Origin: Zoogloea sp. 1C4
GTDB taxonomy: Bacteria; Pseudomonadota; Gammaproteobacteria; Burkholderiales; Rhodocyclaceae
Direction of reading: 5' to 3'
Length of the DNA stretch: 64,000 nucleotides
NCBI RefSeq assembly: GCF_009469605.1
Contig: NZ_SSXU01000005.1
Coordinates: 141,857-205,856, forward strand
The notes below the pieces were generated by a model. That model saw only the letters and a list, made by a program, of their open reading frames with translations, ran no database searches and was not told where the DNA came from. Of the stretch, positions 1 to 64,000 are shown in pieces (the stretch's first letter is position 1; each line of letters begins with the position of its first letter). Both the position numbers and the translations under genes were made by a program.

Positions 1-352
1 TGGCGCCCACTTCGTGTGGGAGAACGGCGCCCACTACGCCTTCCTCAGCCTGACCGGCGCCGAGTTTGGCGATGTGCCGGAAGGCCCCACCACGCCCGAT
101 CTGGAGTGGCCCACCTGGATCGTCTATAGCGCGATCCCCCTGGGTTCCAGCCTGATGTGCTTCCGCTTCCTGCAGGTGGCCTGGAACTTCGTGCGTACCG
201 GCGAGCTGCCGCACCACGATCATGGTCATGTGGATGGTCTGGAAGACGAAGTGCTGCCGGTGGATGTGGATGTCTACGGCATGGACGACAACCTGCACAT
301 GCACGATCTCAAGCATCGTCAGGTCGGTGACAAGAAGGGAGGCCAGCAATGA
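1..352 (+). CDS. dctQ: TRAP transporter small permease (DctQ), C-terminal part
   Basis: The frame is open from the left edge and ends in TGA at 350-352, so only the last ~117 residues are seen. The stretch around the EWPTWIVYSAIPLGS motif matches the final membrane helix of the DctQ (small, four-helix) subunit of TRAP transporters, which pairs with DctM in the inner membrane to import organic acids delivered by a periplasmic binding protein. The His/Asp-rich tail is an ordinary DctQ end. The stop overlaps the dctM start (ATGA), so the two are translationally coupled. The binding protein dctP probably lies upstream, outside the window. Confidence 0.85.
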   Translation, partial: GAHFVWENGAHYAFLSLTGAEFGDVPEGPTTPDLEWPTWIVYSAIPLGSSLMCFRFLQVAWNFVRTGELPHHDHGHVDGLEDEVLPVDVDVYGMDDNLHMHDLKHRQVGDKKGGQQ

Positions 353-1632
353 ACGCCGCAATCATCTTTGGCATCCTGGCCGTCCTGATGCTGACCGGGA
401 TGCCCATCTCGATCTCCCTCGGCCTCACGGTGCTCACCTTCCTGTTCACGATGACCGAGGTGCCGCTCGAATCGGTGGCGCTCAAGCTATTTACCGGCAT
501 CGAGAAGTTCGAGATCATGGCGATCCCGTTCTTCATCCTGGCGGGCAACTTCCTCACTCACGGGGGTGTGGCCAAACGGATGATCAACTTCGCCACGGCG
601 ATGGTTGGCCACTGGTATGGGGGTCTGGGCCTCGCCGGCGTGGTGGCCTGTGCGCTGTTCGCGGCGGTGTCCGGTTCGTCGCCGGCGACGGTGGTGGCGA
701 TCGGTTCGATCCTGCTGCCGGCGATGGTGCGGGCGGGCTTTCCGAACCGCTTCGGCGCCGGGATCATCACCACGGCCGGGGCGCTGGGCATCCTGATCCC
801 GCCGTCCATCGTGATGGTGATGTACTCGGTGGCCACCAACACCTCGGTCGGCGCGCTGTTCATGGCCGGCGTGGTGCCGGGCCTGGCCCTGGCGGCAACC
901 CTGGGCGGTGTGACCTGGTATCGGGCCCGCAAGTTCGACTACCCGCGTCAGCCCAAGGCGAGCTTCGCCGAGCGGATGAAGGCCTTCCGGGATTCGGTGT
1001 GGGGGCTGCTGCTGATCGTGGTGGTGATGGGCGGGATCTACACCGGCATCTTCACGCCCACCGAGGCGGCGGCGATGAGCGCCATGTACGCCTTCATCGT
1101 GGCGGTGTTCGTCTACAAGGACATGCCGCTCTCCGACGTGCCGAAGGTGCTGCTCAACTCGGCCAACATGTCGGCGATGCTGCTCTACATCATCACCAAC
1201 GCGGTGCTGTTCTCCTTCATCATGACCAACGAGAACATCCCGCAGGCGCTGGCCGACTGGATGCTCGGCAACGGGCTGGGGGTGATCGCCTTCCTGCTGG
1301 CGGTGAACGTGCTGCTGCTCTTGGCCGGCAACTTCATGGAGCCGTCGTCCATCGTGCTGATCTTCGCCCCGATCCTGTTCCCCGTGGCGATGAAGCTGGG
1401 CATCGACCCGGTGCACTTCGGCATCATCATGGTGGTGAACATGGAAGTCGGCATGTGCCATCCGCCGGTGGGCCTCAACCTGTACGTGGCCTCGGGCATC
1501 ACCAAGATGGGCATCACCGAACTCACCGTCGCGGTGTGGCCGTGGCTGCTGTCGATGCTGATCTTTCTGGGTCTCGTCACCTACTGGCCGGGCCTGTCCC
1601 TGTGGTTCCCGCGGATGCTGGGCATGATGTGA
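349..1632 (+). CDS. dctM: TRAP transporter large permease (DctM)
   Basis: 427 residues, normal length for DctM, almost entirely hydrophobic with about 12 membrane segments. Characteristic DctM stretches are visible: AVSGSSPATVVAIGSI near residue 105 and GALGILIPPSIVMVMY near residue 145, plus a related Gly/Pro-rich repeat in the second half (MCHPPVGLNLYVASG). This is the ion-coupled translocation subunit of a tripartite ATP-independent periplasmic transporter. Substrate is probably a C4-dicarboxylate or other organic acid, by family only. It starts inside the dctQ stop codon and is followed by an intrinsic terminator, so it is the last gene of its operon. Confidence 0.92.
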   Translation: MNAAIIFGILAVLMLTGMPISISLGLTVLTFLFTMTEVPLESVALKLFTGIEKFEIMAIPFFILAGNFLTHGGVAKRMINFATAMVGHWYGGLGLAGVVACALFAAVSGSSPATVVAIGSILLPAMVRAGFPNRFGAGIITTAGALGILIPPSIVMVMYSVATNTSVGALFMAGVVPGLALAATLGGVTWYRARKFDYPRQPKASFAERMKAFRDSVWGLLLIVVVMGGIYTGIFTPTEAAAMSAMYAFIVAVFVYKDMPLSDVPKVLLNSANMSAMLLYIITNAVLFSFIMTNENIPQALADWMLGNGLGVIAFLLAVNVLLLLAGNFMEPSSIVLIFAPILFPVAMKLGIDPVHFGIIMVVNMEVGMCHPPVGLNLYVASGITKMGITELTVAVWPWLLSMLIFLGLVTYWPGLSLWFPRMLGMM

Positions 1633-1666
1633 TGCACTGCCGGGCAAGCTGATCCGTAACCGAAAT

Positions 1667-1694
1667 GCACCCTGCGGGGTGCGTTTCCTTTTGG
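1667..1694 (+). terminator. Intrinsic terminator after dctM
   Basis: A 6-bp stem GCACCC/GGGTGC (1667-1672 and 1677-1682) with a TGCG loop is followed by a T-rich stretch (GTTTCCTTTT). It sits 35 bases after the dctM stop and separates the TRAP operon from ccoI. Confidence 0.65.
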
Positions 1695-1797
1695 CGGGGG
1701 AGGGCGCCGGGTTTGGTCGGGCCGGCCAGTTGTGATAAAAGGGCGTGTTTTCCGTGGCCTGCCCGGGCCACGTGTGTTCCGCTCTGCGAGGCCCTCG

Positions 1798-4278
1798 TTG
1801 TCCCAGCCTTCTTCCCCGTCGTCGCCGTCCCAAGTGCCCACCCGCGAGCACGACTGCTACCACTGCGGTCTGCCGATTCCCGATGATGTCGATCTCGCCG
1901 TCGATATCGAAGGCACCCCCCACCACATGTGCTGCACGGGCTGCCAGGCAGTGGCCCAGTCCATCGTCAGCAGCGGCCTGATCGACTACTACCGGCGCCG
2001 CGACGCGATGCCCGAGCAGGCCCGCGAGGCGATGCCCGACGAGCTGAAGGATCTCGGCCTCTTCGATCATCCGGATTTCCAGCAGGGCTTCGTCAAGCCC
2101 ATCGGCGAACACGAGCGCGAAGCGGCGCTGATCCTCGAAGGCATCACCTGCTCTGCGTGCATCTGGCTCAACGAGCAGCACGTGGCCCACCAGCCCGGCG
2201 TCACGGCGGTGGACATCAACTACGCCACCCGCCGCGCCCGGGTGCGCTGGGACGAGCGCAAGATCAAGCTCTCCGACATCCTCGCCGCCATCCAGGCCAT
2301 CGGCTACCGGGCCTATCCCTATGACTCGGCCCGCTCCGAGCAGATTTCCCAGCGCGAGCGCCGCGCGGCCCTGTGGCGACTGTTCGTCGCCGGCTTCGGG
2401 ATGATGCAGGTGATGATGTACGCCTTCCCGGTGTACATCGCCGACGGCGACATGACCGCCGACATCGAGTCGATGATGCGCTGGGCGAGCCTGATCCTCA
2501 CCGCGCCGGTGGTGCTGTATTCCGCCGCGCCTTTCTTCAGCCACGCCTGGCGCGACATCAAGCTGCGCCGGCTGGGCATGGACGTGCCCGTCGCGCTGGG
2601 GGTCGGCGCGGCCTTCGTGGCCAGTTGCTGGGCCACCTTCATCGGCAAGGGCGAGGTGTACTTCGATTCGGTGACGATGTTCGTGTTCTTCCTGCTGTGC
2701 GGCCGCTACGTGGAAATGCTGGCCCGCCAGAAAGCGGTGCGCGGCGTGGAGGAGCTGGGCAAGGCGCTGCCGGCCTTCGCCGAACGCCTCAACCACTGGC
2801 CTGATCCGGAAGGCGAGCGCGTGCCGGTGTCGCAATTGCAGGCCGGCGACATGATCCGCGTGAAACCGGGCGAGACCGTGCCGGCCGACGGCATCGTGAC
2901 CGAGGGCGAGAGCGAGGCCAACGAGGCGCTCCTCACCGGCGAGAGCCGTCCGGTGCCCAAGAAGCCCGGCGCCCAGGTGACCGGCGGCAGCGTGAACATC
3001 GGCAGCCCGCTGTGCGTGCGGGTCACCCGTACCGGCGAGCACACCCGCCTCGCAGCAATCCGCCAGCTGATGGAGCGTGCTTCTGTCGAGAAGCCCCGCG
3101 TCGTCCAGCAGGCCGACCGGGTGGCGGCCTATTTCATCGTCGCGCTGCTGGTGCTCGCGGTGATCACCGCCGGCTGGTGGTGGTGGCACGACCCCGATCG
3201 CGCCCTGTGGGTGTTCGTCTCGGTGCTGGTGGTGAGCTGCCCCTGCGCGCTCTCGCTGGCCACGCCGGTGGCGCTTACGGTGGCCACCGACGCGCTGGCG
3301 CGGATGGGGGTGCTGGTCACCCGCGGCCACGCAATCGAAGCCCTGGCCCGGGCCGATCATTTTGTTTTCGACAAGACCGGCACGCTCACCTACGGCGAGA
3401 TGCGCGTCGAGCAGATCCGCCTGCTGGGGCAGAGTGACGAGATGGACGCGCTGCGCCTTGCCGCCGGCCTGGAGCAGGGCTCCGAGCACGCCATCGCCGA
3501 GGCCCTGCGCCGGCGCGGCGGCGGCCTGGTGGTGCCGGCTTTCGGCAACGTGGCGGCAACGACGGGGCAGGGCGTGGCCGGTGTGCTGGATGGCGTCGCC
3601 TACCGCATCGGCCGTCCTTCTTTCGTGGCCGAGCTGGTGGGCTCGCCCGAGCCGGAAGCGCTGCTGGCCGACGAGCGCTCCGGCCGCACCGTGATCGCGC
3701 TGGGTTCGGCCGCGGGCTGGATCGCCGGCTTTGCCCTGTCCGACGGGCTGCGGGAGGATTGTCCGGCGGCGCTGGCCTCGCTGCGCGACAAGGGCATCGA
3801 CCTGTCGATCCTGAGCGGCGACACCCCGGCCACCGTCGAGGCACTGGCCCGGGAGCTGGGCATCGCCAATGCCCGGGGCGGCATGACTCCCGAAGGCAAG
3901 CACGCCGCGCTGCGTGCGCTGCAGACCGAGAACGCGATCGTCGCGATGGTCGGCGACGGCGTGAACGACGCGCCGGTGCTGGCCCAGGCCCAGGTTTCCA
4001 TCGCGATGGGCGGCGGCACCGACCTCGCCCGCAATCAGGCCGACATCGTGCTGCTGTCCGGCCGGCTGTCGTCCCTGGCGGAAGGGCTGGATCTCTCCCG
4101 TCGGGCGCTCAAGATCATCCGCCAGAATCTCTGGTGGTCGTTCGCCTACAATTTCACCGCCGTTCCCCTCGCCATGTCCGGGCTCGTCACGCCTTGGATG
4201 GCCGGGATCGGCATGTCGGCGAGTTCGCTGTTCGTCGTCCTCAATGCCCTGCGCCTCCAGCGCGGGCGCCAACGCTGA
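1798..4278 (+). CDS. ccoI: Copper-translocating P1B-type ATPase CcoI (FixI), cbb3 oxidase assembly
   Basis: Exports copper across the inner membrane for assembly of cbb3-type cytochrome oxidase. The TTG at 1798 is chosen because a GCGAGG ribosome site lies 6 bases upstream; a GTG at 1732 would add 22 residues without one. With this start the protein has 826 residues. N-terminal cysteines (DCYHCG at 19-24 and CCTGC at 45-49) form the extra metal-binding region typical of FixI/CcoI. A heavy-metal domain follows with CSAC at 118-121 (commonly CxxC). The membrane metal site CPC is at 481-483, the phosphorylated Asp in DKTGT at 525, and GDGVND at 719-724. All catalytic motifs are intact. ccoS follows 9 bases later. 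The oxidase genes ccoNOP are not in the window. Confidence 0.93.
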   Translation: MSQPSSPSSPSQVPTREHDCYHCGLPIPDDVDLAVDIEGTPHHMCCTGCQAVAQSIVSSGLIDYYRRRDAMPEQAREAMPDELKDLGLFDHPDFQQGFVKPIGEHEREAALILEGITCSACIWLNEQHVAHQPGVTAVDINYATRRARVRWDERKIKLSDILAAIQAIGYRAYPYDSARSEQISQRERRAALWRLFVAGFGMMQVMMYAFPVYIADGDMTADIESMMRWASLILTAPVVLYSAAPFFSHAWRDIKLRRLGMDVPVALGVGAAFVASCWATFIGKGEVYFDSVTMFVFFLLCGRYVEMLARQKAVRGVEELGKALPAFAERLNHWPDPEGERVPVSQLQAGDMIRVKPGETVPADGIVTEGESEANEALLTGESRPVPKKPGAQVTGGSVNIGSPLCVRVTRTGEHTRLAAIRQLMERASVEKPRVVQQADRVAAYFIVALLVLAVITAGWWWWHDPDRALWVFVSVLVVSCPCALSLATPVALTVATDALARMGVLVTRGHAIEALARADHFVFDKTGTLTYGEMRVEQIRLLGQSDEMDALRLAAGLEQGSEHAIAEALRRRGGGLVVPAFGNVAATTGQGVAGVLDGVAYRIGRPSFVAELVGSPEPEALLADERSGRTVIALGSAAGWIAGFALSDGLREDCPAALASLRDKGIDLSILSGDTPATVEALARELGIANARGGMTPEGKHAALRALQTENAIVAMVGDGVNDAPVLAQAQVSIAMGGGTDLARNQADIVLLSGRLSSLAEGLDLSRRALKIIRQNLWWSFAYNFTAVPLAMSGLVTPWMAGIGMSASSLFVVLNALRLQRGRQR

Positions 4279-4287
4279 GATCGGATC

Positions 4288-4476
4288 ATGGAAAGTCTTT
4301 ATCTGCTCATCCCGCTGTCCATCGTCCTGGTCTTCCTGATCGGCGTCATTTTCTGGTGGTCGGTGCGGAGCGGGCAGTTCGACGACCTGGAAGGGCCGGG
4401 CTACCGCGTCGTCAGCGACGACGACGATCCGCCGACGCAGGCCCGGGAGAAGAGCGTCCCGAAGGCGGGCGACTGA
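4288..4476 (+). CDS. ccoS: Cytochrome cbb3 oxidase assembly protein CcoS
   Basis: 62 residues with one N-terminal membrane helix (about residues 5-26), then the conserved WWSVRSGQFDDLEGPG block and an acidic tail (SDDDDPP), which together define CcoS. It is required with CcoI for cofactor insertion into cbb3-type oxidase. It lies 9 bases after ccoI on the same strand, the usual ccoIS arrangement. Here ccoN does not follow: the next 364 bases carry no gene, and the following gene is ndk. Confidence 0.93.
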   Translation: MESLYLLIPLSIVLVFLIGVIFWWSVRSGQFDDLEGPGYRVVSDDDDPPTQAREKSVPKAGD

Positions 4477-4507
4477 GCTGGAAATCTCCACGCTATCTGA
4501 AGGGTTT

Positions 4508-4549
4508 TTGACCCAAATCAATTCTGCCCCCAGGGGCGTCGTGCATACT
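4508..4549 (+). promoter_or_regulatory. FNR/Anr-type box and -10 of a class II anaerobic promoter
   Basis: TTGACCCAAATCAA at 4508-4521 matches the FNR/Anr dyad TTGAT-N4-ATCAA at 9 of the 10 conserved positions. A -10-like hexamer CATACT lies at 4544-4549. With the box centred at -41.5, the classic class II FNR position, +1 is base 4556 and the hexamer falls exactly at -12 to -7. No gene follows directly; the promoter points into the non-coding RNA candidate that ends at the 4665 terminator. FNR control is inferred from the site alone. Confidence 0.65.
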
Positions 4550-4555
4550 CGATTC

Positions 4556-4665
4556 CAAGTTGAAGACGCAAGTGCGAGCAAGAACTAGTGTCTTCCAGGC
4601 ATCACTGCCTGTGGCTTAAGTCTCTCTGTTGGGGTTGGGGGTGCGCGATGCGCACCCTTTTTTTT
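4556..4665 (+). ncRNA. Candidate FNR-controlled trans-acting small RNA
   Basis: The 364-base gap between ccoS and ndk has no convincing reading frame but carries a complete small-RNA architecture. After the FNR-type promoter, a 5' stem pairs GAAGAC (4562-4567) with GTCTTC (4590-4595), with the alternative inner hairpin CGCA/TGCG. A second stem pairs CAGGCA (4596-4601) with TGCCTG (4606-4611). Next comes a probably single-stranded stretch (about 4612-4636) containing TCTCTCT at 4621-4627, complementary to purine-rich ribosome sites. It ends in a perfect terminator. The predicted 110-nt length and layout resemble the Hfq-dependent FnrS RNA of enterobacteria, with no claim of homology. hfq is encoded 9 kb downstream. 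Expression is inferred. Confidence 0.5.
4639..4665 (+). terminator. Strong intrinsic terminator between ccoS and ndk
   Basis: Perfect 8-bp stem GGGTGCGC (4639-4646) and GCGCACCC (4650-4657), 3-base loop GAT, followed by eight T (4658-4665). It separates ccoIS and the small-RNA candidate from ndk. Confidence 0.9.
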
Positions 4666-4781
4666 GCCTCTTCGCCCCCATATCCCCTTGGTTGCGCATC
4701 CGGCGCCCGTCCCCTGTCGGCGCGTCGCGCGCCGTCCATCGTCGTGGCAATGCCGAAAAACGCCGATCTGACGCACCAACC

Positions 4782-4790
4782 TGCTAAAAT
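4782..4790 (+). promoter_or_regulatory. Extended -10 element upstream of ndk
   Basis: TGCTAAAAT gives an extended -10 (TGn plus TAAAAT at 4785-4790), 50 bases before the ndk ATG. No good -35 hexamer is seen at 16-18 bases, which is common for extended -10 promoters. A CGGAG ribosome site (4827-4831) precedes the start. Confidence 0.45.
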
Positions 4791-4840
4791 TCCAAGCTTT
4801 CGGTTTTTCGACCATCCTTTGTCTCACGGAGTCCTGACTC

Positions 4841-5266
4841 ATGGCTATTGAACGCACCCTTTCCATCATCAAGCCCGATGCCGTCGCCAAGAACGTGATC
4901 GGCCAGATCTACGCCCGTTTCGAAGGCGCCGGCCTGAAGGTCATCGCCGCCAAGATGGCGCACCTGTCCGAGCGCGAAGCCGGTGAGTTCTACGCCGTGC
5001 ACAAAGAGCGCCCCTTCTTCAAGGATCTGGTTTCCTTCATGACCTCCGGCCCGGTGATGATCCAGTGCCTGGAAGGCGAGAACGCCATCGCCAAGAACCG
5101 CGAGCTGATGGGCGCCACCGACCCGAAGAAGGCCGACAAGGGCACCATCCGTGCCGACTTCGCCGAGTCCATCGACGCCAACGCCGTTCACGGCTCCGAC
5201 GCGCCGGAAACCGCTGCTGTGGAAGTTGCCTTCTTTTTCCCCGGCATGAACGTTTACAGCCGTTGA
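4841..5266 (+). CDS. ndk: Nucleoside diphosphate kinase
   Basis: 141 residues, full length for bacterial Ndk. It transfers the gamma phosphate of ATP to nucleoside diphosphates through a phospho-histidine, balancing NTP and dNTP pools in the cytoplasm. The N-terminus [15 protein letters not shown] and the active-site block [12 protein letters not shown], with catalytic His117, are unmistakable. The ATG has a CGGAG ribosome site 9 bases upstream and an extended -10 promoter. It heads the run rlmN-pilW-rodZ-ispG-hisS, a conserved order in betaproteobacteria. Confidence 0.97.
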
Positions 5267-5275
5267 TGATCTCTA

Positions 5276-5306
5276 CCGGCGGGATGAAATTTCTTCCTCC
5301 CGCTGG
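5276..5306 (+). other. Hairpin just upstream of the rlmN start
   Basis: CCGGCGGGA (5276-5284) and TCCCGCTGG (5298-5306) form a 9-bp stem with one G-T pair and a 13-base loop. No T-run follows, so it is not a standard terminator. It ends 5 bases before the rlmN ATG and covers the place where a ribosome site should lie. It could slow translation or end ndk transcripts inefficiently. Confidence 0.35.
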
Positions 5307-5311
5307 TCTGG

Positions 5312-6406
5312 ATGGAAATACACGTGGTCAATCTTCTCGATTTCGATGCGGCAGCGCTCACCGACTGGTTCCTCCAGCAAGGTGAGAAACCCTTTCGTGC
5401 CAAGCAGGTGCTCCGCTGGGTGCATCGCTTCGGCGTGACCGATTTCGAGCAGATGACCGACGTGGCCAAGTCGCTGCGGGCCAAGCTCGCGGCGACGGCC
5501 TGCATCACGCCGCCGGTTCCGGTGCGCGACAGCATCTCGACGGACGGCACCCGCAAGTGGCTGCTCGACGTGGGCAACGCCAACGCGGTCGAGACGGTCT
5601 TCATCCCCGAAACCAACCGCGGCACCCTGTGCATCTCGTCCCAGGCGGGCTGTGCGCTCGATTGCGCGTTCTGTTCCACCGGCAAGCAGGGTTTCAACCG
5701 GAACCTCAGTGCCGCCGAGATCATCGGCCAGCTGTGGCTCGCCAACCGCCTGCTCGGCGCCAACGGCGACGGCGAGCGAGTCATCAGCAACGTGGTGATG
5801 ATGGGGATGGGCGAGCCCCTCGCCAACTTCGACAACGTGGTGTCGGCGCTCAACCTGATGCTCGATGACAACGCCTACGGCCTGTCGCGGCGGCGGGTGA
5901 CGGTCTCCACGTCCGGTATTGTCCCGGCGATGGATCGCCTGCGCGAGGCCTGCCCGACGGCTCTGGCGGTATCGCTGCACGCATCCAACGATGCCCTGCG
6001 CGACCAGCTCGTGCCGATCAACCAGAAATACCCCCTGCGTGAACTCATGGCCGCGTGCCAGCGTTATCTCGAGCGTGCGCCCCGGGATTTCATCACCTTC
6101 GAGTACGTCATGCTCGACGGGGTGAATGATTCCGACGCCCACGCCCGCGAGCTCATCGCGCTCACCCGCGACGTGCCCTGCAAGTTCAACCTGATTCCGT
6201 TCAACCCCTTCCCGAATTCCGGTTTCGAGCGTTCGTCGGCGCCGCGCATCAAGCGCTTCGCCGAGATCCTCATTGCGGCCGGCATCGTCACCACCACCCG
6301 CAAGACCCGCGGGGATGATGTTGATGCAGCCTGCGGCCAGCTTGCCGGGCAGGTGAAGGACAAAACCCGTCGCACGACCCGAATCGTGCCGATCACCGGA
6401 GACTGA
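5312..6406 (+). CDS. rlmN: Dual-specificity 23S rRNA A2503 / tRNA A37 C2-methyltransferase RlmN
   Basis: 364 residues, typical for RlmN, a cytoplasmic radical-SAM enzyme that makes 2-methyladenosine in 23S rRNA and some tRNAs. The iron-sulfur triad CALDCAFC (CxxxCxxC) follows SQAG near residue 111. The block [18 protein letters not shown] and a C-terminal cysteine in DAACGQL, the methylated cysteine of the family, are present. The ATG lacks a clear Shine-Dalgarno and is preceded by a hairpin. pilW begins 2-5 bases after its stop. Confidence 0.96.
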
Positions 6407-6411
6407 ATGTG

Positions 6412-7212
6412 ATGAGACGCATCCCGTCCGCCGTCGCTGTTGTGCTTGCCGTCGTCGGCCTTGCGGGTTGTGCCGGAAGCAATTTCGGTGCGCCGGTGGC
6501 GTCGATCGAACGGCCCGTCTCCGACAGGCCCACGGTCACGGATGCCCAGCGCAAGGCCAAGGTGCACGTCGACCTGGGGCTGGCCTACCTGCAGGCAGGT
6601 CGTTACGGCGTGGCGCTGGATGAAGCCAAGTCCGCCGCCCACTACGATCCCCGCTACGCGCCGGCCTATCAGCTGATGGGGCTGGTGCACATGTACCTCG
6701 AAGAGAATGCTGTCGCTGCCGCCAATTTCGAGCGCGCGCTGCAACTCGCGCCGGGCGATCCGGAGATCATGAACAGCTACGGCTGGTTCCTGTGCTCGAT
6801 GGGCAAAGAGCCGGCTGGGCTGGAGCAACTCACCGCAGCGGCCCGCAATCCCTATTACCAGACGCCGACCCGCGCGCTCGCCAACGCCGGCATGTGCCAG
6901 CTGCGCCTGAAGAACGACGCGGCTGCTGAAGACTTCTTCCTGCGGGCGGTCGAGGCCGACAATGGCAATCAGGCGGCGATCTATCACCTGGCCGCCATCG
7001 CCTACCGGCGTGGTGCCAACGAGGCGGCCAAACGCTATCTCGCCGCCCTGCATCAGGGTGGTGACTCGTCGGCCGAAAGCCTCTGGCTGGCGATCCGTGT
7101 CGAACGCAAGCTCGGCGACCGGGCGGCCGAGGCCTCCCTCGTGCAGCAGTTACGGCGCCGTTTTCCCGGCTCTCCCGAATATCAGGCTTTCTTGCAAGGG
7201 CAGTATCAGTGA
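6412..7212 (+). CDS. pilW: Type IV pilus biogenesis TPR lipoprotein PilW/PilF
   Basis: About 266 residues. The N-terminus has a lipoprotein signal with lipobox VVGLAGC, predicting attachment to the outer membrane. The rest is tetratricopeptide repeats (for example AKVHVDLGLAYLQAGRYGVALDEAKSA is one helix pair). It matches PilF/PilW, the pilotin needed for assembly of the PilQ secretin. Placement between rlmN and rodZ is the conserved neighbourhood of this gene. Start could be ATG 6412 or the GTG one codon earlier; both lie just after the rlmN stop. Its stop overlaps the rodZ GTG. Confidence 0.87.
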   Translation: MRRIPSAVAVVLAVVGLAGCAGSNFGAPVASIERPVSDRPTVTDAQRKAKVHVDLGLAYLQAGRYGVALDEAKSAAHYDPRYAPAYQLMGLVHMYLEENAVAAANFERALQLAPGDPEIMNSYGWFLCSMGKEPAGLEQLTAAARNPYYQTPTRALANAGMCQLRLKNDAAAEDFFLRAVEADNGNQAAIYHLAAIAYRRGANEAAKRYLAALHQGGDSSAESLWLAIRVERKLGDRAAEASLVQQLRRRFPGSPEYQAFLQGQYQ

Positions 7213-8120
7213 CCGATCCTCAAGTTTTGCCTCAGGCCCCGGCGGGGACGCCTGCGGATTCTTCCGCTGGCGAAACCCTGCGACGCCAGCGTGAGGCGCT
7301 CGGCCTCAGCGTTTCCGAGGTGGCGAATTCCCTCAAGCTCAATCCCCGGCAGGTCGAAGCGCTGGAGTCCGGTCGTTTCGACCAGCTTCCCGGCGCCGCC
7401 TTCACGCGGGGCTTCCTGCGCAACTATGCGCGCCTGCTCAAGATCGATCCGGCGCCGCTGCTCGCTGGCCTGCAGGCATCGGTCACGTCCGAGACTGTCG
7501 AGCTTTCACCGGCCTCTAACGCCCAGGGCGACATGCCCCAGGTTGGTCGCGGGCGTTTCCGCCGCTCGGTGATTCCCGGTGTGCTGGCTGCGCTGGCCCT
7601 GTTCGGGATCGTTGTCGCCGGCTGGTATTACGACACCCAGCGCAAGAAGGTGGCTGACGAACTGATCGCCAGCGCCCCGGCACCGGTCGGCGAGGCTGCA
7701 GGCATGCCGCCCGCTGCGGGTGCGCCGACCCAGGAAGGTGGCGCAGGCAAGACGCCCGATGTCGCGCCTGCCGCTGCCGATCCGGCCGTGGCCCAGGGCA
7801 CGCCGACCGCGGTGCCGCTGCCCGTTCCGGTCAAGGTCGACGAGCCTGCTCCCGCGCCTGCGCCGGCTGCCGCTGTCGGCGGCAAGGATCGGCTGGTGTT
7901 CGATTTCGCGCAGGATGCGTGGATCGAAGTGAAGGACAAGAACGGCAAGGCCGTCATCACCAAGCTGGGCAAGGCCGGTTCGCGGGAAGAGTTCGAAGTC
8001 TCGCCACCCGTCGCCGTCGTGATCGGCAACGCCCGCTCGGTCAAGCTCGAGCGCAACGGCCAGCCGGTGGATTTCGGTCTCACCGGCAAGATGACGATTG
8101 CCCGCCTCAAGTTCGAGTGA
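7209..8120 (+). CDS. rodZ: RodZ-like cell-shape protein (HTH, one membrane helix, DUF4115)
   Basis: 303 residues. A cytoplasmic Cro/CI-type helix-turn-helix domain spans about 18-85 ([20 protein letters not shown]...). A single membrane helix lies at about 119-139. A Pro/Ala-rich periplasmic linker follows, and a C-terminal DUF4115 domain about 225-303. This is the layout of RodZ, which links MreB filaments to the cell-wall machinery and sets rod shape. The GTG start overlaps the pilW stop (GTGA). ispG begins 12 bases after it, as in many proteobacteria. Confidence 0.9.
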
Positions 8121-8131
8121 CAGGACGCAAG

Positions 8132-9382
<1,251 letters not shown>

Positions 9383-9415
9383 CAGGCCGCAGTCAACAGA
9401 AGAACAAAAGGAATC

Positions 9416-10711
9416 ATGAGCAAGACCCTCCAGGCCGTCCGCGGGATGAACGACATCCTGCCCGAAGAGGCCGAAACCTGGGAGCACTTCGAGGACATCG
9501 TCCGCGACTGGCTGCACAGCTACGGTTACCGTCCCATCCGCATGCCCATCGTCGAGCCGACGCCGCTGTTCAAGCGCGCCATCGGTGAAGTGACCGACAT
9601 CGTCGAGAAGGAGATGTACTCCTTCGAGGACGCCCTCAACGGCGAACACCTCACCCTGCGCCCGGAAGGCACCGCCTCCTGCGTGCGCGCCGCGATCCAG
9701 CACAACCTGCTGTTCGGCCAGCCGCGCCGGCTGTACTACCACGGCCCGATGTTCCGTCACGAGCGGCCCCAGAAGGGGCGTTACCGCCAGTTCCATCAGA
9801 TCGGCGTCGAGGCCCTCGGTTTCGACGGTCCGGACATCGACGCCGAGCACATCCTGATGTGTGCGCGCCTGTGGGACGACCTGGGCCTCGAAGACGTCAA
9901 GCTGGAGATCAACTCCCTTGGCAGCAGCGAAGAACGCGCCGCCCACCGGGCCGCGCTGATCGCCTATCTCGAGCAGCACAAGGACAGCCTCGACGAGGAT
10001 GGCCAGCGCCGGCTCTACACCAACCCGCTGCGCATCCTCGACACCAAGAACCCGGATCTTCAGGCCATCGTCGAAGGGGCCCCCAAGCTGGCCGAGTTCC
10101 TGGGCGAGGAATCCCTCAAGCATTTCGACGGCGTGCAGACCATCCTCAAGGATGCCGGGCTGCCGTATCGCATAAACCACCGCCTGGTGCGCGGGCTGGA
10201 TTACTACAACCGCACGGTGTTCGAGTGGGTCACCACCCGCCTCGGCGCCCAGGGCACCATCTGTGCCGGCGGTCGCTACGATGGCCTGGTGGCTCAGCTC
10301 GGTGGCAAGCCGGCGCCGGCAGCCGGTTTCGCGATGGGTGTCGAGCGTCTGCTCGCCCTGTGGCAGGAGTGTGGTGGTGAAGCCCAGCGCCTCGTGCCGG
10401 ATGTCTACCTCGTCCACGCCGGCGAGGCAGCCCAGCGGGCTGCCTTCCGGGTTGCCGAAGCGCTCCGTGGCACGGGCTTCGCGGTCACCCTGCACTGCGG
10501 TGGCGGCAGCTTCAAGTCCCAGATGAAACGCGCCGATGCCTCCGGCGCGCCGTTTGCCGTGGTGATCGGCGACGACGAAGCCGCAGCCGGCGAGGTGAGC
10601 CTCAAGCCCCTGCGTGACGGTGGCGAACAGATTCGCGTGCCCATGGACACGCTCCCCGAAACCCTGGCTGACCGCCTACTAGATTCGGAAGAAGACGATG
10701 GCTGCATTTGA
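9416..10711 (+). CDS. hisS: Histidyl-tRNA synthetase
   Basis: 431 residues. Class II synthetase: motif 2 region [21 protein letters not shown], histidine-binding signature [15 protein letters not shown] and GGRYDGL are all present, followed by a C-terminal anticodon-binding domain. It charges tRNA-His in the cytoplasm. An AAAAGGAATC ribosome site precedes the ATG. The end overlaps the next gene by 14 bases, suggesting coupled translation with yfgM. Confidence 0.97.
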
Positions 10712-11351
10712 CCTCGAAGAGCAGGAACAGATTTCCCAGATCAAGGGCTGGTGGGAACAGTACGGCAAGCTGGTGACGACCCTCGCGGTCGCCGCCGCGC
10801 TGGCTTCGGTCGGCTGGCAGGGCTGGAACTGGTACAAGGGCAAGCAGGTCGCCGAGGCGTCCGCGCTCTACGATCAGCTTCAGACTGCGGCGGCCGAGCA
10901 CAACGCGCCGAAGGTCCGCGAGGTTGCAGGAGCGTTGCTCGAAAAGTTCAGCGGCACGGCCTACGCCGATCTGGCGGCCCTGCTGTCGGCCAAGGTCCAG
11001 GCCGAGGCCGGTGATCTGAAGAACGCTCGCGCGCCGCTGGCCTGGGCCGCAGAAAAGGCCAGCGATCCCGCCCTGCGCGATCTCGCCCGCCTGCGTCTGG
11101 CGAGCGTGATGCTCGACGACAAGGCCTACGACGAAGCCCTGGCCCAACTCCAGACCGCTCCGGACGAAAGCCTGGCCGCCCGCTTCGCCGATCTGAAGGG
11201 CGACATCCTGGTTGCCCAGGGCAAGAAGGAAGAAGCCCGCGCTGCGTACAAGACCGTCGTTTCCAGCCTCGAATCCGCCACCAAGGCCGAATCGGTCACG
11301 CTCCGCGAGATCGCCCAGGCCAAGCTCGATGCGGTTGGGGGTGCCCAATGA
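10698..11351 (+). CDS. yfgM: YfgM-family membrane-anchored TPR protein
   Basis: 217 residues: an N-terminal acidic segment, one membrane helix at about 29-44 ([18 protein letters not shown]), then periplasmic TPR-like helices. This matches the YfgM/UPF0070 family, an ancillary SecYEG-associated periplasmic chaperone component in E. coli. The position between hisS and bamB is the same as in E. coli. It overlaps hisS by 14 bases and bamB by 4. Confidence 0.87.
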
Positions 11352-12481
11352 AAGCCCCGCAACGGGCGTTGATCGTCGTCGCTGCGCTGGCGCTGGGTGC
11401 GTGCAGTTCGCTCAACCCGTTCTCCAGCAGCGGCAAGCTGCCCGCCCTCACGCCCATCACCAGTCCGGTGGCGACAAGTGAGGCATGGCGTGTGCGCGTC
11501 GGCAATACCGGCGTGTACGTGCTTCAGCCGGCGATCGTCGGTGACGCCGTCTTCGCCGCTGGCGATGGCGATGTGGTGCGCCTCGACAACGGCCGCGTGC
11601 GCTGGAAGACGCCCCTCAAGGTGACGATTTCCGGCGGTGTCGGCAGTGACGGCAGCCTGGTTGTCGTCGGTACGCCGAAGGGCGAAGTGATCGCCCTCGA
11701 CGCCAACAGCGGGCAGGTCAAATGGCGCGTTCCGGTGAACGCCGAGGTGCTCGCCGCCCCGGCCGTCTCGAACGGTCTGGTCGTTGTGCGTAGTGCCGAC
11801 AGCCGCCTGTTCGGGCTCGATTCTGCGGATGGGCGTCAGCGCTGGGTTTATCAGCGTGCCACGCCGCCGCTGTCGCTGCGTAACTCTGCCGGCGTGTTGC
11901 TCGAGAGCAACGTGATCCTGGCGGGCTTTCCTGGCGGCAAGCTGGCGGCGGTCAGCCCCGCAAACGGCAGCCTGATGTGGGAAGGTACGGTGGCGATCCC
12001 CCGCGGCGCGACCGAACTCGAGCGCATGTCCGACATCACCAGCCTGCCCGTGATGGGCTCCCGCGCCACTTGTGCGGTGGCTTACCAGGGGCGCATCGCC
12101 TGCTTCGACATGAGCAATGGTTCCACCCTGTGGACCCGCGATCTGTCCAGCTCGAAGGGGCTGGATCTGGACGACAGCCAGGTCTTCGTGACCGACGACA
12201 AGGGCGCCGTGCTGGCGCTCGACATCGGTAGCGGCGCCAGCGCCTGGAAGCAGGATCAGCTCGCCGGACGTGGCACCGGGCGTCCCCGGGTCATCAACGA
12301 TTATTACGTGGTCGTCGGCGATGCCGAAGGCTATGTCCATCTGCTGCGCAAGGACGACGGCAGGCTGGTGGGGCGTCTTCGGCCCGCATCCAGTCCCGTC
12401 CTCGCCGACCCGCAACGTGCAGGCGGCAGCGTCGTCATCCAGACGCGTGACGGCAACGTCGCAGCCGTCGGCGTTCAATAA
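11348..12481 (+). CDS. bamB: Outer-membrane assembly lipoprotein BamB
   Basis: 377 residues. Lipoprotein signal with lipobox LALGAC, then repeated PQQ-type beta-propeller blades (GSLVVVGTPKGEVIALDANSGQ and similar). BamB is the propeller lipoprotein of the BAM complex, which folds beta-barrel proteins into the outer membrane. The ATG overlaps the yfgM stop by 4 bases. der follows 15 bases later, giving the common yfgM-bamB-der order. Confidence 0.94.
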   Translation: MKAPQRALIVVAALALGACSSLNPFSSSGKLPALTPITSPVATSEAWRVRVGNTGVYVLQPAIVGDAVFAAGDGDVVRLDNGRVRWKTPLKVTISGGVGSDGSLVVVGTPKGEVIALDANSGQVKWRVPVNAEVLAAPAVSNGLVVVRSADSRLFGLDSADGRQRWVYQRATPPLSLRNSAGVLLESNVILAGFPGGKLAAVSPANGSLMWEGTVAIPRGATELERMSDITSLPVMGSRATCAVAYQGRIACFDMSNGSTLWTRDLSSSKGLDLDDSQVFVTDDKGAVLALDIGSGASAWKQDQLAGRGTGRPRVINDYYVVVGDAEGYVHLLRKDDGRLVGRLRPASSPVLADPQRAGGSVVIQTRDGNVAAVGVQ

Positions 12482-12496
12482 CGGAGTCGCCCACGC

Positions 12497-13825
12497 GTGA
12501 AACCCACCCTAGTCCTCGTCGGACGCCCCAATGTGGGCAAGTCCACCCTGTTCAATCGCCTCACGAAGACCCGGGATGCCCTCGTGGCCGATTTTCCCGG
12601 GCTCACCCGCGATCGTCGCTACGGTCTCGGCCGTGCCGCGGAGCGGGAATTCCTCGTGGTGGATACCGCCGGTTTCGACCCGGTGGCCAAGGAAGGCATC
12701 GTCCATGAGATGGCCAAGCAGGCCGAGCAGGCCATCGCCGAAGCCGATGCGCTGCTGTTCATGGTGGATGCCCGCAGCGGCCTGACGCCCCACGACGAGC
12801 AGATCGCCGTCCGCCTGCGCCGTGCCGGCCGGCCGACCTTCCTGGTCGTGAACAAGGCCGAAGGCATGAACCGCGCGATGGTCTCTGCCGAGTTCCATCA
12901 GCTTGGTCTGGGTGATCCGCTGTGCATCTCGTCGGCCCACGGTGACAACGTCACGTCCCTGATGGAGCTGATCCTCGAGAGCTTCCCGGAAGATCCGGAA
13001 GACGACGAAGCTTCGTCGTCCGGTCCGCGGGTCGCCATTGTCGGTCGCCCCAATGTGGGCAAGTCCACGCTGGTGAATACGCTGATCGGCGAAGAGCGGG
13101 TGATCGCATTCGACATGCCCGGCACGACCCGCGATGCCATCGAGGTGCCTTTCGAGCGCAACGGCCAGCACTACACGCTGATCGACACTGCCGGTCTGCG
13201 CAAGCGCGGCAAGGTCTTCGAGGCCGTCGAGAAGTTCTCGGTCATCAAGACCCTGCAGGCCGTCGAGCAGGCCAATGTCGTAGTGCTTGTCCTCGATGCC
13301 AGCCAGGAGATCTCCGACCAGGACGCCCACATCGGCGGCTTTGTCGTCGAGGCGGGCAGGGCACTGGTTGTTGCGGTCAACAAGTGGGATTCGGTGGATG
13401 ATTACCGCCGTCAGCGCATCAAGGAAGACATCGAACGCAAGCTGCCTTTTCTGGGCTTTGCGCGTTTCCTTTATGTTTCCGCGTTGAAGGGGCAGGGGAT
13501 CGTCCCGATGCTGAAGGCTGTCGATGGTGCCTATGCAGCCGCGATGACCAAGCTTGCAACCCCCAAGCTCACCCGCCTGCTGCTCGACGCGGTGCTCAAG
13601 CAGCAACCGCCGCGCCACGGCGGTTTCCGGCCCAAGATGCGCTACGCCCACCAGGGCGGGATGAATCCGCCGGTGATCGTGGTGCACGGCAGTGCGCTCG
13701 ACAACGTGTCTGCGTCATATACTCGTTACCTTGAACGCACCTTCCTGGAGGCGTTCAAGCTGCAAGGAACGCCCCTGAGGATACAATTCAGGTCGTCCCA
13801 CAACCCCTACGCCAACAGGGATTGA
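12497..13825 (+). CDS. der: Ribosome-assembly GTPase Der (EngA)
   Basis: 442 residues with the diagnostic pair of tandem GTPase domains: two copies of GRPNVGKST (residues 8-16 and about 184-192), each with a DTAG switch, and a C-terminal KH-like domain ending in [13 protein letters not shown]. Der acts in 50S subunit maturation. Start is GTG 12497; an in-frame alternative is not evident. It closes the hisS-der run, and a promoter for hfq follows in the next gap. Confidence 0.96.
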
Positions 13826-13887
13826 CGAACCGATTTCCACACCAACAGCGATCCTCGGTGCTAATGTGGCACTGCAGCAAGTCGCTC

Positions 13888-13893
13888 TATAAT
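13888..13893 (+). promoter_or_regulatory. -10 element of the hfq promoter
   Basis: A perfect TATAAT lies 32 bases before the hfq ATG in an AT-rich stretch that contrasts with the GC-rich surroundings. A -35 at normal spacing is poor (TGTGGC). A GAGG ribosome site lies at 13913-13916. Confidence 0.5.
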
Positions 13894-13924
13894 TATTCAA
13901 AACTACAACCATAGAGGTTCTACC

Positions 13925-14167
13925 ATGAGCAACAAGGGGCAACTCCTTCAAGACCCATTCCTCAACGCCCTGCGGCGCGAACACGTGCCGGTTTCGATCT
14001 ACCTCGTGAATGGCATCAAGCTGCAGGGGCAGGTCGAGTCCTTCGATCAGTACGTTGTCCTCCTGAAGAACACCGTCACCCAGATGGTCTACAAGCACGC
14101 CATCTCCACCGTGGTGCCGGCTCGCCCCGTCAATATCCAGCAGGAACAGAACGAGGCCGCAAGCTGA
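13925..14167 (+). CDS. hfq: RNA chaperone Hfq
   Basis: 80 residues, with the Sm1 and Sm2 motifs ([21 protein letters not shown] and [10 protein letters not shown]) and the usual N-terminal QDPFLN. Hfq forms a hexamer that binds small RNAs and mRNAs and promotes their pairing. The C-terminal tail is short, as in betaproteobacteria. It is followed by hflX, the conserved hfq-hflX-hflK-hflC order. Hfq would be the partner of the small-RNA candidates reported here. Confidence 0.97.
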
Positions 14168-14218
14168 TCGGGCTGATGATCTGGCCCGTTCGCGGCCAAC
14201 ACGAATCCGGGGCCCGGC

Positions 14219-15352
14219 ATGCTTGAACGGCCGGCCTCGGGTACGCGGGCACTCCTTGTTCAGGTCGATTTCGGTCAGGGCGGGATAGAAGAACGTCTTT
14301 CTGAAGTGTCGCTGCTGGCCGAAAGCGCCGGAGCGACCGTTGTCGGTGTCGTCCAGGGACGTCGTCAGGCGCCCGATCCGGCCCATTACGTGGGCAAGGG
14401 CAAGGCCGAGGAGATCGGTCTGGTGGCCCGGATGAACGAGGCCGACATCGTCATCTTCAACCACGACATCACCGCGGCGCAGCAGCGCAATCTCGAGCGC
14501 AAGCTCAACTGCCGGGTTGTCGACCGCTCGGCGCTGATCCTCGACATCTTCGCCCTGCGTGCCAAGAGCCACGAGGGCAAGCTTCAGGTTGAACTCGCCC
14601 AGCTGCAGCATCTGTCCACCCGCCTCGTGCGCGGCTGGACTCACCTTGAACGCCAGAAGGGGGGTATCGGCCTGCGTGGTCCGGGTGAGAAGCAGCTCGA
14701 AACCGACCGCCGCCTGCTGGGTGAGCGCGTCAAGCTGCTCAAGGACCGTCTCGCCAAGCTCGAGCGCCAGCGTTCGGTCCGCCGACGCGCTAGGGAGCGC
14801 CGGGATGTCCTGTCGGTTTCCCTCGTCGGTTATACCAACGCGGGCAAATCCACGTTGTTCAATGCCCTGACGAAGGCCGGCGCCTATGCCGCCGATCAGC
14901 TGTTCGCCACGCTGGATACCACGTCCCGGCGGCTTTATTTGGGTGAGGCCGGGAACATCGTGCTGTCCGATACGGTCGGATTCATCCGTGATCTGCCGCA
15001 TTCGCTGGTGGCTGCCTTCCACGCAACACTCGAGGAAACGGCAGCTGCCGACCTCCTGCTGCATGTGGTGGATTCGGCCAGTGAAGATCGGGAAGGGCAA
15101 ATCGCCGCGGTCAATTCGGTGCTGGAAGAGATCGGCGCCGGCACCCTTCCTCAGATCCAGGTCTGGAACAAGATCGACGCCACGCTGGCGAGTCCGGAGG
15201 TCCAGCAGGATGCTTGTGGTAAGATCACGCGCGTTTTGCTCAGCGCCCGCACCGGCGAAGGGCTCGAGTTGCTGCGTCAGGTTCTGACCGACGTGGCGCT
15301 GGAACACAAGGCAGCCTTGGCTGCCGCATCGGAAAGTCCGGAACCCTTTTGA
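14219..15352 (+). CDS. hflX: Ribosome-associated GTPase HflX
   Basis: 377 residues. N-terminal HflX domain with HYVGKGKAEEI, a coiled-coil region rich in Arg and Glu around residues 165-200, and an Obg-like G domain with GYTNAGKSTLF (P-loop) and SDTVGFIRDLP. HflX rescues and splits stalled ribosomes under heat stress. It starts 51 bases after hfq and is probably co-transcribed with it. Confidence 0.96.
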   Translation: MLERPASGTRALLVQVDFGQGGIEERLSEVSLLAESAGATVVGVVQGRRQAPDPAHYVGKGKAEEIGLVARMNEADIVIFNHDITAAQQRNLERKLNCRVVDRSALILDIFALRAKSHEGKLQVELAQLQHLSTRLVRGWTHLERQKGGIGLRGPGEKQLETDRRLLGERVKLLKDRLAKLERQRSVRRRARERRDVLSVSLVGYTNAGKSTLFNALTKAGAYAADQLFATLDTTSRRLYLGEAGNIVLSDTVGFIRDLPHSLVAAFHATLEETAAADLLLHVVDSASEDREGQIAAVNSVLEEIGAGTLPQIQVWNKIDATLASPEVQQDACGKITRVLLSARTGEGLELLRQVLTDVALEHKAALAAASESPEPF

Positions 15353-15410
15353 GGGGGCTGGGCTTCAACCATTCCCGGAGCGGATTATTACTGTGATCTC
15401 AGGCATCCTC

Positions 15411-16685
15411 ATGTCTCTCAACGATCCCAAATGGGGCAATCGCGGCGGCGGCGACAATCGCGGCGGCGGCGACAATCAGGGTCCGCCCGATCTCGAAGAG
15501 CTCTGGCGCGACTTCAACCGGCGGCTGTCCGGCATGTTCGGGCGCAGTGGTGGCCCGGGCAACGGTGGGTCCGGCGGTGACGGCGGCAATCGCCTGCCCG
15601 AGATGAACTTCCGTCAGTTCGGGGGCGGCATCGGCCTGATCGCGGCGTTCGCGGCAGTGATCTGGCTGGCGAGCGGTTTCTATATCGTCGATGCAAGCCA
15701 GCGGGGCATCGTCCTGCAGTTCGGCCGCTTCATTGAGGCGACCGAGCCGGGCCTGCGCTGGCGTATGCCGTATCCGATCCAGACCCACGAGCTGGTGAAT
15801 CTCACCGGCGTGCGTACCGTCGAGATCGGCTACCGCGGCTCCGAGCGCAACAAGGTGCTCAAGGAAGCCCTGATGCTGACGGACGATGAGAACATCGTGA
15901 ACATCCAGTTCGCGGTGCAGTACATCCTGAAGGATCCGCAGCAGTACCTCTTCAACAACCGCAATGCGGATGACTCCGTGATCCAGGCGGCCGAAACCGC
16001 GGTGCGCGAGATTGTCGGCAAGAGCAAGATGGACTTCGTGCTCTACGAAGGTCGCGAGCAGGTTGCCGCCAACGCCCAGAAGCTCACCCAGGACATCCTC
16101 GACCGCTACGCCACCGGGATCCAGGTCAGCAAGGTGACGATGCAGAACGCCCAGCCGCCGGAGCAGGTGCAGTCGGCTTTCGACGATGCCGTGAAGGCGG
16201 GCCAGGATCGTGAGCGTCAGAAAAACGAAGGCCAGGCCTACGCCAACGACGTGATTCCCCGCGCCCGTGGTGCGGCCTCGCGCCTGATGGAAGAGGCCGA
16301 TGCCCACAAGAACCGCGTGGTGGCCCAGGCCGAGGGCGATGCGTCGCGCTTCAAGCAGATCTACGCCGAATACGCCAAGGCGCCCGAAGTGACCCGTCAG
16401 CGGATGTACCTCGAAACCATGCAGCAGGTGTTTACCAATTCGTCCAAGGTGCTGGTGGATACCAGGAGCAGCAGCAACTTGCTGAGCCTGCCGCTCGACA
16501 AGCTGATCCAGGCCACCGCCGCGCAGACGCCGGCCGCCGTGGTTGGCGATCCGGCTGCTGCTGCGGCGCGTCCGGCCCAGATGCCGGCAGTGGTCGAGGG
16601 CGCCGCTCCGCCTCGGCCGGATGCCCTTTCGGGTGAAGCGCGTACCCGGGAATCCACCCGCAACCGTGAGCGGGGAGATCGCTGA
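15411..16685 (+). CDS. hflK: Protease modulator HflK
   Basis: 424 residues from ATG 15411; a GTG at 15393 would add six residues, but homologues usually begin MSLNDPxWG. The N-terminus is Gly/Asn-rich with repeated RGGGDN, followed by a membrane helix (about 79-95) and a SPFH/band-7 domain. With HflC it forms the membrane cage around FtsH that modulates proteolysis. A Pro/Ala-rich tail ends the protein. Its stop overlaps the hflC ATG. Confidence 0.95.
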   Translation: MSLNDPKWGNRGGGDNRGGGDNQGPPDLEELWRDFNRRLSGMFGRSGGPGNGGSGGDGGNRLPEMNFRQFGGGIGLIAAFAAVIWLASGFYIVDASQRGIVLQFGRFIEATEPGLRWRMPYPIQTHELVNLTGVRTVEIGYRGSERNKVLKEALMLTDDENIVNIQFAVQYILKDPQQYLFNNRNADDSVIQAAETAVREIVGKSKMDFVLYEGREQVAANAQKLTQDILDRYATGIQVSKVTMQNAQPPEQVQSAFDDAVKAGQDRERQKNEGQAYANDVIPRARGAASRLMEEADAHKNRVVAQAEGDASRFKQIYAEYAKAPEVTRQRMYLETMQQVFTNSSKVLVDTRSSSNLLSLPLDKLIQATAAQTPAAVVGDPAAAAARPAQMPAVVEGAAPPRPDALSGEARTRESTRNRERGDR

Positions 16686-17602
16686 TGCGTGACCGTCTTC
16701 CATTCTTCGCAGGCGTCGGCCTGTTCGTCTTCGCGATCCTCTCGATGAGTCTGTTCACGGTGGATCAGCGTCAGCACGCGCTGGTCTTCCAGCTGGGTGA
16801 AGTGAAGGGTCAGATCAGTGAGCCTGGCCTGCACCTGAAGATTCCGCTCATCCAGAACGTGCGGTATTTCGACAAGCGCATCCTCACGCTGGATACGTCC
16901 GAGCCCGAGCGTTTCATCACTTCCGAAAAGAAGAACGTGCTGGTCGACCTGTTCGTGAAGTGGCGGATCGTCGATCCCAAGCTTTACTACATCTCGGTTG
17001 GCGGTGATGAAACCCGTGCCAAGACCCGCCTTGAGCAGACCGTCAATGCCGGCCTGCGGGAGGAGTTCGGCAAGCGCACCGTGCATGAAGTGGTGTCCGG
17101 CGAGCGGGACAAGATCATGGACGAGATGCGCAGCAAGGCGGATCTCGACGCCCGCAAGATCGGCGTCCAGATCGTCGATGTACGCCTCAAGCGCGTTGAT
17201 CTGCCGGCCGAAGTTTCCGAATCCGTCTATCGCCGGATGGAAGCCGAGCGTAAGCGGGTTGCCAACGAGCTGCGTTCCCAGGGCGGTGCCGAGGCTGAGA
17301 AGATCAAGGCTGATGCCGACAAGCAGCGCGAGGTGATCCTTGCCGAGGCTTATCGGGATGCCCAGAAGATCAAGGGCGAGGGCGATGCCAAGGCGTCGAC
17401 GATCTATGCCCAGGCTTTTGGCCAGAGCCCCGAGTTCTATGCCTTCTACCGTAGCCTCGAAGCCTACCGTAGCACCTTCAAGAGCAAGTCCGACGTGATG
17501 GTGATCGAGCCGAACTCTGATTTCTTCAAGTATCTCAAGTCGGCGGGTGGTCGCGCGCAGGCTGCGCCGGAGTCGTCAAAGAGCGGCAAGAACGGGAAAT
17601 AA
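16685..17602 (+). CDS. hflC: Protease modulator HflC
   Basis: 305 residues. One N-terminal membrane helix (about 8-25) with the conserved FTVDQRQHALVFQLGE, then a band-7/SPFH domain with a coiled-coil Arg/Glu-rich segment. Partner of HflK in the FtsH-regulating complex on the periplasmic face of the inner membrane. The start overlaps the hflK stop, and the stop overlaps the next ATG (TAATG), so hflK, hflC and the DUF2065 gene are coupled. Confidence 0.95.
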   Translation: MRDRLPFFAGVGLFVFAILSMSLFTVDQRQHALVFQLGEVKGQISEPGLHLKIPLIQNVRYFDKRILTLDTSEPERFITSEKKNVLVDLFVKWRIVDPKLYYISVGGDETRAKTRLEQTVNAGLREEFGKRTVHEVVSGERDKIMDEMRSKADLDARKIGVQIVDVRLKRVDLPAEVSESVYRRMEAERKRVANELRSQGGAEAEKIKADADKQREVILAEAYRDAQKIKGEGDAKASTIYAQAFGQSPEFYAFYRSLEAYRSTFKSKSDVMVIEPNSDFFKYLKSAGGRAQAAPESSKSGKNGK

Positions 17603-17787
17603 TGGGGCGTTCCCTGATCCTCGCGTTTGCCTTGATGCTGGTGCTCGAGGGCATCATCCCCTTCGTTGCACCAGCCACCTGGCGGGAGACTTTCACCCGC
17701 CTGCTCCGGCTGGCCGACGGGCAGATCCGCTTCGTCGGCCTTGGTTCGATGCTTCTCGGCCTCGTCATTTTGTTAGTCTTTACCTGA
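17602..17787 (+). CDS. DUF2065 small membrane protein
   Basis: 61 residues with two membrane helices separated by a short loop (WRETFTRLLRLADGQIRFVG). This is the DUF2065 family, nearly always found directly after hflC in proteobacteria. Function is not known; the constant linkage suggests a role beside HflKC-FtsH. Its ATG shares a base with the hflC stop. Confidence 0.9.
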   Translation: MGRSLILAFALMLVLEGIIPFVAPATWRETFTRLLRLADGQIRFVGLGSMLLGLVILLVFT

Positions 17788-17799
17788 GGCGCTTTACCC

Positions 17800-18957
17800 A
17801 TGTTGCGTTGGGTTCTACCCGAATACATCCAGGATGCCCTGCCCGCAGAGGCGGCAAAACTGGAAGATCTGCGCCGTCGTCTCCTCGATGCGTTCCGCCT
17901 GAACGGCTACCAGCTCGTTGCTCCGCCGCTGCTCGAATACCTCGAGTCGCTGCTCACGGGCGCTGGACAGGATCTGAATCTCAAGACGCTCAAGCTTGTC
18001 GACCAGCTTTCCGGCCGAACGATGGGCGTGCGCGCCGACATCACGCCGCAGGTGGCGCGGATTGATGCGCATCTGCTCAACCGCAAGGGCGTGGCGCGTC
18101 TGTGCTACTGCGGCAGCGTTGCCCACGCGATGCCCTCGTGCCTGACCGCCACCCGCGAGCCGCTCCAGCTAGGTGCCGAGCTTTATGGCCACGCGGGTAT
18201 CGAGGCGGACGCTGAAGTGATCCGCCTGCTCGCTGAGACACTGCAGATCGCTGGTGTGGGCACGTCCCGCATCGATCTGGGGCACGTCGGGCTGTTCAAG
18301 GCGTTGGCTGGCAAGGCAGGGCTGCTGCCCCAACAGGAAGAAGCGCTCTTCGGCTGCCTGCAGGCAAAGGATCTGCCCGGCCTGCAGGATCTGCTCGGCG
18401 ATATTCCGGGTGAACTGCGCGCGGCGCTGTTTGCGTTGCCGACCCTTTATGGTGGCGCCGAGGTGCTCGCCAAGGCACGCCAGATCATGCCGGCGGACCC
18501 CGAGATTCAGATGGCGCTGAGCGACCTCGAAGAGCTTGCGACCCGTCTGCAAGGCTTGCCGATCAGTTTCGATCTCGCCGACTTGCGTGGATATCACTAC
18601 CACAGCGGGGTGGTTTTTGCGGCCTATGGCGGCAATTCCCCCGTGGCACTGGCGCTGGGTGGTCGTTACGACAGCGTCGGGCGCGCCTTTGGTCGCGGCC
18701 GCCCTGCAACGGGTTTCAGCCTTGATCTGCGGGAGCTTGCCACTCAGGTGGCTGATCCGCTTCCGGCGGGGTCGATCCTCGCGCGGGATGGTGGAGAGCA
18801 GGGTTTTGCCGAGGCGGTCGCGGGTCTGCGCGCCGCCGGCGAGAGTGTGACGATTGAATTGCCCGGCCATGAAGGCACGTGGCGTGAGGCCGGCTGTGAC
18901 CGGCGTCTTGTTCTGCGGGGCGGTGCCTGGCAGGTTGAACCGCTTCAGGGAGAGTAA
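17800..18957 (+). CDS. hisZ: ATP phosphoribosyltransferase regulatory subunit HisZ
   Basis: 385 residues, a catalytically inactive paralogue of histidyl-tRNA synthetase: it keeps the motif 2-like fold ([14 protein letters not shown]) and GGRYDSVG but lacks the synthetase histidine signature LVRGLDYY. HisZ binds the short form of HisG and gives feedback control of histidine synthesis. hisG is not nearby. It sits between DUF2065 and purA, the standard betaproteobacterial location. Confidence 0.93.
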
Positions 18958-18961
18958 TCAA

Positions 18962-20272
18962 ATGGCAAAGAACGTAGTGGTTGTCGGTACCCAGTGGGGC
19001 GACGAAGGCAAGGGCAAGATCGTCGACTGGCTCACCGATCAGGCGCAGGGCGTGGTCCGTTTCCAGGGTGGCCACAACGCGGGCCACACGCTGGTCGTCG
19101 GCACGACCGAGTACAAGCTCAACCTGGTGCCGTCCGGCATCGTGCGCGAGGGCGTCGAGTGCTTCATCGGCAACGGTGTGGTGCTGGATGTCCATCACCT
19201 GCTGGCTGAGGTCCGCGGTCTTGAGGCCGGTGGCATCAAGGTGCGTGATCGCCTGAAGATCAGCCCGGGCTGTCCGCTGATCCTCGGCTATCACTCCGCC
19301 GTCGATCGTGCCCGCGAGGCCAAGAAGAGTGCCGGCAGCAAGATCGGCACCACCGGCAAGGGCATCGGCCCCACCTATGAAGACAAGGTGGCCCGCCGTG
19401 CGCTGCGCGTCTACGATCTGCTCGATCCGAAGCGCTTCGCCGAAAAGCTGGCTGAGAACCTCGAATATCACAACTTCGTGCTGACCCAATATCTGGGCGC
19501 CGAGCCGGTCGATTTCCAGACCGAGTTCGACCAAGCCATGGCTGATGCGCAGGAAATCCTGCCGATGGTCACTGACGTGTCGGCCGACCTGTATGCCATC
19601 AACAAGAACGGTGGCAACCTGCTGTTCGAAGGTGCCCAGGGTACGCTGCTCGACATCGACCACGGTACCTATCCGTTCGTCACCTCCAGCAACTGCGTGG
19701 CGGGTCAGGCAGCGGCGGGTTCCGGCGTTGGCCCGGGCCGTCTGCATTACGTGCTGGGCATCACCAAGGCCTACTGCACCCGCGTGGGTGGAGGTCCGTT
19801 CCCGACCGAGCTGGATTTCGAAACCGAAGGCACGCCGGGCTATCAGATGTCCACCGTCGGCCGCGAGTTCGGCACCGTGACGGGGCGCAAGCGCCGCTGC
19901 GGCTGGCTCGATCTGGCAGCCCTCAAGCGCTCGATCATCATCAACGGTGTTTCCGGCCTGTGCATCACCAAGCTGGACGTGCTCGATGGCCTGAAAGAAC
20001 TCAAGCTGTGCGTCGGTTACATGCTCGACGGCAAGCGCATCGATCTGCTGCCGATGGGCTCCGAGGAAGTTGCCCGTTGCGAGCCGATCCTTGAAACCAT
20101 GCCCGGCTGGAGCGGCACCACTTTCGGCGCCCAGACCTGGGATGCGCTGCCGCCGGAGGCCCGCGCCTACCTGCACCGCATTGAGGAAATCTGCGAAGTG
20201 TCGATCGACGTGATCTCGACCGGCCCGGAGCGTGACGAGACCATCCTCAAGCGTCACCCCTTCGGCGCCTGA
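18962..20272 (+). CDS. purA: Adenylosuccinate synthetase
   Basis: 436 residues from ATG 18962, the start giving the canonical N-terminus [20 protein letters not shown]. It converts IMP and aspartate to adenylosuccinate with GTP in AMP biosynthesis. The P-loop-like GDEGKG and GHNAGHT blocks are intact. The open frame continues upstream inside hisZ but has no family similarity there. An AGGGAG ribosome site lies in the hisZ end. It converges with the minus-strand tRNA genes. Confidence 0.97.
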
Positions 20273-20427
20273 TCTCGCGCGTCGTCAAACCTGTCTTGCC
20301 TTGCGGCCCGGTCGGGCTGCTGGGCAGGGTAGGGTACAAGATCCTGAATATCCTCCCGCAAGAATTCCCACTTCCCGGCAAGCGCGTTTCACCGCAGGTG
20401 ATGCGATGTCATGGCGTTGCGTGGCAC

Positions 20428-20463
20428 AAAAACAAAAAGCCGATCGACAAATCGATCGGCTTT
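20428..20463 (-). terminator. Intrinsic terminator of tRNA-Leu copy 1
   Basis: 12-bp inverted repeat AAAGCCGATCGA (20436-20447) / TCGATCGGCTTT (20452-20463); read on the minus strand it is followed by TTGTTTTTG. The same element occurs after tRNA copy 2. Confidence 0.85.
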
Positions 20464-20474
20464 CCGGTGTATTC

Positions 20475-20559
20475 TGGTGCCCAGAAGAGGACTCGAACCT
20501 CCACGCCTCGCGGCACTAGTACCTGAAACTAGCGCGTCTACCAATTTCGCCATCTGGGC
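20475..20559 (-). tRNA. tRNA-Leu (CAG), copy 1
   Basis: Read on the minus strand, an 85-nt class II tRNA with a 7-bp acceptor stem (GCCCAGA/TCTGGGC), discriminator A and encoded CCA. The anticodon arm CTAGT-TTCAGGT-ACTAG gives anticodon CAG. The variable arm is long, and GGTTCGAGTCC forms the T arm. CTG is the dominant leucine codon in this GC-rich sequence. Identical to the copy at 20744-20828. A TATAAT lies 13 bases upstream of its 5' end. Confidence 0.96.
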
Positions 20560-20571
20560 AGCGAAGCCGCT

Positions 20572-20600
20572 ATTATAGACAAGTCTAATGCGAATGCAAA
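20572..20600 (-). promoter_or_regulatory. Promoter of tRNA-Leu copy 1
   Basis: On the minus strand a perfect -10 TATAAT (20572-20577), with a weaker -35 TTTGCA (20595-20600) at 17-base spacing. Transcription would start about 6 bases before the tRNA. Confidence 0.6.
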
Positions 20601-20697
20601 TCCTCCGTGACCTTCACCTGCCTTTTGGCGGGGCCCCGATGAGTGTGGCCCGGGTCACGCGCGTCCAGTGCTTTGTGGTGCAGGCCGAGCGGAAGTA

Positions 20698-20734
20698 CAA
20701 AAACAAAAAGCCGATCGACAAATCGATCGGCTTT
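20698..20734 (-). terminator. Intrinsic terminator of tRNA-Leu copy 2
   Basis: Same 12-bp inverted repeat as at 20436-20463 (here 20707-20718 and 20723-20734) and the same T-rich tail on the minus strand. It separates the two tRNA copies, so each is an independent unit. Confidence 0.85.
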
Positions 20735-20743
20735 CCTGAAACT

Positions 20744-20828
20744 TGGTGCCCAGAAGAGGACTCGAACCTCCACGCCTCGCGGCACTAGTACCTGAAACTA
20801 GCGCGTCTACCAATTTCGCCATCTGGGC
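20744..20828 (-). tRNA. tRNA-Leu (CAG), copy 2
   Basis: Identical over all 85 bases to the copy at 20475-20559, including the encoded CCA and anticodon CAG. Shared sequence runs from the terminator through the tRNA, but the spacers differ, so the duplication is old or has been kept identical by gene conversion. It diverges from rnr, whose start lies 34 bases from the tRNA 5' end. Confidence 0.96.
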
Positions 20829-20840
20829 AACGAAGGCGCC

Positions 20841-20868
20841 ATTATAGATTAGAAAGAACACGTGTCAA
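20841..20868 (-). promoter_or_regulatory. Consensus promoter of tRNA-Leu copy 2, overlapping the rnr start
   Basis: On the minus strand: -35 TTGACA (20863-20868), 16-base spacer, -10 TATAAT (20841-20846), both perfect. The -35 lies inside the first three codons of rnr on the other strand. Predicted start is about 20834, giving a very short tRNA leader. Confidence 0.8.
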
Positions 20869-23438
20869 CTTACAAGTCCAATAACATCAAAAAACTCAGC
20901 AAGCTGCGTCGCAGCGACCCCTTCTTCGAGCGCGAAATCCAGAAATACGATTTCCCGCTGCCGAGCCGCGAGTTCATCATCCAGATTCTCGCCGAGCATG
21001 GCGTGCCGATGCCGTTTCCGGACGTCGCGACGGCCCTCGACATCCTTCCTGAAGAACTTGAGTTCTTCGAACGCCGCATGCGCGCCATGGAGCGCGACGG
21101 GCAGGTCATGCGCAACCGGCGCGGTGCCTATCTGCTGCCGGCGAAGGCCGATCTGATCCGCGGCACCGTTCAGGGCCATCCGGATGGCTACGGCTTTGTC
21201 GTGACCGACGACGAGCATCCGGACATCTTCCTCGGCCCCAACGAGATGCGCGAGGTGCTCCATGGCGACCGGGTGATGGTCCGGATCGCGGGGCAGGATC
21301 GCCGCGGTCGCCCTGAGGGCAAGCTCGTTGAGGTGCTGGAGCGGGCCAATACCCGCATCGTCGGCCGCGTGCTGGTGGAAAACGGCGTAACCCTCGTCGT
21401 TCCCGAAAATCGCCGCATTTCGCAGGAGATTCTGCTAGCGCCGGGCAAGAGCAAGTCCAAGCCGGCGGCCGGGCAGGTGGTGGTGGTCGAGCTTGTCGAG
21501 CAGCCGACCCGCTATGCCCAGCCGGTCGGGCGCATCGTCGAAACCCTCGGCAACTACGCCGATCCGGGGATGGAAATCGAGATCGCGCTGCGCAAGCACG
21601 AGCTCCCCCACGAGTTTTCGGCTGACGCCAAGGCCCAGGCGCGGAAGCTCCCCGAGAAGGTCCGCAAGCTGGACTGGAAGGGCAGGGAGGATCTCACCCA
21701 GCTTCCGCTGGTCACCATCGATGGCGAAACCGCGCGGGATTTCGATGATGCGGTGTTCTGCGAACGCCAGGGCCGGGGTTTCCGTCTGGTGGTGGCGATC
21801 GCCGACGTGTCGCACTACGTCACCGTGGGCTCGCCGCTGGATGGCGAGGCTTACGATCGGGGCAATTCGGTGTATTTCCCGCGGCGGGTGATCCCGATGC
21901 TGCCGGAGAAGCTCTCCAATGGCCTGTGCTCGCTCAATCCGCAGGTGGAGCGCCTGTGTATGGTGTGCGACATGGCGATCTCCCAGACGGGTGTCGTCAA
22001 GCAATACCGCTTCTATCCGGCGGTGATGTTCTCCAAGGCGCGCCTCACCTACAACCAGGTGGCCGCCGCGCTGTACGACAACGATCCAGCTGCTCTCGAG
22101 GTGATCGGCGAACTACTGCCCCACCTGCAGAACCTCGACAAGCTCTTCCGAGTGCTACTGAAAGCCCGCGCGAAGCGCGGCGCGATCGACTTCGAGACGC
22201 AGGAAACGAAGATGATCTTCGACGATAACGGCAAGATCGCCCAGATCGTGCCGGAGAGCCGGAACGACGCCCACCGGCTGATCGAAGAGTGCATGCTGGC
22301 CGCCAACGTCTGCGCGTCGGATTTCCTCCAGGCCAACGAGCATCCGGCGCTTTACCGGGTGCATGAAGGCCCGACGCCCGAGAAACTCGCCAAGTTGCGG
22401 GATTTCCTCGCTGAGTTCGGCATCCAGCTGGGTGGCGGAGAAGAGCCCAAGGCTGGTGATTACGCGCGCCTGCTCGAACAGATCCAGGGGCGCCCCGATC
22501 TGCAGCTGCTGCAGACCGTGATGCTGCGCTCCCTGCGTCAGGCGGTTTACAGCCCCGACAACGTGGGCCACTTCGGCCTGGCGTACGACGCCTACACCCA
22601 CTTCACGTCGCCGATCCGCCGTTATCCCGATCTGCTCGTCCACCGGGCGATCAAGGCCGTGCTGAACGGCCAGCGCTACGTGCCGGCGCAGGACGCAGGC
22701 GACTGGGAAGCCATCGGCATGCACTGCTCGATGACCGAGCGGCGCGCCGACGAGGCCGACCGGGACGTGGAGAACTGGCTCAAGTGCTATTACATGCAGG
22801 ACCGGATCGGCGAGGAATTCGACGGCAGCGTTTCGGCGGTGGTACCTTTCGGCCTTTTCGTGGCCCTGGACGACGTTTTTGTCGAAGGCCTGGTGCACAT
22901 TTCCGATCTCGGCAACGATTACTTCCACTACGACGACGCCCATCACAGCCTGGTGGGCGAGCGGACCGGCGAGCGTTATCGCCTGTCGGACCGGGTCCGG
23001 GTGCAGCTGGTGCGGGTGAACATGGAAGCCAGCAAGATCGACTTCCGGATCATCACCGGCCCGGCACGTGCCACCGAGCGGGTTGGCAAGACCACCAAGG
23101 ACCAGGCCGCCAAGGCATCGGCTCCGGCCGCTGTAGAGGCGCCCGCGCGGCGTCGCAGGGGCAAGACAGAGGCCGAACGCGCCGTCATACCTGCCGCTCC
23201 GCCGGCTGAGGTGCCCACTGAGGTGCCGGTTGCCAAGTCGAAGCCTGCAGCCCGCAAGGCGGCACCGCAGCCGGCCGAGCAGCCCGCCGAACGCGCGGCC
23301 ACGAAATCCGCCGCCAAGCCCAAGGCCGCCAAGCCGAAGGCAAGCCCGAGCGCCAAGCCTGCCAAGGCGGCCTCCAAGACCGCAAAGCCCCGCAAGTCAG
23401 CAACGGGCACCGCAAAGAAGAAAGCAAAACGTGTCTGA
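20862..23438 (+). CDS. rnr: 3'-5' exoribonuclease RNase R
   Basis: 858 residues. N-terminal helical/winged domain (FEREIQKYDFPLPSREFI), cold-shock domains (TVQGHPDGYGFV...IFLGPNEM), RNB catalytic domain with the metal-binding DGETARDFDDAV, an S1 domain (EFDGSVSAVVPFGLFVAL), and a long Lys/Ala/Pro-rich tail from about 730 to the end. It degrades structured RNA and acts in RNA quality control. Start is GTG 20862, which overlaps the promoter of the divergent tRNA. The RNA partner gene rlmB overlaps its end by 8 bases, as in E. coli rnr-rlmB. Confidence 0.95.
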   Translation: MSTYKSNNIKKLSKLRRSDPFFEREIQKYDFPLPSREFIIQILAEHGVPMPFPDVATALDILPEELEFFERRMRAMERDGQVMRNRRGAYLLPAKADLIRGTVQGHPDGYGFVVTDDEHPDIFLGPNEMREVLHGDRVMVRIAGQDRRGRPEGKLVEVLERANTRIVGRVLVENGVTLVVPENRRISQEILLAPGKSKSKPAAGQVVVVELVEQPTRYAQPVGRIVETLGNYADPGMEIEIALRKHELPHEFSADAKAQARKLPEKVRKLDWKGREDLTQLPLVTIDGETARDFDDAVFCERQGRGFRLVVAIADVSHYVTVGSPLDGEAYDRGNSVYFPRRVIPMLPEKLSNGLCSLNPQVERLCMVCDMAISQTGVVKQYRFYPAVMFSKARLTYNQVAAALYDNDPAALEVIGELLPHLQNLDKLFRVLLKARAKRGAIDFETQETKMIFDDNGKIAQIVPESRNDAHRLIEECMLAANVCASDFLQANEHPALYRVHEGPTPEKLAKLRDFLAEFGIQLGGGEEPKAGDYARLLEQIQGRPDLQLLQTVMLRSLRQAVYSPDNVGHFGLAYDAYTHFTSPIRRYPDLLVHRAIKAVLNGQRYVPAQDAGDWEAIGMHCSMTERRADEADRDVENWLKCYYMQDRIGEEFDGSVSAVVPFGLFVALDDVFVEGLVHISDLGNDYFHYDDAHHSLVGERTGERYRLSDRVRVQLVRVNMEASKIDFRIITGPARATERVGKTTKDQAAKASAPAAVEAPARRRRGKTEAERAVIPAAPPAEVPTEVPVAKSKPAARKAAPQPAEQPAERAATKSAAKPKAAKPKASPSAKPAKAASKTAKPRKSATGTAKKKAKRV

Positions 23439-24177
23439 TAACACCGCCAGTTCCCGTCTCATCTACGGTTTTCACGCCGTCCTCGCCAAGCTCCGTCATG
23501 ATCCGGAAGCGATCTTCGAGATCTACACCGATTCCAAACGTAGCGACCCCCGCGCGCGGGATCTCGTCCGCCATGCCGAGCAACTCGGCACCCGCCTGAT
23601 CCCGACCGAAGGCGATCGCCTCGACAAGATGGTCGGCACCCGCCGCCATCAGGGCGTGGTGGCCCGCATCGACGGCCGCCGCAAGGAGCTCAAGCTCGAC
23701 GACGTGCTCGACGGTCTCACCGAGCCCGCGTTGCTGCTGGTTCTCGATGGCATCCAGGATCCCCACAATCTCGGCGCCTGCCTGCGGGTGGCCGACGCCG
23801 CCGGCGCCCACGCCGTCATCGCGCCCAAGGACAAGGCTGTGGGGCTCAACGCCACCGCCGTGAAGGTGGCGAGCGGGGCGGCGGATACCGTCCCGTACAT
23901 CACCGTCACCAACCTCGCCCGGGCCCTGCGCGAGATGCAGGAAGCTGGCGTGTGGGTGCTGGGCGCGGCGGGTGAATCTGAAAAGTCGATCTACACCGTC
24001 GACCAGAAAGGCCCGATCGCCTGGGTGCTAGGCGCCGAAGGCGACGGCCTGCGCCGCCTGACCCGCGAAACCTGCGACGAGCTGGTGAGCATTCCGATGT
24101 ACGGCACGGTGGAAAGCCTCAACGTGTCGGTGGCGAGCGGTCTGTGCCTCTTCGAGGCACGCCGTCAGCGGCAGTGA
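23431..24177 (+). CDS. rlmB: 23S rRNA (Gm2251) 2'-O-methyltransferase RlmB
   Basis: 248 residues from GTG 23431, inside the last codons of rnr. The N-terminal substrate-binding domain starts SSRLIYGFHAV. The SpoU/TrmH methyltransferase domain carries LDGIQDPHNLGACLR (motif 1), VLGAEGDGL (motif 2) and IPMYGTVESLNVSVA (motif 3). It methylates G2251 of 23S rRNA. A continuous upstream frame exists but belongs to the rnr coding region. Its stop overlaps the next GTG. Confidence 0.95.
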   Translation: MSDNTASSRLIYGFHAVLAKLRHDPEAIFEIYTDSKRSDPRARDLVRHAEQLGTRLIPTEGDRLDKMVGTRRHQGVVARIDGRRKELKLDDVLDGLTEPALLLVLDGIQDPHNLGACLRVADAAGAHAVIAPKDKAVGLNATAVKVASGAADTVPYITVTNLARALREMQEAGVWVLGAAGESEKSIYTVDQKGPIAWVLGAEGDGLRRLTRETCDELVSIPMYGTVESLNVSVASGLCLFEARRQRQ

Positions 24178-24851
24178 AGATCGACTACGCCGAAGTCCGC
24201 GCGCTGCTGCGGCAAAGCCGTAGCGGGGCGCTGGGCACCCACTCGGTGGCGATGCCGGGCTTTCCCTTCGTGAGCGCCGTGCCTTTCGTGTCGGACGCTT
24301 CCGGCCGGCCGGTGTTCCTCATCAGCGGGCTTGCCGAGCATACGCGCAACCTGCTGGCCGACCCGCGGGCCAGCCTGCTGGTGACCGAAGGGGATGGCAT
24401 CAATCTGGCTCAGGCCCGTCTGACCTTGCTGGGCCGGATGCAGCCGGTTGATCTGGACGAGGCGTCCCGCCAGCGCTACGTGCGCTATAGCCCGGAATCC
24501 GCGCTGTATCTTGAGCTGGGGGATTTCCGGTTCTTCCGTCTGGAGCCCGACAAGGCGCGTTTCGTTGGCGGCTTTGGCCGAATGGGCTGGCTTGCCGCCG
24601 AGGCGCCAGCAGCGGCGCTCGATCCGGATGCCGAAGCCGGGCTTGTGGCCCGGCTGGAGCGTCAGGTTCCGCCTGGGGTGGCGGTGGTGGGTATCGACAG
24701 GGAAGGGCTGGATGTGCGGATTGGCGGCGTGTTGCGCCGTCTTGCGTTGCCCCCTACTGATGGGGGCGCCGCCGCGCTGGAGGCTGCCGCAGCGGCAATC
24801 CTGCTGCGGCTGGAAGCGCCGCCCGCAGCAGGAGATTCAAACCTCGCCTGA
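24174..24851 (+). CDS. HugZ-like pyridoxamine-5'-phosphate-oxidase-fold protein
   Basis: 225 residues from GTG 24174, which overlaps the rlmB stop (GTGA). The N-terminal half has the split-barrel flavin-binding pattern of the PNPOx family (GALGTHSVAMPGFPFVSAVPFV, then HTRNLLADPRASLLV), and the middle block ELGDFRFFRLEPDKARFVGGFG is typical of HugZ-type haem-degrading or haem-binding members. A short DUF2470-like C-terminal domain follows. The likely role is haem or flavin chemistry in the cytoplasm; the reaction is not proven by sequence. It converges on the LolA-like gene with 2 bases between stops. Confidence 0.75.
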   Translation: MKIDYAEVRALLRQSRSGALGTHSVAMPGFPFVSAVPFVSDASGRPVFLISGLAEHTRNLLADPRASLLVTEGDGINLAQARLTLLGRMQPVDLDEASRQRYVRYSPESALYLELGDFRFFRLEPDKARFVGGFGRMGWLAAEAPAAALDPDAEAGLVARLERQVPPGVAVVGIDREGLDVRIGGVLRRLALPPTDGGAAALEAAAAAILLRLEAPPAAGDSNLA

Positions 24852-24853
24852 GC

Positions 24854-25645
24854 TCAATCGACCCGGTTGAGCTTGTCCATGTACTGCTTGGTAAACACGC
24901 GGTCGGGCAGATCCTTGGCCGCCATCTGCGAGTAACGCAGGGTTGATACCTCGCCCTTCTTCAGGGCGTCCTCCATGACCAGCTGGGTGGGGCGCACGCG
25001 CCCGCCCAGATCCTTGAACTTGTCGTAACGGCACACCTTCAGCAGACGGTCTGAGAGGGAATAGAACTCGGCCTTGTAGGGCCAGTTGTTGGACTGGCGG
25101 ACCCAGTACAGCACCTTGGCGTAGGTCACGCCGCGGTCGACTGCGGTGAGCTCCAGCACGTGCATCTTCTCGCCGTCGATGGTGTCGGTGCGGATGATCT
25201 TTGGCTCGTAGTCGCCGGCGAAGTTGGCCCGGGCCAGGTCACCGTTGGCCACCTGGCCGGTGAGGCGCTGGGCGAGGGACAGGCGCACCGGCTGGGACAC
25301 GTTGGGCATGAACACCCACAGGTCGCGGCCGCGCATCAGCATGGCCTGGCCCTTGTCGGTGGCGGGTTCGAGGGTCTGGACGATGGTGTTCTCGTTGCCC
25401 TTGGAGAGGATGCGGTACTTGCGATCCTCGGCCGGCTCACCTGCGCTCACCGACGAGATGTCGATGATGACCTGGAAGCCATCCCGCGGGAAACGGATTT
25501 CGTCGGCCTTGGCGACGATGGATTTGGCCTGATCCACGGCCGCATCGTCGGCCAGTACCGGCGCGCCGGACAGCAGCGAGAGGGTCGCAAGCGCAGCGCC
25601 GAGGAACCGAGACCGGCAGCTCGAAGGGCTAAATTTGAAGCTCAT
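24854..25645 (-). CDS. LolA-like outer membrane lipoprotein-sorting protein
   Basis: 263 residues from the ATG at 25645 (upstream in-frame codons lack support). It has a Sec signal peptide ending near VLADDAA, then a LolA/VioE-type beta-rich fold in the COG2834 group (DLWVFMPNVSQPVRLSLAQRL and VLYWVRQSNNWPYKAEFYS). Such proteins occur beside LolD-like ATPases, FtsX-like permeases and DUF1302 barrels, and are thought to carry a lipid or lipoprotein through the periplasm. Here it is divergent from the ATPase, with a 42-base gap that must hold both promoters. The permease is missing. Confidence 0.75.
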   Translation of the reverse strand: MSFKFSPSSCRSRFLGAALATLSLLSGAPVLADDAAVDQAKSIVAKADEIRFPRDGFQVIIDISSVSAGEPAEDRKYRILSKGNENTIVQTLEPATDKGQAMLMRGRDLWVFMPNVSQPVRLSLAQRLTGQVANGDLARANFAGDYEPKIIRTDTIDGEKMHVLELTAVDRGVTYAKVLYWVRQSNNWPYKAEFYSLSDRLLKVCRYDKFKDLGGRVRPTQLVMEDALKKGEVSTLRYSQMAAKDLPDRVFTKQYMDKLNRVD

Positions 25646-25687
25646 AGTGTTATCCTTTGAAAGCAAACAACATAGACCGGTGGGGCA

Positions 25688-26461
25688 ATGCAAACAAGCC
25701 GCGACGACAGCACGGATGGGACGTCGACGACGGACCCGAAGACGATCATCAGGATCGAAAATGTCAGCAAGATCTATCGTCTCGGTGATCAGGACGTCAA
25801 TGCGCTGAGGAAGGTCACCCTCGATGTCAAGGAAGGTTACTTCATGGCCATCGCGGGTACATCAGGGAGTGGCAAGTCCACGCTCCTCAATATTATGGGG
25901 TGTATCGATACGCCAAGCGAGGGCAGGGTGTTCATCGAGGGAAAGGATGTCTCCGGGCAGACTCCCGATGAACTCGCCAACATCCGTGCGAGGACCATCG
26001 GCTTCATCTTCCAGACCTTTAATCTGCTGCCGGTGCTCTCCGCCGAGGAAAACGTGGAATACCCGCTGCTCCAGATGCCGGAAATCAGCAAGGAAGAGCG
26101 GCGCGCGCGGGTGAACGATTACCTCAAGCTGGTGGGGCTGGCGAAGTACGCGCACCACCGCCCGAACCAGTTGTCGGGCGGCCAGCGTCAGCGGGTGGCG
26201 ATTGCCCGGGCGCTGGTCACACACTCGAAGGTAGTGCTGGCCGACGAGCCTACCGCCAACCTCGACAAGAACACCGGCAAGAGCATTCTTGATTTGATGC
26301 AGCGCATCAACGAGGATTGCAAGACAACATTCGTGTTTTCGACCCACGACAAGCAGGTGATGAGCCGCGCCGTCCAGCAGGTCCGGATGGAAGACGGCCA
26401 GCCCACCAAGCTCGGGCTCAAACTCAACGGCACCTGGCGCTTCGTTCCGTACCGGGCCTGA
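25688..26461 (+). CDS. ABC transporter ATP-binding protein, LolD/MacB type
   Basis: 257 residues. Walker A GTSGSGKS at 57-64, Q-loop FQTFNLLPVLSAEENV (typical of the LolD/MacB/FtsE branch), signature LSGGQRQR, Walker B VVLADEPT, and H-loop STHD are all intact. This branch works with FtsX-like permeases in extracting lipoproteins or lipids, or in mechanotransmission. There is a 20-residue hydrophilic N-terminal extension and a C-terminal extension after the usual end. No FtsX-like permease is adjacent. The next gene is a DUF1302-type outer-membrane protein. Confidence 0.88.
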   Translation: MQTSRDDSTDGTSTTDPKTIIRIENVSKIYRLGDQDVNALRKVTLDVKEGYFMAIAGTSGSGKSTLLNIMGCIDTPSEGRVFIEGKDVSGQTPDELANIRARTIGFIFQTFNLLPVLSAEENVEYPLLQMPEISKEERRARVNDYLKLVGLAKYAHHRPNQLSGGQRQRVAIARALVTHSKVVLADEPTANLDKNTGKSILDLMQRINEDCKTTFVFSTHDKQVMSRAVQQVRMEDGQPTKLGLKLNGTWRFVPYRA

Positions 26462-26496
26462 TGCGCCGCCGGACGGGCATCTGGCGCACGTCCGGC
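26462..26496 (+). other. Two interleaved inverted repeats between the ABC ATPase and the outer-membrane gene
   Basis: TGCGCC (26462-26467) pairs with GGCGCA (26483-26488), and GCCGGACG (26468-26475) pairs with CGTCCGGC (26489-26496). The arms alternate (A-B-A'-B') with no spacer between A and B or between A' and B', so the two hairpins should exclude each other. No T-run follows directly. A GAGGGGAAAG ribosome site is 15 bases further. Confidence 0.5.
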
Positions 26497-26526
26497 CATT
26501 CACGTTTTACGAGGGGAAAGTAGGAA

Positions 26527-27837
26527 ATGGACAGCTTGAAACCAAAGCTTCGCCGCAGTGCGGTCGCGTTATCGATGATGCTCTGCTGCGGCGCCGCTGC
26601 AGCAGCCGACGACGACCTGGGGCTTGATGACGTGGCGGGCGAGGGCGGCGGCGTCAAGACGGCCGGCTTCCTCCAGTTCGATCTGGCGCGCACCTATGGC
26701 GGCCAGGATCACTGGTCGATGGCGCGCTCCCGTGCCGAGGTTTCGGCCACCGGCGGAGACAGCGTCAAGTGGAAGATCTCCGGCCGGGCCGATGCCGACG
26801 CGGTCTTCGCGATCGATTCCGGCTTCTATCCGGACGCCGTGCGGCGCGACCAGCAGTACCAGTTCCACCTGCGTGAAACCTATGCCGACTTCTCGCTCGG
26901 CGACGTGGATTTCCGCTTCGGCCGCCAGCACATCGTGTGGGGTGAGATGGTCGGGCTGTTCTTTGCCGACGTGGTCTCCGCGCGGGATCTTCGCAGCTTC
27001 TTCCTGCCCGATTTCGAGCAGCTGCGGATTCCCCAGTGGGCGACCCGCGCCGAATACTACTTTGGCGAAACCCACGCCGAGCTGATCTGGATTCCGGTGC
27101 CGAGCTACGACAACATCGGCAAGCCGGGGGCCGAGTTCTATCCGCTTCCCCGTGACGCGAAGGTGCTGGGTGAAGCCAAGCCGGACAACTCCCTTGGCAA
27201 CACCAACTGGGGCGCACGCCTGTCGCGGATGGTCGGTGGCTGGGATGTCTCCGGCTTCTACTACCGCAGCATGGATGTGGCCCAGACTTTCTACTTCACC
27301 GGGCTCTCGGGCGGGCAGGCCGAATTCCAGCCGCGCCATGAGCGCATCAGCCAGGTCGGCGCCACCGTGACCAAGGATTTCGGCGACTTCGTGCTGAAGG
27401 GCGAGACGGTGCACTCCCGCGGCCGCAAGTTCAATACCCAGAATCCGCTGGATGCGCCCAACGGGCTGGTTGATCAGGACACAATTGATTACGTGGTCGG
27501 GGTCGATATTCCCGCCTTCAACGACGGGCGGGTGAATCTACAATACTTCGCCCGCCGCATGCTCGATTACGATGCCCGCACGGGCTTTGAGCGGACCGAA
27601 GGCGGTGCCAGCGTCCTGGTTGGCACCCGGCTCGCCAAGAACTGGCAGGCCGAAGCGCTTTACGTGTCGATGCTCAACCGCAACGACTACATGTTCCGCC
27701 CCAAGCTGATCTGGTCTGCAAACAAGAGCACGCGCGTGGTTTTCGGGGTTGACGCCTTTGGTGGCGCCGCCAACGGCATTTTCGGCCGTTACGCGGATCG
27801 CGACCGGGTCTACACCGAGGCCCGGTGGTCTTTCTGA
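26527..27837 (+). CDS. DUF1302-like outer-membrane beta-barrel protein
   Basis: 436 residues. Signal peptide with cleavage near GAAAAADDD, then amphipathic beta-strands rich in Tyr/Phe/Arg (FDLARTYGG, DVDFRFGRQHIVWGEM) ending in a C-terminal Phe (EARWSF), the BAM recognition signature. It resembles the DUF1302 family, often found with LolA-like proteins and ABC ATPases. Location in the outer membrane is well supported; the cargo is unknown. It follows the ATPase by 65 bases containing the two competing hairpins. Confidence 0.72.
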   Translation: MDSLKPKLRRSAVALSMMLCCGAAAAADDDLGLDDVAGEGGGVKTAGFLQFDLARTYGGQDHWSMARSRAEVSATGGDSVKWKISGRADADAVFAIDSGFYPDAVRRDQQYQFHLRETYADFSLGDVDFRFGRQHIVWGEMVGLFFADVVSARDLRSFFLPDFEQLRIPQWATRAEYYFGETHAELIWIPVPSYDNIGKPGAEFYPLPRDAKVLGEAKPDNSLGNTNWGARLSRMVGGWDVSGFYYRSMDVAQTFYFTGLSGGQAEFQPRHERISQVGATVTKDFGDFVLKGETVHSRGRKFNTQNPLDAPNGLVDQDTIDYVVGVDIPAFNDGRVNLQYFARRMLDYDARTGFERTEGGASVLVGTRLAKNWQAEALYVSMLNRNDYMFRPKLIWSANKSTRVVFGVDAFGGAANGIFGRYADRDRVYTEARWSF

Positions 27838-28037
27838 CAGAAAATACTGCCCGGAGTAGGTATCATCCGCGCCGGGCGGATTCCCGCAGAAATATTCAGC
27901 CATCTTGATGGCGCAGTCATGTTTCCCCTTTTTGGGGCGTCGTGACGTTTTTCTCCGGACGGAATCGCGCGCTGCCGTAATATCCGCCCGTTATCATTCA
28001 AAGGCTGAACTTTGGCCGTATCCAGGGGAAGTACCTT
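27838..28037 (+). promoter_or_regulatory. Presumed control region of the exopolysaccharide locus
   Basis: 200 bases without a gene before the first EPS gene. A -10-like TATCAT (27992-27997) lies about 40 bases before the ATG, but no -35 is seen at 17-18 bases, so an activator may be needed. A 6-bp inverted repeat GCCCGG/CCGGGC (27849-27854, 27872-27877) follows the previous gene. I found no clean sigma-54 site. Confidence 0.35.
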
Positions 28038-28643
28038 ATGAAACGCTATTTTAAGAACGGCTTGCTGGCGTGCGCCGTAGCCGGTCTGGCAGGGTGCGCC
28101 ACCACTTATCCGCCGGCGCCGGTGACCGCAGAGGCTGCCGATTATGCCTATCAGATCGGGCCGGGCGATAACGTGAATATCGTTGTCTGGCGCAACCCCG
28201 AGCTGTCGATGACGGTCCCGGTGCGTCCGGACGGCAAGATCACCACGCCCCTGGTTGAGGATCTGCCGGCTTCCGGCCGTGATGCCAGCACGCTTGCCCG
28301 CGAGATCGAGCAGGCGCTCGGCAAGTACATCCGCGATCCGGTCGTGACCGTCATCGTGACCACCTTTGTCGGTCCGTATTCCCAGCAGGTTCGGGTGGTG
28401 GGTGAGGCGGCCAAGCCCCAGACCCTGCCGTTCCGTCAGAAGATGTCCCTGTTGGACGTCATGATCTCGGTCAATGGTCTGACCGATTACGCCGATGGTA
28501 ACCGCGCCACTCTGCTGCGGACCTCGGAAGGCAACAAGCAGTACTCCGTCCGCCTGAAGGATCTCGTCAAGCGTGGCGATGTTTCGGCCAATATCGAAAT
28601 GAAGCCGGGCGACGTTCTCATCATTCCCCAGAGCTGGTTCTGA
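28038..28643 (+). CDS. XrtA-type polysaccharide export lipoprotein (Wza-like)
   Basis: 201 residues. Lipoprotein signal with lipobox GLAGC, then the Poly_export domain (YQIGPGDNVNIVVWRNPELSMTVPVRPDGKITTPLVEDL, about 37-75) and an SLBB-like segment (VRVVGEAAKPQTLPFRQKMSLLDVM). This matches the short Wza homologue of PEP-CTERM EPS loci (family TIGR03027 by recollection). It forms the outer-membrane export channel. First gene of the 25-kb EPS run; a very stable hairpin lies before the next gene. Confidence 0.92.
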   Translation: MKRYFKNGLLACAVAGLAGCATTYPPAPVTAEAADYAYQIGPGDNVNIVVWRNPELSMTVPVRPDGKITTPLVEDLPASGRDASTLAREIEQALGKYIRDPVVTVIVTTFVGPYSQQVRVVGEAAKPQTLPFRQKMSLLDVMISVNGLTDYADGNRATLLRTSEGNKQYSVRLKDLVKRGDVSANIEMKPGDVLIIPQSWF

Positions 28644-28659
28644 CCCCACTCTTGATTTG

Positions 28660-28681
28660 CCCCCCGGGATGTCCCGGGGGG
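28660..28681 (+). other. Very stable GC hairpin between the export and chain-length genes
   Basis: CCCCCCGGG (28660-28668) and CCCGGGGGG (28673-28681) pair perfectly over 9 bp with loop ATGT. No T-run follows, so it is probably an RNA-stabilising or attenuating element rather than a terminator. The next ATG is 20 bases downstream. Confidence 0.6.
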
Positions 28682-28700
28682 ATGCATTCGGAATTTCCCA

Positions 28701-30281
28701 ATGGAAGACATACTAAGACAGTTGTCGGTGACGCTCCGCGGCATGTGGCTCTATCGCTGGTGGGGCTTGGCGGCCGCGTGGATTGTCGGTCCGATCATCG
28801 CCGCGATTGTCTATCTGCTGCCTGACCGCTACGAATCGTCTGCCCGCGTCTATGTGGATACCCAGTCGATCCTCAAGCCGCTGATGTCCGGGCTGGCCGT
28901 CCAGCCCAACGTGGATCAGCAGATCGGCATCCTCAGCCGTACGCTGATCAGCCGTCCCAACGTCGAGAAGCTGATCCGCATGGCCGACCTCGATCTGGCA
29001 GCCAAGACCAAGGAAGACCGCGAGACGCTGGTGATCAACGTCACCAAGGCGCTGCAGATCCGCGAAGCGGGCCGCGACAACCTCTACACCCTGGCCTACA
29101 CCGATACCGACCCGGAACGCGCCAAGCGCGTCGTGCAGTCGATGGTGTCGATCTTCGTGGAGTCTGGCCTGGGCGACAAGCGCAAGGATTCCGATACCGC
29201 CCGGCGCTTCATCGAAGAGCAGATCAAGGCCTACGAGCAGAAGCTGATCGAGGCCGAGAACCGCCTCAAGGAATACAAGGTCCGCAACATGGGCACCCTC
29301 GGTGCCGGTGGTCAGGACTACTTCCGCAAGATGAGCGAGGTGAGCGAGCAGCTCAACCAGGCCAAGCTCGCCCTGCGTGAAGCCGAAAACTCCCGCGACG
29401 CCCTCAAGCGCCAGCTCTCCGGCGAAGAGTCCGTCGCGCTGCCCGAAAAGATGTCCAGCGCCTCGCTGGCGTCGATGCCGGTACCCGAGCTTGACGATCG
29501 GATCGAGTCGATGAAGAAGTCCCTCGACGGCCTGCTGCTCAAGTACACCGACAAGCACCCGGATGTCGTGGGCGCCCGCAAGGTGATCGAAGAGCTCGAA
29601 GCCCAGAAGTCCGCCGAACTCCAGGCCCGTCGCAAGGCTGCCGCTTCGGCTGCGTCCGGTGCTGGCGCCTCGGTGGGTTCGTCGAGCAACGTGAATCCGG
29701 TGTTCCAGCAGATGCGTCTGTCCCTGGCCGAAGCCGAGGCGAACGTCGCGTCCCTGCGGGCCCGCGTGGCCGAGTACGACTCGCGCCTCCAGGCCTTGGG
29801 TGCCGCGTCGCGCACCCTGCCGCAGCTCGAGACCGAATTCACCCAGCTCAACCGCGACTACGACATCAACAAGAAGAACTACGACGCCCTCGTGGCCCGT
29901 CGTGAGTCCGCCACCATGGCGGTCGAGATGGGCGCGACGTCCGGTGTGGCCGACTTCCGCCTGATCGATCCGCCGACGGTGCCGAGCAAGCCGTCCGCGC
30001 CCAACCGCCTGCTGCTGATGCCGGCGGCGGGCCTCGCGGCGCTGCTGATCGGCGGGATCGTGTCCTTCCTGATCAGCCAGATCCGGCCGGTGTTCTCCGA
30101 CACCCAGGTGCTGCGCGAGGTGACCGGGCTGGCCGTGCTGGGCGCGGTGAGCATGATTGGCGACACCGACCGCATGCGCAACCAGCGGCGGAGCAAGGTC
30201 TTCTTCCTCGGTGGCGTGGGCGCCCTTGTAGGTTTGTTTGGCGCAATGACCGTCTGGCTGCTGCTGGCGCGGATGGGTTGA
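28701..30281 (+). CDS. XrtA-type chain-length determinant (Wzz/GNVR) protein
   Basis: 526 residues. N-terminal Wzz domain with a membrane helix at about 18-38, a long periplasmic coiled-coil region (about 165-380, with heptad-rich stretches such as ENRLKEYKVRNMG), a GNVR-type segment before the last helices (PPTVPSKPSAPNRLL), and two C-terminal membrane helices. This is the membrane half of a Wzc system split from its kinase (family TIGR03007). It sets EPS chain length and bridges to the export lipoprotein. The kinase gene follows 9 bases later. Confidence 0.92.
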   Translation: MEDILRQLSVTLRGMWLYRWWGLAAAWIVGPIIAAIVYLLPDRYESSARVYVDTQSILKPLMSGLAVQPNVDQQIGILSRTLISRPNVEKLIRMADLDLAAKTKEDRETLVINVTKALQIREAGRDNLYTLAYTDTDPERAKRVVQSMVSIFVESGLGDKRKDSDTARRFIEEQIKAYEQKLIEAENRLKEYKVRNMGTLGAGGQDYFRKMSEVSEQLNQAKLALREAENSRDALKRQLSGEESVALPEKMSSASLASMPVPELDDRIESMKKSLDGLLLKYTDKHPDVVGARKVIEELEAQKSAELQARRKAAASAASGAGASVGSSSNVNPVFQQMRLSLAEAEANVASLRARVAEYDSRLQALGAASRTLPQLETEFTQLNRDYDINKKNYDALVARRESATMAVEMGATSGVADFRLIDPPTVPSKPSAPNRLLLMPAAGLAALLIGGIVSFLISQIRPVFSDTQVLREVTGLAVLGAVSMIGDTDRMRNQRRSKVFFLGGVGALVGLFGAMTVWLLLARMG

Positions 30282-30290
30282 GAGGCGAAC

Positions 30291-31316
30291 ATGAGCATTA
30301 TTGAAAAAGCAGTCGAGCGACTTGAGCAGCTGCAGAGGGCAACCTCCGCTCCGGTCGACAACGAAAGCCCGGCTCCGGTGGATGACGGTCAGGCCGCGCG
30401 GGTTGCCGTCGCTCCCGTTGCTTCGGCCTTCGCCGATCAGCCGAGCCGCGTCGAGCCGGTGATCGCCGAGCCCGTGCCCGAGGTTGCCGCGCCGCCGGCG
30501 CCCGCCGTGCAGGCCAGTGCCGAGGCGAAGTCGGCCGCCGCAGGCAGCACCTCGAAGTACATCGAGATCGACCTGGAGCGCCTGCAGTCCATCGGGATCG
30601 TCACCCCGAACGCGCCCCGTTCGCTGATCGGCGACGAGTTCCGGATCATCAAACGTCCGCTGCTGCGCAACGTGCAGGGCAAGGGCGCCTCGGCGATCGA
30701 CAACGCCAACCTCATCATGATCACCAGCTCGCTGCCCGGTGAGGGCAAGAGCTTCAGCTCCATCAACCTGGCCATCAGCATGGCGATGGAACTGGATCAC
30801 ACGGTGCTGCTGATCGACGCCGACGTGTCCCGTCCTTCGGTGCTCAACATTCTCGGCCTGCCTCCCAAGAAGGGCCTGATGGACGTGCTCACCAACCCGG
30901 GCACCCAGCTGAGCGACGTCATGCTCAAGACCAACATCGAGAAGCTGAACCTGCTGCCGGCCGGCACGCCGCACCCGCGCGCCACCGAACTGCTCGCCAG
31001 CGACGTGATGAACAACCTCCTCGAAGAGCTGGCCGAGCGTTACTCCGACCGGATCATCGTGTTCGATTCGCCCCCGCTGCTGGTCACCACCGAATCCCGC
31101 GTGCTGGCCACCCACATGGGCCAGATCGTGATGGTCGTCGAATCCAACAAGACCACTCAGGCCGCGGTCAAGCAGGCGCTCTCGACCATCGAGAGCTGCC
31201 CGGTCAAGCTGATGCTGCTGAACAAGGCGCTGCAATCCGGTGCCGGCTCTTACGGCTACGGCTATGGTTACGGCTATGGCTACGGCTATGGTCATGCGCC
31301 GAAGGAGAACGCGTGA
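30291..31316 (+). CDS. XrtA-type cytoplasmic tyrosine autokinase with (Tyr-Gly)7 tail
   Basis: 341 residues. A Pro/Ala-rich N-terminal region of about 85 residues precedes a BY-kinase domain with Walker A SLPGEGKSF, Walker A' VLLIDADVSRPS and Walker B VFDSPPLLV. The C-terminus carries seven Tyr-Gly pairs (bases 31251-31292), the tyrosine cluster that such kinases phosphorylate in trans. With the upstream Wzz protein it makes a split Wzc (kinase family TIGR03018). Phosphorylation state would control EPS polymer length. The stop overlaps the next GTG. Confidence 0.93.
   Translation: MSIIEKAVERLEQLQRATSAPVDNESPAPVDDGQAARVAVAPVASAFADQPSRVEPVIAEPVPEVAAPPAPAVQASAEAKSAAAGSTSKYIEIDLERLQSIGIVTPNAPRSLIGDEFRIIKRPLLRNVQGKGASAIDNANLIMITSSLPGEGKSFSSINLAISMAMELDHTVLLIDADVSRPSVLNILGLPPKKGLMDVLTNPGTQLSDVMLKTNIEKLNLLPAGTPHPRATELLASDVMNNLLEELAERYSDRIIVFDSPPLLVTTESRVLATHMGQIVMVVESNKTTQAAVKQALSTIESCPVKLMLLNKALQSGAGSYGYGYGYGYGYGYGHAPKENA
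31251..31292 (+). repeat. Seven-copy hexamer repeat (TAYGGY) encoding Tyr-Gly
   Basis: Seven consecutive 6-base units of the form TAC/TAT-GGC/GGT at the end of the tyrosine-kinase gene. Gain or loss of units would keep the frame but change the number of tyrosines. Third-base variation lowers slippage somewhat. Confidence 0.85.
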
Positions 31317-32866
31317 CGACTCCCGCTTCCCGCGCAATGCCGGCGACCTCCGTGCGCCGGCTGGCGCTCCTGTGCGCAGCCCTCGGTGCCGTCGCATCGC
31401 CCGCCATCGCCCAGCAGCAGGTGCGTGAGTTCGCGGTCGTTCCTTCGGTGATGGTCACCGAGACACTCACCGACAATGCCCGTCTGTCCCGGTCGTCTGC
31501 GGCCGAGAGCGACTGGATCACCCAGATCCGCCCGATGCTCCGCTTCGAGGCAACGGGTTATCGCGTGAAGGGTGCGATGGACGTCGGCGTCAATTCGTCC
31601 TTCTACGGCAATGGCTCGCAGCACGACAGCAACCAGCTGCTGCTCAACGGTAACGGCAAGCTCACCTGGTGGGACAACCACGGCTTCCTCGATCTGATGG
31701 CATCGGTGAGTCGCCAGCCCACCTACGCCTTCCGGCCGATCGGCGGCGATACCGTGACCGGCGCGAGCAACTGGTCTGAAGTCCGGACCATTTCGATGAG
31801 CCCCAACATCAAGGGGCGTTTTGCCAACACGGGTACCGTCGAGGCCCGTTTTACGGCCAACCAGTCCGATTCCAGCACGACCGTCCTGAATCGGCTTCAG
31901 ACCAACGTCTGGTCGGTCAGCGCGACCGATCCGCGGGCGTTCGGCAACCTGGGCTGGTCGATGAGTCTCAACGACAGCCACACCTCGCGCACCAACAACC
32001 GCGACGTGGACCACCGGACGTTCCGAGCCTCCGCGTTGTGGGCGGTGGATCCCCAGCTATCGCTGCGCCTGATCGGCGGTACGGAAACCAATAACTACTC
32101 GACCGTCGACAATAAAACGACGACGATCTACGGGCTTGGAGCCGACTGGACGCCGACGCCCCTCACCAAGATCTCCGGCACGATCGAGGACCGCTTCTTC
32201 GGCACCGGCTTCAATTTGACGGCAGAGCACCGGGGCCCGCAGGTGGCTTTTCAGGGTAGCTACTCGAAGGACATCACGACCACCAGCCAGAACATGACCA
32301 GCGCCGTGACGCTGCTGGATCTGGCCAAGCTGTACTGCGCCTCTGAGCCGGCGGCGACGCGGGATGCCTGTATCCGCAGGCTGACCCTGACCAGCACCGG
32401 CGCGGATGCGAGTAGCGCGCTGATCGGGCTGCAGTCGGGCCTCGCCAATGGTTTCTACCTCGATCGTCGCCTGCAGCTTGGCGTCACGTTCATCGGTCGA
32501 CGCAACAGCCTGTCGGTGATCGCGTTCAACTCGAACCGCACGACGATCACCGAACGCGATTTCGCGGTGACCGAAGACATCACCACCACGTCAAATCTGC
32601 GCACCACGGGCGCCACCGTCTCGCTCCAGCACAAGATGACGCCGATCACCACGGCGACCGGCACCTACACGCTGATGCGCAGCCACACCGACTCCACGAG
32701 CGTGGGCGGTGCAAGCGACGCGCGTAATCGGATGATCACCGCGGGTGTCTCCACGCGCCTCACGCCCCGTACCACTGGTGCGCTGAATGTGCGTAACAGC
32801 CAGGGGGGCGGCATCGCGTCCTACTCCGAGAACGCCCTTTACGGGTCGCTTCTCTTCCAATTCTGA
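31313..32866 (+). CDS. PEP-CTERM-system-associated outer-membrane beta-barrel (TIGR03016-like)
   Basis: 517 residues from GTG 31313, overlapping the kinase stop. Signal peptide (LALLCAALGAVASPAIAQQ), then many alternating beta-strands with motifs such as VMVTETLTDNARLS (the start of the TIGR03016/EpsL-type barrels) and LTPRTTGALNVRNSQGG, ending in Phe (LLFQF). Proteins of this family sit in the same place in other XrtA loci and probably form an outer-membrane pore or assembly factor for the EPS. The exact role is unknown. Confidence 0.85.
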   Translation: MTTPASRAMPATSVRRLALLCAALGAVASPAIAQQQVREFAVVPSVMVTETLTDNARLSRSSAAESDWITQIRPMLRFEATGYRVKGAMDVGVNSSFYGNGSQHDSNQLLLNGNGKLTWWDNHGFLDLMASVSRQPTYAFRPIGGDTVTGASNWSEVRTISMSPNIKGRFANTGTVEARFTANQSDSSTTVLNRLQTNVWSVSATDPRAFGNLGWSMSLNDSHTSRTNNRDVDHRTFRASALWAVDPQLSLRLIGGTETNNYSTVDNKTTTIYGLGADWTPTPLTKISGTIEDRFFGTGFNLTAEHRGPQVAFQGSYSKDITTTSQNMTSAVTLLDLAKLYCASEPAATRDACIRRLTLTSTGADASSALIGLQSGLANGFYLDRRLQLGVTFIGRRNSLSVIAFNSNRTTITERDFAVTEDITTTSNLRTTGATVSLQHKMTPITTATGTYTLMRSHTDSTSVGGASDARNRMITAGVSTRLTPRTTGALNVRNSQGGGIASYSENALYGSLLFQF

Positions 32867-32873
32867 GCACGTC

Positions 32874-33956
32874 ATGTACGAAGCCTATTTCGGTCTGCGG
32901 GGCAAGCCCTTCCAGCTCAACCCGGATCCCAGCTTTTTCTACGGCAGCCGTGGCCACCGCCGCGCGATGGCCTACCTCGAATACGGACTGCACCAGAACG
33001 AGGGCTTCATCGTCATCACCGGTGAAGTCGGCGCCGGCAAGACCCTGCTGGTGCGCAGCCTGCTCGAGAAGCTCGACTCCAAGAAGATCGTTGCCGCCAA
33101 TCTGGTGAGCACCCAGATCGACGCCGACGACATCCTGCGTCTGGTCGCTGCCTCCTTCGGCATCCCGAGCAAGCACCTTTCCAAGAGCGATCTGCTGCTG
33201 GCCATCGAGGCTTTCCTGGTCAGCACCACCGCCGCCGGCAAGCGCGCGCTGCTGATCGTCGACGAAGCCCAGAACCTCACCCAGAAGGCGGTCGAGGAGC
33301 TGCGGATGCTCTCCAACTTCCAGCTCGAAGATCACGCGCTGCTGCAGAGCTTCCTGGTCGGCCAGCCGGAATTCCGGGCCATCATGCAGAGCCCCGAGAT
33401 GGTCCAGCTGCGCCAGCGGGTCATCGCCTCGTATCACCTGGGGCCCCTCGATCTGCAGGAAACCCAGGCCTACGTGGAGCACCGCCTGGCGTGTGTCGGC
33501 TGGAAGGGCAATCCGGCCTTCGATGCGGAGGCCATGCGCGAGATCTACAACGTCAGCCAAGGCATTCCGCGCCGCATCAACGCCCTGTGCGACCGCATCA
33601 TGCTGGCGGCCTTCCTGGGCGAGCAGCGTCGGGTGGGCGTCGAGCTGGTGAACCAGATCGTCTCCGAGATGCGTGAAGAGCAGGTCACCCCCACGGCCTT
33701 GGCCACCACCGCCGAGCTGGCGACTGGTGTGCAGCCGGCTTCCGTGGCCCTTGATCTGCAGCGCCTGCTGGCTGACCCCGAAGCTGCCAAGCTGCTGGCC
33801 AACGCCGGCCCGTCCTTCGACATGACCCGCTTCGACGAGCGCCTGGCGCTACTCGAGCGCACCCTGTCCACCACGCTCAACACCCTCAGCCAGTTGCTGA
33901 AGGCAGCGCCTGCCCAGCAAGAGGCCGGGGCCGAAGGTGGAGCGCCGGCGAAATGA
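32874..33956 (+). CDS. XrtA-associated ExeA-like AAA ATPase
   Basis: 360 residues from ATG 32874, giving the typical start MYEAYFGLRGKPFQLNPDPSFFY. Walker A GEVGAGKTLL near residue 44 and Walker B LLIVDEAQ near 126 belong to the ExeA/GspA-type AAA fold (TIGR03015 in PEP-CTERM loci). A C-terminal Ala/Pro-rich tail replaces the peptidoglycan domain of ExeA. It may couple ATP hydrolysis to envelope assembly of the EPS apparatus. It overlaps the deacetylase start by 4 bases. Confidence 0.9.
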   Translation: MYEAYFGLRGKPFQLNPDPSFFYGSRGHRRAMAYLEYGLHQNEGFIVITGEVGAGKTLLVRSLLEKLDSKKIVAANLVSTQIDADDILRLVAASFGIPSKHLSKSDLLLAIEAFLVSTTAAGKRALLIVDEAQNLTQKAVEELRMLSNFQLEDHALLQSFLVGQPEFRAIMQSPEMVQLRQRVIASYHLGPLDLQETQAYVEHRLACVGWKGNPAFDAEAMREIYNVSQGIPRRINALCDRIMLAAFLGEQRRVGVELVNQIVSEMREEQVTPTALATTAELATGVQPASVALDLQRLLADPEAAKLLANAGPSFDMTRFDERLALLERTLSTTLNTLSQLLKAAPAQQEAGAEGGAPAK

Positions 33957-34825
33957 CGACTCCCATGTCCCGCGAGGGCGGTTCCATCGTCAATGCGCTC
34001 ACCATCGACGTGGAGGACTACTTCCAGGTCTCCGCACTGGCGCCGCATTTTCCGAAGGAAAGCTGGAACAGCACGCCGTGCCGGGTCGAGCGGAACGTCC
34101 ATCGCATCCTTGAACTGATGCACAAGCACGAGGCCAAGGGCACGTTCTTCACCCTTGGGTGGATTGCCGAGCGCTACCCCAAGCTGGTCCGCCTGATCGC
34201 CATGGAAGGCCACGAGATCGCGAGCCACGGCTATGGTCACCAGCGTGCCAGCGAACAGACGCCGGAAGCCTTTCTGGCCGACATCCAGCTCGCCAAGGCC
34301 GTGCTGGAAGATATCGCCGATTGCGAGGTGAAGGGCTACCGGGCACCGAGTTTCTCGGTCGGCCTGTCCAACCCCTGGGCCCATGGCGTGATCGAGGCCG
34401 CAGGCTACACCTACAGTTCCAGCGTCTATCCGGTCAAGCACGACCACTACGGCGTGCCAGATGCGCCGCGCTTTCCGTATCCCGTCGGCAAGGCGCTGGT
34501 CGAGATCCCGATCACCACCGTCCGTCGTCTCGGCCGCAACTGGCCTGTGGGCGGCGGCGGCTATTTCCGGCTGTTGCCCTATCCGGTGTCGGCCTGGGGC
34601 ATCCGCAAGGTCAATGAAGAAGACCGCCGCCCGGCGATCTTCTACTTTCATCCGTGGGAGATCGATCCGGAGCAGCCCGTCGTCAAGGAGGCGAGCGCCA
34701 AGACCCGCTTCCGGCACTACGTGAATCTGGAACACACCGAAGCCCGTCTCGCCCGCCTGCTCCAGGATTTCTCCTGGGGTCGCATGGACGAAGTCTTCCT
34801 CCCCGCACTTCAAACCTCAGTCTAA
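33953..34825 (+). CDS. XrtA-associated polysaccharide deacetylase
   Basis: 290 residues. NodB/CE4 fold: the metal Asp in TIDVEDYFQ, the HEIASHGYGHQ motif with two metal His, and FYFHPWEID near the end match the PEP-CTERM deacetylase family (TIGR03006). It probably removes N-acetyl groups from the EPS, exposing amines; location in cytoplasm or periplasm is unclear because no signal peptide is evident. It overlaps the ATPase gene by 4 bases and the FemAB-like gene follows 10 bases later. Confidence 0.92.
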   Translation: MTTPMSREGGSIVNALTIDVEDYFQVSALAPHFPKESWNSTPCRVERNVHRILELMHKHEAKGTFFTLGWIAERYPKLVRLIAMEGHEIASHGYGHQRASEQTPEAFLADIQLAKAVLEDIADCEVKGYRAPSFSVGLSNPWAHGVIEAAGYTYSSSVYPVKHDHYGVPDAPRFPYPVGKALVEIPITTVRRLGRNWPVGGGGYFRLLPYPVSAWGIRKVNEEDRRPAIFYFHPWEIDPEQPVVKEASAKTRFRHYVNLEHTEARLARLLQDFSWGRMDEVFLPALQTSV

Positions 34826-34835
34826 GGTTCCGGGA

Positions 34836-35873
34836 ATGGTATCTGTTGTCAAAGTACGCCCGTTCGTGGCGGGGGATTCTGCGCGCTGGAACGAATTCGT
34901 TTTCGCCTGCCCCGACGCCACGTTCTTTCACCGCATCGAATGGCACGACATCATGGAGTCGGTGTTCCGTCACCGCACCCATTACCTGCTCGCCGAGCGC
35001 GACGGCCAGATCGTCGCCGTGCTGCCGCTGGTCGAGGTCAAGAGCCGTCTGTTCGGCCACGCGATGACCTCGCTGCCTTTTGCCGTTTACGGCGGCGTGG
35101 CGGGTGCTGATGCCGAGGCGATCGCCGCCCTCGAAACCACTGCCGACGAGCTTGCCCGCAAGTGCGGCGTGCAGCACCTCGAATACCGCAACCTGCGCGA
35201 GCGTCACGCCGACTGGCCGCGTCAGGAGCTGTACTTCACTTTCCGCAAGGAGATCCTCCCCGACGAGGAGGCCAACATGCTGGCCATCCCGCGCAAGCAG
35301 CGGGCGATGGTGAGGAAGGGCATCAAGAACGGGCTCGTCGCCGAGGTAGATCCGAACGCCGACCGTTTCTTCGCACTGTTTTCCGATAACGTGCGGCGCC
35401 ACGGCACGCCCGCGCTGCCGAAACATTTCTTTGAAGTGCTGCTGAAGGTTTTCGGGCAGGATTGCGAGGTCATGACTGTTTCGTCGGCCGAAGGCAAACC
35501 TCTCTCCACCGTTCTGACCTTCTACTTCCGCGACGAAGTCCTGCCTTACTACGCCGGCGACGATCTCGCCGCGCGTGATTTTGCTGCCAACGATTTCAAG
35601 TACTGGGAGCTGATGCGCCGGGCCTGCGCCAAGGGCTACCGCATCTTCGACTACGGTCGCAGCAAGGTCGGTACGGGCCCCTACAGCTTCAAGAAGAACT
35701 GGGGCTTCGAGCCGATGCCCCTCTCGTACGAATACCGCCTCTACAAGCGCGACGCCGTTCCCCAGAACAACCCGATGAACCCCAAGTACCGTGCCTTCAT
35801 CGCCATGTGGCGTCGTCTGCCGCTGAGCGTGGCCAACACCCTCGGGCCGCACATCGTCCGCAATCTGGGGTAA
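34836..35873 (+). CDS. XrtA-associated FemAB-like acyl/aminoacyltransferase
   Basis: 345 residues with the tandem GNAT fold of FemAB proteins. The N-terminal half contains FFHRIEWHDIMESVF; the second half contains FDYGRSKVGTGPYSFKKNWGFEPMPL, the conserved C-terminal block of the PEP-CTERM FemAB family (TIGR03019). Relatives transfer amino acids from aminoacyl-tRNA to peptidoglycan; here the acceptor is probably the exopolysaccharide or its lipid-linked unit. It lies beside the deacetylase and three genes before the AsnB-type amidotransferase. Confidence 0.9.
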   Translation: MVSVVKVRPFVAGDSARWNEFVFACPDATFFHRIEWHDIMESVFRHRTHYLLAERDGQIVAVLPLVEVKSRLFGHAMTSLPFAVYGGVAGADAEAIAALETTADELARKCGVQHLEYRNLRERHADWPRQELYFTFRKEILPDEEANMLAIPRKQRAMVRKGIKNGLVAEVDPNADRFFALFSDNVRRHGTPALPKHFFEVLLKVFGQDCEVMTVSSAEGKPLSTVLTFYFRDEVLPYYAGDDLAARDFAANDFKYWELMRRACAKGYRIFDYGRSKVGTGPYSFKKNWGFEPMPLSYEYRLYKRDAVPQNNPMNPKYRAFIAMWRRLPLSVANTLGPHIVRNLG

Positions 35874-35879
35874 CCGCTG

Positions 35880-37121
35880 GTGGCTGACGTCCGCACTCCG
35901 CTGCTCTATCTGGTCCATCGCATCCCTTACCCGCCCAACAAGGGCGACAAGGTCCGTTCCTTCAACATCCTGCGCCAGCTGGCCAAGCGACACCGGATCT
36001 TCCTCGGCACCTTCGTCGATCATCCGGACGACGTTCAGTACATCGACAAGCTGTCCGAGTGGTGCGAGGAAAGCCGGGTCATCCGGCTCGATCCGCGCAC
36101 CGCCAAGATCGCCAGTCTGCGCGGCCTCGTCACCGGCGAAGCCCTCAGCGTGCCGTACTACCGCAACGCCGAACTCGCCGCCTGGGTGAAGCAGGTGGTG
36201 GCCCGCGAAGGCATCCACGAAGCCGTCGCGTTCTCGGGCCCGATGGCCCAGTACCTCGACGCGCCGGGCCTGTCCCACCGGGTGATCGACTTCTGCGATC
36301 TCGATTCCGCCAAATGGACCCAATACGCCGGCGACCACCGCTGGCCGATGTCCTGGCTTTATCGCCGCGAAGGGCGCCAGCTGCTGGCCTTCGAGCGCGA
36401 TGCAGCCGCCAAGGCCGAAGCCAGCGTGTTCGTAACCGAAGCCGAAGCCGACCTGTTCCGCAAGGCCGCGCCCGAACTCGTCGGGCGGGTCAGCGCGATG
36501 CAGAACGGGGTCGATTCCGACTACTTCTCGCCCGCCAACGGTGGCGCCAGCCCCTATCCGGCCGGCGGCCCGGTGATCGTCTTCACTGGTGCCATGGATT
36601 ACTGGCCCAACGTGGATGCGGTCGTGTGGTTTGCTACCGAGCTACTGCCCAAGGTGCGCGCGCAGGTGCCTGACGCCCGCTTCTGGATCGTCGGCATGAA
36701 CCCCGCGCCCGCTGTCCAGGCGCTGGCGGGGGAGGGCGTCGTCGTCACCGGCACGGTGCCCGACGTGCGCCCGTATCTCGCCCATTCTGATGTGATCGTC
36801 GCGCCCCTGCGCATTGCCCGTGGCATCCAGAACAAGGTGCTCGAAGCGATGGCCATGGCGCGTCCGGTCGTGATTTCCTCGGCACCGGCCACCGGACTCG
36901 AGGCCCGCTCGGGGCATGACTGTGAGATTGCCCACAGTGGCGAGGAATTCGTTTCGCGTACTGTCACATTACTTGCTGATGTAACATTGCGCCGCACCAT
37001 GGGCCTGGCTGCCCGGGAGGCGGTCCTGCGTTCCTACAGCTGGTCGGCCCACCTGGCGGCGCTCGAGAAGCTGCTGGGTGCATCCACCCATTGTTCTGAC
37101 GTTGCGCATGGTGCGCAATGA
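35880..37121 (+). CDS. XrtA-associated glycosyltransferase (TIGR03087-like)
   Basis: 413 residues from GTG 35880. GT-B fold: N-terminal LYLVHRIPYPPNKGDKVRSFN, the hallmark of the PEP-CTERM stp1 family, and a C-terminal nucleotide-sugar domain with MDYWPNVDAV and GIQNKVLEAMAMARPV. It adds a sugar to the lipid-linked EPS unit on the cytoplasmic face. The start lies 6 bases after the FemAB-like stop. Linkage and donor cannot be read from sequence. Confidence 0.9.
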   Translation: MADVRTPLLYLVHRIPYPPNKGDKVRSFNILRQLAKRHRIFLGTFVDHPDDVQYIDKLSEWCEESRVIRLDPRTAKIASLRGLVTGEALSVPYYRNAELAAWVKQVVAREGIHEAVAFSGPMAQYLDAPGLSHRVIDFCDLDSAKWTQYAGDHRWPMSWLYRREGRQLLAFERDAAAKAEASVFVTEAEADLFRKAAPELVGRVSAMQNGVDSDYFSPANGGASPYPAGGPVIVFTGAMDYWPNVDAVVWFATELLPKVRAQVPDARFWIVGMNPAPAVQALAGEGVVVTGTVPDVRPYLAHSDVIVAPLRIARGIQNKVLEAMAMARPVVISSAPATGLEARSGHDCEIAHSGEEFVSRTVTLLADVTLRRTMGLAAREAVLRSYSWSAHLAALEKLLGASTHCSDVAHGAQ

Positions 37122-37134
37122 CTGTTTGGATTTC

Positions 37135-38325
37135 ATGAACGATCCCCGTCCCCTGGTGATTCACGTGGTCTACAGCTTCGACGTTGGCGGGCTGGAGAAC
37201 GGGATCGTTAACCTCATCAACCGGATGCCGCCCGAGCGCTTCCGGCACATGATCGTCGCGCTCACCCGCTGCGTGCCGAGCTTCTGCGAACGTATCAAGC
37301 GCAGCGACGTGACCTTCATGTCCATCGAAAAAGGCGAGGGCCACGGGATCAAGCTGTACCCCACGCTGTACCGGCTGTTCCGCGAGCATCGCCCGGCCAT
37401 TGTCCATACCCGCAACCTCGCTGCCCTCGAGATGGTGGTGCCGGCGTGGGCGGCCGGGGTGCCGGTGCGCATCCACGGCGAACACGGCTGGGATGCGTCG
37501 GATCTCGAAGGCGTCAGCCGCAAGTTCCAGTTGCTCCGCAAGGCCTATTCGCCCTTCGTGTCGGGTTACGTGGCGCTGTCGAAGCGGATCGAGTCCTACC
37601 TCACTGACAAGGTGTGCGTGCGCGCCGATCGCGTCCGGCGCATCTGCAACGGCGTCGATACCGATCGCTTCGTGCCCGTCGCCGCCCGTGGCGAGATTCC
37701 GGGCTCGCCGTTCAACGACCCTGGCCTGGTGGTTTTTGGGGCGGTGGGGCGCCTGCAGGCCGTCAAGGATCACGCCAATCTGATCCGCGCCTTTGGGCTG
37801 CTGGTGCGTGGCAATCCGGATGCCGCCCGTCGTGCGCGGCTGATGATCGTGGGTGGCGGCCCGCTGCAGGCCGAGCTCGCCGAGCTGCTCAAGTCCGAGC
37901 AGCTCGAACAGCATGTCTGGATGGCCGGCGAGCAGTCCAACATTCCGCTCATGAACAGCGGCATGAGCGTCTTCGTGCTGCCTTCGCTGGCCGAGGGCAT
38001 CTCCAACACCCTGCTCGAGGCGATGGCCTCCGGCCTGCCGGTGGTTGCAACCCGGGTGGGCGGCAACGCCGAGCTGGTCGTTGATGGCGAAACCGGCCTG
38101 CTGGTGCCGTCCGCCGATCCCGCCGCGCTGGCCGGCGCGATGGCGGCGCTGCTCGCCGATCCGGCCCGCGCTGCGGCCTTTGGCGCGGCGGGCAGGGCGC
38201 GGGTGTGCGCCCAGTTCAGTCTTGATGCAATGGTTGGCAGCTATCTTTCGCTTTACGAAACGCGCCTCTGCGCGGCCCAGCCCGGTTACGCGGCTGCCAT
38301 CCAATCCAGAAACGCCCTTCACTGA
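37135..38325 (+). CDS. XrtA-associated glycosyltransferase (TIGR03088-like)
   Basis: 396 residues from ATG 37135, with GGA 5-7 bases upstream; the open frame extends 19 codons into the previous gene. GT4 family: VVYSFDVGGLENGIVNLINRMP at the N-terminus defines the PEP-CTERM stp2 type, and the C-terminal EX7E-like segment is LAEGISNTLLEAMASGLPVVAT. Acts in assembly of the EPS repeat. It is followed by the AsnB-type gene after 15 bases. Confidence 0.9.
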   Translation: MNDPRPLVIHVVYSFDVGGLENGIVNLINRMPPERFRHMIVALTRCVPSFCERIKRSDVTFMSIEKGEGHGIKLYPTLYRLFREHRPAIVHTRNLAALEMVVPAWAAGVPVRIHGEHGWDASDLEGVSRKFQLLRKAYSPFVSGYVALSKRIESYLTDKVCVRADRVRRICNGVDTDRFVPVAARGEIPGSPFNDPGLVVFGAVGRLQAVKDHANLIRAFGLLVRGNPDAARRARLMIVGGGPLQAELAELLKSEQLEQHVWMAGEQSNIPLMNSGMSVFVLPSLAEGISNTLLEAMASGLPVVATRVGGNAELVVDGETGLLVPSADPAALAGAMAALLADPARAAAFGAAGRARVCAQFSLDAMVGSYLSLYETRLCAAQPGYAAAIQSRNALH

Positions 38326-38340
38326 AAGAAAACAGATTCC

Positions 38341-40269
38341 ATGTGCGGCATTGCTGGCCTTTTTGATACCCGCGGCAGTCGTGACTTCGATCGCGACCTG
38401 ATGAAGCGGATGAACGACATCCAGTTCCATCGTGGGCCGGATGAGGGTGATCTTCACTTCGAGCCCGGCGTGGCCCTGGGCCATCGCCGCCTGTCGATCA
38501 TCGATCTCTCCACCGGGCAGCAGCCGCTGTTCAACGAAGACGGCACCGTGGCCGTGGTGTTCAACGGCGAGATCTACAACTTCCAGGAACTCGTGCCCGA
38601 GCTCGAAGCCCTCGGCCACCGTTTCCACACCCGCAGCGACACCGAAGTCATCGTCCACGCCTGGGAATCCTGGGGTGAGGAGTGCGTTCAGCGTTTCCGC
38701 GGGATGTTCGCCTTCGCCCTGTGGGATCGCAACAAGCAGACCTTCTTCATCGCCCGCGACCGCCTGGGCGTGAAGCCGTTCTACTACGCGATCCTTGACG
38801 ACGGCACGCTGGTCTTCGGTTCCGAACTCAAGGTGCTGATGCAGCACCCGGGCCTCGACCGCCGCATCGACCCCCACGCGGTCGAAGAATATTTCGCCCT
38901 TGGCTACGTGGCCGAGCCGCGCACCATCTTCAAGGGCGCGAAGAAGCTCCAGCCGGGCGAGAGCCTGTGCATCCGCCGCGGCCAGCCGATCCCGGCGCCC
39001 AAGCTCTACTGGGACGTGCGCTTCACGCTGGACAACCCGTTGTCCCTCGAAGATGCCACCGCCGAGCTCACCGAACGCCTGCGCGAATCCGTCCGCCTGC
39101 GCATGATCTCCGACGTACCGCTGGGCGCCTTCCTGTCCGGTGGCGTGGATTCCAGCGCCGTGGTGGCGACCATGGCCGGCCTGTCGTCCGATCCGGTCAA
39201 CACCTGCTCGATCGCCTTCGACGATCCGGCCTTCAACGAATCCGAGTTCGCCAAGATGGTGGCCGACCGCTACCAGACCCGGCACTACGTCGAGACCGTC
39301 AAGTCCGACGACTTCGACCTCATCGACACCCTGGCGGCGCTCTACGACGAGCCCTACGCCGACAGCTCGGCGATCCCGACCTATCGGGTCTGTCAGCTCG
39401 CCCGCAAGCACGTCACCGTGGCCTTGTCGGGCGATGGCGGCGACGAGAGCATGGGCGGCTATCGCCGCTACCGCATGCATCTGATGGAAGAAAAGATGCG
39501 CGGCTCGATGCCCGCCGGCATCCGCCGTCCGGTGTTCGGGCTGCTCGGCCGGATGTATCCCAAGGCCGACTGGGCGCCGCGGATGTTCCGCGCCAAGACC
39601 ACCTTCCAGGCCCTGGCCCGGGATTCGGTGCAGGCGTATTTCCACTCCGTGTCGATCCTGCGCGACGACATGCGGCGCAGCCTGTTCTCCAGCAAGTTCC
39701 GCGCGGAGCTCTCCGGCTACAACGCGCTTGAGGTCTTCCGCCGTCACGGCAACGCCGCGCAGACAGACGACCCGCTGGCCCTCATCCAGTACCTCGACAC
39801 CAAGACCTACCTCGTGGGCGACATCAACACCAAGGTCGACCGCGCCAGCATGGCCCACTCCCTCGAAGTGCGCGAGCCGCTGATGGACCACAAGCTGGTC
39901 GAATGGCTGGCCACGCTGCCGTCCGGCCTCAAGATCAAGGGCCAGGAAGGCAAGTACGTCTTCAAGAAGGCGATGGAGCCGATGCTGCCCCGCGACGTCC
40001 TGTATCGCCCCAAGATGGGCTTTGCGGTGCCGCTGGCCCGCTGGTTCCGCGGCCCGCTCAAGGAGCGCGTGCGCGAGGCCATCCTGGGTTCCACGCTCGC
40101 CGAAACCGGCATCTTCAACCGCGAATATCTCGAGCATCTGGTCGATGCCCACCAGTCCGGCGCCCGCGACTACAGCGCGCCCCTGTGGACCACCATGATG
40201 TTCGAAGCCTTCCTGCGTAACAGCCAAGCCGCGGCCCCGAAACCCGCCGTGGCCGTGATGAGTCAGTAA
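38341..40269 (+). CDS. XrtA/PEP-CTERM asparagine synthase-type amidotransferase
   Basis: 642 residues. Catalytic Cys2 in MCGIAGLFD (glutaminase domain, about 1-210) and an ATP-pyrophosphatase-type synthase domain with LSGGVDSSAVVA and SGDGGDESMGGY. This is the amidotransferase family of EPS loci (TIGR03108), related to AsnB. It probably amidates a sugar acid or amino-acid group of the polymer rather than making free asparagine. In Zoogloea an asnB-like gene of this kind is linked to floc formation (recollection). The next gene starts directly after its stop. Confidence 0.92.
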   Translation: MCGIAGLFDTRGSRDFDRDLMKRMNDIQFHRGPDEGDLHFEPGVALGHRRLSIIDLSTGQQPLFNEDGTVAVVFNGEIYNFQELVPELEALGHRFHTRSDTEVIVHAWESWGEECVQRFRGMFAFALWDRNKQTFFIARDRLGVKPFYYAILDDGTLVFGSELKVLMQHPGLDRRIDPHAVEEYFALGYVAEPRTIFKGAKKLQPGESLCIRRGQPIPAPKLYWDVRFTLDNPLSLEDATAELTERLRESVRLRMISDVPLGAFLSGGVDSSAVVATMAGLSSDPVNTCSIAFDDPAFNESEFAKMVADRYQTRHYVETVKSDDFDLIDTLAALYDEPYADSSAIPTYRVCQLARKHVTVALSGDGGDESMGGYRRYRMHLMEEKMRGSMPAGIRRPVFGLLGRMYPKADWAPRMFRAKTTFQALARDSVQAYFHSVSILRDDMRRSLFSSKFRAELSGYNALEVFRRHGNAAQTDDPLALIQYLDTKTYLVGDINTKVDRASMAHSLEVREPLMDHKLVEWLATLPSGLKIKGQEGKYVFKKAMEPMLPRDVLYRPKMGFAVPLARWFRGPLKERVREAILGSTLAETGIFNREYLEHLVDAHQSGARDYSAPLWTTMMFEAFLRNSQAAAPKPAVAVMSQ

Positions 40270-41475
40270 ATGCGCGTCCTCCACGTTCTCGATCACTCGA
40301 TCCCGCTGCACAGCGGCTACACCTTCCGCACCGCGGCCATCCTGCGCGAACAGCGCGCCCTGGGCTGGGAGACCTTCCACGTCACCTCGCCCAAGCAGGG
40401 CAAGACCGCCGCGGCCATGGAAGACGTGGACGGCCTGCGCTTCTACCGTTCCGAGGTGCCGCCCGCTGGCCCGGCCGGGATCAACGAATGGCGCCTGATC
40501 CGCGCCACCGAAGCCCGCCTCGAACAGCTCGCCCGCGAACTGCGTCCGGATGTCATCCACGCCCACTCGCCGGTGCTCAACGCCATCCCGGCGATCCGCG
40601 TCGGCCGTCGGCTGGGGATTCCCGTCGTCTATGAAATCCGCGCCTTCTGGGAAGACGCCGCGGTGGACCACGGCACCACCTCCGAAGGCAGCCTGCGCTA
40701 CCGTGCCACCCGCGCCCTCGAAACCTGGGCCATCAAGCGCGTCGATCACGTGTTCACCATCTGCGAAGGCCTGCGCCGCGACATCGTCGCCCGGGGCGTT
40801 CCCGAAACCAAGGTGACGGTCATCCCCAACGCCGTGGACGTGGAAGGTTTCCAGCTTTCCGGCGCCGCGGACGAAACCCTCAAGGCCAAGCTGGGCCTGC
40901 AGGGCAAGACGGTGCTGGGCTTCGTGGGTTCGTTCTACGCCTACGAAGGCCTCGATCTGCTCCTTGACGCCTTCGCCGCGATGCACGCTGGCCAGCCGGA
41001 TCTGCGCGTGCTGCTGGTTGGCGGTGGCCCCCAGGACGCCAACCTCAAGGCCCAGGCCCAGCGCCTCGGCATCGCCGACAAGGTGGTGTTCACCGGCCGC
41101 GTGCCCCATTCCGAAGTCAGCCGTTACTACGACCTGATCGACCTGCTGGCCTATCCGCGCCACTCGATGCGCCTGACCGAGCTGGTCACGCCGCTCAAGC
41201 CGCTGGAGGCGATGGCCCAGGGCCGCATCTTCGTGGCCTCGGATGTGGGCGGCCACAAGGAACTCATCCGCGACGGGGAGACCGGTCGCCTGTTCGCCGC
41301 CGGCCAGGTGCCCGCGTTGGTCGCCACCCTCAACGACATGCTGGCCCACCGCGACCGCTGGGCTGCCATGCGCACCGCCGGCCGCCACTTCGTCGAAGAC
41401 GTGCGCAACTGGAAGAACAGCGTCGCCAACTACAAGGCGGTGTACGGTCGGCTCGCGCCGAGATCGGCGGCATGA
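40270..41475 (+). CDS. XrtA-associated glycosyltransferase (TIGR04063-like)
   Basis: 401 residues; ATG directly follows the previous TAA. N-terminus MRVLHVLDHSIPLHSGYTFR is the signature of the exosortase-A-associated stp3 family. GT4 C-terminal half: GFVGSFYAYEGLDLLLDAFA and the EX7E-like segment VTPLKPLEAMAQG. It builds the EPS repeat in the cytoplasm. Overlaps the next gene by 4 bases. Confidence 0.9.
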   Translation: MRVLHVLDHSIPLHSGYTFRTAAILREQRALGWETFHVTSPKQGKTAAAMEDVDGLRFYRSEVPPAGPAGINEWRLIRATEARLEQLARELRPDVIHAHSPVLNAIPAIRVGRRLGIPVVYEIRAFWEDAAVDHGTTSEGSLRYRATRALETWAIKRVDHVFTICEGLRRDIVARGVPETKVTVIPNAVDVEGFQLSGAADETLKAKLGLQGKTVLGFVGSFYAYEGLDLLLDAFAAMHAGQPDLRVLLVGGGPQDANLKAQAQRLGIADKVVFTGRVPHSEVSRYYDLIDLLAYPRHSMRLTELVTPLKPLEAMAQGRIFVASDVGGHKELIRDGETGRLFAAGQVPALVATLNDMLAHRDRWAAMRTAGRHFVEDVRNWKNSVANYKAVYGRLAPRSAA

Positions 41476-42572
41476 AATTCGCTGATCTGAAGATTGCGCT
41501 GGTTGGTCCGCTGCCGCCGCCTGCCGGTGGCATGGCCAACCAGACCCGGCAGCTCGGGGAGCTGCTGCGCGGGGAGGGCGCCGAAGTCGAGGTGGTGCAG
41601 GTGAATGCTCCGTACCGCCCGGCCTGGGCCGAAAAGCTCAAGGGCGTCCGCGCGCTGTTCCGGTTGGTGCCGTATCTGCTGCACCTGTGGCGCGCCGCCG
41701 GCAAGGCGGATCTGCTCCACGTGATGGCCAACTCCGGCTGGTCGTGGCATCTGTTTGCCGCGCCGGCGATCTGGATCGGCAGCCTGCGCGGCAAGCCGGT
41801 GGTGGTCAATTATCGGGGTGGCGAGGCCGAACCTTTCCTCAATCGTTCTGCCGACTCCGTACGCGCGAGCATGCGGCGTGCGGCGATGCTGGTGCTGCCG
41901 TCCGGCTTCCTGAAAGAGGTCTTCGACCGCTTCGGGATGGAGGGGCGGATCGTCTCCAACATCATCGATCTGGCGCGTTTCCGCCCGGCGGACGCGACCC
42001 GCACGCCGGCGGCCCACATCGTGGTGGCCCGCAACCTGGAGCCCATCTACGGCATCGACACCGCGCTGAAGGCCTTCGCGCGGGTGGCCAAGGCGCGCCG
42101 CGACGCCCGCCTGTCGGTGGCCGGCACCGGCCCCCAGGCCGCCGAGCTGCAGGCCCTGGCCGCCAGCCTCGGGATTGCCGACAAGGTCGTCTTTACCGGC
42201 CGCCTCGACCGCGACCAGATGGCCGCGCTGTACCGGGATTCCGATCTGACCTTCAACCCGAGCCGGGTGGACAACATGCCCAACTCGGTGCTCGAAGCGC
42301 TGGCGAGTGGTGTGCCGGTGGTCACCACCAACGTGGGCGGGATTCCGTTCATCGTCGAGCACGAAGTCACCGCGCTGCTGGTGCCTGCCGACGACCCGCA
42401 GGCGATGGCCGATGCCGCGCTGCGCTTCCTCAACGATGCGGCCCTGGCGGCGCGAATCCGCGCCGCGGGCCAGGACGACGTCCGGCGCTACGCCTGGTCG
42501 GCCGTCAAGAATGAACTGCTTGCCGCGTACGCCGACGCCTGCCGTGCCTCGGGCGCGGCCCGCCGGACGTAG
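41472..42572 (+). CDS. Glycosyltransferase family 4
   Basis: 366 residues. N-terminal GLPPPAGG-like stretch (LVGPLPPPAGGMANQTRQL) and a GT4 C-terminal domain with NMPNSVLEALASGVPVVTTN. Cytoplasmic sugar transfer in EPS assembly; donor unknown. Start overlaps the preceding gene by 4 bases, so translation is coupled. It is less specific than the three preceding XrtA-type transferases and may be a strain-variable part of the locus. Confidence 0.85.
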   Translation: MKFADLKIALVGPLPPPAGGMANQTRQLGELLRGEGAEVEVVQVNAPYRPAWAEKLKGVRALFRLVPYLLHLWRAAGKADLLHVMANSGWSWHLFAAPAIWIGSLRGKPVVVNYRGGEAEPFLNRSADSVRASMRRAAMLVLPSGFLKEVFDRFGMEGRIVSNIIDLARFRPADATRTPAAHIVVARNLEPIYGIDTALKAFARVAKARRDARLSVAGTGPQAAELQALAASLGIADKVVFTGRLDRDQMAALYRDSDLTFNPSRVDNMPNSVLEALASGVPVVTTNVGGIPFIVEHEVTALLVPADDPQAMADAALRFLNDAALAARIRAAGQDDVRRYAWSAVKNELLAAYADACRASGAARRT

Positions 42573-42580
42573 GAGCCCAC

Positions 42581-43933
42581 ATGTCTGACCTGTACACCCG
42601 CTTCGTCGCCAACGTCCTCTTTCCCGTCCAGGAACGCCTGAAGCACCACGACACCGTGGCGATCCGCCAGGAAATGGAAGACGTCCAGTGGTGGCCCCGG
42701 GAGCGCATCCTCGAAAAACAGGCCCAGCGCCTGAAGGCTTTTCTGGCCGACATCGGCGCCCACACGCCGTACTACCGCGAACTCTTCGCCCGCACCGGTT
42801 TCGATCCGAACAAGGTGACCGGCCCGGCCGACCTGCAGAAGCTGCCCTTTCTCACCAAGGCGGTGATCAAGCAGAACAGCGACGGCCTGCGCGCCGACGA
42901 CGCCAAGGGCCTGGCGCGCTTCAATACCGGCGGATCGAGCGGCGAGCCGCTGATCTTCTTCATCGGCACCGAGCGCGTCACCCACGATGTGGCCGCCAAG
43001 TGGCGCGCCACCCGCTGGTGGGACGTGGACATCGGCGATCCGGAGATCGTCATCTGGGGTTCGCCCATCGAACTGGGGACCCAGGACCGCGTGCGCCTGA
43101 TCCGCGACAAGCTGATGCGCACCGAGCTGCTGCCGGCCTTCGAGATGTCCGACGCCAAGGTCGAGGGTTTCATCGCCCGCATCCGCGAGATGCGCCCGAA
43201 GATGCTCTTCGGCTATCCGTCGGCCATCAGCCACATCGCCGCCCACGCCGAGAAGAAGGGCATCCGTCTGGACGATCTGGGCATCAAGGTGGTGTTCGTC
43301 ACGTCGGAGCGACTCTACGACCACCAGCGCGAAGTCATCAGCCGGCTGTTCAAGGCGCCGGTCGCCAACGGCTACGGCGGCCGCGACGCGGGCTTCATCG
43401 CCCACGCCTGCCCGTCGGGCTCGATGCACATCACCGCCGAGGACATCGTCGTCGAGATCATCGACAGCGATGGCAATGTGCTGCCCCCGGGGCAGTCGGG
43501 CGAGATCGTCGTGACACACCTCGCAACAAGAGATTACCCATTCGTGCGCTACCGCACGGGCGATGTCGGTGTCCTGAGCGATCATGCCTGTCCATGTGGT
43601 CGGGGACTGCCCATTCTGAGCGAGATCCAGGGGCGCAGCACCGATTTCGTGATCGCTGCCGACGGAACCGTGATGCACGGCCTGTCGCTGATCTATGTGC
43701 TCCGGGATATTCCCGGGGTGGCATCGTTCAAGATCGTCCAGGAAACCAAGGCCCTGACGACGGTCTTCGTGATTCCCGGCGCGGCTTTCGAACCCGGCGA
43801 CGTGGGGCGCATCGAGAGCGGCCTGAAGCGTCGCCTGGGAGAGTCGGTCGCCATCGACGTCAAGCTGGTGGACGAGATTCCGGCCGAGAAGTCCGGCAAG
43901 TTCCGCTACGTGATCAGCCGCGTCGCGGCCTGA
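42581..43933 (+). CDS. CapK-like adenylate-forming enzyme (phenylacetate-CoA ligase family)
   Basis: 450 residues. The adenylate-forming motif NTGGSSGEPLIFF, the mid-domain block YPSAISHIAAHAEKKG, and a C-terminal RYRTGDVG...GRGLPILSEIQGRSTDF pattern match the PaaK/CapK family. In polysaccharide loci such enzymes activate an acyl or amino acid as adenylate for attachment to sugars. No phenylacetate pathway gene is nearby, so a role in polymer decoration fits better. Substrate unknown. Confidence 0.85.
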   Translation: MSDLYTRFVANVLFPVQERLKHHDTVAIRQEMEDVQWWPRERILEKQAQRLKAFLADIGAHTPYYRELFARTGFDPNKVTGPADLQKLPFLTKAVIKQNSDGLRADDAKGLARFNTGGSSGEPLIFFIGTERVTHDVAAKWRATRWWDVDIGDPEIVIWGSPIELGTQDRVRLIRDKLMRTELLPAFEMSDAKVEGFIARIREMRPKMLFGYPSAISHIAAHAEKKGIRLDDLGIKVVFVTSERLYDHQREVISRLFKAPVANGYGGRDAGFIAHACPSGSMHITAEDIVVEIIDSDGNVLPPGQSGEIVVTHLATRDYPFVRYRTGDVGVLSDHACPCGRGLPILSEIQGRSTDFVIAADGTVMHGLSLIYVLRDIPGVASFKIVQETKALTTVFVIPGAAFEPGDVGRIESGLKRRLGESVAIDVKLVDEIPAEKSGKFRYVISRVAA

Positions 43934-43981
43934 CAGGGTTTGGGTGGTTGACGGTCTTGCTGACCGATTGGGGCAAATGCA

Positions 43982-45337
43982 GTGCGTGACATACTGGTCT
44001 TATTACTCTTCTCGTACGGCGCCCTGAGGGCACTGAAGTCGCCGTACAACGGCGCGCTGCTGTGGGTGTGGATCGGCCTGATGAACCCCCACCGGCTGGG
44101 CTGGGGTTTTGCCTACACCATGCCGCTGGCGATGATCTCGGCCGTGCTGATCGTCATCGCGATGGCCGCCCATCCCAAGCATGTGAGCGCCCCGACGGCG
44201 CCACCCGTGACCGTGCTGGCGATCTTCGTGGCGTGGATGGGCATCACCACGCTCACCGCGATCCACCAGCCCGAGAGCCTCTCGATCTACCTCGACGTCA
44301 TCAAGGTGCTGATGATGGTGCTGGTGGTGGCCTCGACCATGCAGACGCGGGAACAGATTACCGGCTTCGTGGGCGTCACCGCGATGTCGATTGCCTACTT
44401 CGGGGCGAAGGGCGGCCTGTTCACCCTGATGACCGGTGGTTCGTTCCGGGTGTGGGGGCCGCCGCAGAGCGTGGTGGAGGGCAACAATGAGCTCGCCGTC
44501 GCCCTCGTGATCACCATTCCGCTGCTGTATTTCCTGTCCCTGCAGGTGGAAAAAGTCGTGACGCTGCCGGTGCTGCGGCCCATCGGCAAGACCTGGGTGC
44601 GGCGCGGCATTTACGTCACCATGTTCCTGTGCGCGGTGGCGGCCATCGGCAGCCACTCCCGGGGCGCGCTGCTGTCGATCGCGGCGATGTTCTCGGTGTT
44701 CTGGTGGCGCAGCAAGTCGAAGCTCTCGATCGGCCTCGTGCTCCTGATCCTCTCTCCGGCGATGGTCTACTTCATGCCTGAAGAGTGGACCTCGCGGATG
44801 GAGACCATCAAGACCTACGATCAGGATGAATCCGCGCTGGGGCGTCTCAACGCCTGGATGATGGCGATCAACATCGCCAACAGCCGCGTGCTCGGCGCGG
44901 GCTTCCTCACCAACACGCCGATCATCTACCAGATGTACGCACCCAACTCGAACTTCATCCTGGTGGCGCACAGTATCTACTTCCAGGTGCTGGGCCAGCA
45001 CGGTTACATCGGGCTGATCCTCTACCTGCTGTTCTGGGGGCTGACCTACCGGACCGCCGGGCGCCTGATGAAGTATGCGGTGGATCGCCCGGATTTCGAA
45101 TGGGCCGGCCAGCTCGGTTCGATGGTCAAGGTGAGCCTGATCGGCTTTGCGGTGGGCGGCGCCTTCCTGAGCCTGGCCTATTGGGACATGCCGTTCTATT
45201 TCATGGCGATGGTCGTGATGACCGAAAAGTGGATCAAGAAACGACTGGCCGAGGAGTCGGCCACTGCAGGCGCGACGCCCGCCGGACAGTCCCCGGCGCA
45301 GGCCGGAGTCGGCCGCCTGCAGGCAACTTCCAGCTGA
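43982..45337 (+). CDS. XrtA-associated O-ligase / Wzy-like polymerase (TIGR03097-like)
   Basis: 451 residues from GTG 43982. About ten membrane helices and a large central loop with a Wzy_C-type region (VWGPPQSVVEGNNELAVALV, then SHSRGALLSIAAM), followed by LGRLNAWMMAIN. The N-terminus MRDILVLLLFSYGALRALK is typical of the putative O-glycosylation ligase of exosortase-A loci. It probably polymerises EPS units or joins glycan to a carrier at the periplasmic face. xrtA follows 12 bases later. Confidence 0.9.
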   Translation: MRDILVLLLFSYGALRALKSPYNGALLWVWIGLMNPHRLGWGFAYTMPLAMISAVLIVIAMAAHPKHVSAPTAPPVTVLAIFVAWMGITTLTAIHQPESLSIYLDVIKVLMMVLVVASTMQTREQITGFVGVTAMSIAYFGAKGGLFTLMTGGSFRVWGPPQSVVEGNNELAVALVITIPLLYFLSLQVEKVVTLPVLRPIGKTWVRRGIYVTMFLCAVAAIGSHSRGALLSIAAMFSVFWWRSKSKLSIGLVLLILSPAMVYFMPEEWTSRMETIKTYDQDESALGRLNAWMMAINIANSRVLGAGFLTNTPIIYQMYAPNSNFILVAHSIYFQVLGQHGYIGLILYLLFWGLTYRTAGRLMKYAVDRPDFEWAGQLGSMVKVSLIGFAVGGAFLSLAYWDMPFYFMAMVVMTEKWIKKRLAEESATAGATPAGQSPAQAGVGRLQATSS

Positions 45338-45349
45338 CGAGACACATTG

Positions 45350-46918
45350 ATGACTTCTCTTGACCATAAATCGACTGCCATGCCTGATCAGCTGATCGAC
45401 AGCAAGGTGCTTTCCGGCACCCGGCGGGGTAGCGGCCTCCTTGGGCTGGTCGTCGTGCTCATCGCCTGGGGCGCGATCCTCTTCAGCTTCCGCACCCAGG
45501 TGCGGATGGTGCTCGACGCCTGGGACACGCTGCCCAGCCACGAGCACGGCTACGTGGTGCTGGTGGTGGTGGCCTACCTGCTGTGGAGCAAGCTGCCGGT
45601 GCTGCGCGGAGAATACTGCTGTCCGTCCTGGAAGGGCTTTGCGGCGCTCGTCCTGACCGGCTTCCTCGCCATGCTGGGCGAGCTGGTGTCTGTGGCGGCG
45701 GTGGTGCAGTTCGCCATCGTGCTGATGATGATCAGCGCAGTCTGGGCGGTGACGGGCGACGAGATCTTCCGCCGCGTGCTCGGCCCGCTGTTCTTCCTGC
45801 TGTTTGCGGTGCCCTTCGGCCAGGAGATCCTGCCGGTGCTGATGAACTGGACGGCCGACGCCACCGTCGTGGCCCTGCGTCACAGCGGCGTGCCGGTCTA
45901 TCAGGAAGGCCGCAACTTCGTCATTCCGAGCGGCCAGTGGTCGGTGGTGGAAGCCTGTGGCGGTATCCGCTACCTGCTCACCTCGGTGTTCATCGGCGCG
46001 GTCTTCGCGTATCTCACCTACACCCAGTGGCGCAAGCGCATCCTGTTCATGCTTTGGGCCATCGTGATGCCGCTGATCGCCAACTGGATCCGCGCCTACG
46101 TCATCGTGATGGTGGCCCACAAGACCGCCAACGAGTGGGGCCTCGGCCTGAGCCACATTGCCTTGGGCTGGGTGATCTTCGGCGTCTCGATCTTCGCGAG
46201 CTTCGCCATCGGGGCCCGCTGGCGCGACCCGGTGCCCGAGCACGCCCCGTCGAGCCATGGCGTCCAGGCGCCAATGCCGGTCCTGATGGGCGCGACCCTG
46301 CTTGCCGCGGCGATTCCCTTCGGCTGGCATATGGTCGTGCAGGTCCTCCAGGCGCCGGATTCGTCCGACACGCCGTCGTTGCGGCTTGAATCCCTGGCAA
46401 GCCTGCCCCAGGGCGAGTCGGCCGACGACGCGATTCGCCCCCATTTCCCGGGTGCGCGGGTGGTCCATCAGGCGACCTACACGTATCAGGGCCAGCCGGT
46501 CGACGTTTTTGTCGCCTATTATCGTAATCAGACGCAGGGCACCGAGCTGATCAACATCCAGAATCAGCTCGAACCCACCAAGAAATGGGGCTGGTCGATC
46601 TCCACCCAGCCGCCCAACGACAGCCCGAACGTGCCGAATGTGCGGCTCGAAGGCTTCGTGAAGAAAGGCGTCCATGCTGCCGTCTATCATTTCTACTGGG
46701 TGAATGGCATGACCACCACCAGCGATTTCACCAGCAAGATCCTCGAAGCCCTGTCGCGGCTCCGTGGCCGGGGCGACGATGCTGCTGCGGTGGCGATCAC
46801 CGCCTACAGCCCCGACAGCGTCGAGGCTGCCCGTGTCAGGACGGCGGCCTTCGCGAACGAGCACATTGCCGGGATCCTGGCCGATCTCGAACGCACCGCG
46901 ACCGCCGACCGGAAATAA
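45350..46918 (+). CDS. xrtA: Exosortase A fused to EpsI domain
   Basis: 522 residues from ATG 45350 (an in-frame TTG immediately precedes). N-terminal eight-helix exosortase domain with the three catalytic residues Cys203 (EACGGIRYLL), Arg248 (ANWIRAY) and His269 (SHIALGW), all present. After a helix near 300-330, the C-terminal domain (about 340-520) is EpsI-type (DUF3485). Exosortase A cleaves proteins bearing a C-terminal PEP-CTERM signal, probably coupling them to glycan. No PEP-CTERM protein is encoded in this window. It sits between the O-ligase and a glycosyltransferase. Confidence 0.95.
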   Translation: MTSLDHKSTAMPDQLIDSKVLSGTRRGSGLLGLVVVLIAWGAILFSFRTQVRMVLDAWDTLPSHEHGYVVLVVVAYLLWSKLPVLRGEYCCPSWKGFAALVLTGFLAMLGELVSVAAVVQFAIVLMMISAVWAVTGDEIFRRVLGPLFFLLFAVPFGQEILPVLMNWTADATVVALRHSGVPVYQEGRNFVIPSGQWSVVEACGGIRYLLTSVFIGAVFAYLTYTQWRKRILFMLWAIVMPLIANWIRAYVIVMVAHKTANEWGLGLSHIALGWVIFGVSIFASFAIGARWRDPVPEHAPSSHGVQAPMPVLMGATLLAAAIPFGWHMVVQVLQAPDSSDTPSLRLESLASLPQGESADDAIRPHFPGARVVHQATYTYQGQPVDVFVAYYRNQTQGTELINIQNQLEPTKKWGWSISTQPPNDSPNVPNVRLEGFVKKGVHAAVYHFYWVNGMTTTSDFTSKILEALSRLRGRGDDAAAVAITAYSPDSVEAARVRTAAFANEHIAGILADLERTATADRK

Positions 46919-46924
46919 GGACGC

Positions 46925-48175
46925 ATGACCCGAAACGCGTCGGTTGGCGCATGCCTCATCGTTGCCAGCATCTTCACGCCGATCCAGGGAGGGTCTGCGA
47001 CCGTCTATTCGAACCTGTGCCGTTACGCCCCTAAGGGGCGGATGGTCGCCCTGGCGACCCGGCGCGACTACAACGACGGTGCCGAGATCGCGGGCTGGCG
47101 CGCCCATGACCAGAACTGCGGCTTTCCCGTGTACCGGCTGGATCTGCTCCGGCCGCGGATCAGCCGGCCGGCCCACAAGCTGATCGCTGCCTGGCGCTTC
47201 CTCACCATCGACGTTCCGCTGCGGCTCCGGGTCATCTGGACGGTCTGGAAGCTCATCCGCCGGCATGGCATCGAGGTCATCTGCATCGGCGAACTGGCTT
47301 CCACCGCCTGGCTGGGCGAGTTCTTCCAGCGGGTCTTCGGCAAGCGCATGGTGATCTACGTGCATGGCGAGGAAATCACCACCCGCTTCGACGCCGGTTC
47401 CTTCGGCGCCAGCAGGGCAACCCACCTGCGCGCCGCCGATGCGGTGGTCGCGGTGAGCCGCTTCACCCAGCGGGTGCTGGTGGATGAGATGGGGATTGCC
47501 CCGGATCGCGTGTGCCTCATCGAAAACGGCGTCGATACGAAACGATTCTCGCCCGGCCCGGACGACCCCGCGTTCCGCGCGCGCTTCGGGCTCGCGGGCA
47601 AGCGGATCGTGGTGGCCGTTGGCCGGCTGATCGCCCGCAAGGGTTTCGACCAGACCATCCGTGCCTGGCCCCAGGTCTTCGCCGCCCACCCCGACTGCCA
47701 TCTGCTGATCATCGGCGACGGCCCTCAGCGGGCTTCGCTGCAGGCGCTGGTCGACGAGTCCGGCGTGGCCCACAGCATCACCCTCGCGGGCGCCCTGAGC
47801 GACGCCGACCTGCTGTCTGCGTATCGCAGCGCGGTGCTGTTCGCGATGCCCAACCGCACGATGCCGGACGGCGACACCGAAGGCTTCGGGCTGACCTTCC
47901 TCGAAGCCAACGCCTGCGGCCGGGCTGTTGTAGGCGGCCGCGCGGGCGGGGCGGTCGAGGCCGTTCAGGATGGCGTCAGCGGGCTGCTGGTGAATGGCGA
48001 GCGGGTCGATGAGATCGCCGACGCGATCCTGCGGGTGCTTGGTGACGACGCCTTCCGGGCCCGCCTCGAAGCTGGCGCCCTGGCCCATGCTCAGGCCCAC
48101 AGCTGGGAGCACAGCGTCCAGATCTTCCAGAATCTCTGCGAGCGCCTGCAGAACAAGGGAGGCAAGCATGGCTGA
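46925..48175 (+). CDS. Glycosyltransferase family 4
   Basis: 416 residues. N-terminal IVASIFTPIQGGSATVYSNLCRY; C-terminal donor domain with RIVVAVGRLIARKGFDQTI and EGFGLTFLEANACGRAVVGG (EX7E motif). A retaining GT4 enzyme of the EPS locus, probably acting on the cytoplasmic side. It begins 6 bases after xrtA, overlaps the next gene by 8 bases, and is likely part of the same operon. Confidence 0.87.
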   Translation: MTRNASVGACLIVASIFTPIQGGSATVYSNLCRYAPKGRMVALATRRDYNDGAEIAGWRAHDQNCGFPVYRLDLLRPRISRPAHKLIAAWRFLTIDVPLRLRVIWTVWKLIRRHGIEVICIGELASTAWLGEFFQRVFGKRMVIYVHGEEITTRFDAGSFGASRATHLRAADAVVAVSRFTQRVLVDEMGIAPDRVCLIENGVDTKRFSPGPDDPAFRARFGLAGKRIVVAVGRLIARKGFDQTIRAWPQVFAAHPDCHLLIIGDGPQRASLQALVDESGVAHSITLAGALSDADLLSAYRSAVLFAMPNRTMPDGDTEGFGLTFLEANACGRAVVGGRAGGAVEAVQDGVSGLLVNGERVDEIADAILRVLGDDAFRARLEAGALAHAQAHSWEHSVQIFQNLCERLQNKGGKHG

Positions 48176-49586
48176 ACCCCGCACGCTGCTGGTCATCGCC
48201 GGCGAGTTTCCGCCCCTCAAGACCATCGGCCGGATCCGCACCGTCAAGTTCGTCGAGCACCTGCGCCGCTTTGGCTGGCGCTGCATTGTGGTGACGCTGC
48301 AGCCCTCGGGCCGTGAGGGCAACTACGACGAGGCGCTGATGGCTGAGATCGTCGATGGCGACGAGATCATCCGACTGCCGCTGCGCAATCTCGAGGTCGA
48401 GATCGCCGATACGGTCAAGCGCCTGCTGGGCCGCAAGCCCGCCGCGCCAGCGCCTGTTGCTGCGGCACCAGCGACAAAGCCGGCGCCTGCTGCAACCCGG
48501 GCGCCTGTGGCGCAGTCGGGCGGCGGGCTGATGGACAAGGCCCACGGCATGATCCGCTGGGTGCTGCGCACCCTCGTGAACGTACCCGACGACTTCCGCC
48601 CCTGGGCGCAGGATGCCCTCAAGGTGTGCCGCGCGCTGTGCGCCGAACGCCAGATCGACGCCATCTACACCACGCTGCCGCCGTTCTCCAGTCTTCACGT
48701 CGGCCACGAGCTGCGCAAGGAAACCGGCCTGCCGTGGATCGCCGACTACCGCGACCTGTGGTACGGCGATGTGCTGCGCGAGTGGATGCCCGAGTGGCGC
48801 AAGAAGATGGAGTTCCGGATGGAGCGCCGGCTGCTGCGCCGGGCCGACGTGATCGTCACGGTCTCCGAGCCCAAGACGGCTTACATGCAGCGTCTGCATC
48901 CGCAGCTCAAGGCCCGCTGGGAGACGCTCACCAACGGCTACGACACCGAGCTCTACGGCAGTCGTCAGCGTACGCGGCCGTTCAACGGCGAGACGATCGA
49001 GTTCGTCTACACCGGCCGGTTGTTCAAGAACCGCAAGGGCTACGCCTTCGCCGAAGCCCTCGGGCGCATTCACCGTTCCGATCCGGCGCTGGCCGGGCGG
49101 GCGCGCGTGCGCATCATCGGCGGCGTCGAGCCGGAGATCCAGCGCCGTTACGACCAGATCATCGCCGAGTACGGCATCGGCCATCTCTATGACTTCGTCG
49201 GTGATGTGAGCTATGGCGAAGCGATGGACGCCCAGGTCAATTGCGACTACCTGCTGCTGATCGTCGATACCGGCGAGACCTCCGACGGGGTGATCCCGGG
49301 CAAGCTCTTCGAGTACGTCTCGGTGCGCCGCCCGATCTTCGCCCTGTGCGACCCGGGCGCGACCCAGCAGATCATCGACAAGGCCGGCCTCGGCAAGACG
49401 GTGCCGGCCGAATCGGTGGACGCCTGCGAGGCGATGCTGCGCGAGTGGCTCGCCCGACCGGTGCCCGAAACCGTCCAGGCCGACGACGCCTATCTCGCCC
49501 AGTTCGACCGCAAGGCCATCACCGAGCGCTTCGCCCGGGTGCTGGACGAAGTGGTCGCCGGACAGCCGGGGAGGGCAGGGCGATGA
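48168..49586 (+). CDS. Glycosyltransferase with Ala/Pro-rich insertion
   Basis: 472 residues from ATG 48168; the frame is open further upstream inside the preceding gene. N-terminus LLVIAGEFPPLKTIGRIRTVKF resembles GT4-type acceptor domains, and DYRDLWYGDVLREWMPEW plus EFVYTGRLFKNRKGYAFAEAL fit a GT-B enzyme. Residues 90-120 are an Ala/Pro-rich low-complexity linker between the first two helices, unusual for this class. The nature of the sugar is unknown. It overlaps the acetyltransferase-like gene by 4 bases. Confidence 0.8.
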   Translation: MAEPRTLLVIAGEFPPLKTIGRIRTVKFVEHLRRFGWRCIVVTLQPSGREGNYDEALMAEIVDGDEIIRLPLRNLEVEIADTVKRLLGRKPAAPAPVAAAPATKPAPAATRAPVAQSGGGLMDKAHGMIRWVLRTLVNVPDDFRPWAQDALKVCRALCAERQIDAIYTTLPPFSSLHVGHELRKETGLPWIADYRDLWYGDVLREWMPEWRKKMEFRMERRLLRRADVIVTVSEPKTAYMQRLHPQLKARWETLTNGYDTELYGSRQRTRPFNGETIEFVYTGRLFKNRKGYAFAEALGRIHRSDPALAGRARVRIIGGVEPEIQRRYDQIIAEYGIGHLYDFVGDVSYGEAMDAQVNCDYLLLIVDTGETSDGVIPGKLFEYVSVRRPIFALCDPGATQQIIDKAGLGKTVPAESVDACEAMLREWLARPVPETVQADDAYLAQFDRKAITERFARVLDEVVAGQPGRAGR

Positions 49587-50437
49587 GCCTCGGCGCGCTC
49601 AAGCAGTGGGTCAAGGAAGCCGCGGCGAAGACCATCTGGGCTTATGGCCCGAAGGAGCTCGCTGCCCGTCTGCGGGAGATCGGCGTGACGCCCGGCTCGA
49701 CGCTGGTTGTCCATTCGTCCTGGCTGCCGCTCAACGGTTTCAAGGGCAAGCCGGCGGATGTGGTGCGCACCTTCAAGGAAGCCGTGGGGCCTGAAGGGCT
49801 GCTGGTGATGATGTCGATGCCGTATCACAACATGAGCTCGGCCCAGTGGCTCGCCACCGGCAAGCCCATGAACGTCGCCCGCAGCCCGTCGATGATGGGT
49901 ATCGTGTCGGAGGTCTTCCGGCGCAGCGCGGGCGTGGTGCGCAGCTTGAGCGTGACCCATCCACTCCTGGCCTGGGGCCGCGACGCCGAGGCCTTTGTGG
50001 CTGGCCACGAGGCGGCCGATAAGCCCTTCGGCGGCGAATCGCCCTTTGCGCGGCTGCTCGAACGCAACGCACTGATCCTCGGTTTCGACGCGCCGTTCTC
50101 CACCTTCACCTACACCCATTTCGTCGAGGACCAGCTTGCCGCGACGCTGCCTTTCCCGCTCTACGAGCCGGATCTGCACACCGGCGTGGTGATCGACCGG
50201 GCTGGCGAACGGCACACCTGCACGGTGCGGGTGCTCGCCGCCCAGGCCAACAAGCTGCGCCGTGAACCCCGGCTGGTGGCCCATCTCGACAAAGTCGGGG
50301 TGCTCCACCACGGCAAGGTCGGCAACACGCGCCTTACCTGGATCCGTGCGGCTGACCACAGCCGCGAATCGGCCCGCTTCGTGGCGGGCGGCGCCCATTT
50401 CTTCGACTTCCCCGAAACGGCAGGCGCACGGCCCTGA
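49583..50437 (+). CDS. AAC(3)-family acetyltransferase-like protein of the EPS locus
   Basis: 284 residues from ATG 49583. The fold matches aminoglycoside N3-acetyltransferases: GVTPGSTLVVHSSWLPLNGF near the N-terminus, then VVRSLSVTHPLLAWG and FGGESPFARLLERNALILGF. In a polysaccharide operon the likely role is acetylation of an amino-sugar rather than drug resistance. The start overlaps the previous stop by 4 bases, tying it to the locus. The acceptor is unknown. Confidence 0.8.
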   Translation: MSLGALKQWVKEAAAKTIWAYGPKELAARLREIGVTPGSTLVVHSSWLPLNGFKGKPADVVRTFKEAVGPEGLLVMMSMPYHNMSSAQWLATGKPMNVARSPSMMGIVSEVFRRSAGVVRSLSVTHPLLAWGRDAEAFVAGHEAADKPFGGESPFARLLERNALILGFDAPFSTFTYTHFVEDQLAATLPFPLYEPDLHTGVVIDRAGERHTCTVRVLAAQANKLRREPRLVAHLDKVGVLHHGKVGNTRLTWIRAADHSRESARFVAGGAHFFDFPETAGARP

Positions 50438-50472
50438 GCCGCCCATGACCGCATGAAGCCCGGAAACCAACG

Positions 50473-51648
50473 ATGAGCCTCAGTGAAACTCTCCGCCAGA
50501 AGGGACTCGTGCTGCGCGACACCCTCGGCATCGGCATGACGACGCCCGTCGATAATCGCGTCCACCTGGATGCCGCCATCGCCTGGCTCAAGCTCGCTCA
50601 GGACGTGACGGGCAACGGGGGCGTCGCCCAGACCTTCCTGGTCCGCTCGCGCCGCTGGGCCCCGTCCTACCCCGAGACCACCGGCTACATCATCCCCACC
50701 TTGTACCGCTACGCGGCGCTGGCCGGCGACGACGACTGCCGCGTCCGGGCGCGCCGCATGGCCGACTGGGAGATCGACATCCAGCTGCCCGGCGGCGGCG
50801 TGCTCGCCGGCGCCCTGGGCGATTCGGACCAGCCCACGGTGTTCAACACCGGGCAGGTGATCTTCGGCTGGGTGCGCGCCTTCGAGGAAGAGCGCAACGA
50901 AGCCTATCGGGATGCCGCGGTGCGCGCGTCCGCGTGGCTGTGCGACATCATGGACGACGACGGCTGCTGGCGGCAGTTCGGCTCGCCGATGACCGGCAAG
51001 TCGGTCAATACCTACAACACCCGCTCGGCGTGGAGCCTCGCCCGCACCCATGAGATCACCGGCGAGCATCGCTTTCTCGACGCCGCGGTGCGCAACTGCG
51101 AATGGGCGCTGACCCAGGCGCGGTCCAACGGCTGGCTCGACACCAACTGCCTGCAGGACAACGCCCAGCCCTTCACCCACACCATCGCCTACGCCATGCG
51201 CGGCCTGCTCGAGATCGGCGATTACGCAGGCCGGGAGGATTTCATCCAGGCCGCCCGCCAGATCGGCGATGCGATGATCGCGGCCCTGCCGGCCGATGGC
51301 TTCATGCCGGGCCGTTTTGACCAGGACTGGCGCCCGACGGTGAAGTGGTCGTGCCTCACCGGCGACTGCCAGCTGGGCATCAACTGGGGGCGCCTGTTCC
51401 AGATCACCGGCGACACACGCTACCGCGACGCCACCACGCGGATCCTCGGTTTCGTGAAGCGCACCCAGCGTCTCGCCGGCGACGAGCGCGAGATGATCGG
51501 CGCCATCAAGGGCGCCCATCCCATCAACGGCGGTTACCACCCCTGGCAGCTGCCCAACTGGGCCACCAAGTTCTACGCCGATGCGCTGATGATGGATGCT
51601 GCGAATCGCGGCAGCGGGCGCTATGGGCTCAAGGGTCCGGCCGCGTGA
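50473..51648 (+). CDS. VpsJ-like alpha/alpha-barrel polysaccharide protein
   Basis: 391 residues, soluble, with no signal peptide. The sequence is a series of helical repeats with many Trp residues (FNTGQVIFGWVRAFEE, YNTRSAWSLARTHEIT, NTIAYAMRGLLEIGD-like), the pattern of (alpha/alpha)6 barrels such as glycosidases and sugar epimerases. It recalls the VpsJ protein of Vibrio polysaccharide loci, a comparison from memory. A glycan-modifying or epimerising function is possible but not shown. The stop is followed by a 226-base low-GC gap. Confidence 0.6.
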   Translation: MSLSETLRQKGLVLRDTLGIGMTTPVDNRVHLDAAIAWLKLAQDVTGNGGVAQTFLVRSRRWAPSYPETTGYIIPTLYRYAALAGDDDCRVRARRMADWEIDIQLPGGGVLAGALGDSDQPTVFNTGQVIFGWVRAFEEERNEAYRDAAVRASAWLCDIMDDDGCWRQFGSPMTGKSVNTYNTRSAWSLARTHEITGEHRFLDAAVRNCEWALTQARSNGWLDTNCLQDNAQPFTHTIAYAMRGLLEIGDYAGREDFIQAARQIGDAMIAALPADGFMPGRFDQDWRPTVKWSCLTGDCQLGINWGRLFQITGDTRYRDATTRILGFVKRTQRLAGDEREMIGAIKGAHPINGGYHPWQLPNWATKFYADALMMDAANRGSGRYGLKGPAA

Positions 51649-51874
51649 AACCAGACGGAATGCTGTGAGAAAAGAACAATTGTTTGCACACCCGTGCACA
51701 GCTTCATCGTGGCGCACCAATGATTTGTGTGATGCTTCGCGCTCGAAGCTTAACCCCACCGACTCGATCAAATGCACAGCTCCAAGATGGCGCGCGCCGT
51801 CCATCCATTCACTTGTGTTGAAATCATTGATGCTTCAGTCGGATTCTCAGGGGCGAGGCTCGCGTCCGTAACCC
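51649..51874 (+). other. Low-GC gap before the flippase gene
   Basis: 226 bases with no gene and visibly lower GC than its surroundings. Inverted repeats are present: TGCAC/GTGCA around 51687-51704 and GCTTCG/CGAAGC (51734-51739, 51744-51749). I see no convincing sigma-70 promoter. It may hold a separate promoter for the flippase or mark a join between the conserved locus and a swapped gene. Confidence 0.35.
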
Positions 51875-53308
51875 ATGGCTAATGTAAAGAAAGCGGTCTT
51901 TCTCTCCGTCGGAGAGAAAGCCATCGTGTTTGTCATTCAGTTCGTCTCGTCGGTTGTCCTGGCGCGACTGCTCTCCCCCGAAGAGATCGGCATCTTTTCC
52001 ATCGGAAGCCTGATCCTCGCCATGTCCCACGCCCTGCGCGATCTGGGCATCACCAGCTACCTCATCCAGGAACGCGATCTCACCCCGGTGCGCCTCCAGA
52101 CGGCGGCGACCATCGCCGTCATCATGAGCTGGACCCTCGGTTTGCTCACCTGGGTGGCGAGCGGCCCGGTGGCGGCGTTTTACCGGGAAGAGGGCATCGG
52201 GCTGGTGATGCATGTGCTGTCGATCAACTTCTTCCTGCTGCCCTTCGGGTCGGTGTCGATGGCGATCCTCAAGCGCAACCTCAACTTCGACAAGGTGGTG
52301 CGGATCAACCTGGCATCGGGCACGCTTCAGGCAACGGTGTCGATCGGGCTGTGCTCGATGGGGGTCGGCTTCATCGGCCTCGCCTGGGGCGCGGTGGCGA
52401 GCACCACGCTCACGGTGCTCATGACCGTGCTGATGACCAAGCGCGAAGTGCCGATGCGGATCGAGTTCTCCGAATGGCGCCACATCCTGCGCACCGGCGG
52501 CCGCTTCTGCGGATCGTCGCTGCTGTGGGAGTTCGGCCTGTCGGCGCCCGAAATGATCGTCGGCAAGGCAATGAGCATCGAAACCGCAGGTTATCTGGCA
52601 CGTTCCCTGGGCGTCGTCGGGCTGGCCTTCCGCTCGATCATGGAAGGGCTGACGCCGGTGCTGATGCCGGCCTTCGCCCGCACCCACCGGGACGGCGAAA
52701 GCGTTGGCGATCAGTTCCTCAAGAGCATCTGCTACCTCAGTGCACTGGCCTTTCCGCTCTTCGCCTGCATGGCGCTGGCGATGGACTCCATCGTGCTGCT
52801 GCTCTATAGCGAGAAGTGGGCGCGGATCATCGAGCCGGCGCGCATCCTCTGCGTGGGTTCGGCGGCGCTGACGATCGCGGTGACCGGCGCGGCCGTGGTA
52901 AGCGGCACCGGCAAGTCGAAGTACACCCTGCGCTTCCAGCTGGTCGGGCAGCCGATCAAGGTGGTGCTGATCCTCATCGGCAGCATGTACAGCCTCGATC
53001 ACGTAGCCGCGGGCATTGCGGTTGGCGATCTGCTGATTACCGCTTACACCCTGCTGGTGCTGCGCCGTCTGCTGGGTTTTGATCTCAGCCGCGTCGGCGA
53101 GGCCCTGGGGCCGTCACTGCTGGTGGCTCTGTGCGCGGCCACGTCGTGCCTCGCCTTCAAGCTGGCCTTTCCTCACGCGGCGCCGTTCTTCGGCGTAGTG
53201 GGCTGCATCATCGCTTCGTCCATCGGCTGGGTGATCGGGGTGGTGGTCACCCGTCACCCGGTGGGCGCGGAGGTAGGTGCGGTGGTGCGGCGGGTCGTGC
53301 GGCGCTGA
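51875..53308 (+). CDS. Wzx-type polysaccharide flippase
   Basis: 477 residues, about 12-14 membrane helices. The N-terminus ENGEKA-like segment (FLSVGEKAIVFVIQFVSSVVLARLLSPEEIGIFSIG) is typical of the Polysacc_synt/MATE-like flippases of EPS clusters. It should flip lipid-linked repeat units across the inner membrane. It is separated from the rest of the locus by a gap, unlike the tightly packed upstream genes, and may have its own promoter. Last gene of the EPS region. Confidence 0.9.
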   Translation: MANVKKAVFLSVGEKAIVFVIQFVSSVVLARLLSPEEIGIFSIGSLILAMSHALRDLGITSYLIQERDLTPVRLQTAATIAVIMSWTLGLLTWVASGPVAAFYREEGIGLVMHVLSINFFLLPFGSVSMAILKRNLNFDKVVRINLASGTLQATVSIGLCSMGVGFIGLAWGAVASTTLTVLMTVLMTKREVPMRIEFSEWRHILRTGGRFCGSSLLWEFGLSAPEMIVGKAMSIETAGYLARSLGVVGLAFRSIMEGLTPVLMPAFARTHRDGESVGDQFLKSICYLSALAFPLFACMALAMDSIVLLLYSEKWARIIEPARILCVGSAALTIAVTGAAVVSGTGKSKYTLRFQLVGQPIKVVLILIGSMYSLDHVAAGIAVGDLLITAYTLLVLRRLLGFDLSRVGEALGPSLLVALCAATSCLAFKLAFPHAAPFFGVVGCIIASSIGWVIGVVVTRHPVGAEVGAVVRRVVRR

Positions 53309-53314
53309 TGAAAT

Positions 53315-53344
53315 AAAAAACCCCCGGCGAGGGGTTGCCGGGGG
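53315..53344 (-). terminator. Second minus-strand terminator before hemB
   Basis: CCCCCGGC (53321-53328) and GCCGGGGG (53337-53344) form an 8-bp stem. On the minus strand the stem is followed by six T (53320-53315), then ATTT. On the plus strand no T-run follows, so it does not look like a flippase terminator. Confidence 0.7.
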
Positions 53345-53346
53345 CC

Positions 53347-53371
53347 AAAAATGCCTTGCTTGCTCAAGGCA
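53347..53371 (-). terminator. First minus-strand terminator before hemB
   Basis: TGCCTTG/CAAGGCA stem (53352-53358 with 53365-53371), 6-base loop, followed on the minus strand by five T (53351-53347). It precedes the second terminator by two bases, giving a tandem pair in the same direction. Confidence 0.65.
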
Positions 53372-53390
53372 CCCGCTCAGGGAGGTATAG

Positions 53391-54500
<1,110 letters not shown>

Positions 54501-54521
54501 GCTGAGGCGAACGCTGCCGGA

Positions 54522-55070
54522 TCAACCCTCCGGCAGCAGGGTGCGGGCACCCTCGAAGCGATCGGCGTAATAGCGGTTGTCGAGGCGATCCACCCGCACC
54601 TTGCCGCGGCTGTTGGGGGCGTGCACGAACTTGCCGTCGCCCACGTAAATCCCCATGTGCGAATACGAGCGGCCGAGGGTGTTGAAGAACACCAGATCGC
54701 CCGGCCGGACGGAGTTCGACGGAATCGGCCGGGTGCGCTCGGCGATGCCTGCAGCGTTGTAGGGCAGGCGCTTTCCGCTCACCTGTTCGACCACGTAGCT
54801 CACCATCCCGCTGCAATCCAGGCCAGCTTCCGGGTTCTTGCCGCCGAAGCGGTAGCCGGTGTCGAGCAGCCCCAGCGCAAAGATCACCATTTCCTGGGCG
54901 TGGTCGTCCCGCGGCAGGGCGAACCAGCCGCGCGCCGGTGCGGTGGCGCGGGGGACGGATGTGCTGGACGCCGGGCGTTGGGGCGTCTGACTGCAGCCGG
55001 CCAGAAACGCCAGCAGTGCCAGCGCGGCCAGCCGGCGTTCAAGCGGTGAGACGGAAAGTGACCGGGCCAT
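54522..55070 (-). CDS. NlpC/P60-family C40 peptidase lipoprotein
   Basis: 182 residues from ATG 55070. Lipobox AFLAGC at Cys26 predicts a lipid anchor. The NlpC/P60 domain has catalytic Cys86 in DCSGMVSY and the His in [20 protein letters not shown]. It is probably a peptidoglycan endopeptidase cutting stem peptides or cross-links. Its start lies inside the dtd gene: the two minus-strand genes overlap by 32 bases. An in-frame start further upstream is possible but less likely. Confidence 0.87.
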
Positions 55071-55476
55071 GGTTGATGAGCGATATCGACATTTCGGCGC
55101 CAAACTCGCCCGTCTCGACCACCGGATGGCGGCTGCGGGCGAGGGTGACGACCTGGTTGAACAGTTTCTCGGCTTCGTCGGGTGGCGCGGCGGGGGTGAA
55201 GCTGGCCCGCGTGCCCTTGCTGGTGTCGGCGGCGAGGGTGAATTGCGACACCAGCAGCAGGCCGCCGCCGGTATCGACCAGCGACCGGTTCATCCGCCCG
55301 TCGTCATCCGAGAACACCCGATAGCCGAGCAGCCGCTCGACCATCCGCGTGGCGTTGGCGGGCTGGTCGCCACGCTCGACCGCCACCAGCGCCAGCAGGC
55401 CGGGGCCGATCTCGCCGACCGTGCGCCCGTCAACCGTGACGCGGGCTTCGAGGACGCGCTGGATCAGGGCAATCAT
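55039..55476 (-). CDS. dtd: D-aminoacyl-tRNA deacylase
   Basis: 145 residues from ATG 55476, giving [23 protein letters not shown], the standard Dtd N-terminus. The catalytic motifs [17 protein letters not shown] and the Gly-cisPro block INHGPVT are intact. It hydrolyses D-amino acids from mischarged tRNAs. A longer frame exists but lacks similarity. It overlaps the SIMPL gene by 4 bases upstream and the NlpC/P60 gene by 32 bases downstream. Confidence 0.95.
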
Positions 55477-56180
55477 TCGAGCAGTTCGATCTGGCCATTG
55501 ACGGACACCGACACCGGGCTGTCGCCGGCCTCGATGGGGGCGGGCGGCGCGGCGTCGGCAACGGCCATGGCGGCGCGGGCCATCGGCATCACCGGCGGAC
55601 GGGGCTGGTAGCCGCTGGTGTTCACCGACACGTGCTTGATCCGCCACTTCTTGTGGAGGCTGGCGGCGACCAGTTTGGCACGGGCCTCGAAGGCGGCGAG
55701 GGCGTCGGTGATGGCTTCGTCCTCGATCTTCTTCCAGGTTTCGGGCGACGGGGCGGCAGAGAGCCCGCCGATGGCCATGGTCTGCTGGAGCTTGCCGATG
55801 AGTTCGGAAAGCTGGCCGGCATCCTTACTTTCGAGGGCGAGAGTGGAGCGCATCCGCCAGGATTCGATGCTGCGGCCAGTCTTGGCGTAGATCGGGTAGG
55901 TGTTGTTGCCGGCCGTGCGGATCTTGACCGCCGGATAGGCGCGGGCGGTCTGAAGGGCCTGGGCGACGGTGTTGTTGATCTTGCGGGCGAGTTCGGCCGG
56001 GTTGCTGTCGGTGGCTTCGGTGTAGACCTGCGCGCGGAACTGGTCGTTGGGGGCCGAGCGGCTGCTTTCGACGGCGATGTCGGCGGTGGGCAGCGACGGC
56101 GCGTCGGCCGCGTGGGCGGCGGCGAAGCACAAGGCAAGCGGGAGCGCGAGGGCCAGCGGACGAAGCGAGCGGATTTTCAT
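55473..56180 (-). CDS. SIMPL-domain (DUF541) periplasmic protein
   Basis: 235 residues from ATG 56180. Signal peptide ([19 protein letters not shown]), followed by a SIMPL/DUF541 domain ([36 protein letters not shown]...). Proteins of this group, including E. coli YggE, are linked to oxidative-stress protection and form oligomers in the periplasm, but no enzyme activity is established. It overlaps dtd by 4 bases and shares an operon with it on the minus strand. Confidence 0.8.
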
Positions 56181-56371
56181 GAGGGCCTTTCGGTGAATAC
56201 GACGGAGTTGCATCGTGCATTTTCGCCACAGCCCGGGGCGGATTGCAAAGGGCGAATGAAAATAAGCGCTGCCGGAGCCCGCCGGAGTGTCGCCGAAACG
56301 CACATTCCGGCTTGACCGGGGCGCGGCCGGGCGGCACGATCGGCCGCTTTGCGGGCGGGAATAGCGATCAG

Positions 56372-57271
56372 ATGGCAAGTGCGCGGTGGGTTGGAGCGGG
56401 GCTGGTGGCCTTGTCGGCGACGTCGTTCGGTGCGATGGCGATCTTCGCCCGGGTGGCGTACGCCGGTGGCGCTGACGTGACCGCGGTGCTCTTCCTGCGA
56501 TTTGCGATTGCGAGTGTCGCGATGGCGGCGCTCACCCTCGCAACCCGTCGGCGCTGGCCGTCCCGGCGGAACGCCACGGTGTTGGCGCTGATGGGCGGGG
56601 TTGGCTATGTGGCGCAGTCGATGTGCTTTTTCAGCGCGTTGCGCTTTGCGTCGGCCGGACTGGTGGCGCTGCTGTTGTACCTGTACCCGTTTCTGGTGGC
56701 CTTGATCGGCGTGGCTTTTCTGGGCGAACGGCTGACCCACCGGCGCAGCCTGGCGATGGGGGCCGCCCTCGTGGGCACGGCGCTCACCTTGGGTGAAGGG
56801 CTCGGCGGCAGCGGGATCGGCGTGGCGCTGGGTGTGGCGACAGCGGTGATCTACTCGATCTACATCGTGGCCGGAAGCCGGGTGCTGGCGGCCGAGGATG
56901 CGCTGGCGTCATCCACGGTGGTGATGCTGGCGGCGGCGCTGGTGTTTGGCGGGCTGGTGCTGGCGACTGGCCCGCGTTTCCCGGTTGGTCCGGCGGCGTG
57001 GATGGCCTGCGTGGCGATCGCGCTGGTTTCCACTGCAGTGGCGATGGCGACCTTCTTTGCCGGCATCCAGCGCCTGGGGGCGGCCGACGCGGCGACGCTG
57101 TCGACCCTGGAGCCGGTGGTGACCTTCATCCTCGCCGCGGTGTTCCTCGGCGAGGCGGTGAGCCTGGGGCAGATCATCGGCGGGGCGATCGTGCTCGGCG
57201 CGGTGATCGCCCTCGCGCGGGATGGTACTGGTTCAGCTCAATCCGGCAGCGGTTCGACCAGATCCCGATAG
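56372..57271 (+). CDS. EamA-family membrane transporter
   Basis: 299 residues from ATG 56372, about ten membrane helices in two EamA repeats (for example ALMGGVGYVAQSMCFFSALRFASAGLVAL in the first and AADAATLSTLEPVVTFILAAVFLGE in the second). The family includes drug/metabolite exporters; the substrate cannot be told. The 3' end overlaps the convergent DUF2189 gene by 34 bases. Confidence 0.87.
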   Translation: MASARWVGAGLVALSATSFGAMAIFARVAYAGGADVTAVLFLRFAIASVAMAALTLATRRRWPSRRNATVLALMGGVGYVAQSMCFFSALRFASAGLVALLLYLYPFLVALIGVAFLGERLTHRRSLAMGAALVGTALTLGEGLGGSGIGVALGVATAVIYSIYIVAGSRVLAAEDALASSTVVMLAAALVFGGLVLATGPRFPVGPAAWMACVAIALVSTAVAMATFFAGIQRLGAADAATLSTLEPVVTFILAAVFLGEAVSLGQIIGGAIVLGAVIALARDGTGSAQSGSGSTRSR

Positions 57272-58029
57272 GCGTGCCAGGTGGCGTGGCCGATCACCGG
57301 CATCAGCACCGCCAGCCCGAGGTGGAAGCTCAGGAAGCCGACGATGGTCAGGCTGACGATCAGGAAGGCCCAGACCAGCAGCGGCAGCGGGTTTTCGGCC
57401 AGCGCACGGATGCTGGCGATCATCGAGGTGATGGCGTCCTGGTTGCGGTCGAGCATCAGTGGGATCGACACCACGCTCACCGCGAAAACCAGCAGGGCGA
57501 AGATTGCGCCGACACCAAAGTAGACCACCAGGAACTCGAGGTTTTCCAGGGACACTACCTGGCTCAGGAAGCCGCTGAGGCTGGGCAGCTCTTGCGTGTA
57601 GAACATGGCGAAGACCACCAGCGAGGCGCGCGCCCAGATCAGGAAGATGACCGTGAGCACGGCGGCAAAGAGGGCGATGTTGCCCAGGTTGCGCCGCCAG
57701 ACGGTGAGCGTCGGGCCGAGGGCGCAGGGCTCGCCGAGCTGGCGTCGGCGGGAGAGCTCGTAAAGCCCCATCGCAAAGAAGGGCGCGAGGAGCAGGAAGC
57801 CGGTGGTGACGGCCGAGGTGTACTGGTAGGCGTGGGAGAAGACAAAGGTGACCAGCAGGCCCATGCCGGTGAAGCAGAAGCCGTAGAACAGGCTGGCGAT
57901 GGCACAGGCCTTGAGGTCGGAGAAGCCGCGGGCGATCCAGCGAAAAGGCGCGCCGATGCCAATGTTGCGGATCGTGGGGAAGGGCAGGGACGCTGCCTGC
58001 TCTTCTGTCGGGGGTGTTTGCTGAGCCAT
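57238..58029 (-). CDS. DUF2189 inner-membrane protein
   Basis: 263 residues from ATG 58029, six or so membrane helices. N-terminus PFPTIRNIGIGAPFRWIARGFSDLKACAIASLFYGFCFTGMG is characteristic of DUF2189, a family of unknown function often near cytochrome oxidase genes. The 3' end overlaps EamA by 34 bases. No substrate or partner can be inferred. Confidence 0.87.
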   Translation of the reverse strand: MAQQTPPTEEQAASLPFPTIRNIGIGAPFRWIARGFSDLKACAIASLFYGFCFTGMGLLVTFVFSHAYQYTSAVTTGFLLLAPFFAMGLYELSRRRQLGEPCALGPTLTVWRRNLGNIALFAAVLTVIFLIWARASLVVFAMFYTQELPSLSGFLSQVVSLENLEFLVVYFGVGAIFALLVFAVSVVSIPLMLDRNQDAITSMIASIRALAENPLPLLVWAFLIVSLTIVGFLSFHLGLAVLMPVIGHATWHAYRDLVEPLPD

Positions 58030-58081
58030 TTTTGTCTCCGTTTTTGGTTGTTTGATGAATGGCCTGCGGATTTGGTTCAGG

Positions 58082-58909
58082 TCATGGAACGGCCTCGGAA
58101 CTGCGGTTGGAATCGGCAAACTGCCAGATGGCGTCGAGCACGGCGCCGGGGGCTTCGGCCATCATCGCGTGGCCGGCACCGGAAAGGACAACCTTATTGA
58201 CCTTTCTGGCTGAGGTGAAGGCATTTGCCAGCGGGGCGATGGCCTTGGGCGGTGTCATGCGGTCCTGGGCAGCGCTGAGGAGGAGCACCGGGCAAGTCAC
58301 CCTGGCGGCGGCGTCGAAGCCGCCGGTGTAGGCGTTGCAGGCCGACATGTCGGTGTGCAGCACGCCGGGGGCCGCGCGCTGCATCAGGCGCTCGTTGATG
58401 GCCGTGAGGTTGAGCCCCGGAATGCTGCTGCCGCCCAGCTGCGAGCCCGGCGCGTAGGACCACTGGTTGATCATCCGGTGGGCCTTGTCGCGGGCGGCGA
58501 GGGTGGCGTCGAGGAGGGGCGGGGCGACGGGCATCGGGGCCACCGAGCCGACCAGCACGAGGCTGCGGACGCGCTCTGGCGCTCGGGATGCGGCCTGCAG
58601 GGCGACCAGTGAGCCCATGCTGTGGCCGGCGAGGGTGGCGGTTGCCACGCCCAGCCCGTCAAGCAGGGCGAGCACCCAGTCGGCAATTGCCTCGATGGAC
58701 GTGAGCTGCGGGCCGGCGCTCTGGCCGTGGCCGGGGAGATCGGGCACCACCGGGTTCCAGCCGTGGGTGGCGAAGTAGCGGCTCTGGAGCGTCCAGACGC
58801 TGTGGTCGTGACCGGCGCCGTGGATGAAGACGATGGTGGGGCGGGCGGCGTCGAAGGCGCGGCCGCCGGTGTAGACGTAGGTGTCGCGCCCGGCGAGGGT
58901 GAGTTTCAT
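58082..58909 (-). CDS. Alpha/beta-hydrolase fold protein
   Basis: 275 residues from ATG 58909. Oxyanion region FIHGAGHDHSVW, nucleophile elbow GHSMGS with Ser97, acidic residue in SAAQDRMTPP and catalytic His in SGAGHAMMAEAPG. It is a soluble esterase/lipase-type hydrolase of unknown substrate. It overlaps the PLP-enzyme gene by 4 bases on the same strand and may act with it, although no pathway is evident. Confidence 0.87.
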   Translation of the reverse strand: MKLTLAGRDTYVYTGGRAFDAARPTIVFIHGAGHDHSVWTLQSRYFATHGWNPVVPDLPGHGQSAGPQLTSIEAIADWVLALLDGLGVATATLAGHSMGSLVALQAASRAPERVRSLVLVGSVAPMPVAPPLLDATLAARDKAHRMINQWSYAPGSQLGGSSIPGLNLTAINERLMQRAAPGVLHTDMSACNAYTGGFDAAARVTCPVLLLSAAQDRMTPPKAIAPLANAFTSARKVNKVVLSGAGHAMMAEAPGAVLDAIWQFADSNRSSEAVP

Positions 58910-60225
58910 CGGGCACCTCCGGTCTGGCTGGCCTTGGCGACGGCGGTAAGGCCGCGTTCGAGATCTTCGATGAGATCCGGGGCGTTCTCGAGGCCCACCG
59001 ACAGGCGGATGGTGCCTTCGGTGATGCCGGCGGCGAGGAGTGCGTCGGGCGACATGCGGAAGTGGGTGGTGCTGGCCGGATGGATCGCCAGCGACTTGGC
59101 GTCGCCCACGTTGGCCAGGTGCGAGAACAGGCGCAGGGCCTCGATGAAGGTGGCGCCGGCGGCGCGGCCGCCCTTCAGGCTGAAGCTGAACACGCCGCCG
59201 CAGCCCTTGGGCAGCAGTTTCGCGGCGAGGGCGTGGTCGGGGTGGCTGTCGAGCTCGGGCCAAGAGACGGATTCGACCATCGGGTGAGCGGCAAGATGGG
59301 CTACCAGCGCCCGGGCGTTGGCCACGTGGCGCTCCATGCGCAGGCCGAGGGTCTCGATACCCTGGAGGATCTGGAAGGCGTTCATGGGCGACAGGCAGGC
59401 GCCAAAATCCCGCAGGCCTTCGCGGCGGGCGCGCAGCAGGAAGGCGGCGATGGGCGATTCCTCGGCGAAATCCATGCCGTGGAAGCCGTCGTAGGGTTCG
59501 GTGAGGGTGGGGAAGCGACCGCCGGTGGCTTCCCAGTCGAAGCCGCCGCCATCCACCAGCAGCCCGCCGATGGCCACGCCGTGGCCGCCGAGGAACTTGG
59601 TGGCGGAGTGCATCACCAGATCGGCGCCGAGATCGATGGGGCACTGCAGCGCCGGGGTGACGAGGGTGGCATCCACCAGCAGCGGCACGCCGGCGGTGTG
59701 GGCGATGCCGGTGACGGTGGGGATGTCGAGGACTTCAAGGCCCGGGTTGCCGATGGCTTCGCCGAAGAGCAGGCGGGTGTCGGGACGGATCGCGTCGCGC
59801 CAGGCCTGCATGTCGCGTGGCGGCACGAAGGTGGTGGTGATCCCGAAGCGGGGCAGGGTGTAGGCCAGCAGGTTGTGGGAGCCGCCGTACAGCGAGCGGG
59901 ATGCGACGATGTGGCCGCCGCTGCCCATCAGCGTGGTGATGGCCAGCATCAGCGCGGCCTGGCCGCTGGCGCAGGCGATTGCGCCGACGCCGCCGTCCAG
60001 CGCCGCGATGCGCTCTTCGAGCACGGCGTTGGTGGGGTTGGAGATGCGCGAATAGACGTGGCCGGCGCGTTCCTGGTTGAACAGGGCGGCGGCGTGGTCG
60101 CTGCTCTCGAAGACGTAGCTGGTGGTGAAGTGGATCGGGGTGGCCCGGGAGCGGTGGGTGGCGTCCGGGGTCTGGCCGGCGTGCAGGGCGAGCGTGTCGG
60201 CCCCGGCGTTTCGGTGGATCGGCAT
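58906..60225 (-). CDS. O-acetylhomoserine sulfhydrylase / Cys-Met metabolism PLP enzyme
   Basis: 439 residues from ATG 60225. Fold-type I PLP enzyme of the Cys/Met family: [15 protein letters not shown], the cofactor lysine Lys210 in [11 protein letters not shown], and [23 protein letters not shown] near residue 58. It is closest in pattern to O-acetylhomoserine aminocarboxypropyltransferase (MetY), which makes homocysteine from sulfide; methionine gamma-lyase activity cannot be excluded. The overlapping alpha/beta hydrolase follows it. Confidence 0.87.
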
Positions 60226-60245
60226 GGAGTGCGTTGGCGGTAGGT

Positions 60246-60470
60246 TCAGGCGGGTACGTCGGGATCGAGCAGGTGCTGGATGATCGCGATGCGATCCTTC
60301 AGCAGCAGCTTGCGTTTCTTGAGGCGGCGGAGCAGCAGGTCGTCGCCGGGAGGCGGGGCCATCGCGATCTGGTCGATGATCGCGTTCAGATCCCGGTGTT
60401 CGGTGGTGAGGACCGCCAGCCTTGCGGTCAGGCTGGAGACGTCGGCGTTCGGGTCGTTGCTGTCGTTCAT
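60246..60470 (-). CDS. DUF465 (YdcH-like) small protein
   Basis: 74 residues, mostly helical and charged, with the DUF465 block LTTEHRDLNAIIDQI and LKKRKLLLKDRIAII. Predicted to be a short coiled-coil hairpin. Function unknown. It lies 20 bases upstream of the PLP-enzyme gene on the same strand and may share its transcript. Confidence 0.87.
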   Translation of the reverse strand: MNDSNDPNADVSSLTARLAVLTTEHRDLNAIIDQIAMAPPPGDDLLLRRLKKRKLLLKDRIAIIQHLLDPDVPA

Positions 60471-60552
60471 GCCTGTGATGAATGGATAGCCCGAAAACGG
60501 ACAGGATGCGTTGAATCTTAGGCCCGGGCGAAGCGAAATACAACGGTGTCGG

Positions 60553-60577
60553 GGAACTTGAAGCGGGGAGGAACGTT
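60553..60577 (+). promoter_or_regulatory. Possible ECF-type promoter of the DUF3567 gene
   Basis: GGAAC (60553-60557) and CGTT (60574-60577) are separated by 16 bases, a spacing seen in some ECF-sigma promoters. The DUF3567 gene starts 57 bases further, with a GGAG ribosome site. The match is short and may be chance. Confidence 0.3.
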
Positions 60578-60634
60578 CCCATCTACTGAAGCACTGATGC
60601 CCACAAGGCCAATCCGCTATCCAGGAGACCTGTC

Positions 60635-60868
60635 ATGAACGTGGTACTCAACAATCCAGTGCTGTACGTGGTGGACTATCCGGGCTTCGACGCGGTCGAA
60701 GTGATCGACAAGCGTCGCGGCGTGGGAACGCTGTTTCGCGACGAGGCGGCCGTGCGTTTCAAGCGCGAGCTGCGCGACGTGGCCGAATCCGCCACCGAGA
60801 TGGACGATTTCGAGAGCCTGATTGCCGACTATGGCAGCCTGTTCAATCAGCCGGCCGTCTATCACTGA
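60635..60868 (+). CDS. DUF3567 family protein
   Basis: 77 residues, soluble. N-terminus VVLNNPVLYVVDYPGFDAVEVIDKR and a C-terminus with LIADYGSLFNQPAVYH fit the betaproteobacterial DUF3567 family. Function unknown. It has a good ribosome site (CAGGAG) and sits alone between the divergent DUF465 gene and greB. Confidence 0.85.
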   Translation: MNVVLNNPVLYVVDYPGFDAVEVIDKRRGVGTLFRDEAAVRFKRELRDVAESATEMDDFESLIADYGSLFNQPAVYH

Positions 60869-60941
60869 AAGCTTGTCTTGCCAGTGGCCCGGACGGCTCC
60901 TAACATAGCCGTCCCATTTTGGCTGAGCGGAGCGTTTCAGG

Positions 60942-61493
60942 GTGAACAAGGCTTTCGTCAAGGAAAACGACCAGGACGACGACGATGCGCCGCCGGGGGC
61001 GCCGAGCCTGCCGCCGGGCACCACCAATTACATGACCCGTCGTGGTTACGAGATCCTGCGCACGGAGCTGGATCAACTCGTCCGCGACGAGCGCCCCAAA
61101 CTGGTCGAAACCGTCCGCTGGGCGGCGGGTAATGGTGACCGCTCCGAGAACGGCGATTACATCTACGGCAAGAAGCGCCTGCGTGAGATCGACCGGCGCA
61201 TCCGCTTTCTCATCAAGCGGCTCGAGAATTCGACGGTGGTGACGCCGTCCGAGCAGGAGAACACCGAGCAGGTGTTCTTCGGCGCGACGGTGACCGTCTG
61301 CGATGTGGATGGCGACACCGAGCAGACTTACCAGATCGTCGGCGTGGATGAGGCGAATGCGTCTGAAGGGCGTATCAGCTGGATCGCGCCCTTGTCCCGG
61401 GCGCTGCTCAAGGCACGGGAGGGCGACGTGGTGCGTTTTGCCAGCCCGGCCGGGCTGCGCGAGATCGAAGTGCTGGAAATCCGTTACGTGTGA
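60942..61493 (+). CDS. greB: Transcription elongation factor GreB
   Basis: 183 residues from GTG 60942. N-terminal coiled-coil domain with the RNA-polymerase tip acidic pair (ENGDYIYGKKRLREIDRRIRFL) and the C-terminal FKBP-like domain (SPAGLREIEVLEIRYV). The GreB-specific KKRLREIDRR block distinguishes it from GreA. It rescues backtracked RNA polymerase by stimulating transcript cleavage. An N-terminal extension of about 20 residues is acidic. It converges on the histidine-kinase gene. Confidence 0.94.
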   Translation: MNKAFVKENDQDDDDAPPGAPSLPPGTTNYMTRRGYEILRTELDQLVRDERPKLVETVRWAAGNGDRSENGDYIYGKKRLREIDRRIRFLIKRLENSTVVTPSEQENTEQVFFGATVTVCDVDGDTEQTYQIVGVDEANASEGRISWIAPLSRALLKAREGDVVRFASPAGLREIEVLEIRYV

Positions 61494-61508
61494 ACGCCGT
61501 GGGGCGTG

Positions 61509-63320
61509 TCAGCCCCGCATTCTTTCCCGCGGCCGGCGGACCATCGCCGGCGTGCGCGGCAGGGTGAAGAACATCGTGGTGCCGGTGCCCGGCGCCGATT
61601 CCGCCCAGATCCGCCCGCCGTGGCGCTCGACGATCCGTCGCACGCTGGCGAGGCCAATCCCCGAACCCTCGAAGCCCTTGTTCCGGTGAAGCTGCTGGAA
61701 GGGCTGGAAGAGGTGCGTCGCGTGTTCCATGTCGAACCCCACGCCGTTGTCGGTGACGTAGAACAGGTGCTCCTCGCCATGCAGGCGGCCGCCCACCTGG
61801 ATGAACGCCGGGTGGCTGTCGCGGGAGAACTTCCAGGCGTTGCCCAGCAGGTTCTCGAGGGCCTTGCGGATCAGGATCGCGTCGGCGTCGGCGACGAGGC
61901 CCGTATCCACGTGGATGTGGACCAGCCGCGCCGGATCGTGCTCGGCGAGGTCGTCGAGGATCTCCCGGGCGATGGCCGAGATGTCGGTGGATTCGATGTG
62001 CAGCGGGCGGTTGGAGACGCTGGCGAGCTTGAGCAGCTCGTCGATGAGGTCGCCCATCCGCAGGCTGGCCTTGCGCAGCCGGCTCACGTAGTTGCGGCCG
62101 GCGTCGTCGAGGCGATCGCCGTAGTCTTCTTCCAGGGCGTGGGCGAAGCCGTTGATGGCCCGTAGCGGCGCGCGCAGGTCGTGGGAGATGGAGTAGCTGA
62201 AGTTGAGGAGTTCGCGGTTGGTCTGTTCGAGCTCCTCGGTGCGAAGGCGCACGCGGTCTTCCAGGGTGGCGTTGAGCTCGGCCAGGGCCAGGCCTTCCTC
62301 GTCGCGCCGGCGGGTGTCCCGGTGGAGCAGCAGGGCGAGGGCGCCGAGCAGCGTGAGCATCAGCCCGGCAGCGGCGAGGATGCGCCGGCGGTGTTCATGG
62401 AAGCCGGCCAGCGCCCCGGCGATCGGGCGGCTGGTGCCCACCACCAGCGGACGGTCTGCCAGACGGCGGTAGGCCGTGATGCGTTCTTCGCTCTCGCCCT
62501 GCAGGGGGCTGGTCACCACCATGCTGCGGGATGCCGGCTCGGGCCCGATGGCCGGCGAATCCGTGACGCTGCGGCCGACCAGCGCATCCACCTGGGGGTG
62601 GCGGATCAGGGTGATCGCGCGGATCGCGTGGAGGATCAGGATGGTGTCGCCCTCGGCGAAGCGGATGTCCCGGTAGATGCCTTCGAAGTAGGCATGGCTG
62701 ATCGCGGCGCCCACGGTGCCCACGTATTTGCCGCTGGGGTCGAAGACCTGGCGGGTGACCGGGGTGATCCATTTGCCGGTGTTGGCGCTGCGGGTCGGGC
62801 TGCCGATGGTGATGCCTTCGTCGATGCGCAGGGGCAGGTTGCGCCGTTCGGGCGAGGCGGTGGCGGTCTCGCTGGCGGTCCGCCCGTCGTGGGACTGGGC
62901 GGCGAGGCTGCCGTCTTCCCGTTCGACGAACAGGTTCTCGACTTCCGGCAGATTGGCCGCGCGTTCGCGCAGGAGGTTCTGGAGTTCGCGCTCGGCGAAG
63001 CTGTCGGCCCCGCTGCGGGTGGCGACGAGCCCGGCGATCTCGGTGACGGCGCTCTCGGCCTCGCCAAAGCTGCGGGCCACGTGCTCCTCGAAGACGCGGG
63101 TGAGGCTCTGGAGTTCGGATTCGGTCTGCTGGAGGGCGGCGCGGTGATCGAAGCGAATCAGCGAGACGGCGACGACGACGATCAGCGTGGCGAGCAGCCC
63201 GAAGGCCAGCCAGATGGCCGCGCGCAGCCGGCGCATCGGGCGGAACGTGCCCGGGGCGCCTTGGTCTGTCGGCAGGTACAGGTGCGACAGCAGGGATGAT
63301 GGCAGGCGGGCTCGGTCCAT
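61509..63320 (-). CDS. Orphan sensor histidine kinase with periplasmic sensor domain
   Basis: 603 residues from ATG 63320 (an alternative is the ATG of MRRLRAA at 63236). Membrane helices at about 36-54 and 314-332 flank a large periplasmic dCache-like sensor (about 55-312). A coiled segment leads to the HisKA domain with phospho-accepting His380 in SYSISHDLRAPLRA, and an HATPase domain (NLLGNAWKFS, GVGFD, GSGIGLASV). No response regulator is adjacent. The ligand is unknown. Confidence 0.87.
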   Translation of the reverse strand: MDRARLPSSLLSHLYLPTDQGAPGTFRPMRRLRAAIWLAFGLLATLIVVVAVSLIRFDHRAALQQTESELQSLTRVFEEHVARSFGEAESAVTEIAGLVATRSGADSFAERELQNLLRERAANLPEVENLFVEREDGSLAAQSHDGRTASETATASPERRNLPLRIDEGITIGSPTRSANTGKWITPVTRQVFDPSGKYVGTVGAAISHAYFEGIYRDIRFAEGDTILILHAIRAITLIRHPQVDALVGRSVTDSPAIGPEPASRSMVVTSPLQGESEERITAYRRLADRPLVVGTSRPIAGALAGFHEHRRRILAAAGLMLTLLGALALLLHRDTRRRDEEGLALAELNATLEDRVRLRTEELEQTNRELLNFSYSISHDLRAPLRAINGFAHALEEDYGDRLDDAGRNYVSRLRKASLRMGDLIDELLKLASVSNRPLHIESTDISAIAREILDDLAEHDPARLVHIHVDTGLVADADAILIRKALENLLGNAWKFSRDSHPAFIQVGGRLHGEEHLFYVTDNGVGFDMEHATHLFQPFQQLHRNKGFEGSGIGLASVRRIVERHGGRIWAESAPGTGTTMFFTLPRTPAMVRRPRERMRG

Positions 63321-63397
63321 CGACGGTGTGGGGGGCTTGAAAGCTGGAAGGCAGCACCCATATGGGGAGCGTTAACGGTCCTTATGGAGCAAGCTTT

Positions 63398-64000
63398 ATG
63401 ACTGTCGAGCAAACGTCCGCGCAAACCTTGAACTTCCAGGCCGAGGTGAAGCAGCTGCTGCACCTCATGATCCATTCGCTGTATTCGAACCGCGAGATCT
63501 TCCTGCGGGAGCTGGTTTCGAATGCCTCTGATGCCTGTGACAAGCTGCGTTTCGAAGCCCTTGAGAACGGCGGGCTGTTCGAGGACGACGCCGAGCTGAA
63601 GATCCGCGTGGCCTACGACAAGGCCGCCCGCACCCTGACGATCGCCGACAACGGCATTGGCATGAGCCGCGACGAGGTGGTGACCAACCTGGGCACCATC
63701 GCCAAGTCCGGCACCAAGGAATTCTTCGGCAAGCTCACCGGCGACCAGAAGAAGGACGCCCACCTGATCGGCCAGTTCGGCGTGGGCTTCTACTCGGCCT
63801 TCATCGTGGCCGACAAGGTGACGGTGCGCACCCGCCGCGCCGGCCTGGCTGCCGCCGACGGCGTGCAGTGGGAATGCTCGATGACCGGCGACACCGCCGG
63901 CGAATACACCGTCGAGCCGATCGAGAAGGCCGGCCGCGGCACAGAGATCACCCTGCACCTGCGTGAAGACCAGGACGACCTGCTGTCGTCGTGGAAGCTC
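63398..64000 (+). CDS. htpG: HSP90-family chaperone HtpG, N-terminal part
   Basis: The first 201 codons, cut by the right edge. N-terminus [43 protein letters not shown] and the ATPase motifs [16 protein letters not shown] and [11 protein letters not shown] identify HtpG. The ATG at 63398 has a GGAGC ribosome site 8 bases upstream. HtpG is an ATP-driven chaperone active in heat stress. The rest lies outside the window. Confidence 0.96.

Follow-up and report, generated by a model that had tools for sequence, protein, structure and literature searches.

The DNA analyzed here is a stretch of 64,000 nucleotides from Zoogloea sp. 1C4, referred to below as the window. A gene for a P-type ATPase (1732..4278, +), identified by its Pfam domains and called ccoI-like from its place before ccoS, is followed by ccoS itself (FixS, PF03597; 4288..4476, +). 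The downstream neighbor is ndk (PF00334; 4841..5266, +), which occupies this position in Zoogloea only. The gap between ccoS and ndk had been reported as free of genes in a preliminary description of the locus, and the open reading frames across it were found to be only mechanical, with none that explains the region. Within this gap we predict a small RNA of approximately 109 nucleotides (4556..4664, +), the start of which was placed by the spacing of an upstream box and −10 element and the end by a run of T. The gene for Hfq (PF17209; 13946..14134, +), a possible partner, lies outside the locus.

An FNR/Anr-type box, TTGACCCAAATCAA, was found at 4508..4521 (+, center 4514.5), and a −10 element, CATACT, at 4544..4549 (+), with 4/6 identity to TATAAT. 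The position of the −10 element and the centering of the box at −41.5, the spacing of a class II promoter, together put the predicted transcription start near 4556. Both elements had been claimed beforehand and held up: the box matches 9 of 10 half-site bases and is conserved in relatives, where the class II spacing of the −10 element is also kept. By itself, the box is weak; three matches with at most one mismatch were found in the 64-kb window versus 0.58 expected, and this number was reached in 4 of 100 shuffles. The box stands above chance because it is conserved: a DNA search of 100 relatives yielded matches in 48, all among the 60 that belong to the same family, versus none of the 40 from other families. 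The in silico evidence supports a promoter of the FNR type, with class II spacing before the −10 element.

Folding of the predicted transcript placed hairpin 1 at 4562..4595 (+) and hairpin 2 at 4596..4611 (+), followed by a near-invariant core, TCTCTGTTGGGGTTGGGG (4623..4640, +), of which the G-rich half is the proposed seed. An intrinsic terminator (4637..4664, +), with a stem, a loop in the GAT region and eight T, has a 5′ arm that overlaps the end of the core. The structured segment of approximately 110 nucleotides with a perfect eight-T terminator that had been described was recovered, with a 10-pair stem and the T run at 4657-4664. Terminator-like matches by themselves prove little, as seven were found in 12 kb versus 6.0 expected from shuffles; the terminator of the RNA ranks at the top of these. 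The fold z-score of the RNA region, −1.97, was modest.

Comparison of 20 distinct Zoogloea transcripts supported three helices, in which 98.4% of cells were paired. Six pairs were changed on both sides, a number reached in 19 of 500 shuffles, while the 24 individual cells changed on both sides were reached in none of 500. The covariation score of the helices was 0.269 versus 0.151 (reached in 0 of 500 shuffles), and was 0.028-0.116 when slid. Further pair types were not raised (12 versus 12.2). The covariation sits in helices 1 and 2, with 4 of 5 counted pairs changed on both sides in hairpin 1 and 2 of 3 in hairpin 2, which bears out the two stem-loops of the preliminary description; the terminator is invariant within Zoogloea. 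Between genera, the inner pairs of the terminator vary with compensation among 90 distinct sequences, locus L148 being the exception, and some copies of the RNA have different terminator stems with the same core.

The same comparisons bear on whether the region could be a small protein-coding gene. Mechanical open reading frames do cross it, for example, at 4588-4851 (+), and the idea is nevertheless highly improbable: the length of core plus terminator ranges from 47 to 54 nucleotides in steps that are not multiples of three only, the 5′ half of the RNA cannot be aligned between genera while the core stays constant, and the variation within Zoogloea preserves the helices. A small open reading frame was rejected on these grounds.

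The distribution of the RNA was examined both in loci selected by the core and in two sets that were not selected by it, namely, the best 30 of the 48 loci matched by the DNA search and the best 30 of 104 CcoS loci ranked by CcoS score. In the first of the independent sets, the core CTCTCTGTTGGGGTTGGGG was exact in 30 of 30 loci, a box was present within 180 nucleotides in 29 of 30 and a class II −10 element in 29 of the 29 with a box. Of 111 family genomes, 104 yielded CcoS, and among the 30 best-scoring of these loci the 18-nucleotide core UCUCUGUUGGGGUUGGGG lay at most 420 nucleotides 3′ of ccoS in 28. Twenty-seven of these copies were exact and one (L211) had one mismatch; all 28 were accompanied by the box and 25 by the −10 element. 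The core was missing 3′ of ccoS in the remaining two family loci (L216 and L221), and none of the 26 loci from other families had it behind ccoS. A search with model R1, which scored 73.5 bits on the copy in the window, likewise found no copy in the 26 other-family loci, L216 or L221, the best chance match having an E value of 1.4 (L230).

A scan of named genomes with the exact 21-nucleotide core gave at least 118 loci, and the genera among the matches listed were Azoarcus, Aromatoleum, Thauera, Denitromonas, Zoogloea, Sulfuritalea, Uliginosibacterium and Hydrogenophilus. Allowing up to two mismatches, the core matched 11 genomes when 399 of the order were scanned (8 of the 11 lie within the family) and 3 when 274 of the class were scanned, one of which was that of the window; the out-of-family matches had no terminator hairpin with a T run. 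A phage origin was rejected, with 0 exact core matches in viral contigs. One match (L134, DYGX01000039.1) lies on a contig from a metagenome-assembled genome labeled Thermoflexus that has the ccoI-ccoS-RNA arrangement of the Rhodocyclaceae and is probably misbinned. Because loci L047-L164 were selected by the exact 21-nucleotide core, and L168-L197 by a portion of its complement, selection accounts for some of the invariance of the core in alignment A1.

Among the 118 core-selected loci listed, a box resembling TTGA-N6-TCAA was present within 180 nucleotides 5′ of the core in 115, and 109 of these 115 also had a −10 element with at least 4/6 identity at the class II spacing. In two of the three loci that lacked a box, L082 and L094, the upstream sequence is just 48 and 44 nucleotides long, and in the third (L087) a box stands 212 nucleotides upstream of the core. 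Absence of conservation had been named as grounds for abandoning the idea of a small RNA, and what was found is that both box and core are kept across the family. The predicted RNA is a family of its own, conserved across the Rhodocyclaceae.

Gene order around the core was equally regular on one side. Within 700 nucleotides upstream, ccoS was present in 113 of the 118 core-selected loci listed; of the five without it, L082, L094, L116 and L162 are truncated, whereas L062 lacks ccoS. Downstream, among the 108 readable loci listed, ccoN came next in 88, ndk in 12 and other content in 8, 5 of which have an FNR-like gene in the same stretch. The usual order in relatives is ccoS, box, RNA, box, ccoN, and a further box lies between the RNA terminator and ccoN in 82 of the 88 ccoN loci. 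The location between ccoS and ndk given in the preliminary description therefore applies to the window in both parts and to the family in only one: ccoS is the constant neighbor, while the other is usually ccoN. By the same token, the statement that no cbb3 genes follow the box is true in Zoogloea and atypical of the listed relatives. A motif search of the window and the sampled quarter of its genome found neither ccoN nor fnr. An element tied to ndk was rejected, as ndk was found only in loci of the same genus.

This arrangement invites the explanation that the element acts in cis within the cco cluster, as a terminated leader or insulator that FNR drives between the ccoGIS and ccoNOQP genes, without any function in trans. 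The frequency of ccoN as the next gene fits such an element, as do several other families in which ccoS, box and ccoN stand directly together, with no core in the 26 loci examined. However, ccoN usually has its own further box past the terminator, and an insulator needs no unpaired near-invariant core. In Zoogloea, ndk stands in the place of ccoN, yet box, core and terminator persist, and the retention of the RNA without ccoN downstream argues for trans action and against a purely cis role. Since sites complementary to the core are also enriched at translation starts elsewhere, as set out below, we regard a purely cis element as unlikely.

One locus of the first of the two sets not selected by the core, the only one of its 30 with no box within 180 nucleotides, departs from the usual arrangement. 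In L025 (G050:C1), ompW (PF03922) lies between the core and an FNR-type box 749 nucleotides upstream, and the core starts 8 nucleotides past the ompW stop codon. The module in L025 is thus the 3′ untranslated region of an ompW mRNA that is probably driven by FNR.

Complementarity to the core was counted at translation starts (−40 to +10) across 1.264 Mb of the genome from which the window comes, approximately a quarter of it, comprising 953 open reading frame genes from a simple caller that picks starts by Shine-Dalgarno strings. Complements of at least 9 nucleotides were found at the starts of 10 genes versus 3.0 for shuffled seeds (reached in 2 of 150), and of at least 10 nucleotides in 5 genes versus 0.86 (reached in 0 of 150). 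The excess was not significant at 8 nucleotides (16 versus 12.7) or at 11 nucleotides (1 versus 0.25, reached in 32 of 150). The 50-nucleotide windows adjoining the starts held 0-3 genes at 9 nucleotides or more and 0-1 at 10 or more, and the antisense strand held 0 and 0. When seeds were block shuffled, the highest counts among 108 controls were 10 genes at 9 nucleotides and 3 at 10 nucleotides.

The G-rich half of the core carries this signal, with at least 10 nucleotides of complement in 5 genes versus 0.52 (0 of 120 reached), while the UCUCUCU half gave 0 genes versus 0.11 at this length. Across the quarter of the genome that was sampled, translation starts carry the complement of UUGGGGUUGGGG more often than expected. 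A free TCTCTCT stretch had previously been singled out as the unpaired region of the RNA; it is indeed unpaired and near-invariant, but it runs on into UUGGGGUUGGGG, and the evidence from targets favors the G-rich half. The seed is likely to be UUGGGGUUGGGG rather than UCUCUCU.

Counts in other sets were mixed. In genome G756, 2 of 279 genes reached 10 nucleotides at their starts versus 0.10 (reached in 1 of 200 shuffles). In G730, which may or may not carry the RNA, 1 of 292 genes did so versus 0.2 (38 of 200 reached), which is no enrichment. Starts from other families gave 0 matches versus 0.06 expected, in 33 genes from 26 loci, a set too small for a genome-wide control. Total counts of 13-nucleotide complements were hardly raised, with at most 28 non-self versus 22 control matches. 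Long near-perfect complements in the window's own genome were considered and rejected, as a 19-mer with up to three mismatches had 2 non-self matches versus 4 for the reversed pattern.

The genes of the window's genome with at least 10 nucleotides of complement encode a methylamine-dehydrogenase light chain, a class II aldolase, ApaG, a B12-binding radical-SAM protein and a Phenol_MetA_deg protein. Among 111 family genomes, 36 contained the pattern CCCCAACAGAG-N(0,28)-ATG, with 44 matches altogether. Of 30 such loci, 15 were the RNA gene itself, and 13 of the other 15 lay just before an open reading frame of more than 100 residues starting at the matched ATG; the genes include erpA (twice), a DsrC-family gene, sodC and an HPPD-type dioxygenase. 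This pattern favors starts because it contains a Shine-Dalgarno-like AGAG and an ATG. With CCCCAACCCCAAC, which is without this bias, 12 of 30 loci were RNA genes and 18 were not, and 7 of these 18 lay at starts (L170, L171, L176, L180, L183, L193 and L197), including a YceI gene of the window's genome. Four coding-internal matches to CCCCAACCCCAAC (L184, L186, L191 and L192) fall on the peptide motif FPNPNAPTG, in proteins that by eye look like HisC-type aminotransferases; these are a coding coincidence and were not counted as targets.

Genes for PF03640 lipoproteins are preceded by a 14-nucleotide site in G756 and a 13-nucleotide site in G023, the two genomes in which this candidate first came up. 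Of 61 family genomes, 27 had the domain, and neither of the two Zoogloea genomes searched for it did; in a 140-genome sample of the order it was present in 28, one of which belongs to the Rhodocyclaceae. When 27 family starts were compared with 27 from other families, the longest match averaged 6.15 versus 4.70 (p = 4e-4) and the duplex energy −24.5 versus −18.2 kcal/mol (p = 1.7e-5), although these p values ignore relatedness and are inflated by the kinship of the genomes. The observed gap of −6.3 was reached by 0 of 200 shuffled cores (mean gap −1.2, standard deviation 0.9). The discovery locus L419 (G023) and the duplicate L476 were dropped from this comparison, and the set contained neither L472 nor G756; the family set may include genomes without the RNA, and some starts are probably misassigned.

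For erpA, present in 61 of 61 genomes, 30 loci had a mean duplex energy of −19.5 versus −18.1, a value reached by 2 of 200 shuffled cores. The site occurs in some genera only and is absent in Zoogloea, and erpA was rejected as a universal target. No target common to all genera was found among the candidates examined. Within the sampled part of the window's genome, a methionine sulfoxide reductase gene (PF01625; G000:C64:349602, +) had a predicted duplex energy with the core of −29.4 kcal/mol, among the twelve strongest.

These counts also weigh on the alternative that the role of the G-rich core is to engage a partner, either a protein or an RNA, rather than to pair with mRNA, and that it works as an RNA sponge, by protein titration or as a two-copy G-quadruplex. 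The element GGGGUUGGGGG has a very high G content and hardly varies, and one sampled genome, G730, is without start-site enrichment, as such a role would allow. The enrichment of sites in the window's own genome and before PF03640 genes follows antisense pairing instead, and action through a partner has, in our judgment, a small probability.

No Rfam family reached its cutoff on the RNA region, and membership in a known Rfam family was rejected. The best match, SorY (Rhodobacter), scored 24.1 bits (E = 0.0096), far under its 111-bit cutoff. GcvB carries a G/U-rich seed that pairs with C/A-rich sites near starts, and the unpaired G/U-rich seed of the Zoogloea RNA is proposed to pair in a similar manner. 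However, the GcvB match was 16.7 bits versus a cutoff of 42, and promoter, size and gene context differ from those of GcvB. Elsewhere in the window, Rfam searches returned an anti-hemB match (RF02837; 53313-53397, −) of 70.7 bits against a cutoff of 49.5, and two tRNA genes (20478-20559 and 20747-20828, −) of 54 bits each, approximately 190 nucleotides apart and possibly a duplication.

A functional similarity to FnrS without visible homology had been suggested. The Rfam model of FnrS had no match at gathering score in the window, nor up to an E value of 1 in 4400-4900, and the likeness is one of proposed working only. As in Escherichia coli FnrS, the promoter is of the FNR type, here by its sequence, and anaerobic silencing of oxidative-stress and respiratory functions is proposed. 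The Zoogloea RNA differs in its gene neighborhood and in a proposed G-rich seed directly 5′ of, and overlapping, the terminator. Reported FnrS targets include sodB, iscR and sdhA (PMC10993149). The betaproteobacterial AniS, or gonococcal FnrS, of Neisseria is described as FNR controlled, Hfq dependent and made in oxygen limitation, and as U-rich just 5′ of its terminator, where the Zoogloea RNA is G-rich (PMC11912907). In the literature covered, which takes in few subscription journals and includes PMC6456745 and PMC3110155, we found no report of this RNA and no account of a small RNA that ties oxygen to gene control in the Rhodocyclaceae, although a report may exist. The best model is that of a new RNA family that would work in the manner of FnrS and AniS, apparently without belonging to either.

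Collectively, the promoter elements, conservation, gene order, hairpin covariation and start-site enrichment, all read from sequence, make it probable that 4556-4664 encodes an FNR-activated, trans-acting antisense RNA that blocks ribosome binding on mRNAs of aerobic and oxidative-stress functions. Under oxygen limitation, FNR of the Anr type would bind the box at −41.5, and transcription would start near 4556 and end at the intrinsic terminator, giving a genus-variable structured 5′ half followed by the near-invariant core. The G-rich UUGGGGUUGGGG would then pair with C/A-rich elements resembling CCCCAACCCC that lie at the Shine-Dalgarno sequence of the mRNA or immediately 5′ to it. Pairing would block ribosome binding and probably speed decay, probably with Hfq; repression as the direction of control is what we infer. 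Probable targets are the PF03640 lipoproteins in relatives and, in the window's own genome, YceI and the methylamine-dehydrogenase light chain, with sodC, erpA and others as further probable targets in some relatives. Candidates that would recall the logic of FnrS are superoxide dismutase, the Fe-S carrier, the PF03640 lipoproteins, methionine sulfoxide reductase and aerobic catabolism, which may form a common theme; the ApaG and phasin candidates fall outside it. The earlier reading as a regulatory small RNA was thus largely right, since promoter, separate RNA gene, covarying hairpins, terminator and conservation are each supported in silico and an hfq gene is present in the window.

More tentatively, the RNA may have arisen inside the ccoN control region and become a global trans regulator, the post-transcriptional arm of FNR in the Rhodocyclaceae, that silences lineage-variable aerobic and oxidative-stress mRNAs, with the L025 copy turned into an ompW 3′ untranslated region; we hold this possible, though somewhat short of an even chance. 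If it is true, the switch to high-affinity respiration would also silence lineage-variable mRNAs of aerobic and oxidative-stress functions. In wastewater and in sediments, the Rhodocyclaceae (among them Zoogloea, Thauera, Azoarcus, Aromatoleum and related genera) are of major importance as denitrifiers and as degraders. With its fixed position, near-invariant seed and named candidate targets, the RNA makes post-transcriptional oxygen control directly testable in this family, and it suggests how a trans-acting RNA can arise within a respiratory gene cluster.
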